64,000 nt of DNA, taken from Thozetella sp. PMI_491 (Eukaryota; Ascomycota; Sordariomycetes; Chaetosphaeriales; Chaetosphaeriaceae). Positions 1 to 64,000 of the stretch are shown here, in pieces. Position numbers and translations under genes: made by a program. Where the stretch lies: the NCBI GenBank assembly GCA_021432635.1, contig MU270018.1, positions 999,579 through 1,063,578 on the forward strand, given 5' to 3'. The notes below the pieces were generated by a model. It saw only the letters and a list, made by a program, of their open reading frames with translations, was not told where the DNA came from and ran no database searches. Each line of letters begins with the position of its first letter. Positions within the stretch are counted from its first letter, which is position 1.

Positions 1-1732
1 GAGCCCCAACTATGGACCCTACCTGGCAACTGCTGCATGGTAGCCGGGTTGGGATGCTTTGGTTGGCTATAAAAAGGAGGTGTGGTCAGTCTAGCGGCTG
101 CGATGTGAAGGCGCAAGCGCCCACACCCCTGTCGTCGGCGGGCTGTACAACCAATCCAGTTTGCCGCCTGCAAGCGCACACGGTCCATCACATCGCGCCT
201 ATTCGTCCCGTCGGCTGCATTCACTCCAGGCCGCACTCGCCCGGCAGACAGCCGCCCCCGTCGTGCACAGTCACCTCAACTTTTTCTGTTGGGCCGAAAG
301 TTCCGGCCTCCTGCACCGGCGACTAGTGGAAACGCCTGCAAGAGGCGGAGGAGTCGTGAGGGGGAGGGAGTGGGAGGGGAGGATTACGCCGTAGTAGGAC
401 GAGAGGCGAGGAAGGGGGGTGGGGGGGGGGGGGGAGATCTTGGAGGCGGCCTTCTCTTGAGGCCAGTTTCTTTTTCGAAAGCAGAGGAACAAAATCCCCG
501 CGCATGGGTTTCGCTCGTTCGTTCGGCCGTGCCAACCATGTACAGAACCAGGTCCAACTGAATCGGTCGCCCGATGAGGTGAGCTCACTAGGGAACCTTT
601 TTTTGCCCAGCCGCACGAGCCCCGTTTTTAGTGACGAGGATTCTCTCAGCTCAGCCCTAGAGCTGAAGGTGCCGTCGTCGCCTCATCCTCGCTTGCGTCG
701 CCCTTTCCTAGCAGAAGCGACAAGTCCCGTGAATAGCAACAAGAACGAGGGCAAGGAAATTCAATGCTGCTATTGTCGGGTCAATGCACACCCCGTCGGG
801 GCAGAGGAGCTGGCAAGGCGAGTCAAAAGGCAGGCCGGCCTTTCAGTCGCTGAAACTGGTGATCGGGTCACGCGAAGCCGGCTGTCTTGCACTGTGGTGG
901 CCACAGCCAGAAATAGGATCAACTGGCTGGTGCATTCGCGTTCACTCGCCTCCCTCGAACAGGCGACGTTAATACTGTGGCTTCTTGGGCCAAAAATTCT
1001 CCGCGAGTGAGCCCGGGACGCTGCCGGATTCCTTAAGCGGAACGGGAACTGGGCGTCCCGATCTGCTGGCGAGACGGCATCTTGCATGTTGTGCAGAAAG
1101 TCATGCCGCCTCCTTCGGCCTGGCAAAAATAGAGTCACGGTCTGAGCTCCAAGGTAACACCGCTTCCGTGGAGATCGTCGACCAGGTTCGCGCTCCACTG
1201 CGGGGATGATTGACTGCTGTTGCTGGGAAAAGGGGGTCTTCGCAGGGGACCATTGTCAATTCTCGTTTGTCTCTACGACGCTGTCGGCGCCGTACGTCCC
1301 TTAGGGCGTATCCATCGTGGCGTGCAAGCCATCGTTCATGGAGTCGGATATTGGCCGATGGTGGCGGAGATGCAGGCATGACAAGCCTGTCAAGCCTGTG
1401 TGGACAGAGAGTTACGGCCACGCACTGTACGGCTCCAATGTCCAGTAGGATATAAACAGTTGCCTCGTTAGTCATCCCCAGGACCACAGCCAACCGCGCT
1501 GTGCCGTTTTGGGTTGCCCAAAGGAACAGTAGGCAACTGCCGCTCGCCCGCCAGGTAACGCGTCCGTATCAGGCAGTCTCGCCGAGGCGCTGCAGCACCC
1601 GTGCAGAGCCTCTTCTCAACCCTAACAAACCGAGAGACGCACATTCTTAGCGTTGGAACCTGCAAACAGGCAGCGAAGGCGAAGGGCCGAAGTGGAAACG
1701 CATCATGCCGGGTCCTGATCCAGGCCAGCAAG
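1..1732. other. Left-end non-coding stretch
   Basis: I see no recognisable gene here. Open frames are short, overlap on both strands and match no family I know. A guanine tract (six G, one T, fourteen G) lies at about 414–434. The last few hundred bases should hold the promoter and 5' UTR of the DNA polymerase iota gene that starts at 1733. Confidence 0.5.
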
Positions 1733-3657
1733 ATGGACTTCTCAAACCCCGGCAGAGCGAAACCCCCTCGGCGCAGGGATGACCGGGTGATCCTTCATTT
1801 CGTACGTCTGACTCTCATCTGAGCCTCTGTTGACGTATGAGTTTGCACCTCATCGCCTACTTACTACACTTAGCCTTGGCCCTCGTGGCCGGATCTGGCG
1901 TGGCGACTGACTCCGGGCTCCTTTGGTAGGACTACGACTGCTTCTATGCTCAGGTTATCGAGAACCAGCAGCCTGCGCTCAAGGCCCTGCCACTAGGCAT
2001 CAAACAAAAGGGGATTCTAGCCACGTGCAACTACGAGGCGCGACGGCGAGGCGTCAACAAGCTAATGCAGATCTTCGAGGCTAAAAAGATATGCCCCGAG
2101 CTCGTGCTCGCTGACGGAGAAGATCTGTCGCCCTTCCGTGACGTGTCCAAGAGGCTGTACACCCTGCTGCGAGGATATTCATGGAATGACAAAGTGGAAC
2201 GTCTGGGTCTGGACGAAGTTTTCATGGACGTCACCGATCTCGTGGTATACAACGTCGATTTGCTGAACCTCCATGCCCTCGAGAGCTCATTCTTCTACTT
2301 GTCCCAGGACGACCCTACACAGGGATTTGCGTTTGATGCCACCTCGTTCGCGGGATGTGTTCATGGGACCGATAGCGGCCCGCATGACCTGCATTCTGAA
2401 TGTGACGTCCTGCGTATGCGGCTCCTGGTCGCTTCCCACCTAGCCCGCCACTTGCGCATGAAAATCGAGGAAGAAGGGTACACCTCTGCCTGCGGCATCT
2501 CGACCGCCAAGAGCCTTGCCAAGCTGGCTGGGAACAAGAACAAACCGCAGAATCAGACGGCCCTGCTGGCCCTCCAAGAAAGCGACGTCCTGCCATTCAT
2601 GGACGAACATGGTCTAAGGAAGGTCCCGGGCATAGGCGCGAAGACTACCCGGATCTTGGAGTCGTATGTCACCGGTATAGAAATTAGTCCCAACCTCCAT
2701 ACCATGGACTGCTCCGTGACGGCTGGGCAAGTGCGGACGCACCCAGGGATGTCGCCTCAGCTTATGGACCGCCTCTTCAGCGGCCCCGGATCCGAACGAG
2801 GCCTCGGTGCCAAAGTCTGGGGTCTGCTCCACGGCGTGGACGACACTGAGGTCAAGGCCGGTGCCGACGTCCCAACCCAGATCAGCATTGAGGATACCTA
2901 CAAAGGCCTCAACGAGATGGCCGAGATCAATGCGGAGCTGAGGAAACTGTCGGCCTCGTTGGTGCGGCGCATGCACGTAGATCTCGTCGAAGATTCGTCC
3001 GTGCCGCACGATGGCGACACAGCTGGCAAGAGAAGATGGATGGCTCACCCCAAGACGTTGCGTCTCAGCACTGCACCTAAGTGGTCAGCATCCGACGGCA
3101 AGCCCTACATGTTCGGGCGCTCTAGCCGCAGCCAGCCGCTGCCGTCGTTTGTGTTCAGCTTTGCCGTCTCGCCTGAGGAGATTGTCGAGCGTCTCGTGAC
3201 GGAAACCTTGCTCGGGATGTTCTCCAAGTTAAATCCGGAGCCCGGAGGGTGGAACGTGGGTATGATCAACGTGTGCGTTGCCAACATGGTCCCGGCAGGG
3301 AATGAGACGGGAGTTGGTAGCGGGCGCAACATTGCCACCATGTTCAGGCGGCAGGGGGACGTCCTCCGCGAGTTCACGGTGTATGATACGTCGGAACCAT
3401 TAGGCACTGGGGTTGAGAGAGCTCCTCAGTTGCGCAGCCAGCCTGGGTACGACGACTTGCCGCTTGATGACGACCTCCTGTATCTGACAGCCCCCAACGC
3501 TATGGATACGGATGATGCGGAGGCCATCGACGAAGACGATGCCTGGGAGGAGGGCGATGGCGCGAGCACGGATGGGGAGCTTTGTCCGTTGTGTGATCAC
3601 TTGATACCCATGTTTGCGCTTGCAGCCCACGATAGATTCCATAAAGAGACTGCCTAA
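1733..3657 (+). CDS. Y-family translesion DNA polymerase, iota type
   Basis: Two exons, 1733–1801 and 1930–3657, joined in phase 0 across a 128-nt GT–AG intron, give 599 aa. The start is the ATG at 1733: its frame runs into the conserved first strand (VILHF | DYDCFYAQV), which carries the first metal-binding aspartate. The fingers motif CNYEARRRGV and the catalytic LGLDEVFMD (about residue 115) follow. A helix-hairpin-helix-like LRKVPGIGAKT lies in the middle. The C-terminus has a C2H2 finger, CPLCDHLI...HDRFH (about 575–595), like the ubiquitin-binding UBZ fingers of these enzymes. DYDCFYAQV and the spacing of CNYEAR resemble Pol iota more than Pol eta. It would insert nucleotides opposite damaged bases in the nucleus. 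The family is well supported; the iota-versus-eta choice is made from motif memory. Confidence 0.9.
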
Positions 3658-4506
3658 ACCAGTACCAACCCTACGCCTGTATCGCCTCAGTCCTACAACT
3701 AAGATACCATGTTCCTATGAATTCACGACAAAGTCACATGTAATTATATCTAAGTTATCACATGAGTAGGCCTTCACTGCCTGATGAGCACTGGTCGACG
3801 CGATAACACAAAGGCGGATCAAGCATGCGGCTAATATCGCTTATCTTTGTATCTTAGGTTGAGCCCGCTAAACATAACTGCCACTCATAGTTGAGCTAGA
3901 GGAAGGCCAGCTGACGTTTTCACGTGCCTCCAGGCCTTTCCTGTGAGGCACTAGTGAAAAGCCGGGTTCTAGGCGAAGGAGCACAACACGAACAAGCGTT
4001 GGAATTGCCGTAGTGTGCCTATCTACATTGGTCATCACCGGGATCGAGGACACGACAGAATGGTATGATAATATAAATAGATCACCTATAGGTACAACAG
4101 TCGTATCCTATGGACCACGTTCATCTCCCTTCGTCTCAATTTACCTCGGCCGTGCACAATCCGTAGTAGAAATAAACAAGTAGAACAACAGCGCCCCATC
4201 ACCTTCCGGGTATGTCACCGAGATCCGTCCGCCCATCACCGCTTCCTTTTCCGAGCCGGTAGTATTATAATAGTATAATGCGAGGCCCCCGGCCCTAAGC
4301 ACAACAGAATTTCCATTGCTCATCCCCGCTCATCTGTTCGTGATGGCGTTGAGTTGGCTCTCAAGGCCAGCTACTCTCGCGCCTTATCGTAAACGCCAGG
4401 ACCGACACCTCGAGCCTATTCAGGGCTCATGGGGCGGTCGGCTGCGATCAATCCAAGCTATATACCCCCCGCACGCTTCATGGCGGGGAGCATCGTCTCC
4501 CGCCCC
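3658..4506. other. Intergenic region between two convergent genes
   Basis: This holds the 3' flanks of the polymerase gene (+) and the bHLH gene (−), which converge. It is more AT-rich than its surroundings, for example near 3710–3770 and 4060–4090, as expected for UTR and polyadenylation regions. No supportable gene is seen. Confidence 0.5.
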
Positions 4507-5910
4507 TCATTGGCCTTCCAAGGCGCTTAACTGCTTCTCCAGAACTTGATTCCCTTGAAGCATCTCCTCGAGCCACTCGGCAGCCATGGCAAGCATCGTG
4601 CTCTTGCTGAAACCGCCTCCCTTGAGGCCTGGCACGAGGTCGCACAAGTCATCAAAGCCTTCTTTGATGACAGTCCGCCGCTTCTGCTCGCTTCGGATGT
4701 GATTTTCACGTTTCTGCTCCTCCGAGAGGTTCTCCCGCGCGGCTTTTGATGACGAGACATTTAAGACTGACTTTCGCCGCCTAGGATCGTTCGACGTTGG
4801 CGAGCCAGCGATCGCTGCGTCTGCCTTGGACTTTCGTTTCCGGGCTGCTGCCTTACTACCCGATGTTGTAGCTGACTGTGGCTCGTCGTCGTCGTCATCT
4901 TCGTCGTCCCTAGCCTTGCTCTTCCGTCGCTTCCGGGGCGGCGCGTTCGCGTCGTCTTCTTGCTTAATCGTAGGATTCCGAGTCTTGAGCTTCAACGGCG
5001 AACCCTCGCCGTTGTGAATCGGACTGGTTGGCCTCGAGTTCGCAGCGCTGTTGCTCACCTCTAGACACTCCATGTAAGAGAGATGTTGGTTAATCAAAGC
5101 CTCTGACGTCTCCTTTGCTGATTGTGGGACAAACGTCTGGCGCCCGAAGCTGCTGTCGGACCCCCACTGGACTTCGACTGGGGGGTGGCGAGGAACGGGA
5201 GCAGGACGAGGAGCCGAGCCGAACATCATCTCTGTGAAGGTATTGTCGTGGTCGTCCAGGGCATGTGACTGGGATATCCGCCTGCCCTCTTGTCGGAATT
5301 CATTAATTGGTTGATGTCGGAGGTGCCCTACAGGCGGGCCGAGCGACGACTGTACATTTCGTCCCGCATACATGGCATCGTGGCCGTTAGTGCTAGGGCG
5401 GGACATGGAGCCATTCTGCAGCAACGTGGCGGCCGCGAGAACGTCGGCTGAAGCTTGCTGCTGCTCTATGGGTGGGTGAGATTGCGTGGGAGGAGGGGGC
5501 GGGGGCATGAGCGAAGAGGAAGCCATGATATCTGGGAACTGTGCCGCCAGGCCGTGGGCAGGCGACTCCAGGGCTGGGCTGGGCTGCTGCCCAAACGAGG
5601 TGGTGTGGCCCATGAACTGCGGTGGGAGGTTGAGCCAGTCTTCGCTAAAGTTGAGGCCCTCGAAGGTGAAGTTGTCCTCCATGCTCTCGAAGAAGTTGCC
5701 GAGCAGCTTGTTGTCGTTGTCCGACAGCAGGGGCTGTCCCGGGGCAGGCTCTGGCGGCTCCATGAAGGAGAGGAGATCTTGTGCTGCTGAGGGATCGAAA
5801 GAATCTGGGCGAGGCGGCGTGTTAGGGACAGGCTGCGAAGGAAGAGAATAACGAGGCCCGGACTCACAACCAAACGGCCGGTCGGGCCCGGGTGGCTGCG
5901 ACGAACCCAT
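4507..5910 (-). CDS. bHLH transcription factor
   Basis: A single exon of 467 aa if translation starts at the ATG at 5910 (MGSSQPPG). The frame stays open upstream to 6105, but I prefer 5910 because the upstream extension looks like translated UTR. The N-terminal three quarters is low-complexity (Pro, Ser, Gln) with acidic patches that could activate transcription. A basic stretch PPRKRRKSKARDDEDDDDDE precedes the DNA-binding end. The basic helix-loop-helix occupies about 400–460: ENHIRSEQKRR shows the His, Glu and Arg of E-box (CANNTG) binders, the loop is LVPGLKGGG, and helix 2 is STMLAMAAEWLEEM. It should dimerise and act in the nucleus. The target pathway cannot be read from sequence. Confidence 0.85.
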   Translation of the reverse strand: MGSSQPPGPDRPFGCESGPRYSLPSQPVPNTPPRPDSFDPSAAQDLLSFMEPPEPAPGQPLLSDNDNKLLGNFFESMEDNFTFEGLNFSEDWLNLPPQFMGHTTSFGQQPSPALESPAHGLAAQFPDIMASSSLMPPPPPPTQSHPPIEQQQASADVLAAATLLQNGSMSRPSTNGHDAMYAGRNVQSSLGPPVGHLRHQPINEFRQEGRRISQSHALDDHDNTFTEMMFGSAPRPAPVPRHPPVEVQWGSDSSFGRQTFVPQSAKETSEALINQHLSYMECLEVSNSAANSRPTSPIHNGEGSPLKLKTRNPTIKQEDDANAPPRKRRKSKARDDEDDDDDEPQSATTSGSKAAARKRKSKADAAIAGSPTSNDPRRRKSVLNVSSSKAARENLSEEQKRENHIRSEQKRRTVIKEGFDDLCDLVPGLKGGGFSKSTMLAMAAEWLEEMLQGNQVLEKQLSALEGQ

Positions 5911-8900
5911 TCCGTTTGAACGCTGTAGGACGAGCATGAGGACGGCTTGGGACCTGAGCGGCAGCCAAAGAGGAAGGTTTGTTGGAGGCTGGTCCGATAA
6001 GCTATCTGGCTTGACGACTGAAGTTCGGTGCGGGCGTGGCGTGGCGAGCGTTGTGGTGCGTGGTGTGCGGTATTCACTCGGTCCCGGGTCCCGTACGCAT
6101 GGCAAGGGCGCTCCGTCTAGAGAAAGAGCTGCCCGGCGTGGTCGGGGGTACCTGCAGTGCGAAGAGGGCAGGTGCTATCGGTGTCGACGTGGTAATGCCT
6201 CGCAAGTTGGGCAGCTGCCAAGGAGCCCGCCACGCTCCGTGGTTCCTGGCTCGAGGATTGAGCAGAGGCCGGGCCAGACACGACAGGTTTTTGCGTCGGA
6301 ATGGGCAGTCGAGGAGAGTAGACGTCAATGGACCTCGTGCGGGTAGCCTTACAGGCAGGTATCGCGATGTTGGTGTCTGATAGCTTTTTGGCGGGGCGAT
6401 CGTGGTCGGTCAGAAAGACATGTGAAGTAGGCGGGGAGGGTGTGTCTCTTGTTTAAGGTCCTGTGCTCGACGCCAAATGGATTGTGGACCGTCGAGTGGA
6501 CCGAGAGATGTATCTAGTGCTTAAGCCGGGACTTAAGTGGCCTGTGAGTGGTGGCATCCAGTGGTCGGTGTGTGGTGAACGTAAGGGGCGCTTGGTTTTT
6601 GGGGGGGCGGAGAAGGGGGGGGAAGGGAAAAAAGAGGCTACGCATGCACCTCTTGNNNNNNNNNNNNNNNNNNNNNNNNNNNNNNNNNNNNNNNNNNNNN
6701 NNNNNNNNNNNNNNNNNNNNNNNNNNNNNNNNNNNNNNNNNNNNNNNNNNNNNNNNNNNNNNNNNNNNNNNNNNNGTGGAAGGGAAAAAAGAGGCTACGC
6801 ATGCACCTCTTGGTCGCTGGCCGAATGAAGGGATGGGCGCCGACCGGGACTTCTTGGGGAGGGCGGATGACAGAGGCGCCGGTGGACGGTCAGGGAGGGG
6901 CTGACGGGGTTACATAGGCTCGGAGTCAGAAGATCTGGGGTCATCTGAGGCCGGGTCGTCCCTTGTCCTTTTCTCCTCTCTCTCTGGCGCGCGCGCTTTC
7001 GTGCAGGTGTGCGTTGGGCGCAGCCGAAAAGAGGGCTTGCTGCCGCGTACGAGTGAGGCCGGAAAACACGGGCTGCAAAATCAAGGCCAGGGGCCAAGGC
7101 CGGGTTGGGGATAGCGAGGTGCCCCAGAAAGTCGAGCGGGAATCGTGGAGACGGCCATCTCCAAAAACCACCCATGTCGCCGGCCTAGCTGCAGGTGACC
7201 AGAGCCCTCCAGACCGAGCATATTCTGCTTACAGCGATGCCTCTCGTATCGGGGAGTCCTCTTGGGCACCCAAGCGCAGTACCCCATGCGATCCAATCAC
7301 CGGCCCGGCCTTGGTTACACCCGGAAGAAAGCGCAGGGTTGAGAGCCTGTCTAACTGCATACGTCCCGTTTGTGCAATCTGACCTCCCTCTAAGATGACG
7401 TTATCGTTTTGTTGAACCATCACATGTGAAAAAAAAAAAGCCGCCTAGGTGCTCGTGAGATCCGCCCCGCGTTCTTGTCAGTTTTGGGGCTGCATTAAGG
7501 TTCAGCTCCACTTCTTTCGACGAGCAAGCAGCGAAAGCCAACAACAACATGGAACTCGTCCTTCTTCTACTGGTAGTTGGCGAGCTGCCCGTCAGCTGCA
7601 GGGCATCGTCGCACACAAAGGCGAGACATTGCTCTAGGTTGGCATGCAAGCGAACGTGGAGATGTGGTTACTTCGGCTGGACTTGTATGTAGTATATGGA
7701 TTATCTAACTATCCAAGATTCTGTAAATGAAATCCTCCCGGGCTCGCCTGGGAAAATGGGAAGCCATTCGCTAGCATTGCGACATCAGGTACAGGTAGAG
7801 TAGTAGGTGGCCTTTTTCTTCTTTTCTTCTTGATTACCCCCCCCCTCCCCCCTTCTTAGGTTCTGGCTCGGCGGGCATCGGGCACTGACGTGTCTGGCCC
7901 AGAGTTCGAGGTCGTTTTGGATCCCCGAAACGAAACGGCCGAGGAGGAGGAAGACGGGGCAGCCCTTGGAGGCTACCGAGGGCGGCACTGTAGGTTTTAG
8001 CGCCCGCCGGCAGTAGCGCGCTATGGCCCGAAGAGTAGTGCTGTACTTTGTATTTTGGCAGGTTTGCTTCAGTTGTGCCCTTAACCCTCACCCTCAACCC
8101 TCGCCGCCTTACGAAGCTAATTACACTCTCCTCTCCAGTTAGTCTCAGTAGTTACCCCTCCTTCCCTTTTTCACAATGCCACTTGTGGGAGTTCCTTTCC
8201 CAATGGAGGGCCGGCCCCGAAATACGCCCACCACCTTGGATCGGGGGGTGCCGTGCGTTCGCGGACGGGCCACGGCAGCCCCCAACAAAAAAGAACAAAA
8301 GGCAGGCTTTCTCCACGATGTCCCATTTCCCGTCTCGGTTCGCATGACCGCGAGGGCCACGGCGGCATTGCGCTCCCCAGATTACGCGCCGCCCAGGGGC
8401 TTGCCGAACTGGCCTTGTAGGGGTTGGAACCTTGCGTTTTGGTCGATCGAAGGCTTCTTGGCGATCTTCCATGCTGCGCGCGATACTCTTTTGGCGTGCC
8501 AGCGCCGGGCCCTGACAGGCATGCCACACACAGTCTGCCACAAGCATGTAGGGGCCGCAGCAGCCTCTTAGCCTAACCTTGCTTGTCCCTTAGGCAAAGC
8601 CTAGGCCACCCATTGTACCTATTGTCCAGAGGAAAACGGCGAGTGCCGATCTCTGTCCTGAGGCTCCATGGACGACGCAGGCGGCGAAACAAGCCTCCCT
8701 CCATTCGGACCGCAGAGCGGCTCCTCTCTGGCCCCTTCGCCCCCCCCCCCCCCGCTAGGTTCCTATAGGCCCTCTCTCGACTCCGTAGTGACTCCTCAAA
8801 TTTGTGACCCTGTCGTGCCTTTTTGGAAATACGAATACATCGTGCACCGTAGGCATTTCGTGTGCACACTTTTCGTCGCTCCTTCGGCCCCGCCCCTCCA

Positions 8901-9422
8901 TCATAACCCCCCCTGCTCACCTGCCCACGAGTGCTGTACGTACCAGGGGGGGCGACATTTGGTTCCGGGCCACGCTACGGCCGAACTGGAAGCGCGCTCA
9001 TTTCCTGGTACAGTAAATCGACGTTACGCGTAAATTGGCCTGCCCCTGAACAGAGGGCAATCGACGGCGACTAGCAGACAGGGCAGCAGAGCCGAGGCTG
9101 AAGAGGCTCAATCGCGTTTCTCCCAGAGTAAGGCAATCGCGTTCCATCCTGGCTACCGTACCTACCTTTGCCTACCTGTACTTTGTTGCGGCATATTGAA
9201 CCCTTTGTCAGCTCTGCAGCAGCGCGCGCGCGCGTGTGTGGAGGGAAATCTGGAATGTCGCCGCTTTCGTCACATGTCTGCCATGCGAGCTTCCCCTGAT
9301 AACCTTTTTTCCCACTCCTATCCTGCTGCTCTCTGAGCCGCCTTCGCAGCCCTCCTGCCCGACCCTGTCGACCCTGCTGCACTCGCAACCCCCCCAATTG
9401 CGCACAGCCCAGCCTAACCGCC
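5911..9422. other. Long intergenic region between divergent genes, with assembly gap
   Basis: About 3.5 kb separates the bHLH factor (−) from the TMEM135-like gene (+). Frames up to about 140 aa overlap on several strands and match nothing I recognise. It contains the N gap, C tracts near 7838–7852 and 8742–8754, an A tract near 7430, and a GC/GT dinucleotide run at 9222–9240. The 100 bases before 9423 are pyrimidine-rich, as in many fungal promoters. Long leaders are common for fungal regulatory genes, so much of this may be 5' UTR and promoter; that is inference. Confidence 0.5.
6621..6812. other. Assembly gap flanked by identical 35-bp sequence
   Basis: Bases 6656–6775 are 120 N. The 35 bases just before the gap (6621–6655) are repeated exactly at 6778–6812, just after it. 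This is what scaffolding leaves when two contig ends overlap but are not merged. The true sequence may have no missing bases here, or a short tandem repeat. Confidence 0.9.
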
Positions 9423-11309
9423 ATGTCGTTCGCCGTAGAGGACGTCGGCTCGCGCAGATCCCGCATGTCCTCCCCCGGGGCGCTCTCCGGCCTCGCCCTG
9501 ATCCCATCGAGGTCCCCGCGGGCCCGGAGAAAGTGGGACGAGGGGATTCCGCTGCTCCTTCGGCCCCTGATCCGGGCCTACCTGCTGGGATATGCTTCCG
9601 CCGTCGGCCCGCGCCTCCTGACGCTCGTCTTGCAGCATCTCACCAGGCGTCGCCACAAGGATGCCCCCGCGAGCCCCGGTGGCCACCAGCTGTCGCGGGA
9701 GTCCTTCCTCGCCGGCCTGCAGCGCATCCTGCGCTACGGTCTAGAGTGGCGGCGGTTTCCTACCTTCTGCGCTGTTATCATCGGCGGCAGCACTATTCTT
9801 GAGGTATGCCCCCCCGCGCCTAGCCCTCACCTGCTCGATTTGGCCGCGCCCGAGATCGTCGTTGGAGGGAACTTGCCGCCTAGCCTTTGCGCCGCCTTCC
9901 GTTTCGGGGATGTTACTGATAGGGCTGCTCTATCTAGGTGCCACTGAGGGCAGCATTCAACCGCCTAGCGCAGAATCTCTCCGAACTGACTCGCAGAAGG
10001 TGAATAGCCGTCCAGCCACGATCCCCTTGCCTGCCCCCCGCGTGCGTGGGATGTGCATCTCGAGTCGTATCTGTCCTCTCCTCGAGACGTACACGCTTGC
10101 TCGCCTGGCCTGACAGTGACAGTGCCAAGCGCGCTCGATGCAACTACCCACGCAGTGGATGTAACACTACCTATACAAGTGCTGTCGACTAACACCTCAA
10201 CCAGGATATCAAGATGGTTGGCCTCGTTCATCGCGGGCTGGCTGAGCATCCAGATACTACAGTCTAAAGAGACTGCGGGCTTCGCCGACACGGCACCGGC
10301 AGAGCCCGGAGCCCCTGAGGGCGCCGCTCAGAAGACGGTGCGGTATGCCGGCCGGACGCTGGACCTCTCCCTCTTCGCGGCAACCCGAGCACTCGACGTC
10401 ATAGTCGGGGAGCTCTGGGCCCAGCATAAAAGCCGCCGGTTGGCGGCCAACAAGTGGACCGCCGTCGAGGCGTTTGTCTCCCACTTCACCGACCCGACCG
10501 TGTTTGCGCTGTCGAGCGGCCTGATTATGTGGACATGGATCTACAACCCAACCCGCCTTCCGCGGGCCTATAATAAATGGATCGGTTCTGCCGCCGCTGT
10601 CGACCCGCGGCTCACTGAAGCGCTGCGTAGATGCCGTACCCGCGAGCTCGTCTATGGCGAGGATACTGGGCAGGCCCCGTTGCTCGGCGGCATGTGTGCC
10701 GATTACAAGTGGCCGCTCGCCTGGGGTGATCCAGCGAAATCAACGCCCTTCCCTTGCGAAGTCGTGCACATGGGCTGCGGGCCGTCGTGCGAGAAGCACG
10801 CTATTTATCGCTTTGCCCGCTCCTTCCGTTGGGCGATGGCGACCTACTTGCCGTTGAACCTTCTCCTCGTGGTCCGACAGCCGAACGTACGCGGCGTCGT
10901 CCGTGCGCTACTCTCCGCCGCTCGCTCCTCGGCGTTCCTCGGCGCCTTTATTTCCTTGTTCTACTACGGCGTGTGTCTCGCCCGCTCTCGGGTCGGCCCG
11001 CGCCTCCTGGGCCGTCACGCGGCGGCGTGCCAGGCCATCGACGGCGGCGTCTGTGTCGGCACGGGCTGCTTCCTGTGCGGCTGGAGCATCCTTATCGAGT
11101 ACGCCGGTCGCCGCAAGGACATGGGGCTCTTCGTAGCACCTCGGGCTCTGGCCACGTTGCTGCCGCGACGGTACCGGCTGGACCTGCAATGGCGGGAATC
11201 CCTCGTATTCGCTTTCAGCACTGCGGTGGTGTTTACCTGCGTCCTAGAAAATAAGAGACGTGTGAGGGGCGTGCTGGGAGATGTGCTGGCCAAGGTGCTG
11301 AGGCCATGA
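9423..11309 (+). CDS. TMEM135-like integral membrane protein
   Basis: Three exons (9423–9803, 9938–9999, 10205–11309) give 515 aa; the junctions are phase 0 and phase 2 with GT–AG borders. The protein has several hydrophobic segments, for example FPTFCAVIIGGSTIL, LNLLLVVRQ and SAFLGAFISLFYYGV. A cysteine-rich patch near residues 330–350 (PCEVVHMGCGPSCEKHA) resembles the Cys-rich region of TMEM135-family proteins, which in animals sit in peroxisomal and mitochondrial membranes and affect organelle dynamics and lipid handling. The start is the first ATG of the open frame and follows a pyrimidine-rich leader. Fungal members are mostly uncharacterised, so the cellular role is inferred from family only. 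Confidence 0.8.
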
Positions 11310-11798
11310 TCGAAACACGGATGTATGATGTGGCTGGCCGGGGCACAGCAAAGCTTGAGTTTCTTCTGGGTGTGTGGTTACTATCCTTACGATTTGTTTA
11401 ATACCGAAGGCGGCATATGGCAGGTGTGGCATAGCACGGCTCGTGTATCACTCATGTTTGGAACATCTGGCGAGCACAAAAACTGCATTAGACTAAGCGA
11501 GGATTGCAAGGGGTACCGTCGAATAAGATATAAAGACGTATATGAATGTTGCTATCATTATCACACACTTGGAATCTCCTGCCCTGCCGAGGCTGCTCTT
11601 GAACCCCTGACAGAACAACTTTGGCTCTGGAGTGGCAGCATCTAGATGGTTGAATGTCGTATATATACCTAGCTAACTTACATTTACTACTCTTTCACAG
11701 TGCTGGCAATGGTCTAGGTGTTTCACCGCAGGTGACTATCTTGTATTGTGCTTGTATTTTCAGGCTGGCTATCTTGTCCCACAGAACCCTCAGTTTTC
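11310..11798. other. Intergenic region between convergent genes
   Basis: These are the 3' flanks of the TMEM135-like gene (+) and GET2 (−). The part after about 11500 is AT-richer. One 106-aa frame (11325–11645) is present but has no recognisable domain. Confidence 0.45.
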
Positions 11799-12925
11799 TC
11801 AACTCTTGACCCAAGAGGCGGCGCCCAGCACGAAGATGCACACCAGGACGTCGGACTTAACCGTGCTGAAGATCTGGCTATAGCGCAGCGCGACCTCGAG
11901 ATAGCCCTTGAACGGCGGCGGTAGGAACCCAGCCACCGTCCACAGGATGCCGCCGGGCGGTGCTCTCGTCCGGTCTACGAAGAACCGTGTGGTCAGGAGG
12001 ACGGCCTCCGCCGTGGCAAATGCCCAGAAGAAGTGCTTTGCCTGGAACCCGTTTTCGGGGTCGAGGTTGCTTCCCAACGGAGAGGAGTCGCCGAGCGCGC
12101 CGCGCTCCCGCTGAGCCTTGGTGCCGGTGAAGCCCGCCCAGACCGCGATGTACAGGCCGAGAGCGAGGGCGACGAACGTGTGCAAAAGGCGCCAGAGTGC
12201 CGAATATCGATCGGGGGCGGCGGCCTGTTGCTGCTCCTGGCCCATGTTCATGGGGGGCATCCCGAAGGGGTTGGCGCCTCCAAAGGGGTTTGCGCCTCCG
12301 AAGGGGTTGCTCGCGCCGTCAGGGCCGTTGGGGCCTCTAGCACCGCCCAACATCTGCATCATCATGCGCATCATCGGATCATCGATATCTTCTGCCGCAG
12401 GCATGCCCATGCCAGGGCCGGCGCTGCCGCCTGCTCCGGGAAGGGGTCGGTCGAAGCCAAGCATCATTTGGCGAAGCTGCGCTTCGTTGAGGTTCTGCTC
12501 TGCAGCGCTGGGAGCCGGTGGAACGCGCGCGGTCGTCTGCGGCTGGTAGTAGTGCTGTGATATGTCGACTTCGGCAGGGTCATCGTCTTGCCGCACCTGT
12601 TGCGTCTTCGGCTGCGACGGCGTACCCGCCGGAGTGCTCTCGGTGGAAGCGGAGGCTGGCTGAGGTTCTATGAACTGGTCAGCGAGCTGCAGAGATGCCA
12701 AACAACAGGAGGCTGTATCGTTTCTCTAGGAAACGGGAAACATGGGCGGGGAAGCGGGCGTTGCTCACCTCTTTGCAGACCTCCTCCCAACCCAGTGATC
12801 TTGTTCAGCCGTGAAGTGCCGCCGGCCTTAATCTTTGCCTCGCGGCGTTCCTTCCGCAAACGGGCTTGCTCGGCCGCGCGAGCGGCGGCAGCATCCTCGG
12901 CGCTCATCGACCCAGCTTCCGTCAT
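11799..12925 (-). CDS. GET2: GET complex subunit GET2-like
   Basis: Exon 1 is 12925–12769 and exon 2 is 12667–11799, with a 101-nt intron joined in phase 1; total 341 aa. The N-terminus has a charged helix with RLRKERREAKI, followed by SRLNKITG. This is the cytosolic signature by which Get2-type proteins bind the Get3 ATPase. A low-complexity Gly/Pro/Met linker follows (repeats of NPFGGA). Three hydrophobic segments lie at the C-terminus: LLHTFVALALGLYIAVWAG, FFWAFATAEAVLLTTRFF and DVLVCIFVLGAASW. Together this is the architecture of the ER receptor that inserts tail-anchored proteins. The exact acceptor (TAG before 12667) was chosen because it keeps the frame; a nearby CAG does not. It lies in tandem with SEC31. 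Confidence 0.85.
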
Positions 12926-13455
12926 TGGGGCGTGTCGTTCTGTCAGTTCCGCGCTCAGTGTCGCAACGGCTGTGGCACGAGAGCAAGATTGGTGACGTGC
13001 CGTCTCGTTGGTGGGCGTTTGGTTTGGGGTCGCATAGCCTTATCGCTTATCGCCTGCCACGAAAGCACAGCTTTGAAGTGGGCCAGCCCCTAACCCAAGC
13101 ACCTTACCCAGCTACCACATAGAATGAGGCATGGAAATTCACCTCACATCGTTAGGTAGACAGGGGAAGCTTGGGTTTTCTTAGAGATTCCGGTAGCTTG
13201 AGCAACTAGCTAACAGTAGTTCTCCACGTCATTCAGCACATCCACTCGTTTCACACGTTTTGTAGCCATCTCCTAGCACGATGCCAAGTTCGCGCACATA
13301 GCACCGAAGAGCATCAATACCTCTGGTATCAGACGAACAACAGGGCAGCATGCAAAGTACAACTCATGGTAAAATACGCATCTAGCCTACGCTAATACTT
13401 TTGTCACCCTTGGGCATTCATATACCGTATTCTATGCCACCCCCAGGCGCTTCGT
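12926..13455. other. Promoter of GET2 and 3' flank of SEC31
   Basis: About 530 bases between two genes on the same strand. No independent gene is seen. It should contain the GET2 promoter and the SEC31 5'-distal flank; no specific site is recognised. Confidence 0.4.
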
Positions 13456-16400
13456 CTAAGGCGTGTTCTTGCTCATGGCGATCAGTCGCTTCACTCCGGG
13501 CTATCAAGATCAAGTTAGCAAGGGCACGTTCACTAAAAGACTTCGGCAAGAGATTTACCATCCACTGTCCCAATTCATTCGGCTTTGTCTGGGCGATGTT
13601 GGCCTGAATACCCGCGGCCTCGTCGTAGTTCTTCGCCTCCAGAGCCTGGGCTAGCCGCCCGAGCTCCGTGATCGTGTCGGGAGAGAGAACATCACCGTTG
13701 TTGAGATGGTCATAAAGCAACCCAAGGCGCTTCTCCGTGTCTTTGACCTGTGGTGCGAACGTCGCGGGTGCCTTTTTTGCCACACGCTGCATATCCCGCT
13801 CCAGGGCATCAACTATGTTCTGAACGTTGGCAGAGACTAGAGGTCGACCACCTGCCGGAGATTTGCTCATAGGAGGACCCGAGGCTCGTGGGGGTGGTCC
13901 GAGAGGCGCCTTGTTGGCAGGTGGTGGTCCTGCCGACGGTGGCGGCCCGGTGCGCGGGGGACCTCCGGGAGGTGGGCCGACTGGCGGCCGTCCCGCTTGA
14001 GGAGCCTCGTAAGGCGCAGGAGCATAGTGACCTGGAGCGCCGGTATGTTGCAGGGGGGCAGGAGCATAAGGGTTTGCCGGTGGTGGTCGGGCAGCCGCAG
14101 CAGCAGGTGGTGGGGGCACACCGGCTGGAGGCTGGGCGAACTGCTGCGGCGAGGGCGCGGGCGCGTACCGGTTAGACGGGGGTAGACCAGCTGGAGGAGG
14201 GTTGTAAGGGGATGCCGTCCCAGTCCGCGGAGGAGGAGGCGCGTACGGGTTCGGTGTGGTCGATGCAGCAGGTGGCGGCCCGAGGGGTTGCCCGACTTGT
14301 GGCGGCCCAGCGAGGGGAGAAGCCGTGTTCCGAGGCGGTGCAGACCCCTTGGGCGGTGGGGGCGGTGGTGTAGGAGCGCTTCGTCCGTAGCCACCCATGG
14401 GAGGAGGTGATGTAGGACCGCCCAGGCCTTGGAAGGGAGAGTTGGCTGCGTTGATGCTGGGAGTAGTCTTGCGCGGGGGCTGCCTAGCAACGATCGGCAC
14501 ATCGTTCCATTGGCCCACATCCTTGTTAATCTTCGGCGGAGGAGGGGCAGGACTCTGGCCCGTGTTCCTAGGAGGAGCACCGAAGGGGTTGGGATCGAAG
14601 CTACTAGGGCGGGGGGGACCGTATCCGCCGACAGGGGCAGGCGATGGGTTGTAGCCGGTCTGGGGCGCGTATGGAGAAGGCGAGGGCTGGAACTGGTTGG
14701 CATTGGGCGGAGCATACGGGTTGGGAGCCGGTGTTGGCACCTGCGGCTGGGTGGGCGCCTGGTACGGGTTTACAGGAGCCAGACCAGCAGGCTGGTAAGG
14801 GGCCGGAGTCGGGTAACCCAGAGGCGTCTGGTTCGGCCTTGCGCTTGCCCTGGACGCGGTAGCAGCCTGGCGAGCCGCGGGCTGAGGGGCGGCCCGCTTC
14901 GTGGCGAGCTTGACACGGTTTCTAGCCACCTCAGCGGCCTCATAATTGGCCGGTAGAAGGTCGAGATACTTCTCGGCTACAGCGAGGTGGCCATGAGCAG
15001 CGACAATGTCAGCATACTCGGTATACTTGTCGTACAAAGCCGCAAGCTTCCAGTCCGATGTCAAGTTCTTCTCATTGTCGGTGAACTTTGTAACGTGCCT
15101 GAAGACGGTGACTTTTTCGATAAAGTGCTGCAGGGCGCGAGCGTGGATGGAAAAGGTCGAGTCGTTGCTCGGCTCCTTCAAGCCAGCCTGTTCAGCCTCC
15201 TCGAGCTCGGCGATCCAGATATTGACCACCTTCTCGAGCTTAGAGCTGACTAGGTAGCAGAAAGAGGCGTCCTTCCGGGAGCCACCCTCGAGCACTCGGT
15301 CTCCGAGGCCCTCGCACAGATCGGGGAACTCAGACGGGTCTGCAAACGTGCATAGGGTAGCCATGGTCTCCTTCCAATCCGCGAGATCGGCGTTGTAGAC
15401 GATGTCCCAAAGGTTCTTGGCGACAACGGAGCTCAGAAGCCTTAGGTAGCTGGGTTTCCCCTGTTTCTGCGCAAGATAGGCGCTCTGGACCTTGTCGACG
15501 AGTTCCTTCCCGCCGCAGTTTGCGATGATGAAGGCGTCGGCTATCCTCTCCTCCTTCAAGCAGATGTCTGTGGCCTTCTCAAAGTTGCCGAGGATGAGCG
15601 CCTTGGTGATCTGGTCTTCCAACGCAGTGTTTCCGTCGCTGAGCAGATGAAAGGGGTCGTCTGTCTTGGCACCCTTGTTGGCAGCTAGATCCGAGAGGAA
15701 GTCGCCGTCATCAACATCAGCCCACATGGAGGTGATACGCTTGTGCTGCTTCTTAGCCTCGCCATTGGGCTGCGCATCCTCGGTCGTCTCAGCGGCCGCC
15801 TCGGTCTCCTTCTCCGCTCCATTGTCCTCGGCGCCGTTCGTGTCATCTTTCGGAAAGCCTAGATGCTCAATGATCTTGGTCCGACCGTCCGCATCGCTCA
15901 GGGTTTGAATAGCCCGCCACTCCGCCTTCTCATCATCGGTCTTGGCCTCAGCAATGCGGACTTCACAGATAGCGGCAATGTCACCGTTCTGGAGCTGCTC
16001 TTCAAACTTTTCAGTCGCAGAGCCAATATCGGAGTCCACCGAGAACTGGGATATTTGAATGGTCGACGATCTTGACTGGCCGTCCTTCTTCTTGAACGTG
16101 ACGAGCTTTCCGCCGTACCCGAAAGATACACCGACAGGCCGTTCGAACCACACGGGAGCTTTGGCTAGAGAAAATGCAGCTCCTTGGGGCTGCGTCTGCG
16201 CATTCGTAAAGAAGTCCTCGTCGTTCAAACTGCTCTGCGCAGCAGGTGCGCTCGAGGGGTTGGTGTTCTGGAGCGTTTGTATCGTAATTTTGCCGTCGAA
16301 AGAGGCAGTAGCAGATAGGTTGGGATTGTTAGGATGGAAGCGGGTCAAGAATGTCCAGTTGGTGACCTCCGGGAACTCGCCAAACAGAGTCCCGTTCTGG

Positions 16401-17348
16401 GGGTTCCAGACCAGGGTCCGGTTGTCCTTGCCAGACGACAACAGCAGGTCAGGGTCCTGCGGGCACCACGATAGAGAGAGCACGCCTTGGCTGTGCCCCT
16501 GAAGCGTCTTCTCGGGCGCATTCGAGTTCCTCAAATCCCAGAGGAGGATGGCCGGGGTGTTGTCGTCCGGGGTGGCCGTCATGAGCTTGGTCGAGTTGTT
16601 GGGGTCCCACGCGATAGCACTGACTGGCTTGCGGTTGTTGTTCAATGTCAAAGATGCCTTCTTGGTCTTCAAGTCCCAGACCGTCACGAAGCCGCCAGCG
16701 CCGCCTGTGGCGAGGATGTTGGCCACTTTTCTGTTCCATGCTACGACCTCGATGTCATCCGAGCGGGCAGCAGCCGTGCCAAGGCGGAATGGGGTCGAGA
16801 TGTCGTTGATGTCCCATATGTAGAGCTCACCCTTCGCTCCGGCTGTAGCGAGGATCTGGGGGCGGATGGGGTTGAACTGTAGTGATTTGATAGCTCCGGT
16901 GTGCTTCGTCGTGCGGGACATCAGTGCGTCCTCCTTGCCCTCGATCAGCTTCTCGGCATCCCACAGGTCGAGCGAGCCGTTCTCGGTGGCACCGGCGATG
17001 ATTCCGCGGGGGTGATCGTCGCTAGGCGGGCCCCAGGCGAGGTCATAGAATCTACGGCGAGAGGTGAGCGCATGTCCAAGGGGTAGCTCGAGAAGGGCAT
17101 TGGGCTGCCTTCTGCAAAAGGGCAAGCCAGGGAGCATACCTGGATTCAGCGCTGACGCTGAGGATGGGCTGTAACTCCAAGCCCTGTTCCGGGCTATCCA
17201 AGTTGAGGTCCCAGAGCTCAAGCTTGGTCTCGTCCGAGAAGTCGGCATCTACTGCGCCAGCGCGAGTACCGGTGACGAGCAGCGGCTTGGCTGCGCCGGG
17301 CGACCACGCAAAGGCGGCGGTGCGCGGGATGTCACGCAGGCGCACCAT
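13456..17348 (-). CDS. SEC31: COPII outer-coat protein SEC31
   Basis: Three exons (17348–17140, 17051–13559, 13500–13456) give 1248 aa. The N-terminal 330 residues form WD40 repeats ([48 protein letters not shown]), the propeller that builds the COPII cage with SEC13. An alpha-solenoid follows (about 500–800). Then comes a Pro/Gly-rich linker of some 300 residues that in this family recruits SEC23 and stimulates SAR1 GTPase. A C-terminal helical domain ends the protein. The last intron (13558–13501) matters: reading through gives a longer unfamiliar tail, whereas splicing yields [17 protein letters not shown], matching the usual fungal ending; a ctaac branch site supports it. The first exon starts [18 protein letters not shown], typical of the family. 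Confidence 0.95.
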
Positions 17349-17948
17349 GGTCGTCGGCGGTCGATGTTCGAGTTGAGGCGGCAAAAGAAGGTGAGCCGAG
17401 GAGGGGATGTAGGAACGACGCAATGGCTCTGGTAGGTTGGCCAACTTGCAAAAGCCAGAAATCCAGATGCCAGATGGCTTCCCACAACTGCTGCGTGGCA
17501 GGGGCACCTCTGGTGCTGCGCACAGACCATGCCACCGACTGTCGGGCCCTCCCTCTTATCGATAGGCTGGCGCCCGTGGTTTCAACCCCACCAGGATTTG
17601 TAGTTAGCAGTTCAAGTGAGCAAGTGAGCAAGGAATTAAGAATAGCCAGCCTAGCAGCTAAGGTAGCCTAGCATCGAGCCAGTCGCCGGTCAACAGCACC
17701 ACCGGGGCGCGTCTGGAGAAAGTTTGGGAGGGAGTCAAGCAGGAATTCAAGGCATAGGTATTCGGTTTGCATCAGCGTTATACTCTACTGTTACTTCGAT
17801 TGCCTTCTTTGAGACAGGCTCGCGCAAACCAACGGAACTACAAGGCGTCGACGGCCAATCATCTCTGAGAGTGAAAACCTCGTGGCTCGACCGTCAACTT
17901 TCATCTCAAGCGGCGAGACAGACCCAACAACAGAGCCCAGCCGCCAGG
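17349..17948. other. Divergent promoter between SEC31 and the RRM protein gene
   Basis: A 600-base head-to-head intergenic region, so both promoters must lie here. The frame of the RRM gene is open upstream to 17724, but I treat that as 5' UTR because the family start MSDAARWK is at 17949. No defined site is recognised. Confidence 0.5.
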
Positions 17949-18459
17949 ATGTCGGACGCGGCTCGCTGGAAAGCAACCATTCACGTACGTGGCTTGGCGA
18001 CGGCGGTCACAGCCGTGAATATCCACGATGCTTTCATACCTTTCGGGGAGATCGCCGATGTCTCTCTGCCCAAGAACGAGAACCCGAACTCGACCGAGCC
18101 TCACCGGGGATTCGCGTACGTCGAGTTCGAGGATGCCGATGATGCTAAGGAGGCTATCGACAACATGGACCAGTCGGAGCTCTTTGGCCGTGTGATCAAG
18201 GTTGCTGCGGCAAAGGCGCCGAAGAACCCTAACGAAGGGCTCGGCAGCACAACAGCGGTGTGGGAGCAGGTGAGTTCAAACAGTCACCCTTTTCTCTGTT
18301 CCCCGACGCTGACGATAGCTATAGGAGAGCTGGTTGGAGAAGAAAGCTGCCGAGGAGGAGGAAAGGCTGGCCAAAGAGGAAGAGGGGGGCGAGTCAAGAG
18401 CCGACGACCCCATGCAAGGCCTCGAAGGGCTGGACGTCGCTGGGCCCAAACCGGAGTGA
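17949..18459 (+). CDS. RRM protein related to the cyclophilin E (PPIE) RNA-binding domain
   Basis: Two exons, 17949–18269 and 18325–18459 (phase 0, 55-nt intron), give 151 aa. Residues 9–90 form one RNA-recognition motif: RNP2-like TIHVRGLAT and RNP1 RGFAYVEF, with the helix DAKEAIDNMDQSEL. The motif resembles the RRM of the spliceosomal cyclophilin E, but no cyclophilin domain follows. The tail is a short charged coil (EKKAAEEEERLAKEEE). A role in nuclear RNA processing is likely by family; no specific target can be inferred. The donor GTGAGT at 18270 is strong, and reading through it gives an unrelated basic tail. Confidence 0.85.
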
Positions 18460-19011
18460 AGGAGATCTATTCGCTCCACGAGATCCACGGGCTCGACTTC
18501 CCTGGAGCTGCTCGAGTCGAAAGGCCGCTCTATGCTACTGGCCAGGTCTCAGAAGTACCTCGGCTCTCCTGACATAAAAGCCGGCAAGATCTGATACCGG
18601 GCAGGACGTGTCACGATAATCGTATGGCGGCATAGGTAGCTTTTGGCGTTGGGGCAAGGTGGAAAAGGAATTGGGCTCAGCTACCTCGGATACCCGAGGT
18701 AATTATCATTTACGGCTGCGAACGCTCTTGTACCACAGCGAAGCGGGTGGAAGCGGGCTGCGCATGGCGAATTCTGTCAACAAACCTTATCGACGTGTTC
18801 TCACTTTTCAAAGTCACGTCCATGTGTCGGGGCCGTCGCGGTATAGATTTTCAACTGCTATTTGGCACATCTAGGAGAGACAAGGAAAGGGAAAGCCCAT
18901 CGGATCAATGCAGACTTCCTCGAGAGGTTCATATACACGGTTTCCCATCTAGATCTAAACGCCCCGGAACACGTCGCTTCCTCTCCTTTTCCTCCGTCAA
19001 CCTTTGATCTT
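18460..19011. other. Intergenic region between convergent genes
   Basis: 3' flanks of the RRM gene (+) and the MLRQ-like gene (−). No gene is supported. Confidence 0.4.
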
Positions 19012-19527
19012 TTAGTGCTCCTCCTTGGCGTGGTGATCGCCGTGCCCGGCACTGTCGGCGGCACGGTTCTGGCGCTTGAGGCGGATTGTCTTATCGACGA
19101 CCAGGTGACGAGCGATGGAGTAGCTCGCAGCGATGACGGCAAAGCCGACGACGACGCCTAGGAGCTGTCAGTGGCTAGGACGGTGTCACGGTATGGGGTG
19201 GACACTCACCGAGAGGAATCAGCTCAGGAGGGATTTTACGCAGGCGCCTGAGACGCTGGGAGACGGTGTGGGCTGTTAAAAAGGTAAGTCAGCAACAGAA
19301 CGGACTAGCTATATTCCAATTGAGGTGGTACGATGCCGGTTCGGCACGCATATCGGGGTGGACCGTCGGTAGATGGGCGTCAACGTACCGCTCTGCTCCT
19401 CATTCTGCGCTTGGGTCAATGGCTGCACCAACGGCAAACGGGGGAAGGACAGATCGGGACTCACCGGCACCGGCCGCATCACGCGGGCCGTGGGGCGGAA
19501 CGTTCTCAGGGCTCGAGTAGCGTACAT
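19012..19527 (-). CDS. Small mitochondrial B12D/MLRQ (NDUFA4-like) protein
   Basis: Four exons, 19527–19465, 19404–19389, 19272–19210 and 19157–19012, sum to 288 nt and encode 95 aa. The second exon is only 16 nt. All junctions have GT–AG borders and the phases fit. The N-terminus is basic and Arg-rich (MYATRALRTFRPTARVMRP), like a mitochondrial presequence. One transmembrane segment follows (LIPLGVVVGFAVIAASYS), then DKTIRLKRQ and a His/Lys/Glu tail. The pattern IPPELIPLG + TM + D-x-T-x-RL-x-RQ fits the MLRQ/B12D family of small respiratory-chain subunits. Its divergent neighbour is COX12, another respiratory subunit. I recognise the family but not a specific subunit name. Confidence 0.75.
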
Positions 19528-19841
19528 GATGCCGTAGTCAGCAAGGGTGGAGGGGAGATGGTCTGTTTTGCGGAGGAAAAATGAGGTGACCACCGGAGGG
19601 AAGCTTGTCAATTGGAAGGTCGTCATTCGAGCTGTGTGAGCGGCGGAGCTCGGTTCAGCAGGTTGGTGCCTGAGGCACTCCGATAATCGAATGATCGCGG
19701 CCCACTCAGCAACCTCCGAATGCTCCCACCCTTTCACCTGACTTGAACAGCTCCCTCGACCTTCAAACCACGCACCCGAACCGTCAGCCATTGAGCCCGC
19801 ATAACCCCTCCGAGCCGCCCGCCCGATTGAAAATCGCCAAA
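19528..19841. promoter_or_regulatory. Shared 314-bp divergent promoter of two respiratory genes
   Basis: Only 314 bases separate the start codons of the MLRQ-like gene (−, 19527) and COX12 (+, 19842). Both UTRs and both promoters must fit here, so a bidirectional promoter is likely. I do not recognise a specific binding site. Confidence 0.5.
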
Positions 19842-20405
19842 ATGTCTGACGAGGACCGTGTTACCAAGCCCTTCAAGTTCGTCACTGGTACGGGATGACT
19901 CTGAAAATTGCCTCGGCAATCACCCTGCGATTGTTCTTTGTATGCTAACCTCTCGGCAGCTGGTATGCATCAAATCCCTCCTCCTAGGCGGCCGGTCGGC
20001 CTGCGACGCCTCGAGACGGCGAAGAGAACGCCGCGGATCAATTGATGGGAGCCCGAGACTCTAACCCGAGACGCAATTTTTAGGTGTCGACGCTCGCTTC
20101 CCGAACACCAACCAGACCAAGCACTGCTGGCAGAACTACGTCGACTACCACAAGTGCATCCTTGCCAAGGGCGAGGACTTTGCTCCTTGCCGCCAGGTCA
20201 GTCGCGGCGTCGGACGCAGAACCGGGGAATGATGCTAAAAGAGATGTAGTTCTGGCTCGCCTACCGCTCCCTTTGCCCCAGCGGATGGTACCAGCGGTGG
20301 GACGAGCAGCGCGGTACGAACAAGATAACCCCCCTTCGGCATCTCGCCGGAACAACTGCTGACATATCTACAGAGTCCGGAAACTTCCCTGTCCGCTTGG
20401 AGTAG
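19842..20405 (+). CDS. COX12: Cytochrome c oxidase subunit VIb (Cox12)
   Basis: Five exons in my model: 19842–19887, 19960–19962, 20084–20196, 20250–20313 and 20374–20405. They total 258 nt and 85 aa. The twin cysteine motifs are intact: C-x9-C in HCWQNYVDYHKC and C-x10-C in PCRQFWLAYRSLC. These form the CHCH fold oxidised in the intermembrane space. WYQRWDEQR and the ending SGNFPVRLE are also family-typical. Exon 2 is the single codon-length CTG. It is preceded by a gctaac branch site and CAG, and followed by GTATGC. Including it gives VTAGVDARF; skipping it would still be in frame and give VTGVDARF. Cox12 sits on the intermembrane-space face of complex IV and helps dimerisation. Confidence 0.9.
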
Positions 20406-20923
20406 ACGGAAATGGCGTAGGACGGGAGTCTTAGAGGGGGGAGAGCTGGCAAACCTGTACTAGAATTGTTCACCAATTGGGGGTAGGACTGCACATAGAG
20501 AATCCGGGAAGACAATGCTATTCTGCCTCCTGCTCCTACGAGGCCTATAGTCGGTGGATTGTTTCAAAACACCTGTGTCGTAGTGAACTTGAACTTGAAA
20601 AGTCGCGTGTCCGTCCGCCCGATAGAGTGATGTTCTGCCTTTCATACGTACCTTTATCCCAAACACGTAGGCCCTCGGAAGAAATGCAAGGGAAGGATAG
20701 GAACGTGGTGAGAATAAAGATATGCGGTATGGAACGTTGATAAGCCATTCTGATGGGCTTGGAAGATAACGAGGGTAAGGCGTTTTGATATGTTGACAAG
20801 GTCCCTTTTCACGGCTCTAGAATTTTGATAAAAATTTGGTATCACGTCCTAAACTACCGGCTACCCGCTTTCCTGAACGCCCCAATAAACTAGCTATACA
20901 TAAAGTACCTGTCCCAAAGACGC
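20406..20923. other. Intergenic region between convergent genes
   Basis: 3' flanks of COX12 (+) and SDE2 (−). Nothing else is recognised; frames under 90 aa lack family resemblance. Confidence 0.4.
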
Positions 20924-21781
20924 TTATTTCTTGGACTTCTCGTCCTCGTCCTCTTCGTCGGAGCTCATGAACTCGTCATCTTCGTCGAAGCCGAAGAAAG
21001 ACCGGCTCTTGCCTTTGTCCTTCGCCACGGGTTCCGACGGCGGCGTGCTGGCCTTGGAGCTGCTTCCCTCCTCGGGCTCGTCCTCTTCCATGATAGCATC
21101 CTTGCTGGCTTCCGTTGAGTTTGAATCGTGAGACTTGCCCAGGAGGTTGTCTTGGTAGTTGCCTGTCTTCATTGCAGCAAGGACCGCTCCGCGCGTCCGC
21201 TCGCCCGTCTCTTCCTTGTCTTCGACCCATTTCCCGTCGAGCCGACCCTTGTTGCCGTGCTTGATTTCCTCCTGCTTGCGCTCCGTCATGTCAACGATCT
21301 CCTGCCATCGCTTCCTACGCTTCTCCTTCTCCTTGCGGTCCATTTCGGGCTTGATGGCTAGATACTCTGCGAGGGCTTTTGCCTCGTTGACAGTTCGTAT
21401 GCGGCGGCCGTCTAGGTTCCTGCTGGAGCCGTTCTCGTCGCCTCCTTGGTTCTTCTTCTTCTTGGACATGCGGCCTCCGGCGGCTCGGAGCTGAGAGCCG
21501 AAACCGCCCTTGCCACCACAGAGAGGGACTGAGAGTCGGAGCGAGAGGAAGTCATCTTCGGCCGCGGAAAGTAGGTCCGACAGGGGAGTATCTGACCGGG
21601 CTGGGAGTTGTTTATTTGATAGTGTTGTGAGCAGTAGCCGTCCGGTGTCTGGGAGCCGGCTGTCGATCTCTTGTCGAAGCTCGGAGATGGTAGTTGACGG
21701 CGGGACCGGGAGAGAAAGAGTCGCAGGCAGCCCAGTACCAGCGAAGCTGGTGATGAGAACATTGATCCTGCTCGGCGCCAT
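20924..21781 (-). CDS. SDE2: SDE2-like ubiquitin-fold pre-mRNA splicing / genome stability factor
   Basis: A single exon of 285 aa. The N-terminus (1–90) is a ubiquitin-like fold ending in [16 protein letters not shown]; the Gly-Gly at 89–90 followed by Lys is the site where Sde2 precursors are cut by deubiquitinases, freeing a C-terminal fragment that begins with Lys. The conserved segment after the cut (MSKKKKNQ, then [21 protein letters not shown]) matches the Sde2 domain. A charged coiled coil ([19 protein letters not shown]) and an acidic tail rich in Glu, Asp and Ser follow. In fission yeast the processed form joins the spliceosome and promotes excision of selected introns. That is notable here because several genes in this window have very unusual exons, though no link is shown. 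Confidence 0.9.
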
Positions 21782-22238
21782 GTTTGGATGTTGAACCGTT
21801 AAGATGTCGGGAGGATTTGGGACAGAGGAGTCGAAAAGCCGTGAGGGAGGACCGAGGCCGTCTTAGGGACTATGCAGAGCACCTCTATTATGGATGGCGT
21901 AAGTGACAAGTCCTACTGACAGATTCGGCGTGGCGATATCTCGAGTTGTTGTTATCGCGACAGCAGGTGGCGGGCTGGCTACGATAAAGTCTTTGAGGCT
22001 GCAGGCGGCAGGCGGGCTGGCTTGGCTTCGGCGCCAGCTTATGTAACCAGCACGAGCAGGGATGCACTGGGGGTCCCTCCACCCCCACTTTTTCCAACCC
22101 TAGCGGATTTTGGGTCGACAGAAAGCCCTCCTCCACACAAAGGTCATCAATTTCGACCTACCTTGAAATTTGACCCGAGAGGAGCATCTCAGCTTTGCCA
22201 AACAAGAACATCACCGCGAAGCGAAAACAACCGCCAAG
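21782..22238. other. Divergent promoter between SDE2 and the eS10 gene
   Basis: 457 bases lie between start codons in head-to-head orientation. The eS10 side (22120–22238) should hold a short pyrimidine-containing leader. No discrete site is assigned. Confidence 0.45.
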
Positions 22239-23089
22239 ATGCTTATTCCCAAGGCTGACCGAAAGGCGATCCATGAGGTTCGTCAATTTTCTCTCCTCTC
22301 GGCATTGGAAGAAGGATTGCTGCAAGGACGCGCGAGCGCTCGTCTCATGCAGACGGTCCTCGGGAGAGTGGTATCACGACGAGATTCATGCTAACTCTGC
22401 TTGCAGTACCTCTTCCGTGAGGGTGTCATGGTCGCTGCTAAGAAGTACGTTACCCCCCGGCGCTCCGATACTCCAACCGTCCTCAGAGTCTATCCCGCAC
22501 CGCTACGACGATCGTCTCTCCTATGGCAACCCGGACACACGGCGCAGGAAATACTAACATTCTGCGTTCTAGCTACGAGATCACCCACGAGATCGGCGTC
22601 CGCAACCTCTTTGTCATCAAGGCCTGCCAGTCGCTGACCTCGCGCGGCTACGTCAAGACCCAATTCTCGTGGCAATACTACTACTACACCCTGACTCCTG
22701 AGGGTCTCGACTACCTCCGGGAGTGGCTGCACCTCCCCGCCGAGATCGTCCCCGCCACCCACATCAAGCAGCAGCGGTCGCACGCGCCCCCCCGTGGCAT
22801 GCTCGGCGACGAGCGCGGCGAGCGGAGGTTCGGCGGCCGTGGTCGTGGTGACCGTGGCGACCGTGGCGACCGGGAGGGTGGCTACCGGCGTCGGGATGCC
22901 GGTGAGGGCGGCAAGGAGGGCGGTGCTCCTGGCGACTTCGCTCCTCAGTTGTAAGTGGCCCCATGAATCTGATCTGGCGGAGAAGGCGTGGAGATTTGAG
23001 ACGAAGTTTGTGAGTTGCTAACTCGGAGACACAGCCGTGGTGGATTTGGCCGTGGCCGTGGCCGTGGCGGCGACGCTCCCCCGTCATAA
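22239..23089 (+). CDS. 40S ribosomal protein S10 (eS10)
   Basis: Four exons, 22239–22277, 22407–22444, 22573–22950 and 23035–23089, total 510 nt and 169 aa. The start [26 protein letters not shown] is the conserved eS10 N-terminus. The core [20 protein letters not shown] is followed by a winged-helix-like domain ([21 protein letters not shown], split here for length: SWQYYYYTL then [12 protein letters not shown]). The C-terminus is a flexible Arg/Gly-rich tail ([16 protein letters not shown], ending [13 protein letters not shown]) that contacts rRNA. Early introns clustered at the 5' end are typical of fungal ribosomal protein genes. It is a structural component of the small-subunit head near the mRNA entry side. 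Confidence 0.95.
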
Positions 23090-25504
23090 ATGGACGAAAA
23101 CGGACGGAAGATATCCCCCCATGGCCTTCTCGCTCGCATCTCGGTTAGCACGACGGCGATATGTACTCTAATTGCAGAGTAGAGGGGTTCGATCACAGCA
23201 ACGCACCTGCTCGCGTATTCAGGAACCGTGAGGGGCTTGAGTGAGGAAACGGGAGTTTGGTGGTTAGATCATTCGGAAAAACGTCTGCATTCAGGGTCAT
23301 TATTCCGGTCAAATACGAATTTCATGCCTCGGCCATCTCCCATGCACAGTGACCCCTTGGGTATAGAAGGACCAGGCTCGTGACGCCCCTTGATCAATCG
23401 GTGAAAGGCCATGAGTGGTATAACAGACCATGAAATGTTCAACTCGGGTCAAAATGTGGTAGAGAATGAAATGGTCTACAGTCTGCACTAAGCACCGTCG
23501 AGCAACTACGAGACATACGCGGCAGCCGAGCCTTGCTAGAGGATCGGAGAGCCTCCGGGCAATGGCTTAATCTGCGTGCTATTGGAACTCAAGTCGGCGT
23601 AGCATTTAGGGCTTCGTCTCTCCTGGATAATGAATACCAGGCATGCTAGACTAGAGGTAAGGCGAGGACGACAGGGCTTGAGGGCGGCGGCCGACTATAT
23701 GGCATGTGCCCTCCCATGCATCCACACTGGCTGGTGTAGTTGTTGCTCGCGCTACAGCCAAGGATGAAGTCAATCCAAGCAGCAACCACTAACCTCGTAT
23801 CGCTGCCTACCTTGCCCTATCCTCCGAGTCAATTGGTCTTAGCGGCGGGGTTCTCGGGAGGGCACGCACACTCATTCAGGTCTATCTCGACTTTCGTACC
23901 AAGGTGGCAGCTGCTGTTCACATCCTGCATGGTAAGAGCCTCCGCCCGTCTTCTTATGGGCTATGCATCAACCCCACGGGGGGAGAGGCTGGGAATAACG
24001 TGGACATTCGCCAGTGCCTTGCCTTCAGGCAATTGTCCCCATTGCCGTAGCATGCCGGAGGTGATTAGTGGTGCCCTGCATGATCCGTGTCCTGCGAACC
24101 TCGATATTCGCCATTCTAGGGCATCTCGATTGTGATGTGAGGAGTCATGACGAGTCGTCGCATCGCGGCGGCCAAGTGGGGAGACTGCTAGCCCGCCTAT
24201 TGTAATACATGATGCGAGACTTGTGTATGTGCCACACGGCATGTTGCCCGTCACCTACTGGCTCCTTAGCCCCTAGGCCGGGTTGGCACCGATTTCGGGC
24301 TCGAGTTACATGCTCTGATGCCTTCCAGATGCTGCTTCTCTTGTCCGTGACGTCATGTCGACCCATGGGGTCTGCTCTCTGCGTCTTGTTGAGAGCCCCC
24401 AGCAACAGGCCTCGCAGACGGGGTCGGTGCTGCCATCGTGAAGAAGAAGAAAAATCCGGCGCCGTTTCGTTTTCTGAGCGCCATTGAGCTTGGAGCTGTC
24501 TCAAACCATCCCGCTGGGGTGTGCACGCGGTCCGAGACGAGGTTGATCGACTTTTCCTCCGAACCAACCAACTACGCTGGCGGGAGCACATTACCTCAAA
24601 CCAGGTACAGTACAGCGACCCAGGTTGGCGGTGGGGGTGCGAGGAGCAACGGCGATCAGAGAACATAGTCAAGCCCGCCCCGGTGCCGGGGCTTTGTGTT
24701 CACTCTCTACGAACCGAAGCTGGGACGAAGCGAAACGGCTATGCCCCAAGGCAAGCCAGGCCACAAGAACCCGTTGCTTTCGGTTTGGGCTTGGCCAAAT
24801 GTTCCCTCCTCCTCCTCGGAGAGGTCTGGAGGGCGGGCAATGACGTAGGGACTACAGGGTAGTGCTTAAGCAGATGCGGCGCTAGAAGACCGTGGTCACC
24901 AACCCGTCACTAACAGCAGCGCCAAACCGTCGCCAGCGCAAACGTGCCGAGAGCGAGGCAGAGGAGCGAAGCCGCCAAAGGCCGCGCAGTCCATCAGGTC
25001 GCGAAATTGGCGAGAGAGATAGCATCCTCCTGTGCGGCATACCTTGAGCCGTCTCCGTCATTCTCCCAAAATCCCGCATGCGGCGTGCGGCGTGCGGCAA
25101 TTGGGGCTAATCGCCCGTGTGTCGCCGTTGCGTCGCCCGTTGTCTAAGTGTTAGTGGCGAGGACGCGCCGTGGCTCCCGCGAGGGGCTGCGTCTTAGTGT
25201 CTACAAGCTCCCCAAGCTCCGACCCCACCGATGTTGAGCGCTGCTCGGGTGGGATGCTCAACAGCTCACGTACAAATACCTCAGGAGCCCCCCTCGACTC
25301 TTCTATGGAATATCTTCTCTTGTTGTTTCTCCTGACTCTGTGTGCTGGCCATAAATATCACCCAAACTTCCGGGCGTAGTTCTCCAGTTCTCGATAGATA
25401 CCAACGTCACTTTACGCCGTCCTTGCTCCATCTTCACTTACACCCCACCCCACCCCTTCCCACCTACGCCTCTGAAACTCGTCGTTCCAGACACAACCGA
25501 TAAG
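23090..25504. other. 2.4-kb gene-free region
   Basis: No gene is recognised between eS10 and the dehydrogenase. Frames up to 175 aa (for example 24145–24672 on the minus strand) overlap others and show no conserved motif. The last few hundred bases include a C-rich stretch (25440–25470) typical of the leader of a well-expressed fungal gene. Confidence 0.5.
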
Positions 25505-27190
25505 ATGGGCTCCCTCCCGCAGGATATGAAGGCCTTGCGGTAAGTCTATACTCGCAATTGGATCCGGAGAAGCTTCCAACTATGCACAGGGCCTCCCCTT
25601 TCGCTGCTTGGCATAGCTACCTTCCCCCTCTCCTTCCCCCCTTAGCTGGACTGGTTGCCTTGTTCCCCCCTTCGGCAGTGCTGACGCAGTACCCCGCATA
25701 GCTACAACAAGCCCGAGGACTTCGATGTTGTGCGCGTTCCTCTCCCCGATCTGCGCGAAGACGACGTGCTCGTCAAGGTCAAGGCGTGTGGTGTCTGTGG
25801 AACAGGTTTGTTGAGCTCTTTCCCGCGCCCCGGATGTGGACCACTTGTGCCATACCACTAGGTTGTTGAGAGACTGACGAACCTGGGATGCCCGTAGATC
25901 TTGTAAGCCTTAATTCCTACCAACCATGGCTGTCCGCCAATATGCGGGGCTGCGGACAAGACGGCCCGCCGGAAACGCTGTGGGGGGAGAGAAACATGAA
26001 GTCTCCCTAGGTGCATAGGCTGACTTGTGGTAGCATATCCACGAGGGTGAATTCATCGCCAAGTTTCCCCTGATCCCCGGCCACGAGACCGTCGGTGTTG
26101 TGGCCGCCGTCGGCCCCAAGGTTACCGACTTCAAGGTCGGCGACCGCGTCGCCGCCGACAATGCTGAGCTCTGCGGCCACTGTTTCTACTGCCGCCGCGG
26201 CGAGTACTTGCTCTGCGAGAACGTGCGTGTTCTTCCCCCTGCCGCGGTTCCGCAGAACCGAGCTCCCGTGCAGCAAGCATGCTGACCCTTTGGACAGTGG
26301 TCCGGCCACGGCACCACCCTCAGCGGTGGCTTTGCCGAGTACTGCGCTTACCCCCAGGGCAAGGTCTTCAAGATCAACAACATCAGCGACGTCGACGCGA
26401 CCTTGATCGAGCCCGCTTCGTGCGCCTGCCACGGCCTCGACAAGATCCGTCCCCGGCTCGGATCAAGCGTGCTCATGTTCGGTGCCGGCCCCACCGGTCT
26501 CGTGCGTTCCCCCTTTTCCTCTTGTTTTCCTTCTGACAACATAGCTTAGCGCTAACAAATAACTCCCAGATGCTCGCCCAACTCCTGCGGCAGAACGGCT
26601 GCTCCCAGGTGACCATCGCTGCGCCCGAGGGCCTCAAGATGAACCTAGCCAAGTCGCTGGACGCGGCCGACACGTACATCGAGCTATCGCGGTCCAACCC
26701 TGGCCCGCAGTACGAGCAGATCAAGAAGGACAACCCCTACGGCTTCGATATTGTCATCGAGGCCACTGGCTCCGTCAAGATCCTCGAGGACGCCATTAAC
26801 TACTGCCGCCGCGGCGGCACCCTGGTCGTGTACGGAGTCTACTCCAACTCTGCCACTGTCACCTGGAAGCCCACCAAGATCTTCGGGGACGAGATCCGCA
26901 TCATCGGCTCCTTCTCCGAGGTGCACATGTTCCGTGAGTCCTCCTTCCCCGCTCCTTGATGCTGTCGCCTCCTTAAGCAACTCCGGCACCTTGCCCGAGC
27001 CGCTGCCGGGAACGAGATGAGGACGATGTTAACAAGTGTGGTCGCAGCTCAAACCGTCGACTACCTCGACAGCGGCAAGATCAAGACCAAGGGCATCGTC
27101 AACAAAGTCTTCCCATTGGAGAAGTACGGGGAGGCCCTGCAGAGCATCAAGGACAAGAGTGCCATCAAGGCAGCAATTGTCTTTGACTAG
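25505..27190 (+). CDS. Zinc-dependent polyol/alcohol dehydrogenase (D-arabinitol dehydrogenase-like)
   Basis: Seven exons: 25505–25539, 25702–25805, 25898–25902, 26034–26222, 26298–26501, 26570–26933 and 27048–27190. They total 1044 nt and 347 aa, normal for the medium-chain family. Catalytic-zinc ligands are Cys44 (GVCGTD) and His65-Glu66 (IPGHE). Structural zinc ligands are Cys95, 98, 101 and 109 ([15 protein letters not shown]). The NAD(P) Rossmann motif is GAGPTG. The third exon is only 5 nt and supplies the conserved Asp-Leu of GTDLH. The segment with [18 protein letters not shown] resembles fungal D-arabinitol dehydrogenases, but sorbitol or xylitol dehydrogenase activity is possible. 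The enzyme would interconvert a polyol and a ketose in the cytosol. Confidence 0.88.
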
Positions 27191-27915
27191 GCGAGCGGAG
27201 AGCTTCTGCTTGCTTGCCTGCCTGCCTGCCTGCCTGCCAGAGCGAAGATTGGCTGGATCACCATATCATCACATATGGTTTTGGCGCGTTTTGTACAAGC
27301 CCCTTCTATGCGGGATAGCAACGGTTTGGGCTTGAGGGTGCATAAGCTGGGTTGGGAAGGGAAAAGGCCGATTTCTTATTATTATCCTGGAGCTGGTTGT
27401 AGGCAATAGGTTCTACGCGTCGTCGCCAATTTGACTGTCCTACTCGTGATGTGCGTGCTCCTCTCAGGATAGTAGTAGCAGCAACATGGTGTCTCAAAGG
27501 TTCGGCCATAGATTCATAGGCTGCCATGGATTGGTGGGCTCTAAGTAGGTATCTATGTGTAGGTACGTAGTCGTTCTTTCAAACCGAGTATCTCAACCCG
27601 CCTTCCCAAGCTCCAGTTCCCGTAGACGCCTCCATAATGCGATGCACATCGCCCCTGTGCCATGCTGTCCAAACTGCCTTGGTTGGTGTCGGCCCTAAAA
27701 CGCGGAGCAAGCCGGTACTCCCCGAACAATCGTCATCTATCGTGAATTAAGAGGCTATTATTCCATGAAAGGCAAGGGTTACCGTCGCCTCTATAAGAAT
27801 TGCATGGTGGCTGCCGCTGGTGTGCGTTATTGCTTTTGGGTGTTTGTCAGGCGAGGATGCTCCCTGGATATCGCCAGATGACGGTTATTGTGCGCTGCTG
27901 CTTAACACCCTCTTC
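27191..27915. other. Intergenic region with tetranucleotide repeat
   Basis: 3' flanks of the dehydrogenase (+) and the HECT ligase (−), which converge. A short TGCT/TGCC repeat lies just after the dehydrogenase stop. No gene is seen. Confidence 0.45.
27207..27238. repeat. Tetranucleotide microsatellite (TGCT)2(TGCC)6
   Basis: Eight perfect four-base units lie 17 bases beyond the dehydrogenase stop codon, in its presumed 3' UTR. The length may vary between strains. Confidence 0.85.
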
Positions 27916-30900
27916 TCACTTCAGCCCAAATCCTTCACTCTCCTTGACGGCCCTCCAAAGCGTAGCTTCCAACCTCTCACGCGTTCGATAACGCCACAGT
28001 GACAGCATGTTGAAACACGTCCTCGCGAGGGGGAACCGACCACAATCTTCTCCGAGACAGCTGATCCGGATCGGGAGACTGGCGGCTCCCATAGCAGGGA
28101 TGCGATCGCTACCAGTGATGAATGACAGCAGCTTGCGCTGATCCTGTGGCGACGCTCTCTCAAATGTCTCCCAGAACCACATCACCGTCGGCTCCCGGTG
28201 CGCTGGATCGGGCACGCCCCAGTTCTCGTATTGGGCGGCGACCTTCAAGCTTCCGATGTCGAGGGGCTCATCAGACCCGCGTACTAGCAGTTCAATCTCC
28301 TCGGCGCGGAACAGCGAGAGCGCATTTCCACCACATACAGTGAAGAATCCCCGCTTAAACGGCTCGAACTGCTTGGCGACTGACGTGTCAAGCAGGTAAC
28401 GCACGTAGAGGTCCACAAACTCGCGTCGATTGGCGTTGGTGACGGGGCGATGCTCGCCACCTGGACACAGCGGAATGGCCTCCTGGGCGCCGTATCTGTC
28501 CAGGCCGACGGTAAAATCGAGGCAGAATGCTGATTCCACGTCGCCATCATACTCTAACAGGTCCCGGAGGCTTTGGGCGAGGCGAGGTCTGTACTCCCCC
28601 AAGTCATCCAGTGTGTAGTTCATGATCGGGCGGGCCTGCGAGCCAGTCGGCCCAGCCGGGGCGGGGGCGGCCATGAGAAGCTTGCGAAACGCAAAGGGCG
28701 GGAAGGCAACATCGAGGATGGTTGAGTTGTAGATAGCCAGACCAAAGACGACACCTACCAGGTTGTATTGTGCAGAGGGCTCGAACGAGTTGGGGTTAAA
28801 GTAACAGTACTGCGAGTCTTCATCGTAGACAAACATGCCTAAAACGTGGAAGAACAGTCAGCCAGGCCAGGAAGTCGCGTATGCATGTCGACTAGGCAGA
28901 CATACCATATTCGGGGTTGAAGACCTCGCGGATGAGAAGTAAGAACCATTCCTTTCGAAGCCCTCCGGCGTCGACCCCCTCTTCACCGGCGAAATTGACG
29001 CGCAGCCCCTTCTTGATGTCCTCGCCTCCGTTGCTGATCACCTGGCTGACGGCCTCTAGACTGTCTCTGACAAGACATTCACGCTGCACCGAGATAACTA
29101 GGTACTGCTCGATGCGCCTGTTGGTCAGGATGCTGTCGAAGAAAGCGTCCCTCGCCTTGTTATGCATCTGTCTCTTGGCATCGTGCTCGAGGATCTGTAT
29201 CTTGGCCCAGATGCTCAGTAGAAACGGAAACTGACAGAAAGAGAACTTCCCTCGCTTCTGTTCCCAGGCTTCAAAGTCGGCCACAAGGTCCGAGTCGTCT
29301 AGCAGCGTCATGTAGAAGTCGCTAGTAGCGAGCCTCTGACCACGAGCTTGGACTAGGTCCCTAGATGTGCTAGCCAGGCCCTCGGGAGCCGCGCCAGAAG
29401 TTCGCCTCAAGCAGCCCGTATTGTTTGCCTCGAATAACAAACCCATGACTTTGGCGGCGGCCCTGATCTGCCAGTTCTCTTGATACACGGTTTTGGGGGG
29501 CGCCTCCTTTGCCTTTTTCATCCCTGAGCCAGAAGGCCGCGAGGATCCAGCGGACTGCTCCAAGGCAGCATGCAGAGAAGCGGGGGATCGTCCCATGGAC
29601 ATGCTAGGAATCAGCCCGCCGGTGACATCAACCTTGACCTCGTGGATCTTCTCATTCTCCCGTATCAAGCGGTAGTTGAGGAATCCGCTCACAAGATCTT
29701 TGAACCGTACAAACCGAGACTGTGGGTATCGTGTAAACCATGCCTCCAAGTGGGCGCGGCAGTCTACGGAGGAGTTCGACATAAGGCCCAAAATCCGCTT
29801 GATGATGCCGGAATGTTTACCAGATACCGGCCCGGACCCTCGAGCAGCTGAGCCGCTGCCGCTACCACTGCCGCCCGGCAGTTCCGGGTGAGCATACTGC
29901 CCTTTGAAGAGCTTGTCCGATGAGTACAACAACGGGTTTTCGGCGATTATCAGGAGGAACCGCAGCTCATGCGGCTCAGATATCGGGCGGCCCGGGCGTT
30001 TCAACAGGTTCTCGGTAGCCTTCAGCAATGTCCGCTGGACATGTTCCTGGCCCGCGAGGATTTGGGCCTCGATTTCGCGAAGCCTCGAGTCGGTGGCCGC
30101 AAGCGACATATCTTTCTCGATCAAGTCGGCATATACCTGCGGCCATGTTCGCGCTGCCTCAATGACCGTCATATACCACTCGTCCAGCCCTGTCCAGTCG
30201 ACGTGGGGACTCTTCATAGTACCGGGTGGGTGACCCTCTTGGCTCCGATGCGATGCAGTCCGTGCCGGGGGTCTTCGCCCTTCTTGGCCGGTCCACCACG
30301 ACCCATTTTCGGCAAAGTCGCCTAATAAAAGAAGCTTGGGGTCCAGGTCTGCAATGGAATAATTATCACTGGGCACCTCCTTCCGCGGCTCAGGCTGTGG
30401 TATTGTGGGTTTCCGAGCCGAATCCCCTCTCGGTCTCCCGCTGATAGGTAATCCGTGGGTTGAGAATGATGAGTTTAAGCATTGGAATGACGAGAATGAG
30501 CTGGCGGCGTACACTTCTAATTGCTTGAACATATGTTTCGCCTGGGAATCGGGGCTGTCCTGTCGGCGCTGAGGTCGGGTGTTATGGTGGACTGCCAACT
30601 CGTGAAGTGAAGGCCGCCTCTCCGGGTAGGATGTCGAGAGTGATCGGGCCATGGAGACCTTACGGAGGGGGTTTGGGTGGAGGGTTGGATCCGCCGAGGG
30701 ATCGCTTGTCAACGGAGATCCTGTGGTAGAGCTGCCGGAGGGCTTGGGTCGGACAGCGAGGGAGGCTGCCGGGACTCGCGGGGATTCCGTGGGCTCAGGA
30801 GAGTATGGAGCAGCCGCCACAGCAGAATCCTGGAAGCCAAGGCCCTGTTCTGTATCGTCTAGCGCGCTTCGGAAATAAGACTGAAGGCATTCTGCGATCA

Positions 30901-31594
30901 ACGACCTCGTATGCTCGATCGATATGGGCGCGCCTGCAGCGTGGTCAGTGACTGCTCATTGCGCACCTTAGTATCTGAGAGGGCATCCCATACGTATGGA
31001 CCCAGACCGCTCCCTGCCTGTCTGCGGAGCCCTCTCGGGGATCCTCTGACTGGCGTCCTTTCTTGGGCCCGCGCCACTACCGGGTTGCAAGTCGTTGATG
31101 GTGAGACAGATGGTGCACTTGAAGACTTGTAGCTCTCTAGGCCACCGCACCAAGGAGCCGCACGTCATGCAATGGCCGGTGGCAAAGTCTTTGCTCGCTT
31201 GCGGTCGGTGGCCCCGGAAGCCCGCCGGCTTCTTATGCTTCGGCATCTGGCCCTGATCCGAATCCGAGTCGTCACCGCCGCCACCTAGGCTCTGCTTCGC
31301 CTTCCTCAGGCCGCCAGAGAAGAGCGAAGGGAACGGCTGGCTCATGGAGCGGCCGTGGCGCGGTCGTGTCGGGCGCGAAGGGTGTAGGTCTTCGTCAGAG
31401 GAGCTCGAGTCGGCCTGGAGGTTGGCATTATTGAGGTTCAGGCCACCATAGTCGCCCATCCGGTCCGACAGGGTGATCCTCGCTGGCTGGGGGCCAGGAG
31501 GATGGCGAGGTGTGTGGGAATGCGTCCGGCTGGGCACCGGCAGCTCGGCGGGACGGTGCGAGTGGGAGTCGAATCTTTCTGGCCATGGCGCCAT
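27916..31594 (-). CDS. HUL4: HECT-type E3 ubiquitin ligase, HUL4 family
   Basis: Three exons (31594–31081, 30933–28906, 28838–27916; two phase-1 introns) give 1154 aa. Near the end of exon 1 a four-cysteine zinc-ribbon-like motif (HCMTCG ... FKCTIC) is followed by QPGAPISIEHTRSLIAEC; this N-terminal module is seen in fungal Hul4 proteins. The C-terminal 360 residues are a HECT domain: GGLRKEWFLLL, PNSFEP, LVGVVFGLAIYN, and the catalytic cysteine in ARTCFNML at about residue 1122, 32 residues before the end. HECT enzymes accept ubiquitin on this cysteine and pass it to substrates; yeast Hul4 helps degrade misfolded or chromatin proteins. The first Met at 31594 is used; MGDYGGL (residue 46) is an alternative start. 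Confidence 0.92.
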
Positions 31595-33288
31595 GGTGTG
31601 TCGAGGTTAGTGGTGGAAGCAGCTCATGAGCAGAGCCGGCTGGTGTTGCTGGTGCCTGCATTGGCAGGCACAGTCTTGCAGTTTTTGGCTCGCCCGGTGC
31701 TCGCGTTGCTCGGGGAAGCAGGAGCCAGGCTGGCCGAGAATGCGTAGTCGGGCTGGCAGCTCTTCGTGCTGCATCAAGACAGGTCGCGTGGCTCGCGCTC
31801 TCGGCGGGGACGCGCTGCTCTGTCGATCATGTATGGGGTCAGCGACGATGAGCACGGCAACGGTTTGGGAGAGAAAATAGCCAGTAAGGGTTTCAGGCCA
31901 GGGAGGAGGCCTGCAGCTTAGGCCGGGCGGTATGCAGTGAATAGGGACATGCCGTACACCTACAGCCAGGCGAAGGAGGAGCAGGTTGCGAGCTCGCTCG
32001 AGGTTGGTCGCTCTTCAGCAAGCCACCTGGTGGGCTAAGAGGGAAGGGGGGGGCGGGGGGCGCCTTCTTTGCTGGGGGAGGGGCCGAGGAGAGGCACGAG
32101 CATTGCCCAAGGCGGTCGGTCGCCTCGTATTCACAAACAGGCCGGGGCCAAAGATAGGCAAGCCAGCCAACCCGGTGCATTGTCTACTGCAGGAACATGG
32201 ATCAGACCTGACGAAAACCATTGCTTTCGTCCGAAGTCGCTGGCTTTACCCTCTGGCATGGAACAAGATACGGGACAAATGTTTTGGATTCAATTGAAGG
32301 TCACATGTGCTAATTATCAGAACAGTGCCGCTGGGCTAGTGAATGAATGAAGAGGGAAAAGGAGGGGACCCTGAGCCTGCCATCCTCAATAGGTACAGTG
32401 CCCTTTGGGCACAGTATGTACAGTACTTGGGTACCTTGCTAGCCAAGGCTGGCCCATAACTACGGTACGCGGATCAGGATTACCGCACTTTAGTTTCGTC
32501 TAGCGCCCGTTTGCAAAGATCCACAAAAGACATCAAAGATCCATCCCCTTGTCTTCTAGGTACTGTACCTACGAATACTACTGTACAATCGGCACTGCTG
32601 CTTTGCTTCGTCCCTGCGATAGCCCGGTGGGAGCACAACGAGTTGGGTAGAACTACCAGTAGGTCCCACTCGATATCAATAACCTTGCAGTTAGCTCGAT
32701 AGCCGGGAAGGACAATCCATAGTTATCTCTAATAATGGGTAGCCTCAATTTTTGAGAGGCCGTGTGCTATAGAACCCTCCTGAATGCCACGATAATGTTC
32801 GTTGACCAGAAACCGAGCCAAGCTCAGTGGATGGATATGCACAAATCTAAACTTACCCACGACTCCCATTAGTGTCATCACCTGACCCCTAGCAGCCCTC
32901 CTTCCTCCTGCTTGCAGCTCGCGCTGAAAACGCCAAAGCCAAGGTTGCCGCCTAAACTTTGACAACATCGGTAATGGACCTGCATCCTAGAGAAGGAACC
33001 GATGGGGTCCCGACAAGGAAATCCGGCGGGCTCAAAGTTGAGCAAACTACTTAGACTTGGTCGAAGGGACCCGACGAGGGGGGAAACACAGGAGAGCACG
33101 GCGCCTACCGAGAGAATCGCCACAAAAGCACACGAGCAGCAGGTGGCCCAACATGCCCGACTTGAGGTCGAGCCCGGAGCCGCACGGGAGCCCGGACTAT
33201 ATATTCTCTTTGATAGCCACCTCAATGGCCAACCTCCCGCGACGCCAGATATTGAGTATACTCCTCTTAACCCCGCGACCTGGCGCGC
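31595..33288. other. Upstream region of HUL4 and left flank of the NLR
   Basis: This contains the HUL4 promoter and 5' UTR. From 33002 a plus frame (MGSRQGNPAGSKLSKLLRLG) runs to EPGLYILFD near 33210. That looks like the start of NLR proteins with a SesB-type N-terminus, but it does not join the next exon in frame. The 209-aa frame on the minus strand (32878–33507) is antisense to it and is not a gene. Confidence 0.45.
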
Positions 33289-34350
33289 ATGCAGCTTGCT
33301 GACAGCTCGATCCTTAGTGTTGTGGCCGTCCACCGCCTCAATTTCAGAGGCAATGTAGATCATGCCTGGGACACCTGGGAGATGGGCGACAAGCTTTGGC
33401 TTAGAGACTTCCTCCCTGCACGCCTTTCGAGGCCAGCTCGCGTGATGCTCTATGCGTATAACTCTAGCCCCGCCATACGCTCGGTAGCTCTCAACATCGA
33501 CGACCATGTAAACAGCCTTTTACAATGGCTTTCCCTTGGGCGCAAAGTAGGTCCTAACCTGCGTCCCAAGCCACCAAACCCGTCTTGACGAAGTTGTAGA
33601 GTGCAGAACGGAGACCTCTGGTGTTTCTATGCCACAGCCTAGGCGGACTAGTTGTCAAAGAAGTAGGCAAATCTCGAAGCGTATCTGTGGGATTCGCCTA
33701 TTAACCAAGGCGCCTTTAGGCGCTCATCGAGGCGAAAGCCAACGAGCGGTTTGCAGCCATTGCTGGAGCTACTTGCCTCCTCGTCTTCTTTGCCACGCCG
33801 CACCAGGGGTCAGGTCTCGCCAGTCTCGGGGACATCGCAGCAAGAATAGTCCAGACAGTCTCGCAGGCGCCTCGAAATGATCTTTTGGAGGCACTTAAGA
33901 AAACGTCAGAGGAAGCACAGCGGCGGTTCAAGAAGGCTCGCCATCTGTTCGACAAGTATTACGTCGTGAGCTTTTACGAGGAACAGCCGTATGGGCAGAT
34001 GGGCATTGTAAGCTTGTTTGAGCTTGGTGCAGATAAGAGGTACTGACTTTGGCTAGATTGTCGACCAAAAATCTGCCACCCTTTCTCTCCCGGGCTCGCG
34101 CGAGAAGCAGGTCCCTATCAGCGCCAACCACAGCACAATCTGCAAGTTTGACTCCGTCAACGGTGCCGCATGTAACCTCGTTTTGGAGACCATTGCGACA
34201 GAGCTGGAGTACGCCTTGGCAAGGACTCAGAGTAGTATGGCTGGCCCTCTATCACACTCACCATCATCCTCTCGTCCATGATGCAACTTGCTGACTCTTT
34301 CGCTAGACGAGGCTGCCACCCCCGTAGTATCGGATGATGATCGCAACTGT
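33289..34350 (+). CDS. SesB-like alpha/beta-hydrolase exons of an NLR gene (N-terminal part)
   Basis: Exons 33289–33546, 33600–33662, 33720–34007, 34057–34234 and 34307–34350 join in one frame through four short GT–AG introns (49–72 nt). The product reads SVVAVH, KLWLRDFLPARL, RVMLYAYNS, then RRPLVFLCHSLGGLVVKE with the nucleophile elbow G/C-H-S-L-G-G, then FFATPHQGSGLA, LVSFYE-like VVSFYEEQPYG, and a late IVDQKSATLSLPG...ANHSTICKFDS with the probable catalytic His. This is the serine-hydrolase effector domain found at the N-terminus of fungal NLRs such as SesB-type proteins. The usual HGLNG oxyanion motif is altered to HRLNF. The frame then ends at DDDRNC, one base out of register with the NACHT frame. 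The true N-terminus lies upstream (about 33002) but its join is unresolved. Confidence 0.65.
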
Positions 34351-37300
34351 TTTGAGGGACCTGCGCATCACAGACCCGCGCGACGACAAGCGCCGCATCG
34401 AGGAGTCAAAGGGGAACTTACTAAGAGATGCATGTCACTGGGTTCTCGACAGCCCCGAATTCCACCAATGGCGCCACGACGAACAGAGTCGGCTGCTCTG
34501 GGTTAAAGGCGACCCTGGCAAGGGCAAGACAATGCTGCTTTGCGGAATCATCGACGAGCTAGGGAACACGGACTCGGCCTCCCGGCCCTTGTCATTCTTC
34601 TTCTGCCAGGGTACCGACTCACGTATAAACCACGCGACTGCTGTCCTGCGCGGTCTCCTGTTTTTACTTCTCGAGAAGCAACCTTGTCTCCTCCAGCACG
34701 TGCGCCAGAAATACGACCTCGCCGGCAGAGCGCTCTTCGAAGATGTCAATGCGTGGGCTGCCTTGTCCACCATCTTCACGAGCGTGCTGGAAGACCCAAT
34801 TTTGCTGGGCGCCTACATAGTTATTGACGCGCTCGACGAATGTCAAACCGATCAGTTGAAACTCGTCGATTGGATTGTCCAGATGTCGTCTCGATTCCCT
34901 CGCGTCAGATGGGTTGTCTCTAGTCGCAACTGGCCTATCATAGAGAAGAACTTGAACCAAGTGAGGGAGAAGGCAATGCTATCTCTAGAGCTGAACGAAA
35001 AGTCCGTCTCGGCTGCGGTTGAGACATATATCCGATGCAAAGTCGCCCAGGTAGCTGCGCGAAATCAGTATAGCGACGAGGAGCGAGCTACAGTACAACA
35101 CGGCTTGTCTTCAAACGCGAGAGGCACCTTTCTCTGGGTAGCGCTGGTCTGTCAAGAACTGAGAGATACCCCAGGATGGGAAGCCGAAGAACAGTTGCGA
35201 GCATTTCCACCTGGACTCAACGATTTTTATGGCGAGATGATGGGCCGATTGCGACGATCACGACGTGCGGCGCTGTGCAGCAATATTTTGGCCGTCATGT
35301 CCGCCGTGTACCGACCCGTCACGTTGGAAGAGCTGAAATGCCTTGTCGAGCTACCTCGTGGTAGTCCTAGTAATGATAATGCGATGGGAGAAATCATACG
35401 AGAGTGCGGGTCACTCTTGACGCTTCGAGAACAAGAACGCACCATCTACTTCGTTCATCAGTCGGCAAAGGAATTTCTTATTGACACCAAACCAGATGGG
35501 ATATTCCCATCTGGTATTCGGGATTCGCACCGTGCTATCCTCTTGAAATCATTGCAAGCCATGACGGCAACGCTGCGCCGTGACATATACAAACTGGATG
35601 ATCCTGGATTACCAATCGACAAGATCCGGCCCCCCAACCCAGACCCGTTATCTGGAGTACGATACCCTTGTGTATACTGGATTGACCATTTACATGAGTA
35701 TCATGTTGGCGGTGACACGAAACCGGATCTCCAGGACGATGGGCCGGTCGATAGGTTCCAGCGCCACACCTTTCTATACTGGATGGAGGCTCTCAGTCTT
35801 CTCCGAAGCTTGTCAACTGGGATGCATTCTATCAAGAGATTTGATATTCTAGTTCAAGTAAGTCGATTGGACTGAATATGAGAATTTGCCCAACAACTCA
35901 ACAGCAACACGGATCACAGTTAACAAGTTTAGTCCGGGATGAACGGCGATTTATACATTCTCACTCAGCAACGGTCGAGAAGTATCCCCTGCAGCTATAT
36001 GCGTCGGCTCTTATTTTCAGCCCTCTGAAAAGTATAACAAAGGGTCTATCTCGAGCCGAGGAGCCTTCGTGGTTAGCCCGTGTCCCTCTAATGGAAGATG
36101 AATGGAGTTCTTGTCTCCAAACAATAGATTGCCATGACCACTGGGCCCGCTCGGTCGCCTGGTCGGCCGACGGTTGGCTCGCATCAGGCTCTTACAGCAG
36201 CACCATTAGGCTCTGGGATCCAGTTACCGTCCAATGCCAGCTAACTCTCAAGGGCCATACTAGGCAGGTCAACTCAGTTGCCTGGTCAAGCGACGGTCAG
36301 CTTGCATCAGGCTCTCACGACAACACCATTAGGCTCTGGGATCCAGTTACAGGCCAATGCCAGCTAACTCTTAAGGGCCATACTAGGCAGGTTAACTCAG
36401 TTGCCTGGTCAAGCGACGGTCAGCTTGCATCGGCCTCTTGTGATGATACCATTAGGCTCTGGGATCCAGTTACCGGCCACTGCCAGCTAACTCTCAAGGG
36501 CCATACTAGGCAGGTTAACTCAGTTGCCTGGTCAAGCGACGGTCAGCTTGCATCAGGCTCTCACGACAACACCATTAGGCTCTGGGATCCAGTTACAGGC
36601 CAATGCCATCTAACTCTTAAGGGCCATACTAGGCAGGTTAACTCAGTTGCCTGGTCAAGCGAGAGTCAGCTTACATCGGCTTCTCACGATCATACCATAA
36701 AGCTCTGGAACCGAACAACTGGCGAGTGCCAGTTAACACTTCAAGGCCACACTAAGTATATCCGCTCGGTTGCTTGGTCGGCCAGCGGTCGGCTTGCATC
36801 AGGCTCTCACGACAACACCATTAGGCTCTGGGACCCAGTTACCGGCCAATGCCAGCTAACTCTCAAGGGCCATACTAGGCAGGTTATCTCAGTTGCCTGG
36901 TCAAGCGACGGTCAGCTTGCATCGACCGCTGATGACTTTACCATCAAGCTCTGGGATTTGAACACTATCGAGTTTCAGACAACTATTGAGAGCCATACTG
37001 AACATGTCATTTCGGCTGCTTGGTCGTCCGACGGCTGCCACCTTGCGTCGTCCTCTACCGACGGTACCATCAAGCTCTGGGATCCAACTACCGGCCAATG
37101 CCAGCTAACTCTCGCAGACCATAGTCAACAGGTTACCGAAGTTGCCTGGTCTAGCGATGGTTGCCAGCTTGCATCGGCATCTTCGGACGAGACTGTTAAG
37201 GTCTGGGACCCAAAGACTGGTCAGTGTCGGATGACTCTTGTCGCTTCCGATTGGGTTCGATCGATCGCCTGGTCCACCGACGGCTGCCAGCTCGCATCGG

Positions 37301-37914
37301 CCTCTAGCGATGGGATTATCAGGCTCTGGGACCCGGTGACGGGTGTGTGCCAGAGAATTCTCGAAGGCCACGATTGGGGGGTCTACTCAGTCGCCTGGTC
37401 CGCCGACGGATGCCAGCTTGCATCGGCATCTTCGGACAAGACTGTTAAGGTCTGGGACCCAAAGACTGGTCAGTGTCGGATGACTCTCGACGCTTCCGAT
37501 TCGGTTACAAAGGTCGCCTGGTCTGCTGATGGCTGCCAGCTCGCATCGGCCTCTAGCGATGGGATTGTCAGGCTCTGGGACCCAAAGACTGGTCAATGTC
37601 GTGCAACACTTGAGATGGGACCCCTCGACTGTCTCCGCTTCGAGACGTCGAGCTCCTTACATACCGATTGTGGTATATTTGATTTGCAATTCGATGTGAT
37701 GCCGGCCGCTTTATTTGTCCCCCCTCATTATCCAAGGCCGCTATTACGCTACAGGGGTTATGGTATAAGTTACGACGGAACGTGGGTTACCTATAATGGT
37801 AGGAACATCCTGAGGCTACCCCCTGAGCATATACCGGGCGTGTTAGCTACGCACCAAAATAGCCTCGCGCTGGGCTGTTCTACGGGTCGCGTCTTGGTAT
37901 TGAAAGGTTTGTAG
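34334..37914 (+). CDS. NACHT–WD40 part of an NLR-type receptor (HET-D/E-like)
   Basis: Two exons, 34334–35857 and 35905–37914 (47-nt intron, phase 0). The first ATG of the open frame is at 34334, but homologous protein starts further left, so this ORF is the C-terminal part of a longer gene. LRDLRITDPRDDKRRIEE precedes the NACHT domain; the Walker A loop is GDPGKGKTMLL and the Walker B region is YIVIDALDECQTD. A winged-helix-like region (LLTLREQERTIYFVHQSAKEFL, split: LLTLREQERTIY, FVHQSAKEFL) and the linker ALIFSPLKSI..LSRAEEPSW follow. Twelve WD40 repeats complete the protein. Fungal proteins of this build sense non-self, trigger incompatibility or cell death, and often vary in repeats between strains. 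A one-base excess at 34350–34353 separates it from the hydrolase exons. Confidence 0.85.
36130..37620 (+). repeat. Twelve tandem WD40 repeat units, near-identical at DNA level
   Basis: Units are 123–126 bp (41–42 codons). Units 2, 3, 4 and 6 share very high DNA identity; units 2 and 4 differ by about two bases out of 123. Units 9/11 and 10/12 form a second pair of close matches with a 249-bp period. Each unit has SVAWSSDGQLASGS and TIRLWDPVTGQC-like strands. Such low divergence implies recent duplication or gene conversion. Confidence 0.9.
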
Positions 37915-38693
37915 CGCCGCGCATCCCGTCTTCTAGCCTGCTAGATGTATAGACTTGGACTTAGTATTTATGACATACCTTATAGTTCTCTTTCGAGAAC
38001 CACAGTAGACTGGCAGGCAGCATCTTGAGGCAGGTATAGAGCGTATCGAAGGGGACTGGACCACCTTCGGTGCCCGTCGGGCCCTCTTCTCTAACCTTCA
38101 CGTTTGCCATGTCGTCCACGGTCTTTGCCGCACAATAATCTGGCCCAATCTTGCGATCTGCTCCGCTTTGAGTAGGTGGGAGGGTCTAGGTCAGCCATAT
38201 ATATTATACATACACGGCTTTCCCTAGCACAAAACCGCAAACAGATGGGTGTCTCTCTTGTTAGTCACAGAGGAGCTCCACCCGAGTCTCGTCCTCTCTG
38301 TGAAATTTGCGTGCCATCCCATTCCATCGAGGGACAAAGAGTAACCTCGTGTCAATGCTTGGCTCAGACCTTGCATCTCATCAGACCACCAGTACTCTCT
38401 GTTGCTGATTCAGGGATAACGCCTTGAGCTTTGTGGGGTACAGAAGGCCGAGCACGTGCAAGACGGCCCCTTTTAAAGCCCCTTGCCACCCCCCCGGAGC
38501 GCCCGAGCGTCGGCCCCCTTTTAACGCAAAGTATTGGGCGGCAAGCGGTTGATGGCATATGATCGCCTGCAGCCCCCCCACTATCGGATCGCTTATTCTC
38601 TTCCCACACCTGCCCCGAACCACACCACCGCTCCAGCTTCCAGGTGCCGGATCGCAGCCGCCAAACCGCCCCGAAGCCGATCGCGAATCCCCA
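37915..38693. other. Intergenic region between NLR and CHY/RING ligase
   Basis: 3' flank of the NLR and promoter of the next gene, both on the plus strand. The downstream frame is open from 38559, but I place the start at 38694. No other gene is seen. Confidence 0.45.
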
Positions 38694-40769
38694 ATGAGCT
38701 CCCTGGTGTCTGACTTCATCATCAACCCCGTCCTTCGACAGGCACGCCGCTTCTCCTCCGGATTCGCCGCCGAAGAAGCGGGCGCCGCCACCGGTGAGGC
38801 ACTCCCGCGGGCCTCCTCGATCGCCAGCCGAGGCCCGGTCCGCGATAACGCCATATCCGAAAGCGAAGAAGATGTCCTGACGTCGGCCGCGCCACTCCCA
38901 GTGACCGATGCCTCAGCCGGCATCCCTTTCCGCACCTCAGCGGTGTCCGGTGACCCTCCGGGCCCCTCTGTACACGGATGGCACGAAGAGCGAGGATCGG
39001 AGAACCACGCCCAGGACTCGTCGTCCCGGTCAAGCCGATTAGCTACGGAATCTAGCGATGAGGGTCTGAGTGACTCGGGAGCGAGCAATGCAGCCGCACC
39101 GTGGAACGGGAAACAGCGCTCGGTTCTACCCGAGGACGACGGGATGGGTATCTTGAGGAAACGGATCCTCGTAGTTCAGTCCAGGGACATACCGGCAGAG
39201 CAAAAGGCGCTTTTGATGCACCAGCTGCTTATGGAAGGATACACAAAGTCTCAATTGACATCCCAGGCGAAGAGGGCGCTCCGGCCTGAGTCGCCTTCGA
39301 GCCAAACCCTCTTGGCGGAGCGGTCGGTACTTCCAGGGGCACTGCAAACCCTGTGGAATTCTCTGAGTGACAACTCGGGACCGCTTGACCTTCCCCTAAC
39401 AGAAGAAGACCTACGGCCGACGTACGCACCGCCCCCGCAGGACGACTTTGTCGAGCGGATAGACGGCCTAGGTGCGGGCCAGAAGCGCCTCGGCTGCGAG
39501 CACTACCAGCGGAACGTGAAGCTCCAGTGTGTGGTCTGCGAACGCTGGTATACGTGTCGCCTGTGTCATGATGATGCGGAGTCGCACATCCTCCCCCGGT
39601 ATGCGACGAGGAACATGCTCTGCATGCTGTGTGGGTGCGCCCAGAGGGTTGGCGACACCTGCGTCGGATGCGGCGAGTCGGCAGCGCACTACTATTGCAG
39701 CATATGCAGACTCTGGAACGACAATCCGAACAAGCCCATCTACCACTGCAACGATTGTGGTATCTGTAGAATCGGGCAGGGCATCGGAAAGGACTTCTTC
39801 CACTGCAGCGTAAAGAACCCCCCTGCCCACGCCCTTTCCTTATATACGCTTCTCTCACAGTCTCGGATGGGAGCTGACGAGTTGTGCTAGAAATGTGCTG
39901 CTTGCATCCCCATCTCGATGGAGGGCGGCCAGCATAAATGCATTGAACGCGCCATCGACAGTAACTGCCCCATTTGCGGGGAGCACATGTTCTCGTCGCG
40001 GACCAAGGTGATTTTCATGAACTGTGGCCATGCCATCCATCGGCCCTGCTGGGACGAGCATATGAAGACTTCGTACAAGTGCCCGATTTGCAACAAGAGC
40101 TGCGTGAATATGGAGACGCAGTTCCGCAACCTAGACATCATGATCTTGAACCAGCCCATGCCCGCTGAGTACCGGGACACCAGGGCCATCATATCGTGCA
40201 ACGACTGCAGCGCCAAGAGCCAGACGGCGTACCATTGGCTAGGGCTGAAGTGCACCATCTGTCAGTCATACAACACGGTACAGCTACAGCTCCTTGACCT
40301 GCCCAACAACGATCCCGACCGAGCTCCACAGAACGCTGGAGAGGGAGTGACGGCGGAGACTGCCGGGCTTCAAGTATTTGCCGCCCCCGAGGCACTCGCA
40401 GCCCGTGATATCCCGTGGCCGCGCAATCCGTCCGCTCACCGCGCTGGCGGTTCCATCGGGTCCCGTGAGGACATAGCTACCTTTTCCCCGTTTCTAGTGC
40501 CCGAACGTCGCGCCCAGTCGGTGTCGCCTCTACCAGCGACCGGATTCCTTGACTTCGAGCTGCCCACCGACGACTCAGACGTGGAGGAGGACATGCTCGA
40601 CTTTTGGGGCCGCGACGAGGGGAAAAACATCACTTCGGCGGAGAGTGCGCACGCCGACTCGGAAAGAGAGAGCGATGGCTCGGCTGAGGACTGCGACGAG
40701 GATGAAGACGACGATGACGAAGACGACGATGACGATGACGATCCGATTGCACTTTTAGGACATAGGTGA
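38694..40769 (+). CDS. CHY-type and RING zinc-finger E3 ubiquitin ligase (PIRH2/RCHY1-like)
   Basis: Two exons, 38694–39809 and 39891–40769 (81-nt intron, phase 0), give 664 aa. The first 260 residues are Ser/Pro-rich and probably disordered. The CHY zinc finger begins near 265 (GCEHYQRNVKLQC..C..WYTCRLCHDD). Next comes a CTCHY zinc finger (HYYCSICRLWNDN..YHCNDCGICR, about 332–360), and then a C3H2C3-like RING finger from about 399 (CPICGEHMF..MNCGHAIHRPCW..YKCPIC). A zinc-ribbon CNDCSAKS..LKCTICQSYN follows. The C-terminus is strongly acidic and ends LLGHR. This order of domains is that of PIRH2/RCHY1 ligases, which ubiquitinate regulators of growth and checkpoints. MSSLVSD at 38694 is preferred to the ATG at 38559. 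Confidence 0.93.
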
Positions 40770-41342
40770 GGGATGGAGCCCGGTTGAGGAGCTTCCAATT
40801 TGCGTTTCCGGTGCAGGTTGATACTCTCCACTCTGCTTGCAGCTAGCCGGGTTATCTTTGATACGTGGTCCATGGAGTTCCTGCGTAGGCATAAGGGGAG
40901 GGTGACGTGCATCCAAGGGTTTCGGGCAGGCTTCAACAAGGGGCGCATCGGGTGTTATGAATTTCGTATGGTACGGGTCGGCTCGCATATACACATATTC
41001 TGGTTCCACGGCGTAGATCTTGTTATAAGCAGACATCTCCGGTTGGGCTCACTCATGGGAAATGGCATTTATAACAGCAGAATGGACAAGGACTTAATAC
41101 GAAGTAGTCAAGAAACCCGGGGTCTCAGAACTTTGTATTTGCTCAATGTGCGCAGTACAGGAACGCCATGCCATGTTCGTTCCCGCTGGTATGGTAATGT
41201 GCAATTTGCCGTCCGCCCTTTTCCAGTTCCTGCCACGACCCGTACCCAAGGTCAGCGAAGAAATCATAATCCGGACGGGCAAGCTCTCCTAGTTTCCTCA
41301 TGAAGTTTTCAAGAGGCTAGCATATCATAGCGGCATTCAGCT
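40770..41342. other. Intergenic region between convergent genes
   Basis: 3' flanks of the CHY/RING ligase (+) and MZT1 (−). A 167-aa frame (40800–41303) exists but has no recognisable motif and I do not call it. Confidence 0.45.
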
Positions 41343-41707
41343 CTATTGCCTGTGCTGCGCGGCAGCCTCGATTTTGGCCTCCACCGCCTCCTTGCGCAGC
41401 TCCTTGACGACGCTCTGCGAGTTGTTAGCCTCGGTCCTTCCCTCGCCATCCGTGCCGCTTTTCCGGGGCATAGCCTACCGCAAGGGCCTCCGGGTTGACG
41501 CCGTTCTCGATCATGGAGATGCAGATGGACAGCGTCCGGCGGTCAAGGTGGCAGTTCTATCGGCTGTGAGCGGCGCCCGGCGCGCGTTGGCGGGGCCAAG
41601 CTGCTACTAGCAGAGGACCAACATACCAGAATAGTCGAGATCTCGTGCAGAATGTCCACCGCCTGCTGTGCGGCGGCCTGCTTCTCGCCTCGCTCATCCG
41701 AAGGCAT
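41343..41707 (-). CDS. MZT1: Mitotic-spindle organizing protein 1 (MOZART1)
   Basis: Three exons, 41707–41627, 41556–41479 and 41414–41343, all phase 0, give 76 aa. The conserved core is [36 protein letters not shown] then [17 protein letters not shown]. This three-helix microprotein binds the N-terminal extensions of gamma-tubulin complex proteins and recruits gamma-TuC to the spindle pole body and other nucleation sites. Because exons are about 24–27 codons, no single open frame reveals the gene. The start [10 protein letters not shown] is the only Met in the exon before the core. SPC25, another mitotic gene, lies upstream on the same strand. Confidence 0.92.
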
Positions 41708-42245
41708 CCTGTCGCGGGCCCGTGGGAATGGTGGATGGTTGTGGGAGGCGTTCTCATGCCCCGCGACGCGGTGGCGGCGCTTTTTGGGGTTTGGTGGGGG
41801 CGGCGCGTCCCTGAGTGTGAGTGGTCCAGTCAGTTTACTATAGGCACCTGCAAGGAGTGTGCCCACAGGCCCAGCGATCAGGCTTGTCCGCAAAGGTGTA
41901 TTAATTAAATTGTATACCTATTCTGCAGGACATGAAGGGGAGAGACTTCAAAAGATGCACACGAAGGAGACCAGCCATTGCCGCAAACGAGTTTCCAAAT
42001 TATCGTCATGTCATGAATTCACTGATGGCCCAGTGTTTCTAAGCATATGTATGGTACATTCTCACGAGAGCAATGTTCTCGAGAAGCACAGGGTATCCAA
42101 GCACCGAAACGCCCCAACACCCTCCTCCCTCCGCGGGGGAACCCATAATCCAGTCCCCATGGCAGGGCGAAGGAGAGCTTTTACATGCCGCTCGCAACTG
42201 CCCGTCATAAAAGTTGCCCGGCCGCCACCCACCCTCTCTCCCTTT
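41708..42245. other. Intergenic region between SPC25 and MZT1
   Basis: About 540 bases holding the 3' flank of SPC25 and the promoter of MZT1, both minus-strand. No gene is supported. Confidence 0.4.
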
Positions 42246-43113
42246 CTAAGCCTTCATAGCCTCCACAAACAGCTCTCTCATGCCCTTCAGCAGCGCCGAC
42301 AGCTCTCTCGTCTCGTTGACCCGCTCCAGCACGCGCTCAACTTTTTCCTTCTCCAGCTTGGGCCGGCAGTGGCGGATGTCGTAGTCCCGGGAGCTCGTGC
42401 TCAGCTCGAACCAGGCCTCGCGCGCCCAGTCCCGCTCGTCGACGTGCGTATACACAAACTTGAGCCGGTCGTCGTGGCCGGCGCCCTCGATCGTCAGGCA
42501 GAGGTTGGTCATCCAGAAGTCGAGCTCGGGCACATTAAAGCGCGCCTGCGCTTCGAGCTGGGCGGCGTGCGCCCTCTGCGCAGCCTGCCGCGCCTCGATC
42601 TCCTGCTGCGTCGTCGCGATTTGCTCCTTGAGCGCGTCCCGTGTGCGGGCCTGCTTGTCGCGTTGTGCCGTCAACGTCGCGATGGCGGCATGCATCTCGC
42701 GGGTCTCGGCCTCTTCCTTGGCAATGGTCGTCTGGTGTGTGTTGGTCTTGAGCTGCAGGATCTCGATGTCCTTCTTCTTCATACGCTGGTCCTCTGCGGT
42801 AGCGTGTCAGCTGGGCCGTGGAAGCCGTCAAGTGGCAAGAAGAAAAAGCGGCGCAGAGGCGGAAAGGTCAGGCCGTACCTTGAATCTCAGCGACTTCCAT
42901 GTGGAATCTGTTCCTCTCGTCGAGGACGCGCTTGCGGCCCTCCTCGATAAAGGTGTTGAACTTGGCCGTAAACTTTGCCATGCGGTCGCGCAGGTCGTCG
43001 AAGCCGAAGTCGATGTTGGGCAGCGTGTCGGCGGCCGACGGCTGGAGAGACTGCCGGCCCATCTGAAGCGACTGTCGGCCCATTGAGAGCCTCGATTCGT
43101 ATGCGGTAGACAT
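42246..43113 (-). CDS. SPC25: Kinetochore protein SPC25 (NDC80 complex)
   Basis: Two exons, 43113–42879 and 42793–42246 (85-nt intron, phase 1), give 260 aa. The N-terminus is MSTAYESRLSMGRQSLQMGR with a short repeat, then LPNIDFGFDDLRDRMAKF. A long coiled coil (about 45–165) includes QRMKKKDIEILQLKT and EEAETREMHAAIATL. The globular C-terminal domain starts near FNVPELDFWMTNLCLTIEG and LKFVYTHVDERD, which match the Spc25 RWD-like fold. Spc25 pairs with Spc24 to anchor the NDC80 complex to the inner kinetochore. The gene is head-to-head with RRN6 across 560 bases. Confidence 0.93.
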
Positions 43114-43673
43114 TATTGTCTTTGGATATTTCGAGGTTATTGTGTGTTGCACCTGTGATCTCGCGCCGTTGCGAAAGGGATGCGCCGTAATTAATTCGAT
43201 TTTGGGGAAGGGGGGTAGAGTAAAAGAAGCAATCGAGAGAGAAGGTGGGACATGCGGCCGGAATCTTTTGTTTACATCCCACCCTTTGTTTCCGGGGTTG
43301 CCAAAAGCCGAAGTGGGTCCAGACCGCCACATCCCAGCCAATTGGCTGTTCACCATCTGTCTTGGGTCCCGCCATTTTGGTTCCGCCAGGTTCTCCCAGG
43401 CAGATTCTACAGGCGGCCCGTTTGGCTGCATTTACACTTGCCGTAGAGGGGCATCGCTCTCAATCTTGGGCCGATGAGAGTTTTGACCGCCACCTCAAGC
43501 TCCATCCTCGTCACTCACCAGCCAAGTATCACATCCCTTATGCATGTACTGGTAACCTCACCACCCCTCAAACCGAATACGTCAAAATTTGAGAATTCCC
43601 CTAATTCATGCTGCACCTCTTGAGAGCATGAGACGACGGCTGCTATCTTTTTGTGCCGCCTCAAGTTTCCCAA
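43114..43673. other. Divergent promoter between SPC25 and RRN6
   Basis: 560 bases between start codons in head-to-head orientation. It is expected to contain both promoters; no specific motif is assigned. Confidence 0.45.
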
Positions 43674-46647
43674 ATGGATGATTTGGAGGAGATCGATAAG
43701 TCTGCGTCGTCTTGGACCCAGAAACGAAGCTTCAACGTATTCCCTCTGCGCCTGACATATCGTCCCGCCGCCGAACATGAGGAGGTAGGAGAGCTAGAAA
43801 GAAATAATGCCCTTGGTAAGGCCCCAAGAAGTTGTCAAAAGTCAGAGCGCTCACCTGGTCCCAGTACCTCGCTTCCAGCAGCTCTCCCCATCCACGTCAT
43901 GGGCTGCTGCATCCCAGCCTTCTTACCATCCTGCTGGCCGCCCAGTCGATCTGAACCGGTCGAGTCAGAATTGGCTACTGAAGACCTATCCCGAGGCCAT
44001 CGTCGGAGACGAAGAGTTCACTTCTCTTCTTTCCGCTGAAATCTCGAGCTCCAGGGCTAGATATGAACCATCTCTGACGGGGGCTCTTCTCGCTGTTGGC
44101 GAAATTTTAGACGCGAGGGTATCCGGGGAGTCTCAAGGGCACCTCGTGGTAGCGAGTGCGTCGGGAGAGTTCGGGCATATCCTCCGACTAGCCGTCCTTG
44201 AAAGAGAGGAATGGACCTGGAGTGAGCATTCTAGCAACGCAGACTTGATTATTCGTCTAAAGGCCGTCGACCCGGACGGCTGCACAGATTGGTTCGAGGA
44301 TGCGGAGCCCATACTATCCATCAAATTCATCACCGACATTAGAGGTGATGAGGCTACCCGCTGGATGGTGGTCCAAAAGGCTAGCTCTACAGTCCTGCTT
44401 CGTCCCGAAATACGACGGACGTCTGCTTATGACGAAGAGTCGGGAATCTTTTCGCGGCAGGATCCATATTGGATATATGCGAACCCGACATGCTCCATAT
44501 CCAAGGAAGAAACAGGGGGCGATGCACATTGCGATGTTGCTTTCAACCCCTCTTCCCCAGGGGACGGCCCAGAGCCACCTCAGCTGGCCATCGTCGGTCA
44601 AGCTGGGAACTGGAGTGTTTGGGACTTATTCGCAGCGGGGGATGCACAACCGATGCTCTTGAATAAGGTACGCCGCGATTACGGAAACGCCGCCACTGGG
44701 TTGAGGACCAGTCTGCCTCCCGACACGGAGAAAGACTCTGCGCTTCACCGAATCATGTGGCTGCCGCCTCCCGGTACTGCCGAGGCTCCCAAGCCCTCGC
44801 TGGATCCTGATCTTTTGCGTGCCAAGCATCCTTTGCCGCTCAGGCGGGCTCAAGCACTCGTCCTTTGTAGTAGTCATGCTCTGGACATTGTCGACATTGG
44901 AACAGGAAGAATCAACCATGCTGTCAACCTGGTGGCGCCGACCAAAACCCGGAGAATCTTGCAGATGCAACCCTGTCCACTGGACTCGTCCCAATTCTTC
45001 GTCCTCACCAACAAGACGTTTTCTTGGGTTGGTAACAGACCTGCTCCGAACGGGAACCCTGCGCTCAGTCCCCTTCTTTCCCGAAGCCATCACATAGATA
45101 CCGAGCAGGCACCTCTCCAGCTCAGCGTGTCCTTACCCTTCCTCAGGGGAGACGGTTCGCTATTTGTTTCGATCCGCGCCGCAGGCGCTTCACAGATGAT
45201 GATACATCGTGTCATGCCTGCGAAACCTGGCGGCTTAGCTCAGTGCCATTCGCAAATAGTCAGCCTTGAAACTGCCGTCAATCCTGTTACTACCGCCCTT
45301 ATCCCTGTCGAGTGGAGGCTTAAGCACAAGCGCACCGCCAACGAACTGATTCCGCTGCTATCCCAAGGGGAGCTCACATACTGCCAGCTCATCACATTAG
45401 GATCAGACTTCAGTGTCAGCTCTTCGCTCTGCGCTTGGTCGGACCAGCCGAATTTTGAGGTGTCACCCCCAGACAGAATACGCGATGAAAAGAGCAAGAG
45501 CCAAAGCTGGCATTCCGAAAATACATTTTTGATCCCGGATCTTGATGTTCTCGACAACGGGTCTACGAGTCTTAACCCGCAAGCAACCCAGATGAATCCC
45601 GATCTGTCTCAAGTTCCAGCTGCTAGGTTCATCAGCCTGATGTTCCCAGCAGCTGCGATCTCCCAAAGAGCCGAAGCAGCTGTCGAGGGCCGACAAGACG
45701 ACGAGGCGATACCGGGCTCGCTGGCCAGCAACGCTCATGATGTCTTCAACGAAGTACAGGAACTGGCCGAGGGCCATGGGTCTTCATTTACCCTGTAAGC
45801 ATTATGAGCAATAAAAATATGTGACTCTTTCTCCAACGCTGACTTGATATCTAGGCTAGATGCTGCCGGCGGTAGTCAATGCAGCTCGGCGGATGCTCTG
45901 CATGCATGTCACAATTGGGGGGGTGAGCGTCCGGGGATCAGCATCAGCCGCCCTGGGCAGTGGAACCCAAGTATCGAGTCCGAATCCATTCGGGATATCT
46001 GGTCAGACAGCTACAACTCTCTTGGATTCGGGGGAAGTTCTATGCCCACGATCGACCTCATCTCCCACCAGCTCGAGGCCTCTCGATGGTTTCTATCGAC
46101 CACAACGCAAGATCTGGTTTCCGAACCTAGCCAGCAATCGCAGACCTTCACGCCAGTGCGACAATCTGGGAGTCGCCAGTCAACAGCATCCTCCCAGGAG
46201 CACGCAGAAGACCCACTTGGAGCGCGGCTCCGGCGATATCTGCCCACTCTGAAGACAGTGACGCAACGAGAGGGGGGTGCGGCTCTCCCGATAGCGCACT
46301 GGAATATTGGCGGGGACCCGGACAAGACGAAATGGAAAGATCCAGAAGGCCTCAAACAGGACAAGGAAACAGCATTGCAGCGTAAGAAAAGAGAGGAGTC
46401 CGCTCAGAGGAAGTTGGCAAGGTCAACGAGCGTGCTCTCACAGCGCTCAGAGAGCGCAGCGCCCTCCATATATGCACTATCCCAGCCTACGCCTTCTATC
46501 GCGTTTGGGACCCAGCCGAGCCCACGCCAGCCATCGCTAGCGAACTCCCAGTTCTCGCAGCCCCAGTCGCAGGTCGTGGCTGGACCTTTCGGGGCAAGAA
46601 GGCCAAGGTCAAAGACGCCAGTCCCGAAAATCAGGGGCTTCACGTGA
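43674..46647 (+). CDS. RRN6: RNA polymerase I core-factor subunit RRN6
   Basis: Three exons in my model, 43674–43815, 43865–45794 and 45855–46647, sum to 2865 nt and 954 aa. The N-terminal half fits the Rrn6 beta-propeller (NWLLKTYPEAIVGDEEF, LSIKFITD, LAIVGQAGNWSVWDL, ALDIVDIGTGRI). The C-terminal third holds LGARLRRYLPTLK and ends in a basic, disordered tail (GARRPRSKTPVPKIRGF) typical of the fungal family. Rrn6 with Rrn7 and Rrn11 binds the rDNA promoter core and recruits RNA polymerase I in the nucleolus. The first intron is less certain: donor GTAAGG at 43816 with acceptor at 43864 restores frame (NNAL|VPRFQQL), but donor 43785 with acceptor 43845 also works. The 45795–45854 intron is clear. 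Confidence 0.85.
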
Positions 46648-47075
46648 GATCGCTAGGAACGAAAAGAGGGTTCGAGGCACGGTACAACCAGGGAACAAGG
46701 ACGAAGCACTTACAAGAACTAGCGCAAGCTGGCCCGGGATCAGTGTTCAGTAGCACAGGGGTTTTCGGTGGAATAGTAAATACCTAGGCATTGAGCCAAG
46801 TACAAAAATAGTGAAGGAATTCCAAGCAAATACCCATAATAGCCATCTAAGTTTCTAGTCGAATCTCTGTCCTTGACTTAGTGTGACCTGAAGGCTGGTC
46901 CCTCGATTTCCGGGTTGTCAGCGTTAATCGGTTGCCCATTGTACGGTACCATACAGTGCATAGCCAGACAGCGTTGCGCTTAGCCCAGAAATTGTTAACG
47001 CCGCCTGCAGGAGGTCGCCACAGCATTTCACCCACCTGCTCAAACCCACACAGCAGTCGCAGAGCTATCGGCAAG
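46648..47075. other. Intergenic region before the PITH-domain gene
   Basis: 3' flank of RRN6 and promoter/leader of the PITH gene, both plus-strand. Nothing else is seen. Confidence 0.4.
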
Positions 47076-47928
47076 ATGTCGACGCACTGCCATGACGAGC
47101 ATGCTGGCGAGGGCGGCCATCACCATCATGATCACGAGCATGACCACTCGGACGACATCACACCCGCCCTTCAGTTCTCGCTGTACCCCCACATCAACTT
47201 CGATGAGGTCACAGCTCTGAATGAGACCGAGTTCGGCTCGGGTAGGGCCATCGTCAAAAAGACATGGGCGGAGCGCCTGAGCGAGCAGCCCGAGCTGGCG
47301 AGTGACGCGGATGAGCAGCTGTTGATCAACGTACCGTGAGTCAGAGCAGATTCCCCAGCCCGCTACCCCACGGTGCAGACGGCGGAAGACGGTGTCTCCT
47401 CCCCCTTCCAACGTCCTCTAGAACAAGACAGCTTCCTCGTCCTTTTCCCGTTGCTTTTTCATGATTCTCTACCGAACGAACAAACGCACTAACACGCCTC
47501 CCAGCTTCACCGGCCAGGTCAAGCTGCACTCCATAATCGTGCGCACGTCCAACTCAGAGTCGGCGCCCAAGACGCTCAAGGTGATCCAGAACCGCGACGA
47601 CGTCGACTTCGGCGTCGCCGAGGACGCCGAGGGCACTCAGACGTTTGAGCTGGCGCAGACCTCAGACTTGCAGGAGCTGCCGGTCAAGCGGGCACGCTTC
47701 GGCCAGGTGCGCCGGCTGGCCCTCTTCTTCCCGGACAACTTTGGCGACGGCGACGAGGACGTCACACGCATCGCCTATCTAGGCTTCAAGGGCGAGTGGA
47801 TGCAGCTTGGCCGTGCGCCGGCCAACATCCTGTACGAGGCTGCGGCGAACCCGGGCGACCACAAGCTCAAGGGCACGTCGGTCAACCAGATGGGCAGCGG
47901 CATCGGCGGCCGTGGACCGGGCATCTAG
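47076..47928 (+). CDS. PITH-domain protein (PITHD1/TXNL1 C-terminal family)
   Basis: Two exons, 47076–47335 and 47505–47928 (phase 2, 169-nt intron), give 227 aa. The N-terminus is His-rich (HCHDEHAGEGGHHHHDHEHD), which may bind metals. The PITH (DUF1000) domain follows: LYPHINFDEVTALNE, WAERLSEQPELASDADEQ, FTGQVKLHSIIVRTS, LKVIQNRDDVDFG, and the ending YLGFKGEWMQLGRAP. In TXNL1 this domain binds the proteasome. The free-standing domain, as here, corresponds to PITHD1, whose role in fungi is not established. The gene is convergent with the CCDC25 homologue, with only 164 bases between stop codons. Confidence 0.9.
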
Positions 47929-48092
47929 GGCCATAGTGCTGCGTAATACATGGAATCTCGGGGAGGCACTACGGGTCCTGTCTCTCTGGGTAACGGCTGC
48001 GTCGTTCTGCCTTGCCTAGCCTCTGCTAGAGGCTCGGAGAGCGATACGTTCCATGTCTCTTAGATCCCATAGGACCGGGCTAATGCAAATAA

Positions 48093-49089
48093 CTACATGA
48101 AGTCATCTTCCCAGTCGTCGCCACGGTCCTGGTTGCTCGATGCCGCCATGTTCTGCTCGCTGAAGAGCTCGTCGTAGGCGTGGTCCTTCTGCCACTTCTT
48201 TTCCTGCCTCTCCTTGGCGACGCGCAACTCTTCCTTTTTCTATACCGGGCGAGGCAGCTGTTAGCAGGCCCCTACCTATACGAGACCTAGGACGAGGCCT
48301 GGAGAGGGAAAGAAAGAAATGGGGCTTAGCACTCACCCTCTTCTGCTGGTCGGCTTGGTCCCTCTTGCGCAGCTCGCGCAGGCGGTCCTCTCTCTCTTGC
48401 CTGAGATCCGGGTGCTTCTCTACCTTGGTCTTGTTGAGGCGGTTGATTATAACGTTCTCACGCTTCTCCACATGTATCCGCTTCACCTTCTTGTCGTCCT
48501 TAAAGCTCACCTGGCCGGCAGCCATGCTGCCATCCTTGCGAAGGTTGGACCAGGGCGTGTAGATGACCGTGATGTTGTCCTTCTTGTTTCCTTTGGCGCG
48601 GGGTTAGTAACCATAGCAAGTAGAAATTAGCATGGCTAACAAGGCGGCTGCGGCTCGTACCCTCGATGGAGTTGGCCTTGGTAAGTTGGGCCAGGTCGGT
48701 CAGGAGGTCCTGGGGAATGTTCTCCCAGGTGTCACCCTCCCGTAGCCTGAGGTAGATGTGGGCGCTCGACAGCTTGTCAACGTGGAACTTTTCTCTGGTC
48801 AACACTGTATGCGGCTTCTCTTCCGGCTTGCCGCCTGGTCCTTCTTACCCTTTGGGTGGTCAGTCAGCACGCGGGGTCGAGACGGCAACGGGGGTTGCGA
48901 GTTTGATGTTGCCTACCAGACATCCTCCTCCCAACCAAACTTGATCAGATCCTCATCTGTGAAGTCATATTTTAGACTCGAAGCGTCGCGGGCTTAGAAT
49001 GGCAGGACGCCCATACTCTCAAATTTATCCTTGCCCATGTAGACATAAGCCGGAGGGTCGACGACATTGGACGTAAGGTAGTAGACCAT
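48093..49089 (-). CDS. CCDC25/Jlp2-like protein with NFACT-R domain, containing a 1-nt exon
   Basis: Six exons: 49089–49017, 48956–48917, 48849 (one base), 48787–48661, 48590–48337 and 48239–48093. They sum to 642 nt and 213 aa. Conserved motifs read in order: [38 protein letters not shown]|, [35 protein letters not shown], then a Lys/Arg/Glu coiled coil and an acidic end DDWEDDFM. This is the NFACT-R domain family (human CCDC25, yeast Jlp2), related to the RNA- and ribosome-associated part of NEMF/Rqc2. The conserved Trp codon is TG from exon 2 and G from a single-base exon; no direct acceptor restores the frame otherwise. A one-base assembly error at the TGG|GT donor is the main alternative. 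Confidence 0.88.
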
Positions 49090-50310
49090 TTTGTCCCCTC
49101 CAGCACTTGCGCGGATAGCTCACAAATTACTCGGGAAGAGGCAGTCTTGAGCCGAAGAAAATAATACAAGTAAAGAGTCTCACGCGCTGCCACTCGTGAG
49201 CCAGCTCTATTGCACTCGGTTGCTCGTCAGGCTGAGGGCTGTCGCAGCCGTTGGATTGCTGGAGCGAGCTAGGCAGACGGGCCCGTGATTCGTCGGCTAG
49301 CACTGGCTTGAGACGGTCCGTTGGGGGGCCTGGATTTGCGATTTCTACCCGCACCGTGTGTGGGCGCAATTGCCGGCACGTGCCCCATTAGGTGCCTTAA
49401 GAGCCCTGGCGCTCGCTCGTTCCAGTGGAGGGCGACTCTATTACTATTATAGCACCACCTGCTGGCTACCACAATCGCAGAGAAACACGGATAAGGATAG
49501 AGACTCCCCTCCTGGCAAGATGCACCCCGCTGTCTCTACGACTCCTTTGTATAGGGGAAAGAGATGTCCATGATTGAGACGTGGATGCTATGAGGTTGCT
49601 GGCTCAAATCACTGATCCAACCAGCCCACAATGACCTTCCGCCTGCGCCAACAAGCATGGGATCAGACGAGATGTCCTAGACCTCTCCCTGAGGCGATGC
49701 CATCGAAGGACCGTATCACGTACGAATCTCGTCAAGATTCATGCTTAGACTCATCGAGATATTTATGTCCTTCATCTGACATGCAAAGTTCGAGTAAGCA
49801 TTTTGGATCGTGATCCACGTGGATGCCGCTGTCCTTCCGGCCGAATCAAACAAGGCTGTTGAGATCCGCGTGTGAGAATGGCATAAGACGGGGCAACAAT
49901 AGCTTCGTAAGCCTCGCCTGGATCAAGAATGCGTGGCAGCGCACGATGACGAGGAGCATCGCACAAGCCTGTCGTTGGCTGCGAGAAATATCACCTAGAA
50001 CAGGCTGTTGCCGGTCATGTGGTAGGACGCCCGGTAGGATATGCGAATAAGAAAGGCGTAGGTAGTGAGTGTATGCAGGTACCATGGGTGTATGTGAATT
50101 CTACCGTCTTATCGGGGCGAGTGAAAACTGCAGAGCGATACCGAATCCAGCTATCGAAGCTATCAAAAAATTTAGCCCCTAGCCAAAGGATCTCAACACC
50201 ACGAGCTTCCAAGCAACAGCTCGCCCAACGCGAAGCCACGACCCTCGCCTGATGTAATTGGCCATCAATCGCCTTTTACACTCACCCGAAGCGGGCATTT
50301 ACATCACACA
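49090..50310. other. Intergenic region between divergent genes
   Basis: About 1.2 kb between the CCDC25 homologue (−) and mitochondrial uL3 (+), holding both promoters. Overlapping frames under 80 aa are not supported as genes. Confidence 0.45.
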
Positions 50311-51402
50311 ATGGCGCCACGGCTGCCAGCCCGCTGCTGGCGGCAGCTCCAAGCGCCCTCGACACTCATCCGGCCGGCCATCGCCCTCGACCTCCCCCCC
50401 CGAACGCTCCTCCCTCGCACGACCAAACGTGGCGTCAAGTACGGCTGGAGCACCGAGAACCCGCGTGACAGGACCCGACGCTTCAGGCAGCCCGACGAGG
50501 GCCTCCCCACCCCGACCTCTGGGCCAGCGGCGGCTCTCAAGCGCAAGGAGCGTACCACGCCGGCGCGCGCTGGCGTGCTGGCCATCAAGAAGGGCATGAC
50601 GGCCTTCATGGGTCGCTCCGGCTCCCGCATCCCCTGCACTGTGTTGCAGCTCGACCAGGTCCAGACCGTCGCCAACAAGACATGGTCCAAGCATGGCTAC
50701 TGGGCTGTCCAGGTTGGCCTCGGCGAGCGCCGGCCCGTCGCGCTCACGGCGCCCATGCTCGGCTACTACGAGGCCAAGGGCATCGCTCCCAAGCAGCACC
50801 TGGCCGAGTTCCGCGTGCGCGATGCTGAGGGCCTACTCCCAGTGGGCGTGCAGCTGCAGCCGGACTGGTTCCACGTCGGACAGTGGGTTGACGTGCGCGC
50901 CAACAGCCGCGGCATGGGCTTCGCTGGTGCCATGAAGCGGCATGGGTTTAAGGGCCAGGAAGCCAGCCACGGTAACTCGCTCAACCACCGAACGCCCGGT
51001 TCGCTCGGTGGCTCGCAGGGCAGCGGTTCCAGGGTCATCCCCGGCAAGAAGATGCCCGGCCGCATGGGCAACGAGCGGGTGACGATGCAGAACCTCCCGG
51101 TGCTCCTGGTCAACAACGACCTGGGCATCGTGGTGGTCAAGGGCGCTGTGGCCGGCCCGAAGGGATGCATTGTGCGGATTCAGGACGCCGTCAAGAAGGC
51201 GCCGCCGCCCAAGGACTTCATCGAACTCACGCGCCAGACATTGGAGGAGCGGTTCCCCGATGCCAAGGCGCATCTGACGGCGGCACGGGTCAAGCACTTG
51301 GAACTGAAGGAGGCGAGGAAAGAGGGCAGGATACACAAGCTGCTGTCGGCCGGTGTAACAGAGGGAGCGGTGTCGGCGCCGCACGAAGAGGCGATGGCTT
51401 AG
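50311..51402 (+). CDS. MRPL9: Mitochondrial large-subunit ribosomal protein uL3m
   Basis: A single exon of 363 aa. The first 40 residues are basic with few acids (MAPRLPARCWRQLQAPSTLI), consistent with a mitochondrial presequence. The uL3 core follows: RAGVLAIKKGMTAFMG, VANKTWSKHGYWAVQVG, FHVGQWVDVRANSRGMGFAG, MKRHGFKGQEASHGNSLNHR, and PGKKMPGRMGNERVTMQNL. These loops reach the peptidyl-transferase centre. Bacterial-like GQGVDVRGxSKGKGF features, rather than the cytosolic RPL3 form, place it in the mitoribosome (yeast Mrpl9). It converges on COA1, also mitochondrial, with 222 bases between stops. Confidence 0.95.
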   Translation: MAPRLPARCWRQLQAPSTLIRPAIALDLPPRTLLPRTTKRGVKYGWSTENPRDRTRRFRQPDEGLPTPTSGPAAALKRKERTTPARAGVLAIKKGMTAFMGRSGSRIPCTVLQLDQVQTVANKTWSKHGYWAVQVGLGERRPVALTAPMLGYYEAKGIAPKQHLAEFRVRDAEGLLPVGVQLQPDWFHVGQWVDVRANSRGMGFAGAMKRHGFKGQEASHGNSLNHRTPGSLGGSQGSGSRVIPGKKMPGRMGNERVTMQNLPVLLVNNDLGIVVVKGAVAGPKGCIVRIQDAVKKAPPPKDFIELTRQTLEERFPDAKAHLTAARVKHLELKEARKEGRIHKLLSAGVTEGAVSAPHEEAMA

Positions 51403-51624
51403 ATGTCTGTACTATACACTTTGTCTCTAATGTACATCTACGTGTAGCAAAACTCCCACCATGTTGGGAGTTACCCCGGGCTGGCTGATGATGCTCCAGT
51501 GGCTTGTTCCTCCTAACCACATCCATGATATCTCACTCCTAAGTCTCTCCTAACTCTCACTCTCTCACACACACTTGTGTCGGTACGTTTCTTCCCGCAC
51601 GGTGGTCCAATGCGGACCCGATCC

Positions 51625-52355
51625 TTACTTGGGCATCTGCCGGAAGCCCCTCGTCGTGGCCTCGAGGTCCTCGTCGTCGTCAAGATCAAGCCCGCCAGAC
51701 ACCATGTTGCGGAAGGGATCCCCGCCCTCTAGGAGGTCGATCCTGCGGCCATCGGTGGTCTCGAGGCTCCACTCGGTCGTCTCAAACAAACCACGCGGGG
51801 TCGGGCGGAAGCTGGCAAAGGTCATGAAGCCGGTGTTGCGGGTGCCCTTAACGGCGAAGCGGATGTTGATGCGCCCCTGCAGCTGGTTCATCTCGCCGCT
51901 GATCCAGGGGATACGCTGCTTGAAGTAGATCTCATCGCCCAGGTATTCGCGCGCCCGTTCGTTGGTGCGTAGTGCGTACAATGTCGCGCCGACCACGGGC
52001 GACGAGAGCTTCTGGTAGTTGAAGATGGCGACCGAGGCCACGGCTATGATAGCCAGGAACATGGGCATGGTCCGGGACCAGCGGAAGCGGTTGCCCTCGA
52101 CATCTGGACAGGCAAGACGGAAAAGTTAGAATTGGGTCGAAAAGAGATCGAAAGGAGAGAGGAAGCTGGCGGAAGGGGGGGGTTGGTCGGCGCACCTGGG
52201 AGCTCCCGGTCTGCTCTTCTCTCCATCAGCGGCCCATCGCCGGGCTTTGGGGGTGCGACCAAGCTGCGCCGGGGTACAATGACGGGTAAGGCGCGGACCA
52301 CGGAGGTCCTTTGGAGAAGGGCAGGTGCCCTCCTGTGGGCTATCCTCGAGAGCAT
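51625..52355 (-). CDS. COA1: Cytochrome c oxidase assembly factor COA1
   Basis: Two exons, 52355–52196 and 52103–51625 (92-nt intron with a ctaac branch site, phase 1), give 212 aa. The N-terminus (MLSRIAHRRAPALLQRTSVV) is Arg-rich like a mitochondrial presequence. One transmembrane helix (MFLAIIAVASVAIFNYQKL) is followed by SPVVGATLYALRTNERAREYLG, split here as SPVVGATLYALRT and NERAREYLG, and IRFAVKGTRNTGFMTFAS, the Coa1/Tim21-like fold. Coa1 is an inner-membrane protein that acts with Shy1 and Mss51 in Cox1 maturation. The tail FRQMPK follows an acidic patch. Confidence 0.88.
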
Positions 52356-54095
52356 GGCTGCTTGGGTCTGCTGCTGCTGCTGCTGCTACCGGTCGCGGTG
52401 CGGCTCGCCTGTGGCATGCCCGCGAAGCCTCGAAGCTCAAAATGGCGTGGAACTATTCATCTATCGTACCACGATATTGCAATATCGAGGTTCTCCGAGG
52501 ACTTAGCTACCATTGGGCTCCCAAAAAAAGCATTGGCCACTTACTACCCACCTTCCTCCCCACAACGGCCCCCCGAGCCGTCTGCCATGACCTTCCCGTT
52601 TAACGCCGCTGATGTGCCGCCTTCAAGTTAATGCAGTGTATCGCCAGGCGCGACGGTTTTGGAATCCCCTCCCCCCCATGCCCACACGCACCACACTCAG
52701 CAGGTGAGTAATGCGATCCTTCATGGTCCAAGTGGACGAGGATCATCACGACAAGGTAAATATGCCCATACATTATGCGTGACAGCAAATAAATAATAAA
52801 TACGATCAAAATTTGGCAGGCCCACGGCGCGGTCGGAAAAGGTACAGTCCACGTAGGAGCACCTACCGAGTCGGTAGTGTAAGGCTGGCAAATCTCACCC
52901 CCTAAGCCCGAGTTGGGAAAGGCGGCGGCCGCGCCCAATTTCCACCTCCCAAGCTGAGCATTGCATTACATCCTGGTATGCTGGGCCACAGCGTAGTCCA
53001 GCGAGTGTCCTTGGCAGAGAGGATGGTATAATGTAATGTAGACAAGGTACAGAAGCTCTTCCCTCCTGCCGGGAAAATAGGGTTGCCTAAGGATCCCTGG
53101 AAGCCCAGCGGCTCGGGCTCTGGCTTGGCCTCCCAGAATGGTGACCAGTCCCCGTTTCGGCCCTCCGCCCGGGCGATCGCTTTCTTATGACTTCTTCCAA
53201 TGACGTCCCCGGTGTAAGCCGCATCCCCTATTTTAGAAGCGGGAGGGAAGGACTGCCACTATAGGGCTTGCCTAGGCTTTCCGGGCGGCGAGGGTAATCA
53301 TCAGCGATCCCCGCCCGCACCTTCCCCCCCCCCCACCGCTACACGCTCCACGCTCCACAAAGAGGATGGACAAAGCCTCGTCGGGGCCGCTCCAGCATGC
53401 AACAGGGTTGCTATATTCCGTACCCGGACATCCATTCGAGAGCGATCGCTCTGGGATACGCCAGGCTCACTCACGAACGCCGGCACGGACGGCCGCTTTC
53501 CCGCCTGCTCGTCCTATCTGATGCTGCGTCTGCTACTTCGTCGCTTAGCCGTGGCTGGCTAGCTAGCTTGCTCTGCCCCCTGCCCAAAAGCCCTCCTACG
53601 GCAGATGGCGAGCAGCCATACGGCCGGCAACGAGCAAGAGAGGCCTCTCCTTGGCTTCTTCGCAGCTGGCTGGCAGCCACGCAGCATGCAGGAGCCAGCA
53701 TGGCATGGGAGCTGCAGGGCTGCACTTGAGGGGCAACAACACACCCAAGAACCTGCGTCCAATGGGAACCGGGCTCAGACTCAGCGAAATTTGGTTGTAC
53801 CATCAGCTCCATCCCACCATCAGCACCAACCCAGCAGATCCCGGCCGGTCAGCCCGGTTCGGTGTTAGCAACGGGTCCCATGCGATGGCGTCCGCCACCC
53901 CGGCGGCTTTCGATGGGTGGCCTGCGTCCCGTATTGGACCTTGCGGGCGGGTGAGGCTGTCCACCTTCCTCGGGACCTGCTTATATATGGGATGCCCCCC
54001 CCCCTCTCCTCCGGGGAGCCTGTCTGTTTTGAAACCACCCGCCACCACACACACATACCCTTGCGGAGATCGTGCGTGATCCCAGGTCGTCCAAG
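52356..54095. other. 1.7-kb intergenic region between divergent genes
   Basis: Between COA1 (−) and a four-TM protein gene (+). It contains a CTG triplet repeat next to COA1, a C tract near 53325–53336, and no recognisable gene. Frames of 110–140 aa near 53300–54080 overlap on both strands without motifs. Confidence 0.45.
52368..52385. repeat. Trinucleotide repeat (CTG)6
   Basis: Six perfect CTG units, reading CAG on the COA1 strand, lie 13 bases upstream of the COA1 start codon in its presumed 5' UTR. Confidence 0.8.
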
Positions 54096-54918
54096 ATGCG
54101 GTCCGACTCTTCTTACATGACGTACATCTACGTCGCCCTCGGTTTCCTGGCTGCCGACGCTGCCATCTCCATGGGCTTCGTCACGTCCATGGTGCAATTC
54201 CTCCACACCAGCGGCCAGGGTCCCTTCCGTATCAACGACAACGACGGAAGCTTCCTATTCTACGGCGAGCCAGAGCACGCGCATATCATTGCCGACCAAG
54301 GACACACCACTAATGGCGCTGGCGGTACCGCGCTGGTGCTGCTCGGCTTTGGTGGCATCCTGACCTTGTGGCTGGAGAACCGGTCGCGGAAGAAGGTAAG
54401 TAACGCACAAGGATGATGCTTGCGACACACCGGGAAAGAGAGAGCTGGAAGCTAACACGATCTCACAGTCGGGCAAGTCGCACCCGCTCTTCAACGTCTG
54501 GTCCGTCCTAGTGGTCCTCAGCTGGCTCCTCACCACAGCGGCGCTCATCTACACGTTTGTGGTGACGGCCCAGACAGCCAACCAGACCATCGACATCTCC
54601 AAGGCGACCACCCCGGCCAACCACCCGGAACTGGCCACGCTGCCGTATCCGTATCTCAAATGGACGCCTGAGAACTGGTACAAGGCAGTGCTGCAACTCA
54701 ACCTGGCCGACCAGTCCGACATTGATCTGATCAACCACAACCTGCACCTAATGACAGGATGGCGGTACAACCTGATCGTCCTGTTCATTCTCGGCTTCAT
54801 CCTCATGGACCTCGTCATCCTCGAGCACTTGCGGCTCCGCAGGACCCGCGGTGAGTACGCAGTGGCCGCCCAGAACCTGGACGCCAAGCAGCCTGTGCGG
54901 ACACCACCGGAGGTCTGA
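54096..54918 (+). CDS. Four-transmembrane protein of unknown function
   Basis: Two exons, 54096–54395 and 54469–54918 (73-nt intron, phase 0, gctaac branch site), give 249 aa. Four hydrophobic segments are visible: YIYVALGFLAADAAISMGFV (about 10–30), TALVLLGFGGILTLWL (about 76–92), VWSVLVVLSWLLTTAALIYT (about 109–130) and NLIVLFILGFILMDLVIL (about 203–222). The loop between TM3 and TM4 contains WTPENWYKAVLQLNLAD. The layout loosely resembles small fungal membrane proteins with a MARVEL-like four-helix arrangement, but I do not recognise a family. The start MRSDSSYMTY is the last Met before the first helix. The short tail is soluble. Confidence 0.8.
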
Positions 54919-56018
54919 GGCGGACACAACGAGAGGGCGAGTGTGCGTGCGTGAGAGAGATAGCGATCTGTGATACCCCCGATACTGCTTAGAGAGGTCA
55001 TAACGACAGGCAGGTGCAAGGCTAGGGCTGAGGGAGGCTTTCTTCTTTGTATTTGCGCTAGGGGAGTTCGGGGAGGGTGGGGACATATCAAAATTCGGCG
55101 GTTGGCAAGCCAAAAGATAGATACACCACAGCGCTTCCTTTCTTGGAGATACACATTAAGTTACTTTGTAATTCATCTCGATGCCTCACGCCAGTTGATA
55201 GAGCTTTGTTCCGACCCCGAATCTCGATGTCTCCTGTATCGGATTGACCTGGGTTCTGCTTTGGCTCAGTGTTGCTTTATACTGTGCCACATTCCTTCTT
55301 TACACGACTTCTTCTTTGGGTCATTGCTCGATCGACCTGTGCTGTACCAACCACCCCGAAGACATCGTAGTCTCCCTCAACCCAAAGGCGAGGTGATGTA
55401 CGAAAATACAGCCTTGGTTGGGAAGAGGGGGCTGGGGTCCCGGAGAAGCAAAGTTGGAACAGGGAGTTCCCTGGCATACAACTAACTACAGGGAGGTGTG
55501 CCACTCCGGCGGTCTAGCAAGCGCGAGAACCGCAGGGCGAGGCGGGAGACTGCCAGCACTGCGAGCGGGCGATCGCTACAGAGCGGGGTGCGATGGACGG
55601 CGTCCGATAATCTAGCGCAGGCCTATGCCAATACCATGCTCTTTTTAGCATGTGGACTGGGCCACCAAGCAACCTTGCCTCGCCTCGCCGTTCGTCGCGC
55701 CTGCAGCATCCATTGTAGGGTGTAGCACCGCCTGCCATGCTATATATCTCCTTGGGATAGTGCGCAAGAAAGAATCAAAATGCATCCTCCCTCCTACCTC
55801 TGTCTACCAAAACCCCCCCCAAAAAAGCGCGTCCCCCTTTGTGCCTCTCACCCGCTTCACTTAGACGAGCAGAATTGCCTCTTCCAGCGAAAGACACCCC
55901 TGCCCTGCTCCTTCCCCAGCCAGGCTGGTCCCCACAACGACCTGGCCCGTGCACTCCGCCCAGGCGCCCAGGGTCTAAAGCTTGGGCTGTGTCGTCATAA
56001 ACGGGCGGTGGGCCTACC
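54919..56018. other. Intergenic region between two membrane-protein genes
   Basis: 3' flank of the four-TM gene and promoter of the next gene, both plus-strand. Runs of C and A near 55808–55826 are the only notable composition feature. Confidence 0.4.
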
Positions 56019-57020
56019 ATGAGAGAGGTAGCTTCAACGCCTGCCGCGTCGGCGGAAGCTGCCACCTTTCGCATCGACAACGGTGACGGCCCGCGAAGCT
56101 ACGGTACCACGACCACCACCAACAAACCTACCTCCACAGCCACCACCGCTACTGCAGCAGCCGCCCCGGCAGACAGGCGCGGCGGGTTAGATCCACAGTC
56201 GCCGCGAGCCCAGAGCATCTCCAGGCACCTGACGAGAGTCATCGGCGCCATGGCCGACGACCTGAGATCGACGACGGCGCGCTTGCGCCGCACGTTCCAG
56301 TACCCGACCGACGACTCGCCCAACGACAACGAGGCCGCAGCCACGCTAGACGAAGAAGGCAAGCAGCTATCCCCTCCTCCTTCCCTCCCCCTCTCCCCGC
56401 CCATCACCAGGCACGTCAAGGCATGCGAGCCGGGCCTAACCTGTGAATTTGCAGAGCAAGAGAACCTTATCAGCTCCCTCGCGACCCAGAATGAAGAGCG
56501 CAACGCCCAGTTCCAAAAGTACCTCCTCGCCCTACCAGCCCTCGCCGCGGTCCCGTATCTCCTCGCCCTCGCCCACCCAAAGACCGCCCTCCTCGCTGTC
56601 CTCGCGCTCTCCTCGCTCGCCTCGACCGGCTTCCTGCTCTGGCAGCTCCCTCCAGACGTCACAGGCATCCCGCTGCTTGACGCGTGGAGCCGCGCCGACG
56701 AGTCCGGCGGGGCCGGCGTGGGGCTCAGCAAGAACACACGCACCCGCCGGCGCACGAGCAGCTTCAGCGCCTCGGCGATCGTGCACCGCAGCCCGTTGGA
56801 GACCTGGCTGCCCGTCCTCAACGTCGGTTTGTGTGCCCTCCTGGTCCTCATGGGCCTGCTCCTTAAGCGCCGAGACGGGGCCCCGAGCAACATCGGCATT
56901 GGCATCGGGAACCTTCCAGCCATCGTCTACGGTGTCGTGCTGGTGGCCAAAATGGTGATGGCGAGTGTCGATCCCGAGCGGGAGCTGGGTGGCCTGCGGT
57001 ACGAATACAAGGGAGCGTGA
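56019..57020 (+). CDS. Multi-pass membrane protein of unknown function, probable GC–AG intron
   Basis: The frame is open throughout (333 aa), but a likely intron lies at 56359–56454. Its donor is AAG|GCAAGC and it ends with a cctaac branch site and TTTGCAG. Removing it (96 nt, a multiple of three) gives 301 aa and joins a Pro-free region, LDEE|EQENLISSL. The N-terminus is Thr/Ala-rich and probably disordered, followed by HLTRVIGAMADDLRSTT. Four hydrophobic segments are visible: YLLALPALAAVPYLLAL, LLAVLALSSLASTGFLLWQL, VLNVGLCALLVLMGLLL and IVYGVVLVAKMVMASV. A basic loop TRRRTSSFS could be phosphorylated. The family is not recognised. The start could be 56019 or a later Met (MADDLR, 56250). 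Confidence 0.75.
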   Translation: MREVASTPAASAEAATFRIDNGDGPRSYGTTTTTNKPTSTATTATAAAAPADRRGGLDPQSPRAQSISRHLTRVIGAMADDLRSTTARLRRTFQYPTDDSPNDNEAAATLDEEGKQLSPPPSLPLSPPITRHVKACEPGLTCEFAEQENLISSLATQNEERNAQFQKYLLALPALAAVPYLLALAHPKTALLAVLALSSLASTGFLLWQLPPDVTGIPLLDAWSRADESGGAGVGLSKNTRTRRRTSSFSASAIVHRSPLETWLPVLNVGLCALLVLMGLLLKRRDGAPSNIGIGIGNLPAIVYGVVLVAKMVMASVDPERELGGLRYEYKGA

Positions 57021-57552
57021 GAGATGCTGCCATTAGTGGTCTTATAATCTTGTCAATATGCTGTTTTTACTAGCAACATGGGCCCAGGTAAGGTGTGGGA
57101 TTTGGCCTGACGGTCAGTTTTGATACACGTATCCACATACACACGAACACCCTTCAAGGCAAAGAAAGGCTCTCGCGCTTTGAATCCTACCACGCTCTAT
57201 TGTATTCACACTAGGAGCAACTCGCCTCTACCCGTGCAGCCCAACGTGCCGGTAATCATGGTATCAAATCCTAGTTCTGGTTCCTCCTGTGCTGGACACC
57301 GCCACCCTCAAGATCCCTATAAGGGGCGAAATAGAAAATAAAAAGCCAACTTGCCCTTCACCCTGTGCTTTTGGGAGGATTACCGCCACCGAAGCCCTCT
57401 CTATATCGCTACCATGCTTTGCTGCCTCCACTGTCCATACAGTTCCTTCTCTCGGGATGCTCAAGTCTACAAGAAAGAAGAAGCCGGTCCTGAAACATGA
57501 GGCCCAATGTTTCCAATGCTTTGTTCCCTTCCCTGCCATGATGTATGGAATA
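57021..57552. other. Intergenic region between convergent genes
   Basis: 3' flanks of the membrane-protein gene (+) and the NUC-2/PHO81 homologue (−). No gene is supported. Confidence 0.4.
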
Positions 57553-60500
57553 TCACATATCGAACGACTCGTGGAATTGCAAGACGCCGGTCGTCTTGAG
57601 GACACCGTCCACCCCCTTGGGCAGCCGCGGAAATGGATCGGCAAGCGGGCTGAACTCGGGAGCCGGCTCGGCCGATTTATCGATCACCAGTGCCAGGCCG
57701 TGCGATTTGATGGCATCGATGAGGGCAGGGACCATATCCTAGGGCGCCAGTTAGTCAACCCAAAGGCCGAAACAGGACGGCTGGGGCGTGGCCGTATGTG
57801 AGCATAAAATAGGGAGACTTACGAGCAAGCGTGAGCAACAGATCAATCCCATAAAATTGTTGCTCTGTGCCGTCCTGACGACCTCCTTGATGGAGTAGGC
57901 GCTCCCTCCGCTCACTTCGAGCATCGGCTCAACCTGTCCGCTCTCGGTCAAGTCGTGACGGCCGAGGTCATTGCACAGGAAAACCGGGAAATTAGGCTGC
58001 TTCCAGTTGAGGGCATTGCAGAAGTTCGGATTATAAGAGCTGAAGACGACGGATCGTACCGCGTCGGGAGACTGCGCGCGCTGAGCCCGCGCATGGTCAA
58101 AGACCGCCCCGAGGACGGCGTCCGCAAACGTGTTGAGGTCGACGCTGGGTCCTAGGTTGAACGTTCGTTCCTGCTCCGGGGTCGGGTATGCCACCTGGAT
58201 GTTGACGTGCATGCCCTTGGGCAGCAGCGACAACGCATCGTGCAACGTGATGCCGGAGGTGGCTAGCACACGATGAACGTCGCCGAGCTGTTCGGAGTTG
58301 CTGCTAGCGATGGACGAGAGCTCGGTCCGCGCCGGCGACTTGGACGTAGCAGTGGTGAACTGCTCGAACTTGATCCTGGAGATGGGCACCTCGATACCCC
58401 CGCAGTTGATCGTCCAGACGGGCCACAGCACTGGGACGCCGTCGCTGGTATGTTGCACGTAGAGCCTCACGAAATTTCCCGACAAGCTAGAGCCCGTCAC
58501 AAATGTGTTGGGGGTCGTATCGAACTGGCTTGTTGCCTTCCAGTACGTCTCGAAGTCAGTGAGCTCAAGAGGAATGCCCTGGAAGGGCTTGATGACCTGT
58601 GTCTGAAAGCGGATCTGCCCTATGGCGCGGAGGCGGATGTCGAAGAGCGGGAGACACGAGATGTCGGTGGATTTGGCCAGCGAAGCGCGGAAGGTATCTG
58701 GGAGCACCACCGTCTTGGCGATCACCTTCGCGCCGTAGGTAGGGAAGACGTCGAAGTCTAGGGTAAAGGTTTGCAGGTTGTCGATCTGGAAGGAAACGAG
58801 CCGGGTATCTTCTTGGAACGGGAGCATGATGTTCTTTGGGATAAGATCCGAGACGACTTTAGACGAGATGGTGAGGCGGGCGGCGGGGTACTTGCTGCCG
58901 TGGAAGAAGACCAGGGGCTGTTCGCTGCCGCCGTCTCCAAACGAGATCTGGACGACTGTCTTTTTATCGAGGAAGTTGTGGCCGTACCGCCTCAGGGGGA
59001 TTATCGGGGGCGGAAGCTCGAGGATCGGAATGGCATCGGGGTCCAGAGCCATCGGGCCCGGGGCCGTGCCGCTCGCCAGCAGACTCGGAGACCCGGCATC
59101 AATCTGAACGCCCACGGCGCCCGCCGTCTTCCTCTTCTTGTTGAACGGCGTCAGGAGCCTCATGCATTCGAGGTGGCCTTCCCATGCCGCATAGTACATT
59201 GCCGGAAAGTCTTTCTCGTCCAGAATATTTGGATTCACACCAACATCGAGCAAGGCCTGGAGACACGGCACGTTTCCTTCGCCGGCCGCGTGGAAAAGCG
59301 GCGTCCAGCCATACAGCTTGTCCACCTGGTCGAGGTCCGCGCCGTACCGCTTGAGCAATAGAAGTAGCTCCGGGGTCTGCCCAGACCGTGCCACTAAGTG
59401 CTGGGGGTACAAGCCTTCCGCATCAGGAAGAATCTGGGCGCCGTGTTTCAGGAGCAACTCGACGATAGCCACTGAACCATGCTCACAGGCAAGATTCAAG
59501 GGGACGTGGTCGGTGTCAGATGAGGGATCTATCCGTGCCGACTTTTGGAGCAGCCTCTCAACGCATTCATAGTGGTCGTGGATGGTGGCGTGGATCAGAG
59601 GGGTGAAATTGTCATGATCGATGAGGTCGATGGTCTTGAGGTCGGCTAGAAAATATTAGCCATGTTCAACTCGTTGGTCACCAACGGGCATGTACATACC
59701 CGCAAGGAGAGCTTCGAGCATGTCGAGACGCCCGTGCATGCAGGCGTAGTGAAGGGGCACGCGACCGTACACGTCAGTGCGATCGACAGCCACGCCTTTG
59801 GACAGGCCATATTCCAGAACGAAGGTATTGCCGTAGATGGTGGCCTGGTGCAGACAGTTCCTCTCGTTGATGTCATCTTCGGACTGGATGTCGACAAGGC
59901 CGGTCTCTAAGAGAATGCGGAGAGCATCGAGTGAAGCTTCGTTGATCGATGCCAAGAAAGTCCTGGTGACGCGCTCCATCAACGAGACGTCCATGTTGCT
60001 GTTCGGGTCCGCAGCGGCCTGCATGCGCCCGAGGAGGTCCCGCAAAGTGTCCAATGTGCCCGACAGGACCGTCTCGAGCAGGATGGTATCCGCGTCGCCC
60101 TCATCCGTGCCCAAGAGGTGCTGGCTGCTGACTATGTGGTCTGCCTTGGTCTCAAAGCTCACATTGTCCCCCTCGGCCCACGCAGCCAGCTCCTGCAGGC
60201 TCGTCGTTGCCTCGTCCGAGAGTTTACTGATGACCCTCGGATCAAAGAAGGGCTGAACTTCGACAGCCCTCGACAGGTACAGCTCCTTGGTCTTGGACTT
60301 TGACGTCTTGTCCCATTTCTTCAGAATCTTGGAGAAGGCCGTGCCGTTGATCTCGACGAACTGCTGCAGCTTGTTCAAGTCATTGGTGAACTGTTGGAAT
60401 CCCTCCTGCAGGGTGGTGAACTTGGCAGATCTTCTCGAGACGCCATAGCCCCGCGATCTTATGACCTTCTTCTTGTCGAGAAGAGTCTTGAGGCGAATCT

Positions 60501-61259
60501 GGAGCTGGTGGGGGGGTCAACAAGCCGGGCCGGCACCAACGGGGTGCGAAGGAGAGGAAGGCGGTGAGGGTTGGTGGAGGCTAGGGGACGCACCTCTGCT
60601 TCTTTCTGGACGTAGAAGGCGTTGACCTTGTCCAACTCGCGTTCCTGGGCCGGAGTCAGTAACTCCGGGGGAAAGTTCATGGCGGCAGCGGCCGGGAGTG
60701 AGCAGGAGGGGCCATCTTACCAGTTGAAAGAAGAACGTAGCCTTGTTGGCCTGGAGTGCGGCCTGGGAGTCTATAGCCTCGGCCGGGCGATGAGCGTCAT
60801 TTTGGGCGCTGAGCGTAGGGGTTGCCGAGAGTTTCTTGATGAGCTGTGGGATGCACTGTTAGCGGTACAGAAATTTAGGCGTGCTCGCCACTGTGCCCCC
60901 CGCTGTCGGGCCTTTTTCCTGGGCGTGGCTCCTCTTGTCGGTCTGGTAATAGGGAAGGTAGGTACAATTTCTTTTCCTTCGAGCCCAAGAGGCTTGGGCT
61001 CGTCAGGGTGCTCCAGGGGTGCAAAACTGGGAAGGGCACGTGGGACAACCAGGGGGCCACAGACCTTCTTGAGAGCTTTATAATTGACAAAGGCGGCAGC
61101 ATACTCGGGGACCTCGAGCTGGCGCTTCTGGATCTGCTTGCCGAACTTCCTGGAGTAAGTCTCAGCCTCCCGTCCGTCTCTCGAAGCCGAGCACCACGGC
61201 GCCGCCAGAATAAAGCTGGAAGCAGTCTCGGGGGGCGGGGGTTTGCTCGGGACTCACAT
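57553..61259 (-). CDS. nuc-2: SPX–ankyrin CDK inhibitor NUC-2/PHO81 homologue, start codon split by an intron
   Basis: Seven coding exons: 61259–61258 (AT), 61149–61065, 60843–60721, 60644–60594, 60504–59700, 59645–57823 and 57738–57553. They sum to 3075 nt and 1024 aa. The SPX domain starts MKFGKQIQKRQLEVPEYAAA, then VNYKALKK|LIKKLSATPTL and KATFFFQL|ERELDKVNAFY. SPX domains sense inositol pyrophosphates. Ankyrin repeats (about 295–520) include YGRVPLHYACMHGRLDMLEA, VPLNLACEHGSVAIVELLL and YGWTPLFHAAGEGNVPCL. The C-terminus resembles a degenerate glycerophosphodiester phosphodiesterase domain. This is the layout of Neurospora NUC-2 and yeast Pho81, which inhibit the Pho80–Pho85 type kinase during phosphate starvation so that the bHLH activator acts. 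The initiator is AT|G across a 108-nt intron. Confidence 0.93.
61037..61044. promoter_or_regulatory. CACGTGGG element in intron of the NUC-2/PHO81 homologue
   Basis: The octamer CACGTGGG lies in the intron 61064–60844 of the nuc-2 homologue. It is the preferred core of the Pho4/NUC-1 bHLH activator of the phosphate-starvation response. In yeast PHO81 itself is a Pho4 target. An isolated site of this length may be chance. Confidence 0.25.
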
Positions 61260-63937
61260 ATTGGGGTGGGGAAGCCGACGAGGCCTGATGACCCTCGGGC
61301 TCCAATCAAATGGTTGACGAGAGGAAGAGGAGCTGGTGCTTCAGGCGGAAAACTCCCCAAGTAACGGCCACCTGCAGACGCGGACGATACCGAATGGGTC
61401 TCCAGCTGGAGCGTGGGTGCTTCTGCCAGCGCCAGTCCGAGGAAACGCAGACCGGCCGGGTGCACGCCTCCAAAAGTGACGTCTTGGTCAATTTTATGCA
61501 GCAGCAACCGCCACGCAGGGGAATTTGGGGGGGCGGGCGGCGAGAAGTCTTGTCTATCGCCCGTGGGGTCAGCTGGGGGAACAGTTAGGAGAGCGTGTGG
61601 GTATATGGAACGGCGGATGCCTCGCAGGTGACCAGCTGGCCAGGGCTGGATACGCGAGGGGCTGCCTGTTGTGCTCCCAACGGTGAGTGAAAGAGGTATA
61701 AGTTTGGGAAGTCGGCCGGCCGAGCCTTGGGGTGTGAATGCGCTGTGGCGTCCCGAGTCTTTCCATCAGGCCTCGACGGGCAACGACAGGAAACGGGCTA
61801 GCGCCCAGCGGACAAGGTCGGATTGCACCTGATGTAATGGAAGAGGGAGACGAGGGCATGTCATGGGGCCCGAAGAAAACAGGAAAGGCCACTCACTGAC
61901 ACGGGTTGCAGATACGTAAAATGGAGGGCGGCAGAGTGGCACTGGTCGATGGGGGTCGGGGTCGCTGTGGGGGTCAAGGAGGGCATCCAGATGCGGCCCG
62001 GCGCAGATTCGAGATGCAGACACCTGCCGTGCACGTCAAGACAGGAAGGGCGCCTTGCGATGACCGTGACCCTGCGGGGAGGGGGGGGGGGATGGGCAGG
62101 AGGGAGAGAAGGAGGGTATGCGGGTGGTGAGGTCCTGGTGATTGCGGCGCTCTCCCACCGCCTTGGACCTGGGGGGGGATGGTACAGAGGTTTAGCGCCT
62201 CCAAGCAGCTGCTAACCCTTGGCGAGGTTGTGAGTAAGGCGAAGGCGGTCCCGTGCAGAACGGAAGCATGGGCCTGGGCTGGGGGGGTGGTGTGGTGGGA
62301 ACTTGGAAGGCCGTGTGCAAGGGCTGAGAAGAACGGCGAAGGGCAGACACGGAGCAGACACCTCCCCGAATCGCACGATGCAGTTGTGGCCGAGTGGAAG
62401 GCTTCAAGTATGTTGCAGTCTAGAAAATGCACACGCCGTGCCCAGCCGAGGGGATAGGCGAGTTGGTAGCTTTTTTTTCTCCCTTTTTTTTTTTTTTTTT
62501 TTAGGTTCCCCCTTCCTTCCACCCCGCCGCCCTGAGCAAAGCTGGTCCTGGTCTGGTCTGGCGGAGGCCAAGGGTTTGAGAGGCGGCCTACAGTAGTCTC
62601 CCTGCCGGCTTTTCCCACTGTAATGGTCCCGCCCCTGGGTCACCAACGCGAACTACTGCGCATACACGGTTGCGGGGGTTCGGATCCGGCACCCGGCTAA
62701 CGGTTCGCCTTCGGATGCTCTAACGGAGCGCCCCGAGGAAAACGGAGGGGTACCTTCGGGCCGGCGAGTCAGGGCTTCGTGCAAGGATGCGCAGATGGCA
62801 AGAGAATAGCTCAAAGTCAAAAAGCCAGCCTTGGTGCGACGGACTACCAGATCAGGACAACCGCGCCAGAGAAGTGACCCCCAAGCGGCTTGGAGGGGAA
62901 ACCACCCGCGGGGGGGGAGAGGAGGAGGGGGGAAGCAGGCAAGAAGGCGCGGCAACGCTGCTGCTGCCCGTCATCGAATGGTCCAGGGCCTGTGAAGAGG
63001 GGGATAGTATCCAGTCTACTGGGATCCTCTCTGTGCCCTCCAGAAGCGCCGGAGCTTGGGCCTTCACGGGTCCTCCAAAGAAAGAAAAACGGGCCCGCGG
63101 GACGATTCTTCTTTTCTTTTGCTAGCGATGCTGGCCAATCAGATGCGCAATCCGTGACATGTGCCATCTTCACTCCATGTGCAAGGCTGAGCCTCCGCTT
63201 CCGGCGCTGGGCAGGCAGCGTAGGAATCGGCCAGTTAGTGCGGGGCAGCCCCAGTCGGCGCAACTGGCGGGGCTCTTCAACAGCCGTGCCAGCGCTCCTG
63301 GCCCTGGCCGGACCTCGTCCGAGCTCGTCCCGAGGTACGAAGTTAGGAGTTAGGACGAAGAAAAGGGTCGGCCTTGCTGCTTACCACTACGTAGGCGCGA
63401 CGGCGAGCGTCACTGGACCACCAGCTAATGCAGAGAAACATCATTTAGGGTGCATCGGGTGCTGCGCCGAAGCCAAGGAAACCAGGGGAGACGGTCATCT
63501 CTGAATTTTTCTTTCCGCGCGTGTACGGCTAGGTCGAAACCATCCCAGCATCCCACCACATCACGTCGCCGGGCCCGCTCCCCCCATAAGGGACCACCGG
63601 GCGGGCCGGCCAAAGAAAACGCGCAGCACGCATACTGGTGTCATCCCTGCAGGCTGTACGTCGCGATGTTGGGTATGCTACTTGACTACGTAGATCAGAT
63701 CGAAGATCCCTGAGGGACGGGGAGAAACATGGCCTCTCGGCCCCAGCCACACCACCCTATTGTTATACTCAGTGCTCAGTGCTCAGTGCTCAGTCCTCTA
63801 GGTCGTCAGCCATCCACCACAGCTCCAGAGCTCCATCCTCGTGCAGCTAACCAATCCTTCACTTGCTCGGAGGGGCGGGCAGCCTCCCTGCTCCCACGTT
63901 CTCGCACAATCCCACCTCGGCGAGATCCTATCCTAGC
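61260..63937. other. Upstream region of the NUC-2/PHO81 homologue
   Basis: About 2.7 kb with no recognised gene. It should contain the nuc-2 5' UTR and promoter. Features seen: a G-rich tract near 62077–62092, a T tract near 62470–62502 interrupted by CCC, and a 7-bp tandem repeat at 63768. Overlapping frames up to 214 aa on both strands have no motif. Confidence 0.45.
63768..63795. repeat. Tandem 7-bp repeat (CTCAGTG)3 plus CTCAGTC
   Basis: Four head-to-tail copies of a seven-base unit, the last with one change. They lie about 140 bases beyond the stop codon of the minus-strand gene at the right edge. Confidence 0.8.
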
Positions 63938-64000
63938 CTAGTCCTTCTTGTCGCCATCCTTCTTGTCGTCCACCAGGCTGTCAGCCATTGCTTCGGCCGC
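63938..64000 (-). CDS. C-terminal end of a gene cut by the window edge
   Basis: The last 63 bases, read on the minus strand, give 20 residues (AAEAMADSLVDDKKDGDKKD) and a TAG stop at 63940–63938. The Lys/Asp-rich tail looks like the disordered end of a real protein rather than random frame, and T/C-rich sequence follows it. The rest lies outside the window, so no family can be assigned. Confidence 0.4.
   Translation of the reverse strand, partial: AAEAMADSLVDDKKDGDKKD

Follow-up and report, generated by a model that had tools for sequence, protein, structure and literature searches.

Structure of the CCDC25 homologue and enumeration of splice paths

On the minus strand of the analysed window, a stretch of 64,000 nucleotides from Thozetella sp. 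PMI_491, a CCDC25 homologue (48093..49089) has a second exon that ends in TG, and its next coding exon, 129 nt further on, begins with TTC in phase 0, which raises the question of how the two are joined into one reading frame. The initial annotation had noted this phase relation, which we reproduced, and had proposed that the gap holds an exon of a single nucleotide. The protein, with its NFACT-R_1 domain, belongs to the CCDC25 family, as judged from the Pfam PF05670 match (E=2e-32; 112.5 bits against a curated cut-off of 29.8) and the match to the human CCDC25 structure 7eof (E=3e-61); human CCDC25 reads DIWFH at the corresponding position.

In the assembled coding sequence, exon 1 (49017..49089) is followed by a 60-nt intron (48957..49016; GTATGG...CACAG) and by exon 2 (48917..48956), whose 3′ end, GATGTCTG, supplies bases 1 and 2 of the Trp38 codon. 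Two paired introns come next, the first of 67 nt (48850..48916; GTAGGC...CCAAAG) and the second of 61 nt (48788..48848; GTAAGA...GAAAAG), separated by the putative exon 3, a single G at 48849..48849 that provides the third base of Trp38 (TG|G). The next coding exon begins TTCCACGTT; this is exon 4 (48661..48787), with the 5′ end TTCCACGTTGAC (FHVD) in phase 0, and it is followed by a 70-nt intron (48591..48660; GTACGA...CTAAC...CCAAAG), exon 5 (48337..48590), a 97-nt intron (48240..48336; GTGAGT...GCTAAC...TATAG) and exon 6 (48093..48239), which ends with DDWEDDFM and the stop codon. The six exons of 73, 40, 1, 127, 254 and 147 nt add up to 642 nt, that is 213 aa and a stop, so that the length and the divisibility by three claimed at first sight hold.

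With 60, 70 and 97 nt in the other three introns, 67 and 61 nt are ordinary sizes for this gene, and 129 nt taken as one intron would be its longest. By inspection, a putative branch site, CTGACTGAC, lies at 48859..48867 in the first paired intron, with the branch A 10 or 14 nt from the intron end, and another, TTGAC, at 48798..48802 in the second, with the branch A of GTTGAC 11 nt from the end. The GTAGGC donor and both AAG acceptors look weak against the splice consensus; another intron of the same gene likewise ends in CCAAAG, and AAG acceptors are therefore not odd for this CCDC25 homologue.

We enumerated splice paths from exon 2 to the end of the next coding exon, allowing single introns of at least 30 nt with GT-AG, GC-AG or AT-AC ends and pairs of GT-AG introns of at least 40 nt each. 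None of the 24 canonical single introns that kept the frame open in this range restored the conserved 15-residue motif, which, for canonical ends, bears out the claim that one intron cannot build it. Among the 311 two-intron paths with an open frame exactly one did so, and it removes 48916-48850 and 48848-48788 around G 48849, the very coordinates first put forward. Both the open frame and the conserved protein thus depend on the G (1/311 vs 0/24), and leaving it out shifts the frame and brings a stop after 66 codons. It stands in CCAAAG|G|GTAAGA, where the AG and the GT each form part of a complete intron with a branch-like site. The one-base frame break that results from reading the stretch as one intron could also mark the gene as a frameshifted pseudogene, but the remaining 211 residues of the protein are intact and conserved across five further exons, and we give this reading the lowest probability of all, close to nil.

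As a null model, the 129 nt were dinucleotide-shuffled 20,000 times with the first six and last four bases fixed. The arrangement YTRAC..AG|G|GTRNG, with 40 nt or more to either end, arose in 7 of the 20,000 shuffles and CTRAC..AGGGTAAG in none of them. When no branch site was demanded, the less specific AG|N|GTRNG turned up in 701 of 20,000, which means that most of the weight rests on the branch site and on the base being G. The nucleotide at 48849 is very probably a constitutive one-nucleotide exon: this G fills the last position of the Trp38 codon in a CCDC25-type protein and is flanked by two short U2-type introns.

Public Thozetella model and abnormal junctions in relatives

The best match to the window protein was the deposited CCDC25 of Thozetella sp. 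PMI_491 (P0001), which has 211 residues and is identical save for a missing Val-Trp; Thozetella is placed in the Chaetosphaeriales (Sordariomycetes). One of the listed paths, a 134-nt intron at 48788..48921 on the minus strand with the donor GAT|GTCTGG (48921), loses Val37 and Trp38 and reproduces this public protein. If the public annotation is correct, this donor is used and the protein has 211 aa; the path is a legal GT-AG one, and the same Val-Trp is skipped in 37 homologues among the best 120 of 3891 (31 with EED, 4 with DED and 2 with EQD). GTCTGG is, however, a poor donor against the splice consensus, human CCDC25 keeps the Trp, and the models of relatives point the other way.

For these, we combined the best 120 of 3891 homologues with 96 new ones from the best 120 of 3805 obtained with a Dothideomycete query, and split the set into 184 models with an NCBI source and 32 proteins without one. 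The latter come from short contigs and were taken as transcripts because of their uninterrupted frame; at least six form one Cenococcum-like group and are not independent. Among the matches listed, the junction was abnormal in 66 of the 184 NCBI models (118 looked normal) and in 0 of the 32 transcript-like proteins (Fisher p=4e-6, a value that ignores relatedness), and none of the 32 showed the two-residue loss. The transcript-like contigs, which are from relatives and whose transcript status is assumed, encode Trp at the junction. Compared with the window protein, 65 of the 184 NCBI models carried an indel at residues 30-39; no other bin of 10 residues had one in more than 6 of 184.

Near-identical sequences were modelled with and without the two residues. 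The short contig P0251 and Glonium P0281 agree at 211/211 positions except that VW is absent from the Glonium gene model, and the Cenococcum-like contig P0246 keeps the VW that Cenococcum P0279 (210/211) drops. Both kinds of model also occur in Phyllosticta citriasiana (P0295 and P0333; 210/211), between P. citricarpa P0288 and P. paracitricarpa P0322 (211/211) and in Diplodia seriata (P0250 and P0334; 204/205), and for Sporothrix schenckii and Apiospora arundinis there are two differing abnormal models of one gene in each (211/211 each). We consider it very unlikely that the deposited Thozetella protein is the right one.

Several other abnormal models fit particular splice choices. Those reading VWY or VWW are compatible with TG|GTRN and those reading VWF with TG|GTNN only, in keeping with a nearby GT four bases on (P0077, P0109, P0021 and P0093). 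P0327, P0334 and P0335 read EEDVC|AHIY, which corresponds to the join of 48916 to 48765 among the paths enumerated for the window. In Thermothielavioides terrestris P0090, EED is followed by GMEATRSYLPAGRLKLTRPAAQ and then FHV, and the 66 nt of this insert can open with G|GTRNG and accommodate a branch site 17 nt from their end; P0016 and P0080 fit TG|G|GTRNG. Five models (P0073, P0074, P0087, P0302 and P0315) were not explicable as simple read-through. P0074 (Sporothrix epigloea) and P0315 (Elasticomyces elasticus) share the identical odd model EEDVCVR|FHV despite the distance between the species.

The affected names comprise Sordariales, Ophiostomatales, Xylariales, Thyridium and Thozetella, which we take to belong to the Sordariomycetes, and Lophium, Cenococcum, Glonium, Phyllosticta, Diplodia, Cryomyces, Coniosporium and Bathelium, which we take to lie outside that class. 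Both Fusarium rows among the matches listed (P0088 and P0099) look normal.

Read-through open reading frames

A fragment search took as its query the exon that follows the G, edges included, and eight of 120 fragments (from 123 matches) were dropped for want of the FH motif, leaving 112. Among these matches, W and FH are continuous in 72 of 112 fragments, with no intron and the Trp codon intact (e.g. P0137, P0141 and P0176), and the fungi in which exon 2 runs straight into FH.DKL seem to be without an intron at the site. Given these 72 and the 118 normal models of 184, many fungi may be without the one-nucleotide-exon structure. In the other 40 of the 112 matches a different sequence runs into FH, and the residue before FH is Gln in 36 and Lys in 4, in all 40 cases what NAG|TTC in phase 0 demands.

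We sought AG|G|GTRNG 40-95 nt before the TTC by back-translation, which measures compatibility and not the actual letters. Where 48 nt or more were available upstream, 8 of 16 fragments could encode the pattern (null mean 0.90); with 66 nt or more it was 8 of 10 (0.80), and with 90 nt or more 8 of 9 (0.79). In each case 0 of 2000 shuffles reached that number, and in the fitting fragments the pattern lay 52-86 nt before TTC. The ninth long fragment, P0221, fits only with the relaxed donor GTRNN. Against the same number of peptide shuffles (n=2000), exons of zero bases, A, C or T and four two-base controls gave no clear enrichment, the nearest being GN with 3/16 (162/2000 shuffles) and zero with 6/16 (193/2000). 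An exon of zero nucleotides (AG|GT) was also considered for the long fragments; it fits 5 of 9, with a null mean of 3.2 (347/2000 shuffles), and is thus not enriched. A branch-like YTNAY was found 8-31 nt before the first acceptor in 7 of the 8 fitting fragments, a count for which no null was computed, and the remaining one, P0195, starts too near for a branch-site call.

Four fragments, P0129, P0130, P0216 and P0221, can be read from inside exon 2 across the whole stretch, with TG|GT at the exon end and a stretch of 110, 140, 134 and 128 nt, respectively. Two fragments of 15 nt, P0125 and P0128, match the exon-2 start pattern as well, which must be a chance fit.

These data bear on two further explanations. 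The first is that the assembly lacks one G at the donor, where it reads TCTGGTAGGC (region 48910-48920); GATGTCTGG|GTAGGC would then open an ordinary 129-nt phase-0 intron. Single-base indels are common among long-read errors, but relatives share the same phase problem, with trouble at the same residue in 66 of 184 NCBI models and a TG|GT donor readable in the four fragments, which makes a missing base unlikely; two internal introns of normal size would moreover be a coincidence. We rate this even lower than the public annotation. The second is a single intron cut one base early at its 3′ end (AAAA|G TTC, GT-AA), which yields the same mRNA because the introns end in G. Three single 128-nt removals with non-canonical ends do restore the protein, and the shift is feasible in any relative with an intron ending in G. 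Such a cut violates the AG rule, however, and leaves unexplained both the internal AG|G|GTRNG, fitted by 8 of the 9 long fragments, and a length of about two introns (129 nt here, 110-140 nt in the four fragments), and it appears less probable again than a missing G. We read the one-nucleotide exon as genuine and conserved, and as probably handled in two successive splicing steps.

Proposed splicing of the two introns

In the mechanism that we propose, the G would be flanked by two complete U2-type introns (AG|G|GT), removed one after another, and each short intron would be recognised as a unit through signals of its own (donor, branch site and acceptor). One base leaves hardly any room for both a donor with U1 bound and an acceptor complex, and this argues for two successive reactions. 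If the upstream intron went first, TGG|GTAAGA would result, and if the downstream one did, AAAG|GTTCC; either way the G would then lie inside a normal exon, and the mRNA would be identical. In filamentous fungi short introns are usually recognised as units, so two introns around one base would be tolerable. We infer both the RNA junction in Thozetella and the splicing order.

Spliced RNA with the G would read GAGGAGGATGTCTGGTTCCACGTTGAC. The joins GATGTCTG|TTCCAC or GAGGAGGAT|TTCCAC as the main product, in spliced forms that would read GATGTCTGTTCCAC or GAGGAGGATTTCCAC, would run contrary to the one-nucleotide exon. Skipping of the G by a single 129-nt excision would give the stop after 66 codons and probably a substrate for mRNA decay, and one may speculate that leaky skipping could lower expression.

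Comparison with known single-nucleotide exons

The initial annotation had named the plant APC11 gene as a precedent and knew of no fungal case. The former stands, and the latter does not: a single-nucleotide exon of Fusarium CYP621A, backed by RNA reads, was published in February 2026 (PMC12940212), and the CCDC25 exon is not the first in fungi. The two cases are alike in being fungal, in the form AG|G|GT, in lying within a conserved motif, in the distance between the outer splice sites (139 nt in F. graminearum, similar to the 129 nt here) and in that most gene models are wrong at the exon. They differ in that CYP621A is a P450 in which the exon base is central in a Gly codon, and in that its exon is reported there within Fusarium only, in a rarely expressed gene (PMC12940212).

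In plants, 1-nt microexons are described in APC11 (PMC4674806) and VPS55 (PMC8831610), and two further articles return to the APC11 case (PMC12409088, PMC9702816). They resemble the CCDC25 exon in lying in conserved genes and in being absent from reference annotations (PMC4674806, PMC8831610), and both are conserved across diverse land plants (PMC8831610). Unlike here, the exon base of Arabidopsis APC11 is A, in a 422-nt stretch, and that exon was proven by base mutation, RNA-seq and RT-PCR (PMC4674806).

The arrangement also recalls the spliceosomal twin introns, or stwintrons, in which neighbouring U2 introns of filamentous fungi are spliced in consecutive reactions (PMC5639578, PMC12403724). 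In a stwintron, a splicing motif of the external intron (donor, branch site or acceptor) is split by the internal one (PMC5639578), whereas both CCDC25 introns are complete and leave one exonic base. By inspection, GTAAGA and CCAAAG are intact and no [D1,2] parse yields an external intron starting with GT, and a stwintron was rejected; as both introns have complete signals, the arrangement amounts to two ordinary introns separated by a single base and not to a nested intron.

In the open-access literature searched we found no earlier report of a single-nucleotide exon in CCDC25, and the only nuclear genes with such an exon were the plant genes APC11 and VPS55 and the Fusarium gene CYP621A; some further matches were mitochondrial, and the articles viewed on CCDC25 and introns dealt with human or medical subjects. 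What is new is the gene and, for fungi, the apparent breadth across Sordariomycetes and Dothideomycetes. An exon of this kind in a widely conserved housekeeping gene, probably common to many Ascomycota, would supply naturally replicated cases, in fungi that are tractable, of the spliceosome handling two introns around one base, in which the order of their removal and the reason for selection to retain the arrangement could be studied. It also exposes an annotation flaw, as 66 of the 184 sampled NCBI models of CCDC25 are abnormal here, and an indel at one residue that occurs in gene models but is absent from transcripts could serve as a signature for finding further tiny exons.

Age and evolution of the exon

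The presence of abnormal models in both Sordariomycetes and Dothideomycetes suggests that the one-nucleotide-exon structure may be old, and we infer an ancestry shared by both classes. On a tree of the 184 NCBI models built without the junction residues, the 66 abnormal ones required 32 changes, whereas shuffled labels needed 54.0 on average (range 43-60; 200 shuffles). The abnormal models are partly clustered by clade and partly scattered, as expected if the structure is clade-specific and annotators differ in how they handle it. A pattern search of viral contigs (161 matching stretches) and genome contigs (92) yielded no DNA of fungal relatives.

Intronless plant copies have been explained by the loss of both introns through reverse transcription (PMC8831610), which may hold for CCDC25 as well, and the intronless fragments that keep the Trp codon would fit a joint loss of this kind, as proposed for plant APC11. 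As to its origin, the exon possibly arose by the scenario of Nelson and Syed, in which a base is lost and a cryptic AGGGT adopted (PMC12940212), or possibly by the gain of a second intron beside the G. Tandem duplication of one intron finds no clear support: the global similarity of the two is 1.5, whereas shuffles average -2.6 and do equally well in 243 of 2000 cases.

With less assurance than for the exon itself, we lean towards the view that it is ancestral to at least the Sordariomycetes and Dothideomycetes, was retained in the form AG|G|GT, disappeared in some cases together with both introns, and represents a fungal counterpart, of independent origin, of the land-plant APC11 and VPS55 exons. 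If ancestral to both classes, AG|G|GT would have been retained for hundreds of millions of years. Because the frame is truncated when the exon is skipped, it possibly acts as an inbuilt control of quality.

Other genes in the window

A homologue of Sde2 lies on the minus strand at 20924-21781 (Pfam Sde2_N_Ubi_yeast 3.5e-26, SDE2 2e-21). Fission yeast Sde2 is required to excise introns in which branch point and acceptor lie far apart (PMC9508853); that a homologue is located in the same window as the CCDC25 gene is probably a coincidence. On the plus strand, at 34334-37914, a NACHT (NPHP3_N) frame stands end to end with a frame of WD40 repeats (12 matched WD40 stretches); the former stops at 35875 and the latter starts at 35878, with a GTAAGT at 35858, and the pair possibly reflects an intron or a broken NLR-like gene. 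Rrn6 (43807-46647, plus strand) is present as two frames, with a beta-propeller and a K-rich C-terminal domain, probably split by an intron. The large frame at 13418-17248 on the minus strand matches WD40, Sec16-type and SRA1 domains, presumably the domain set expected of Sec31.
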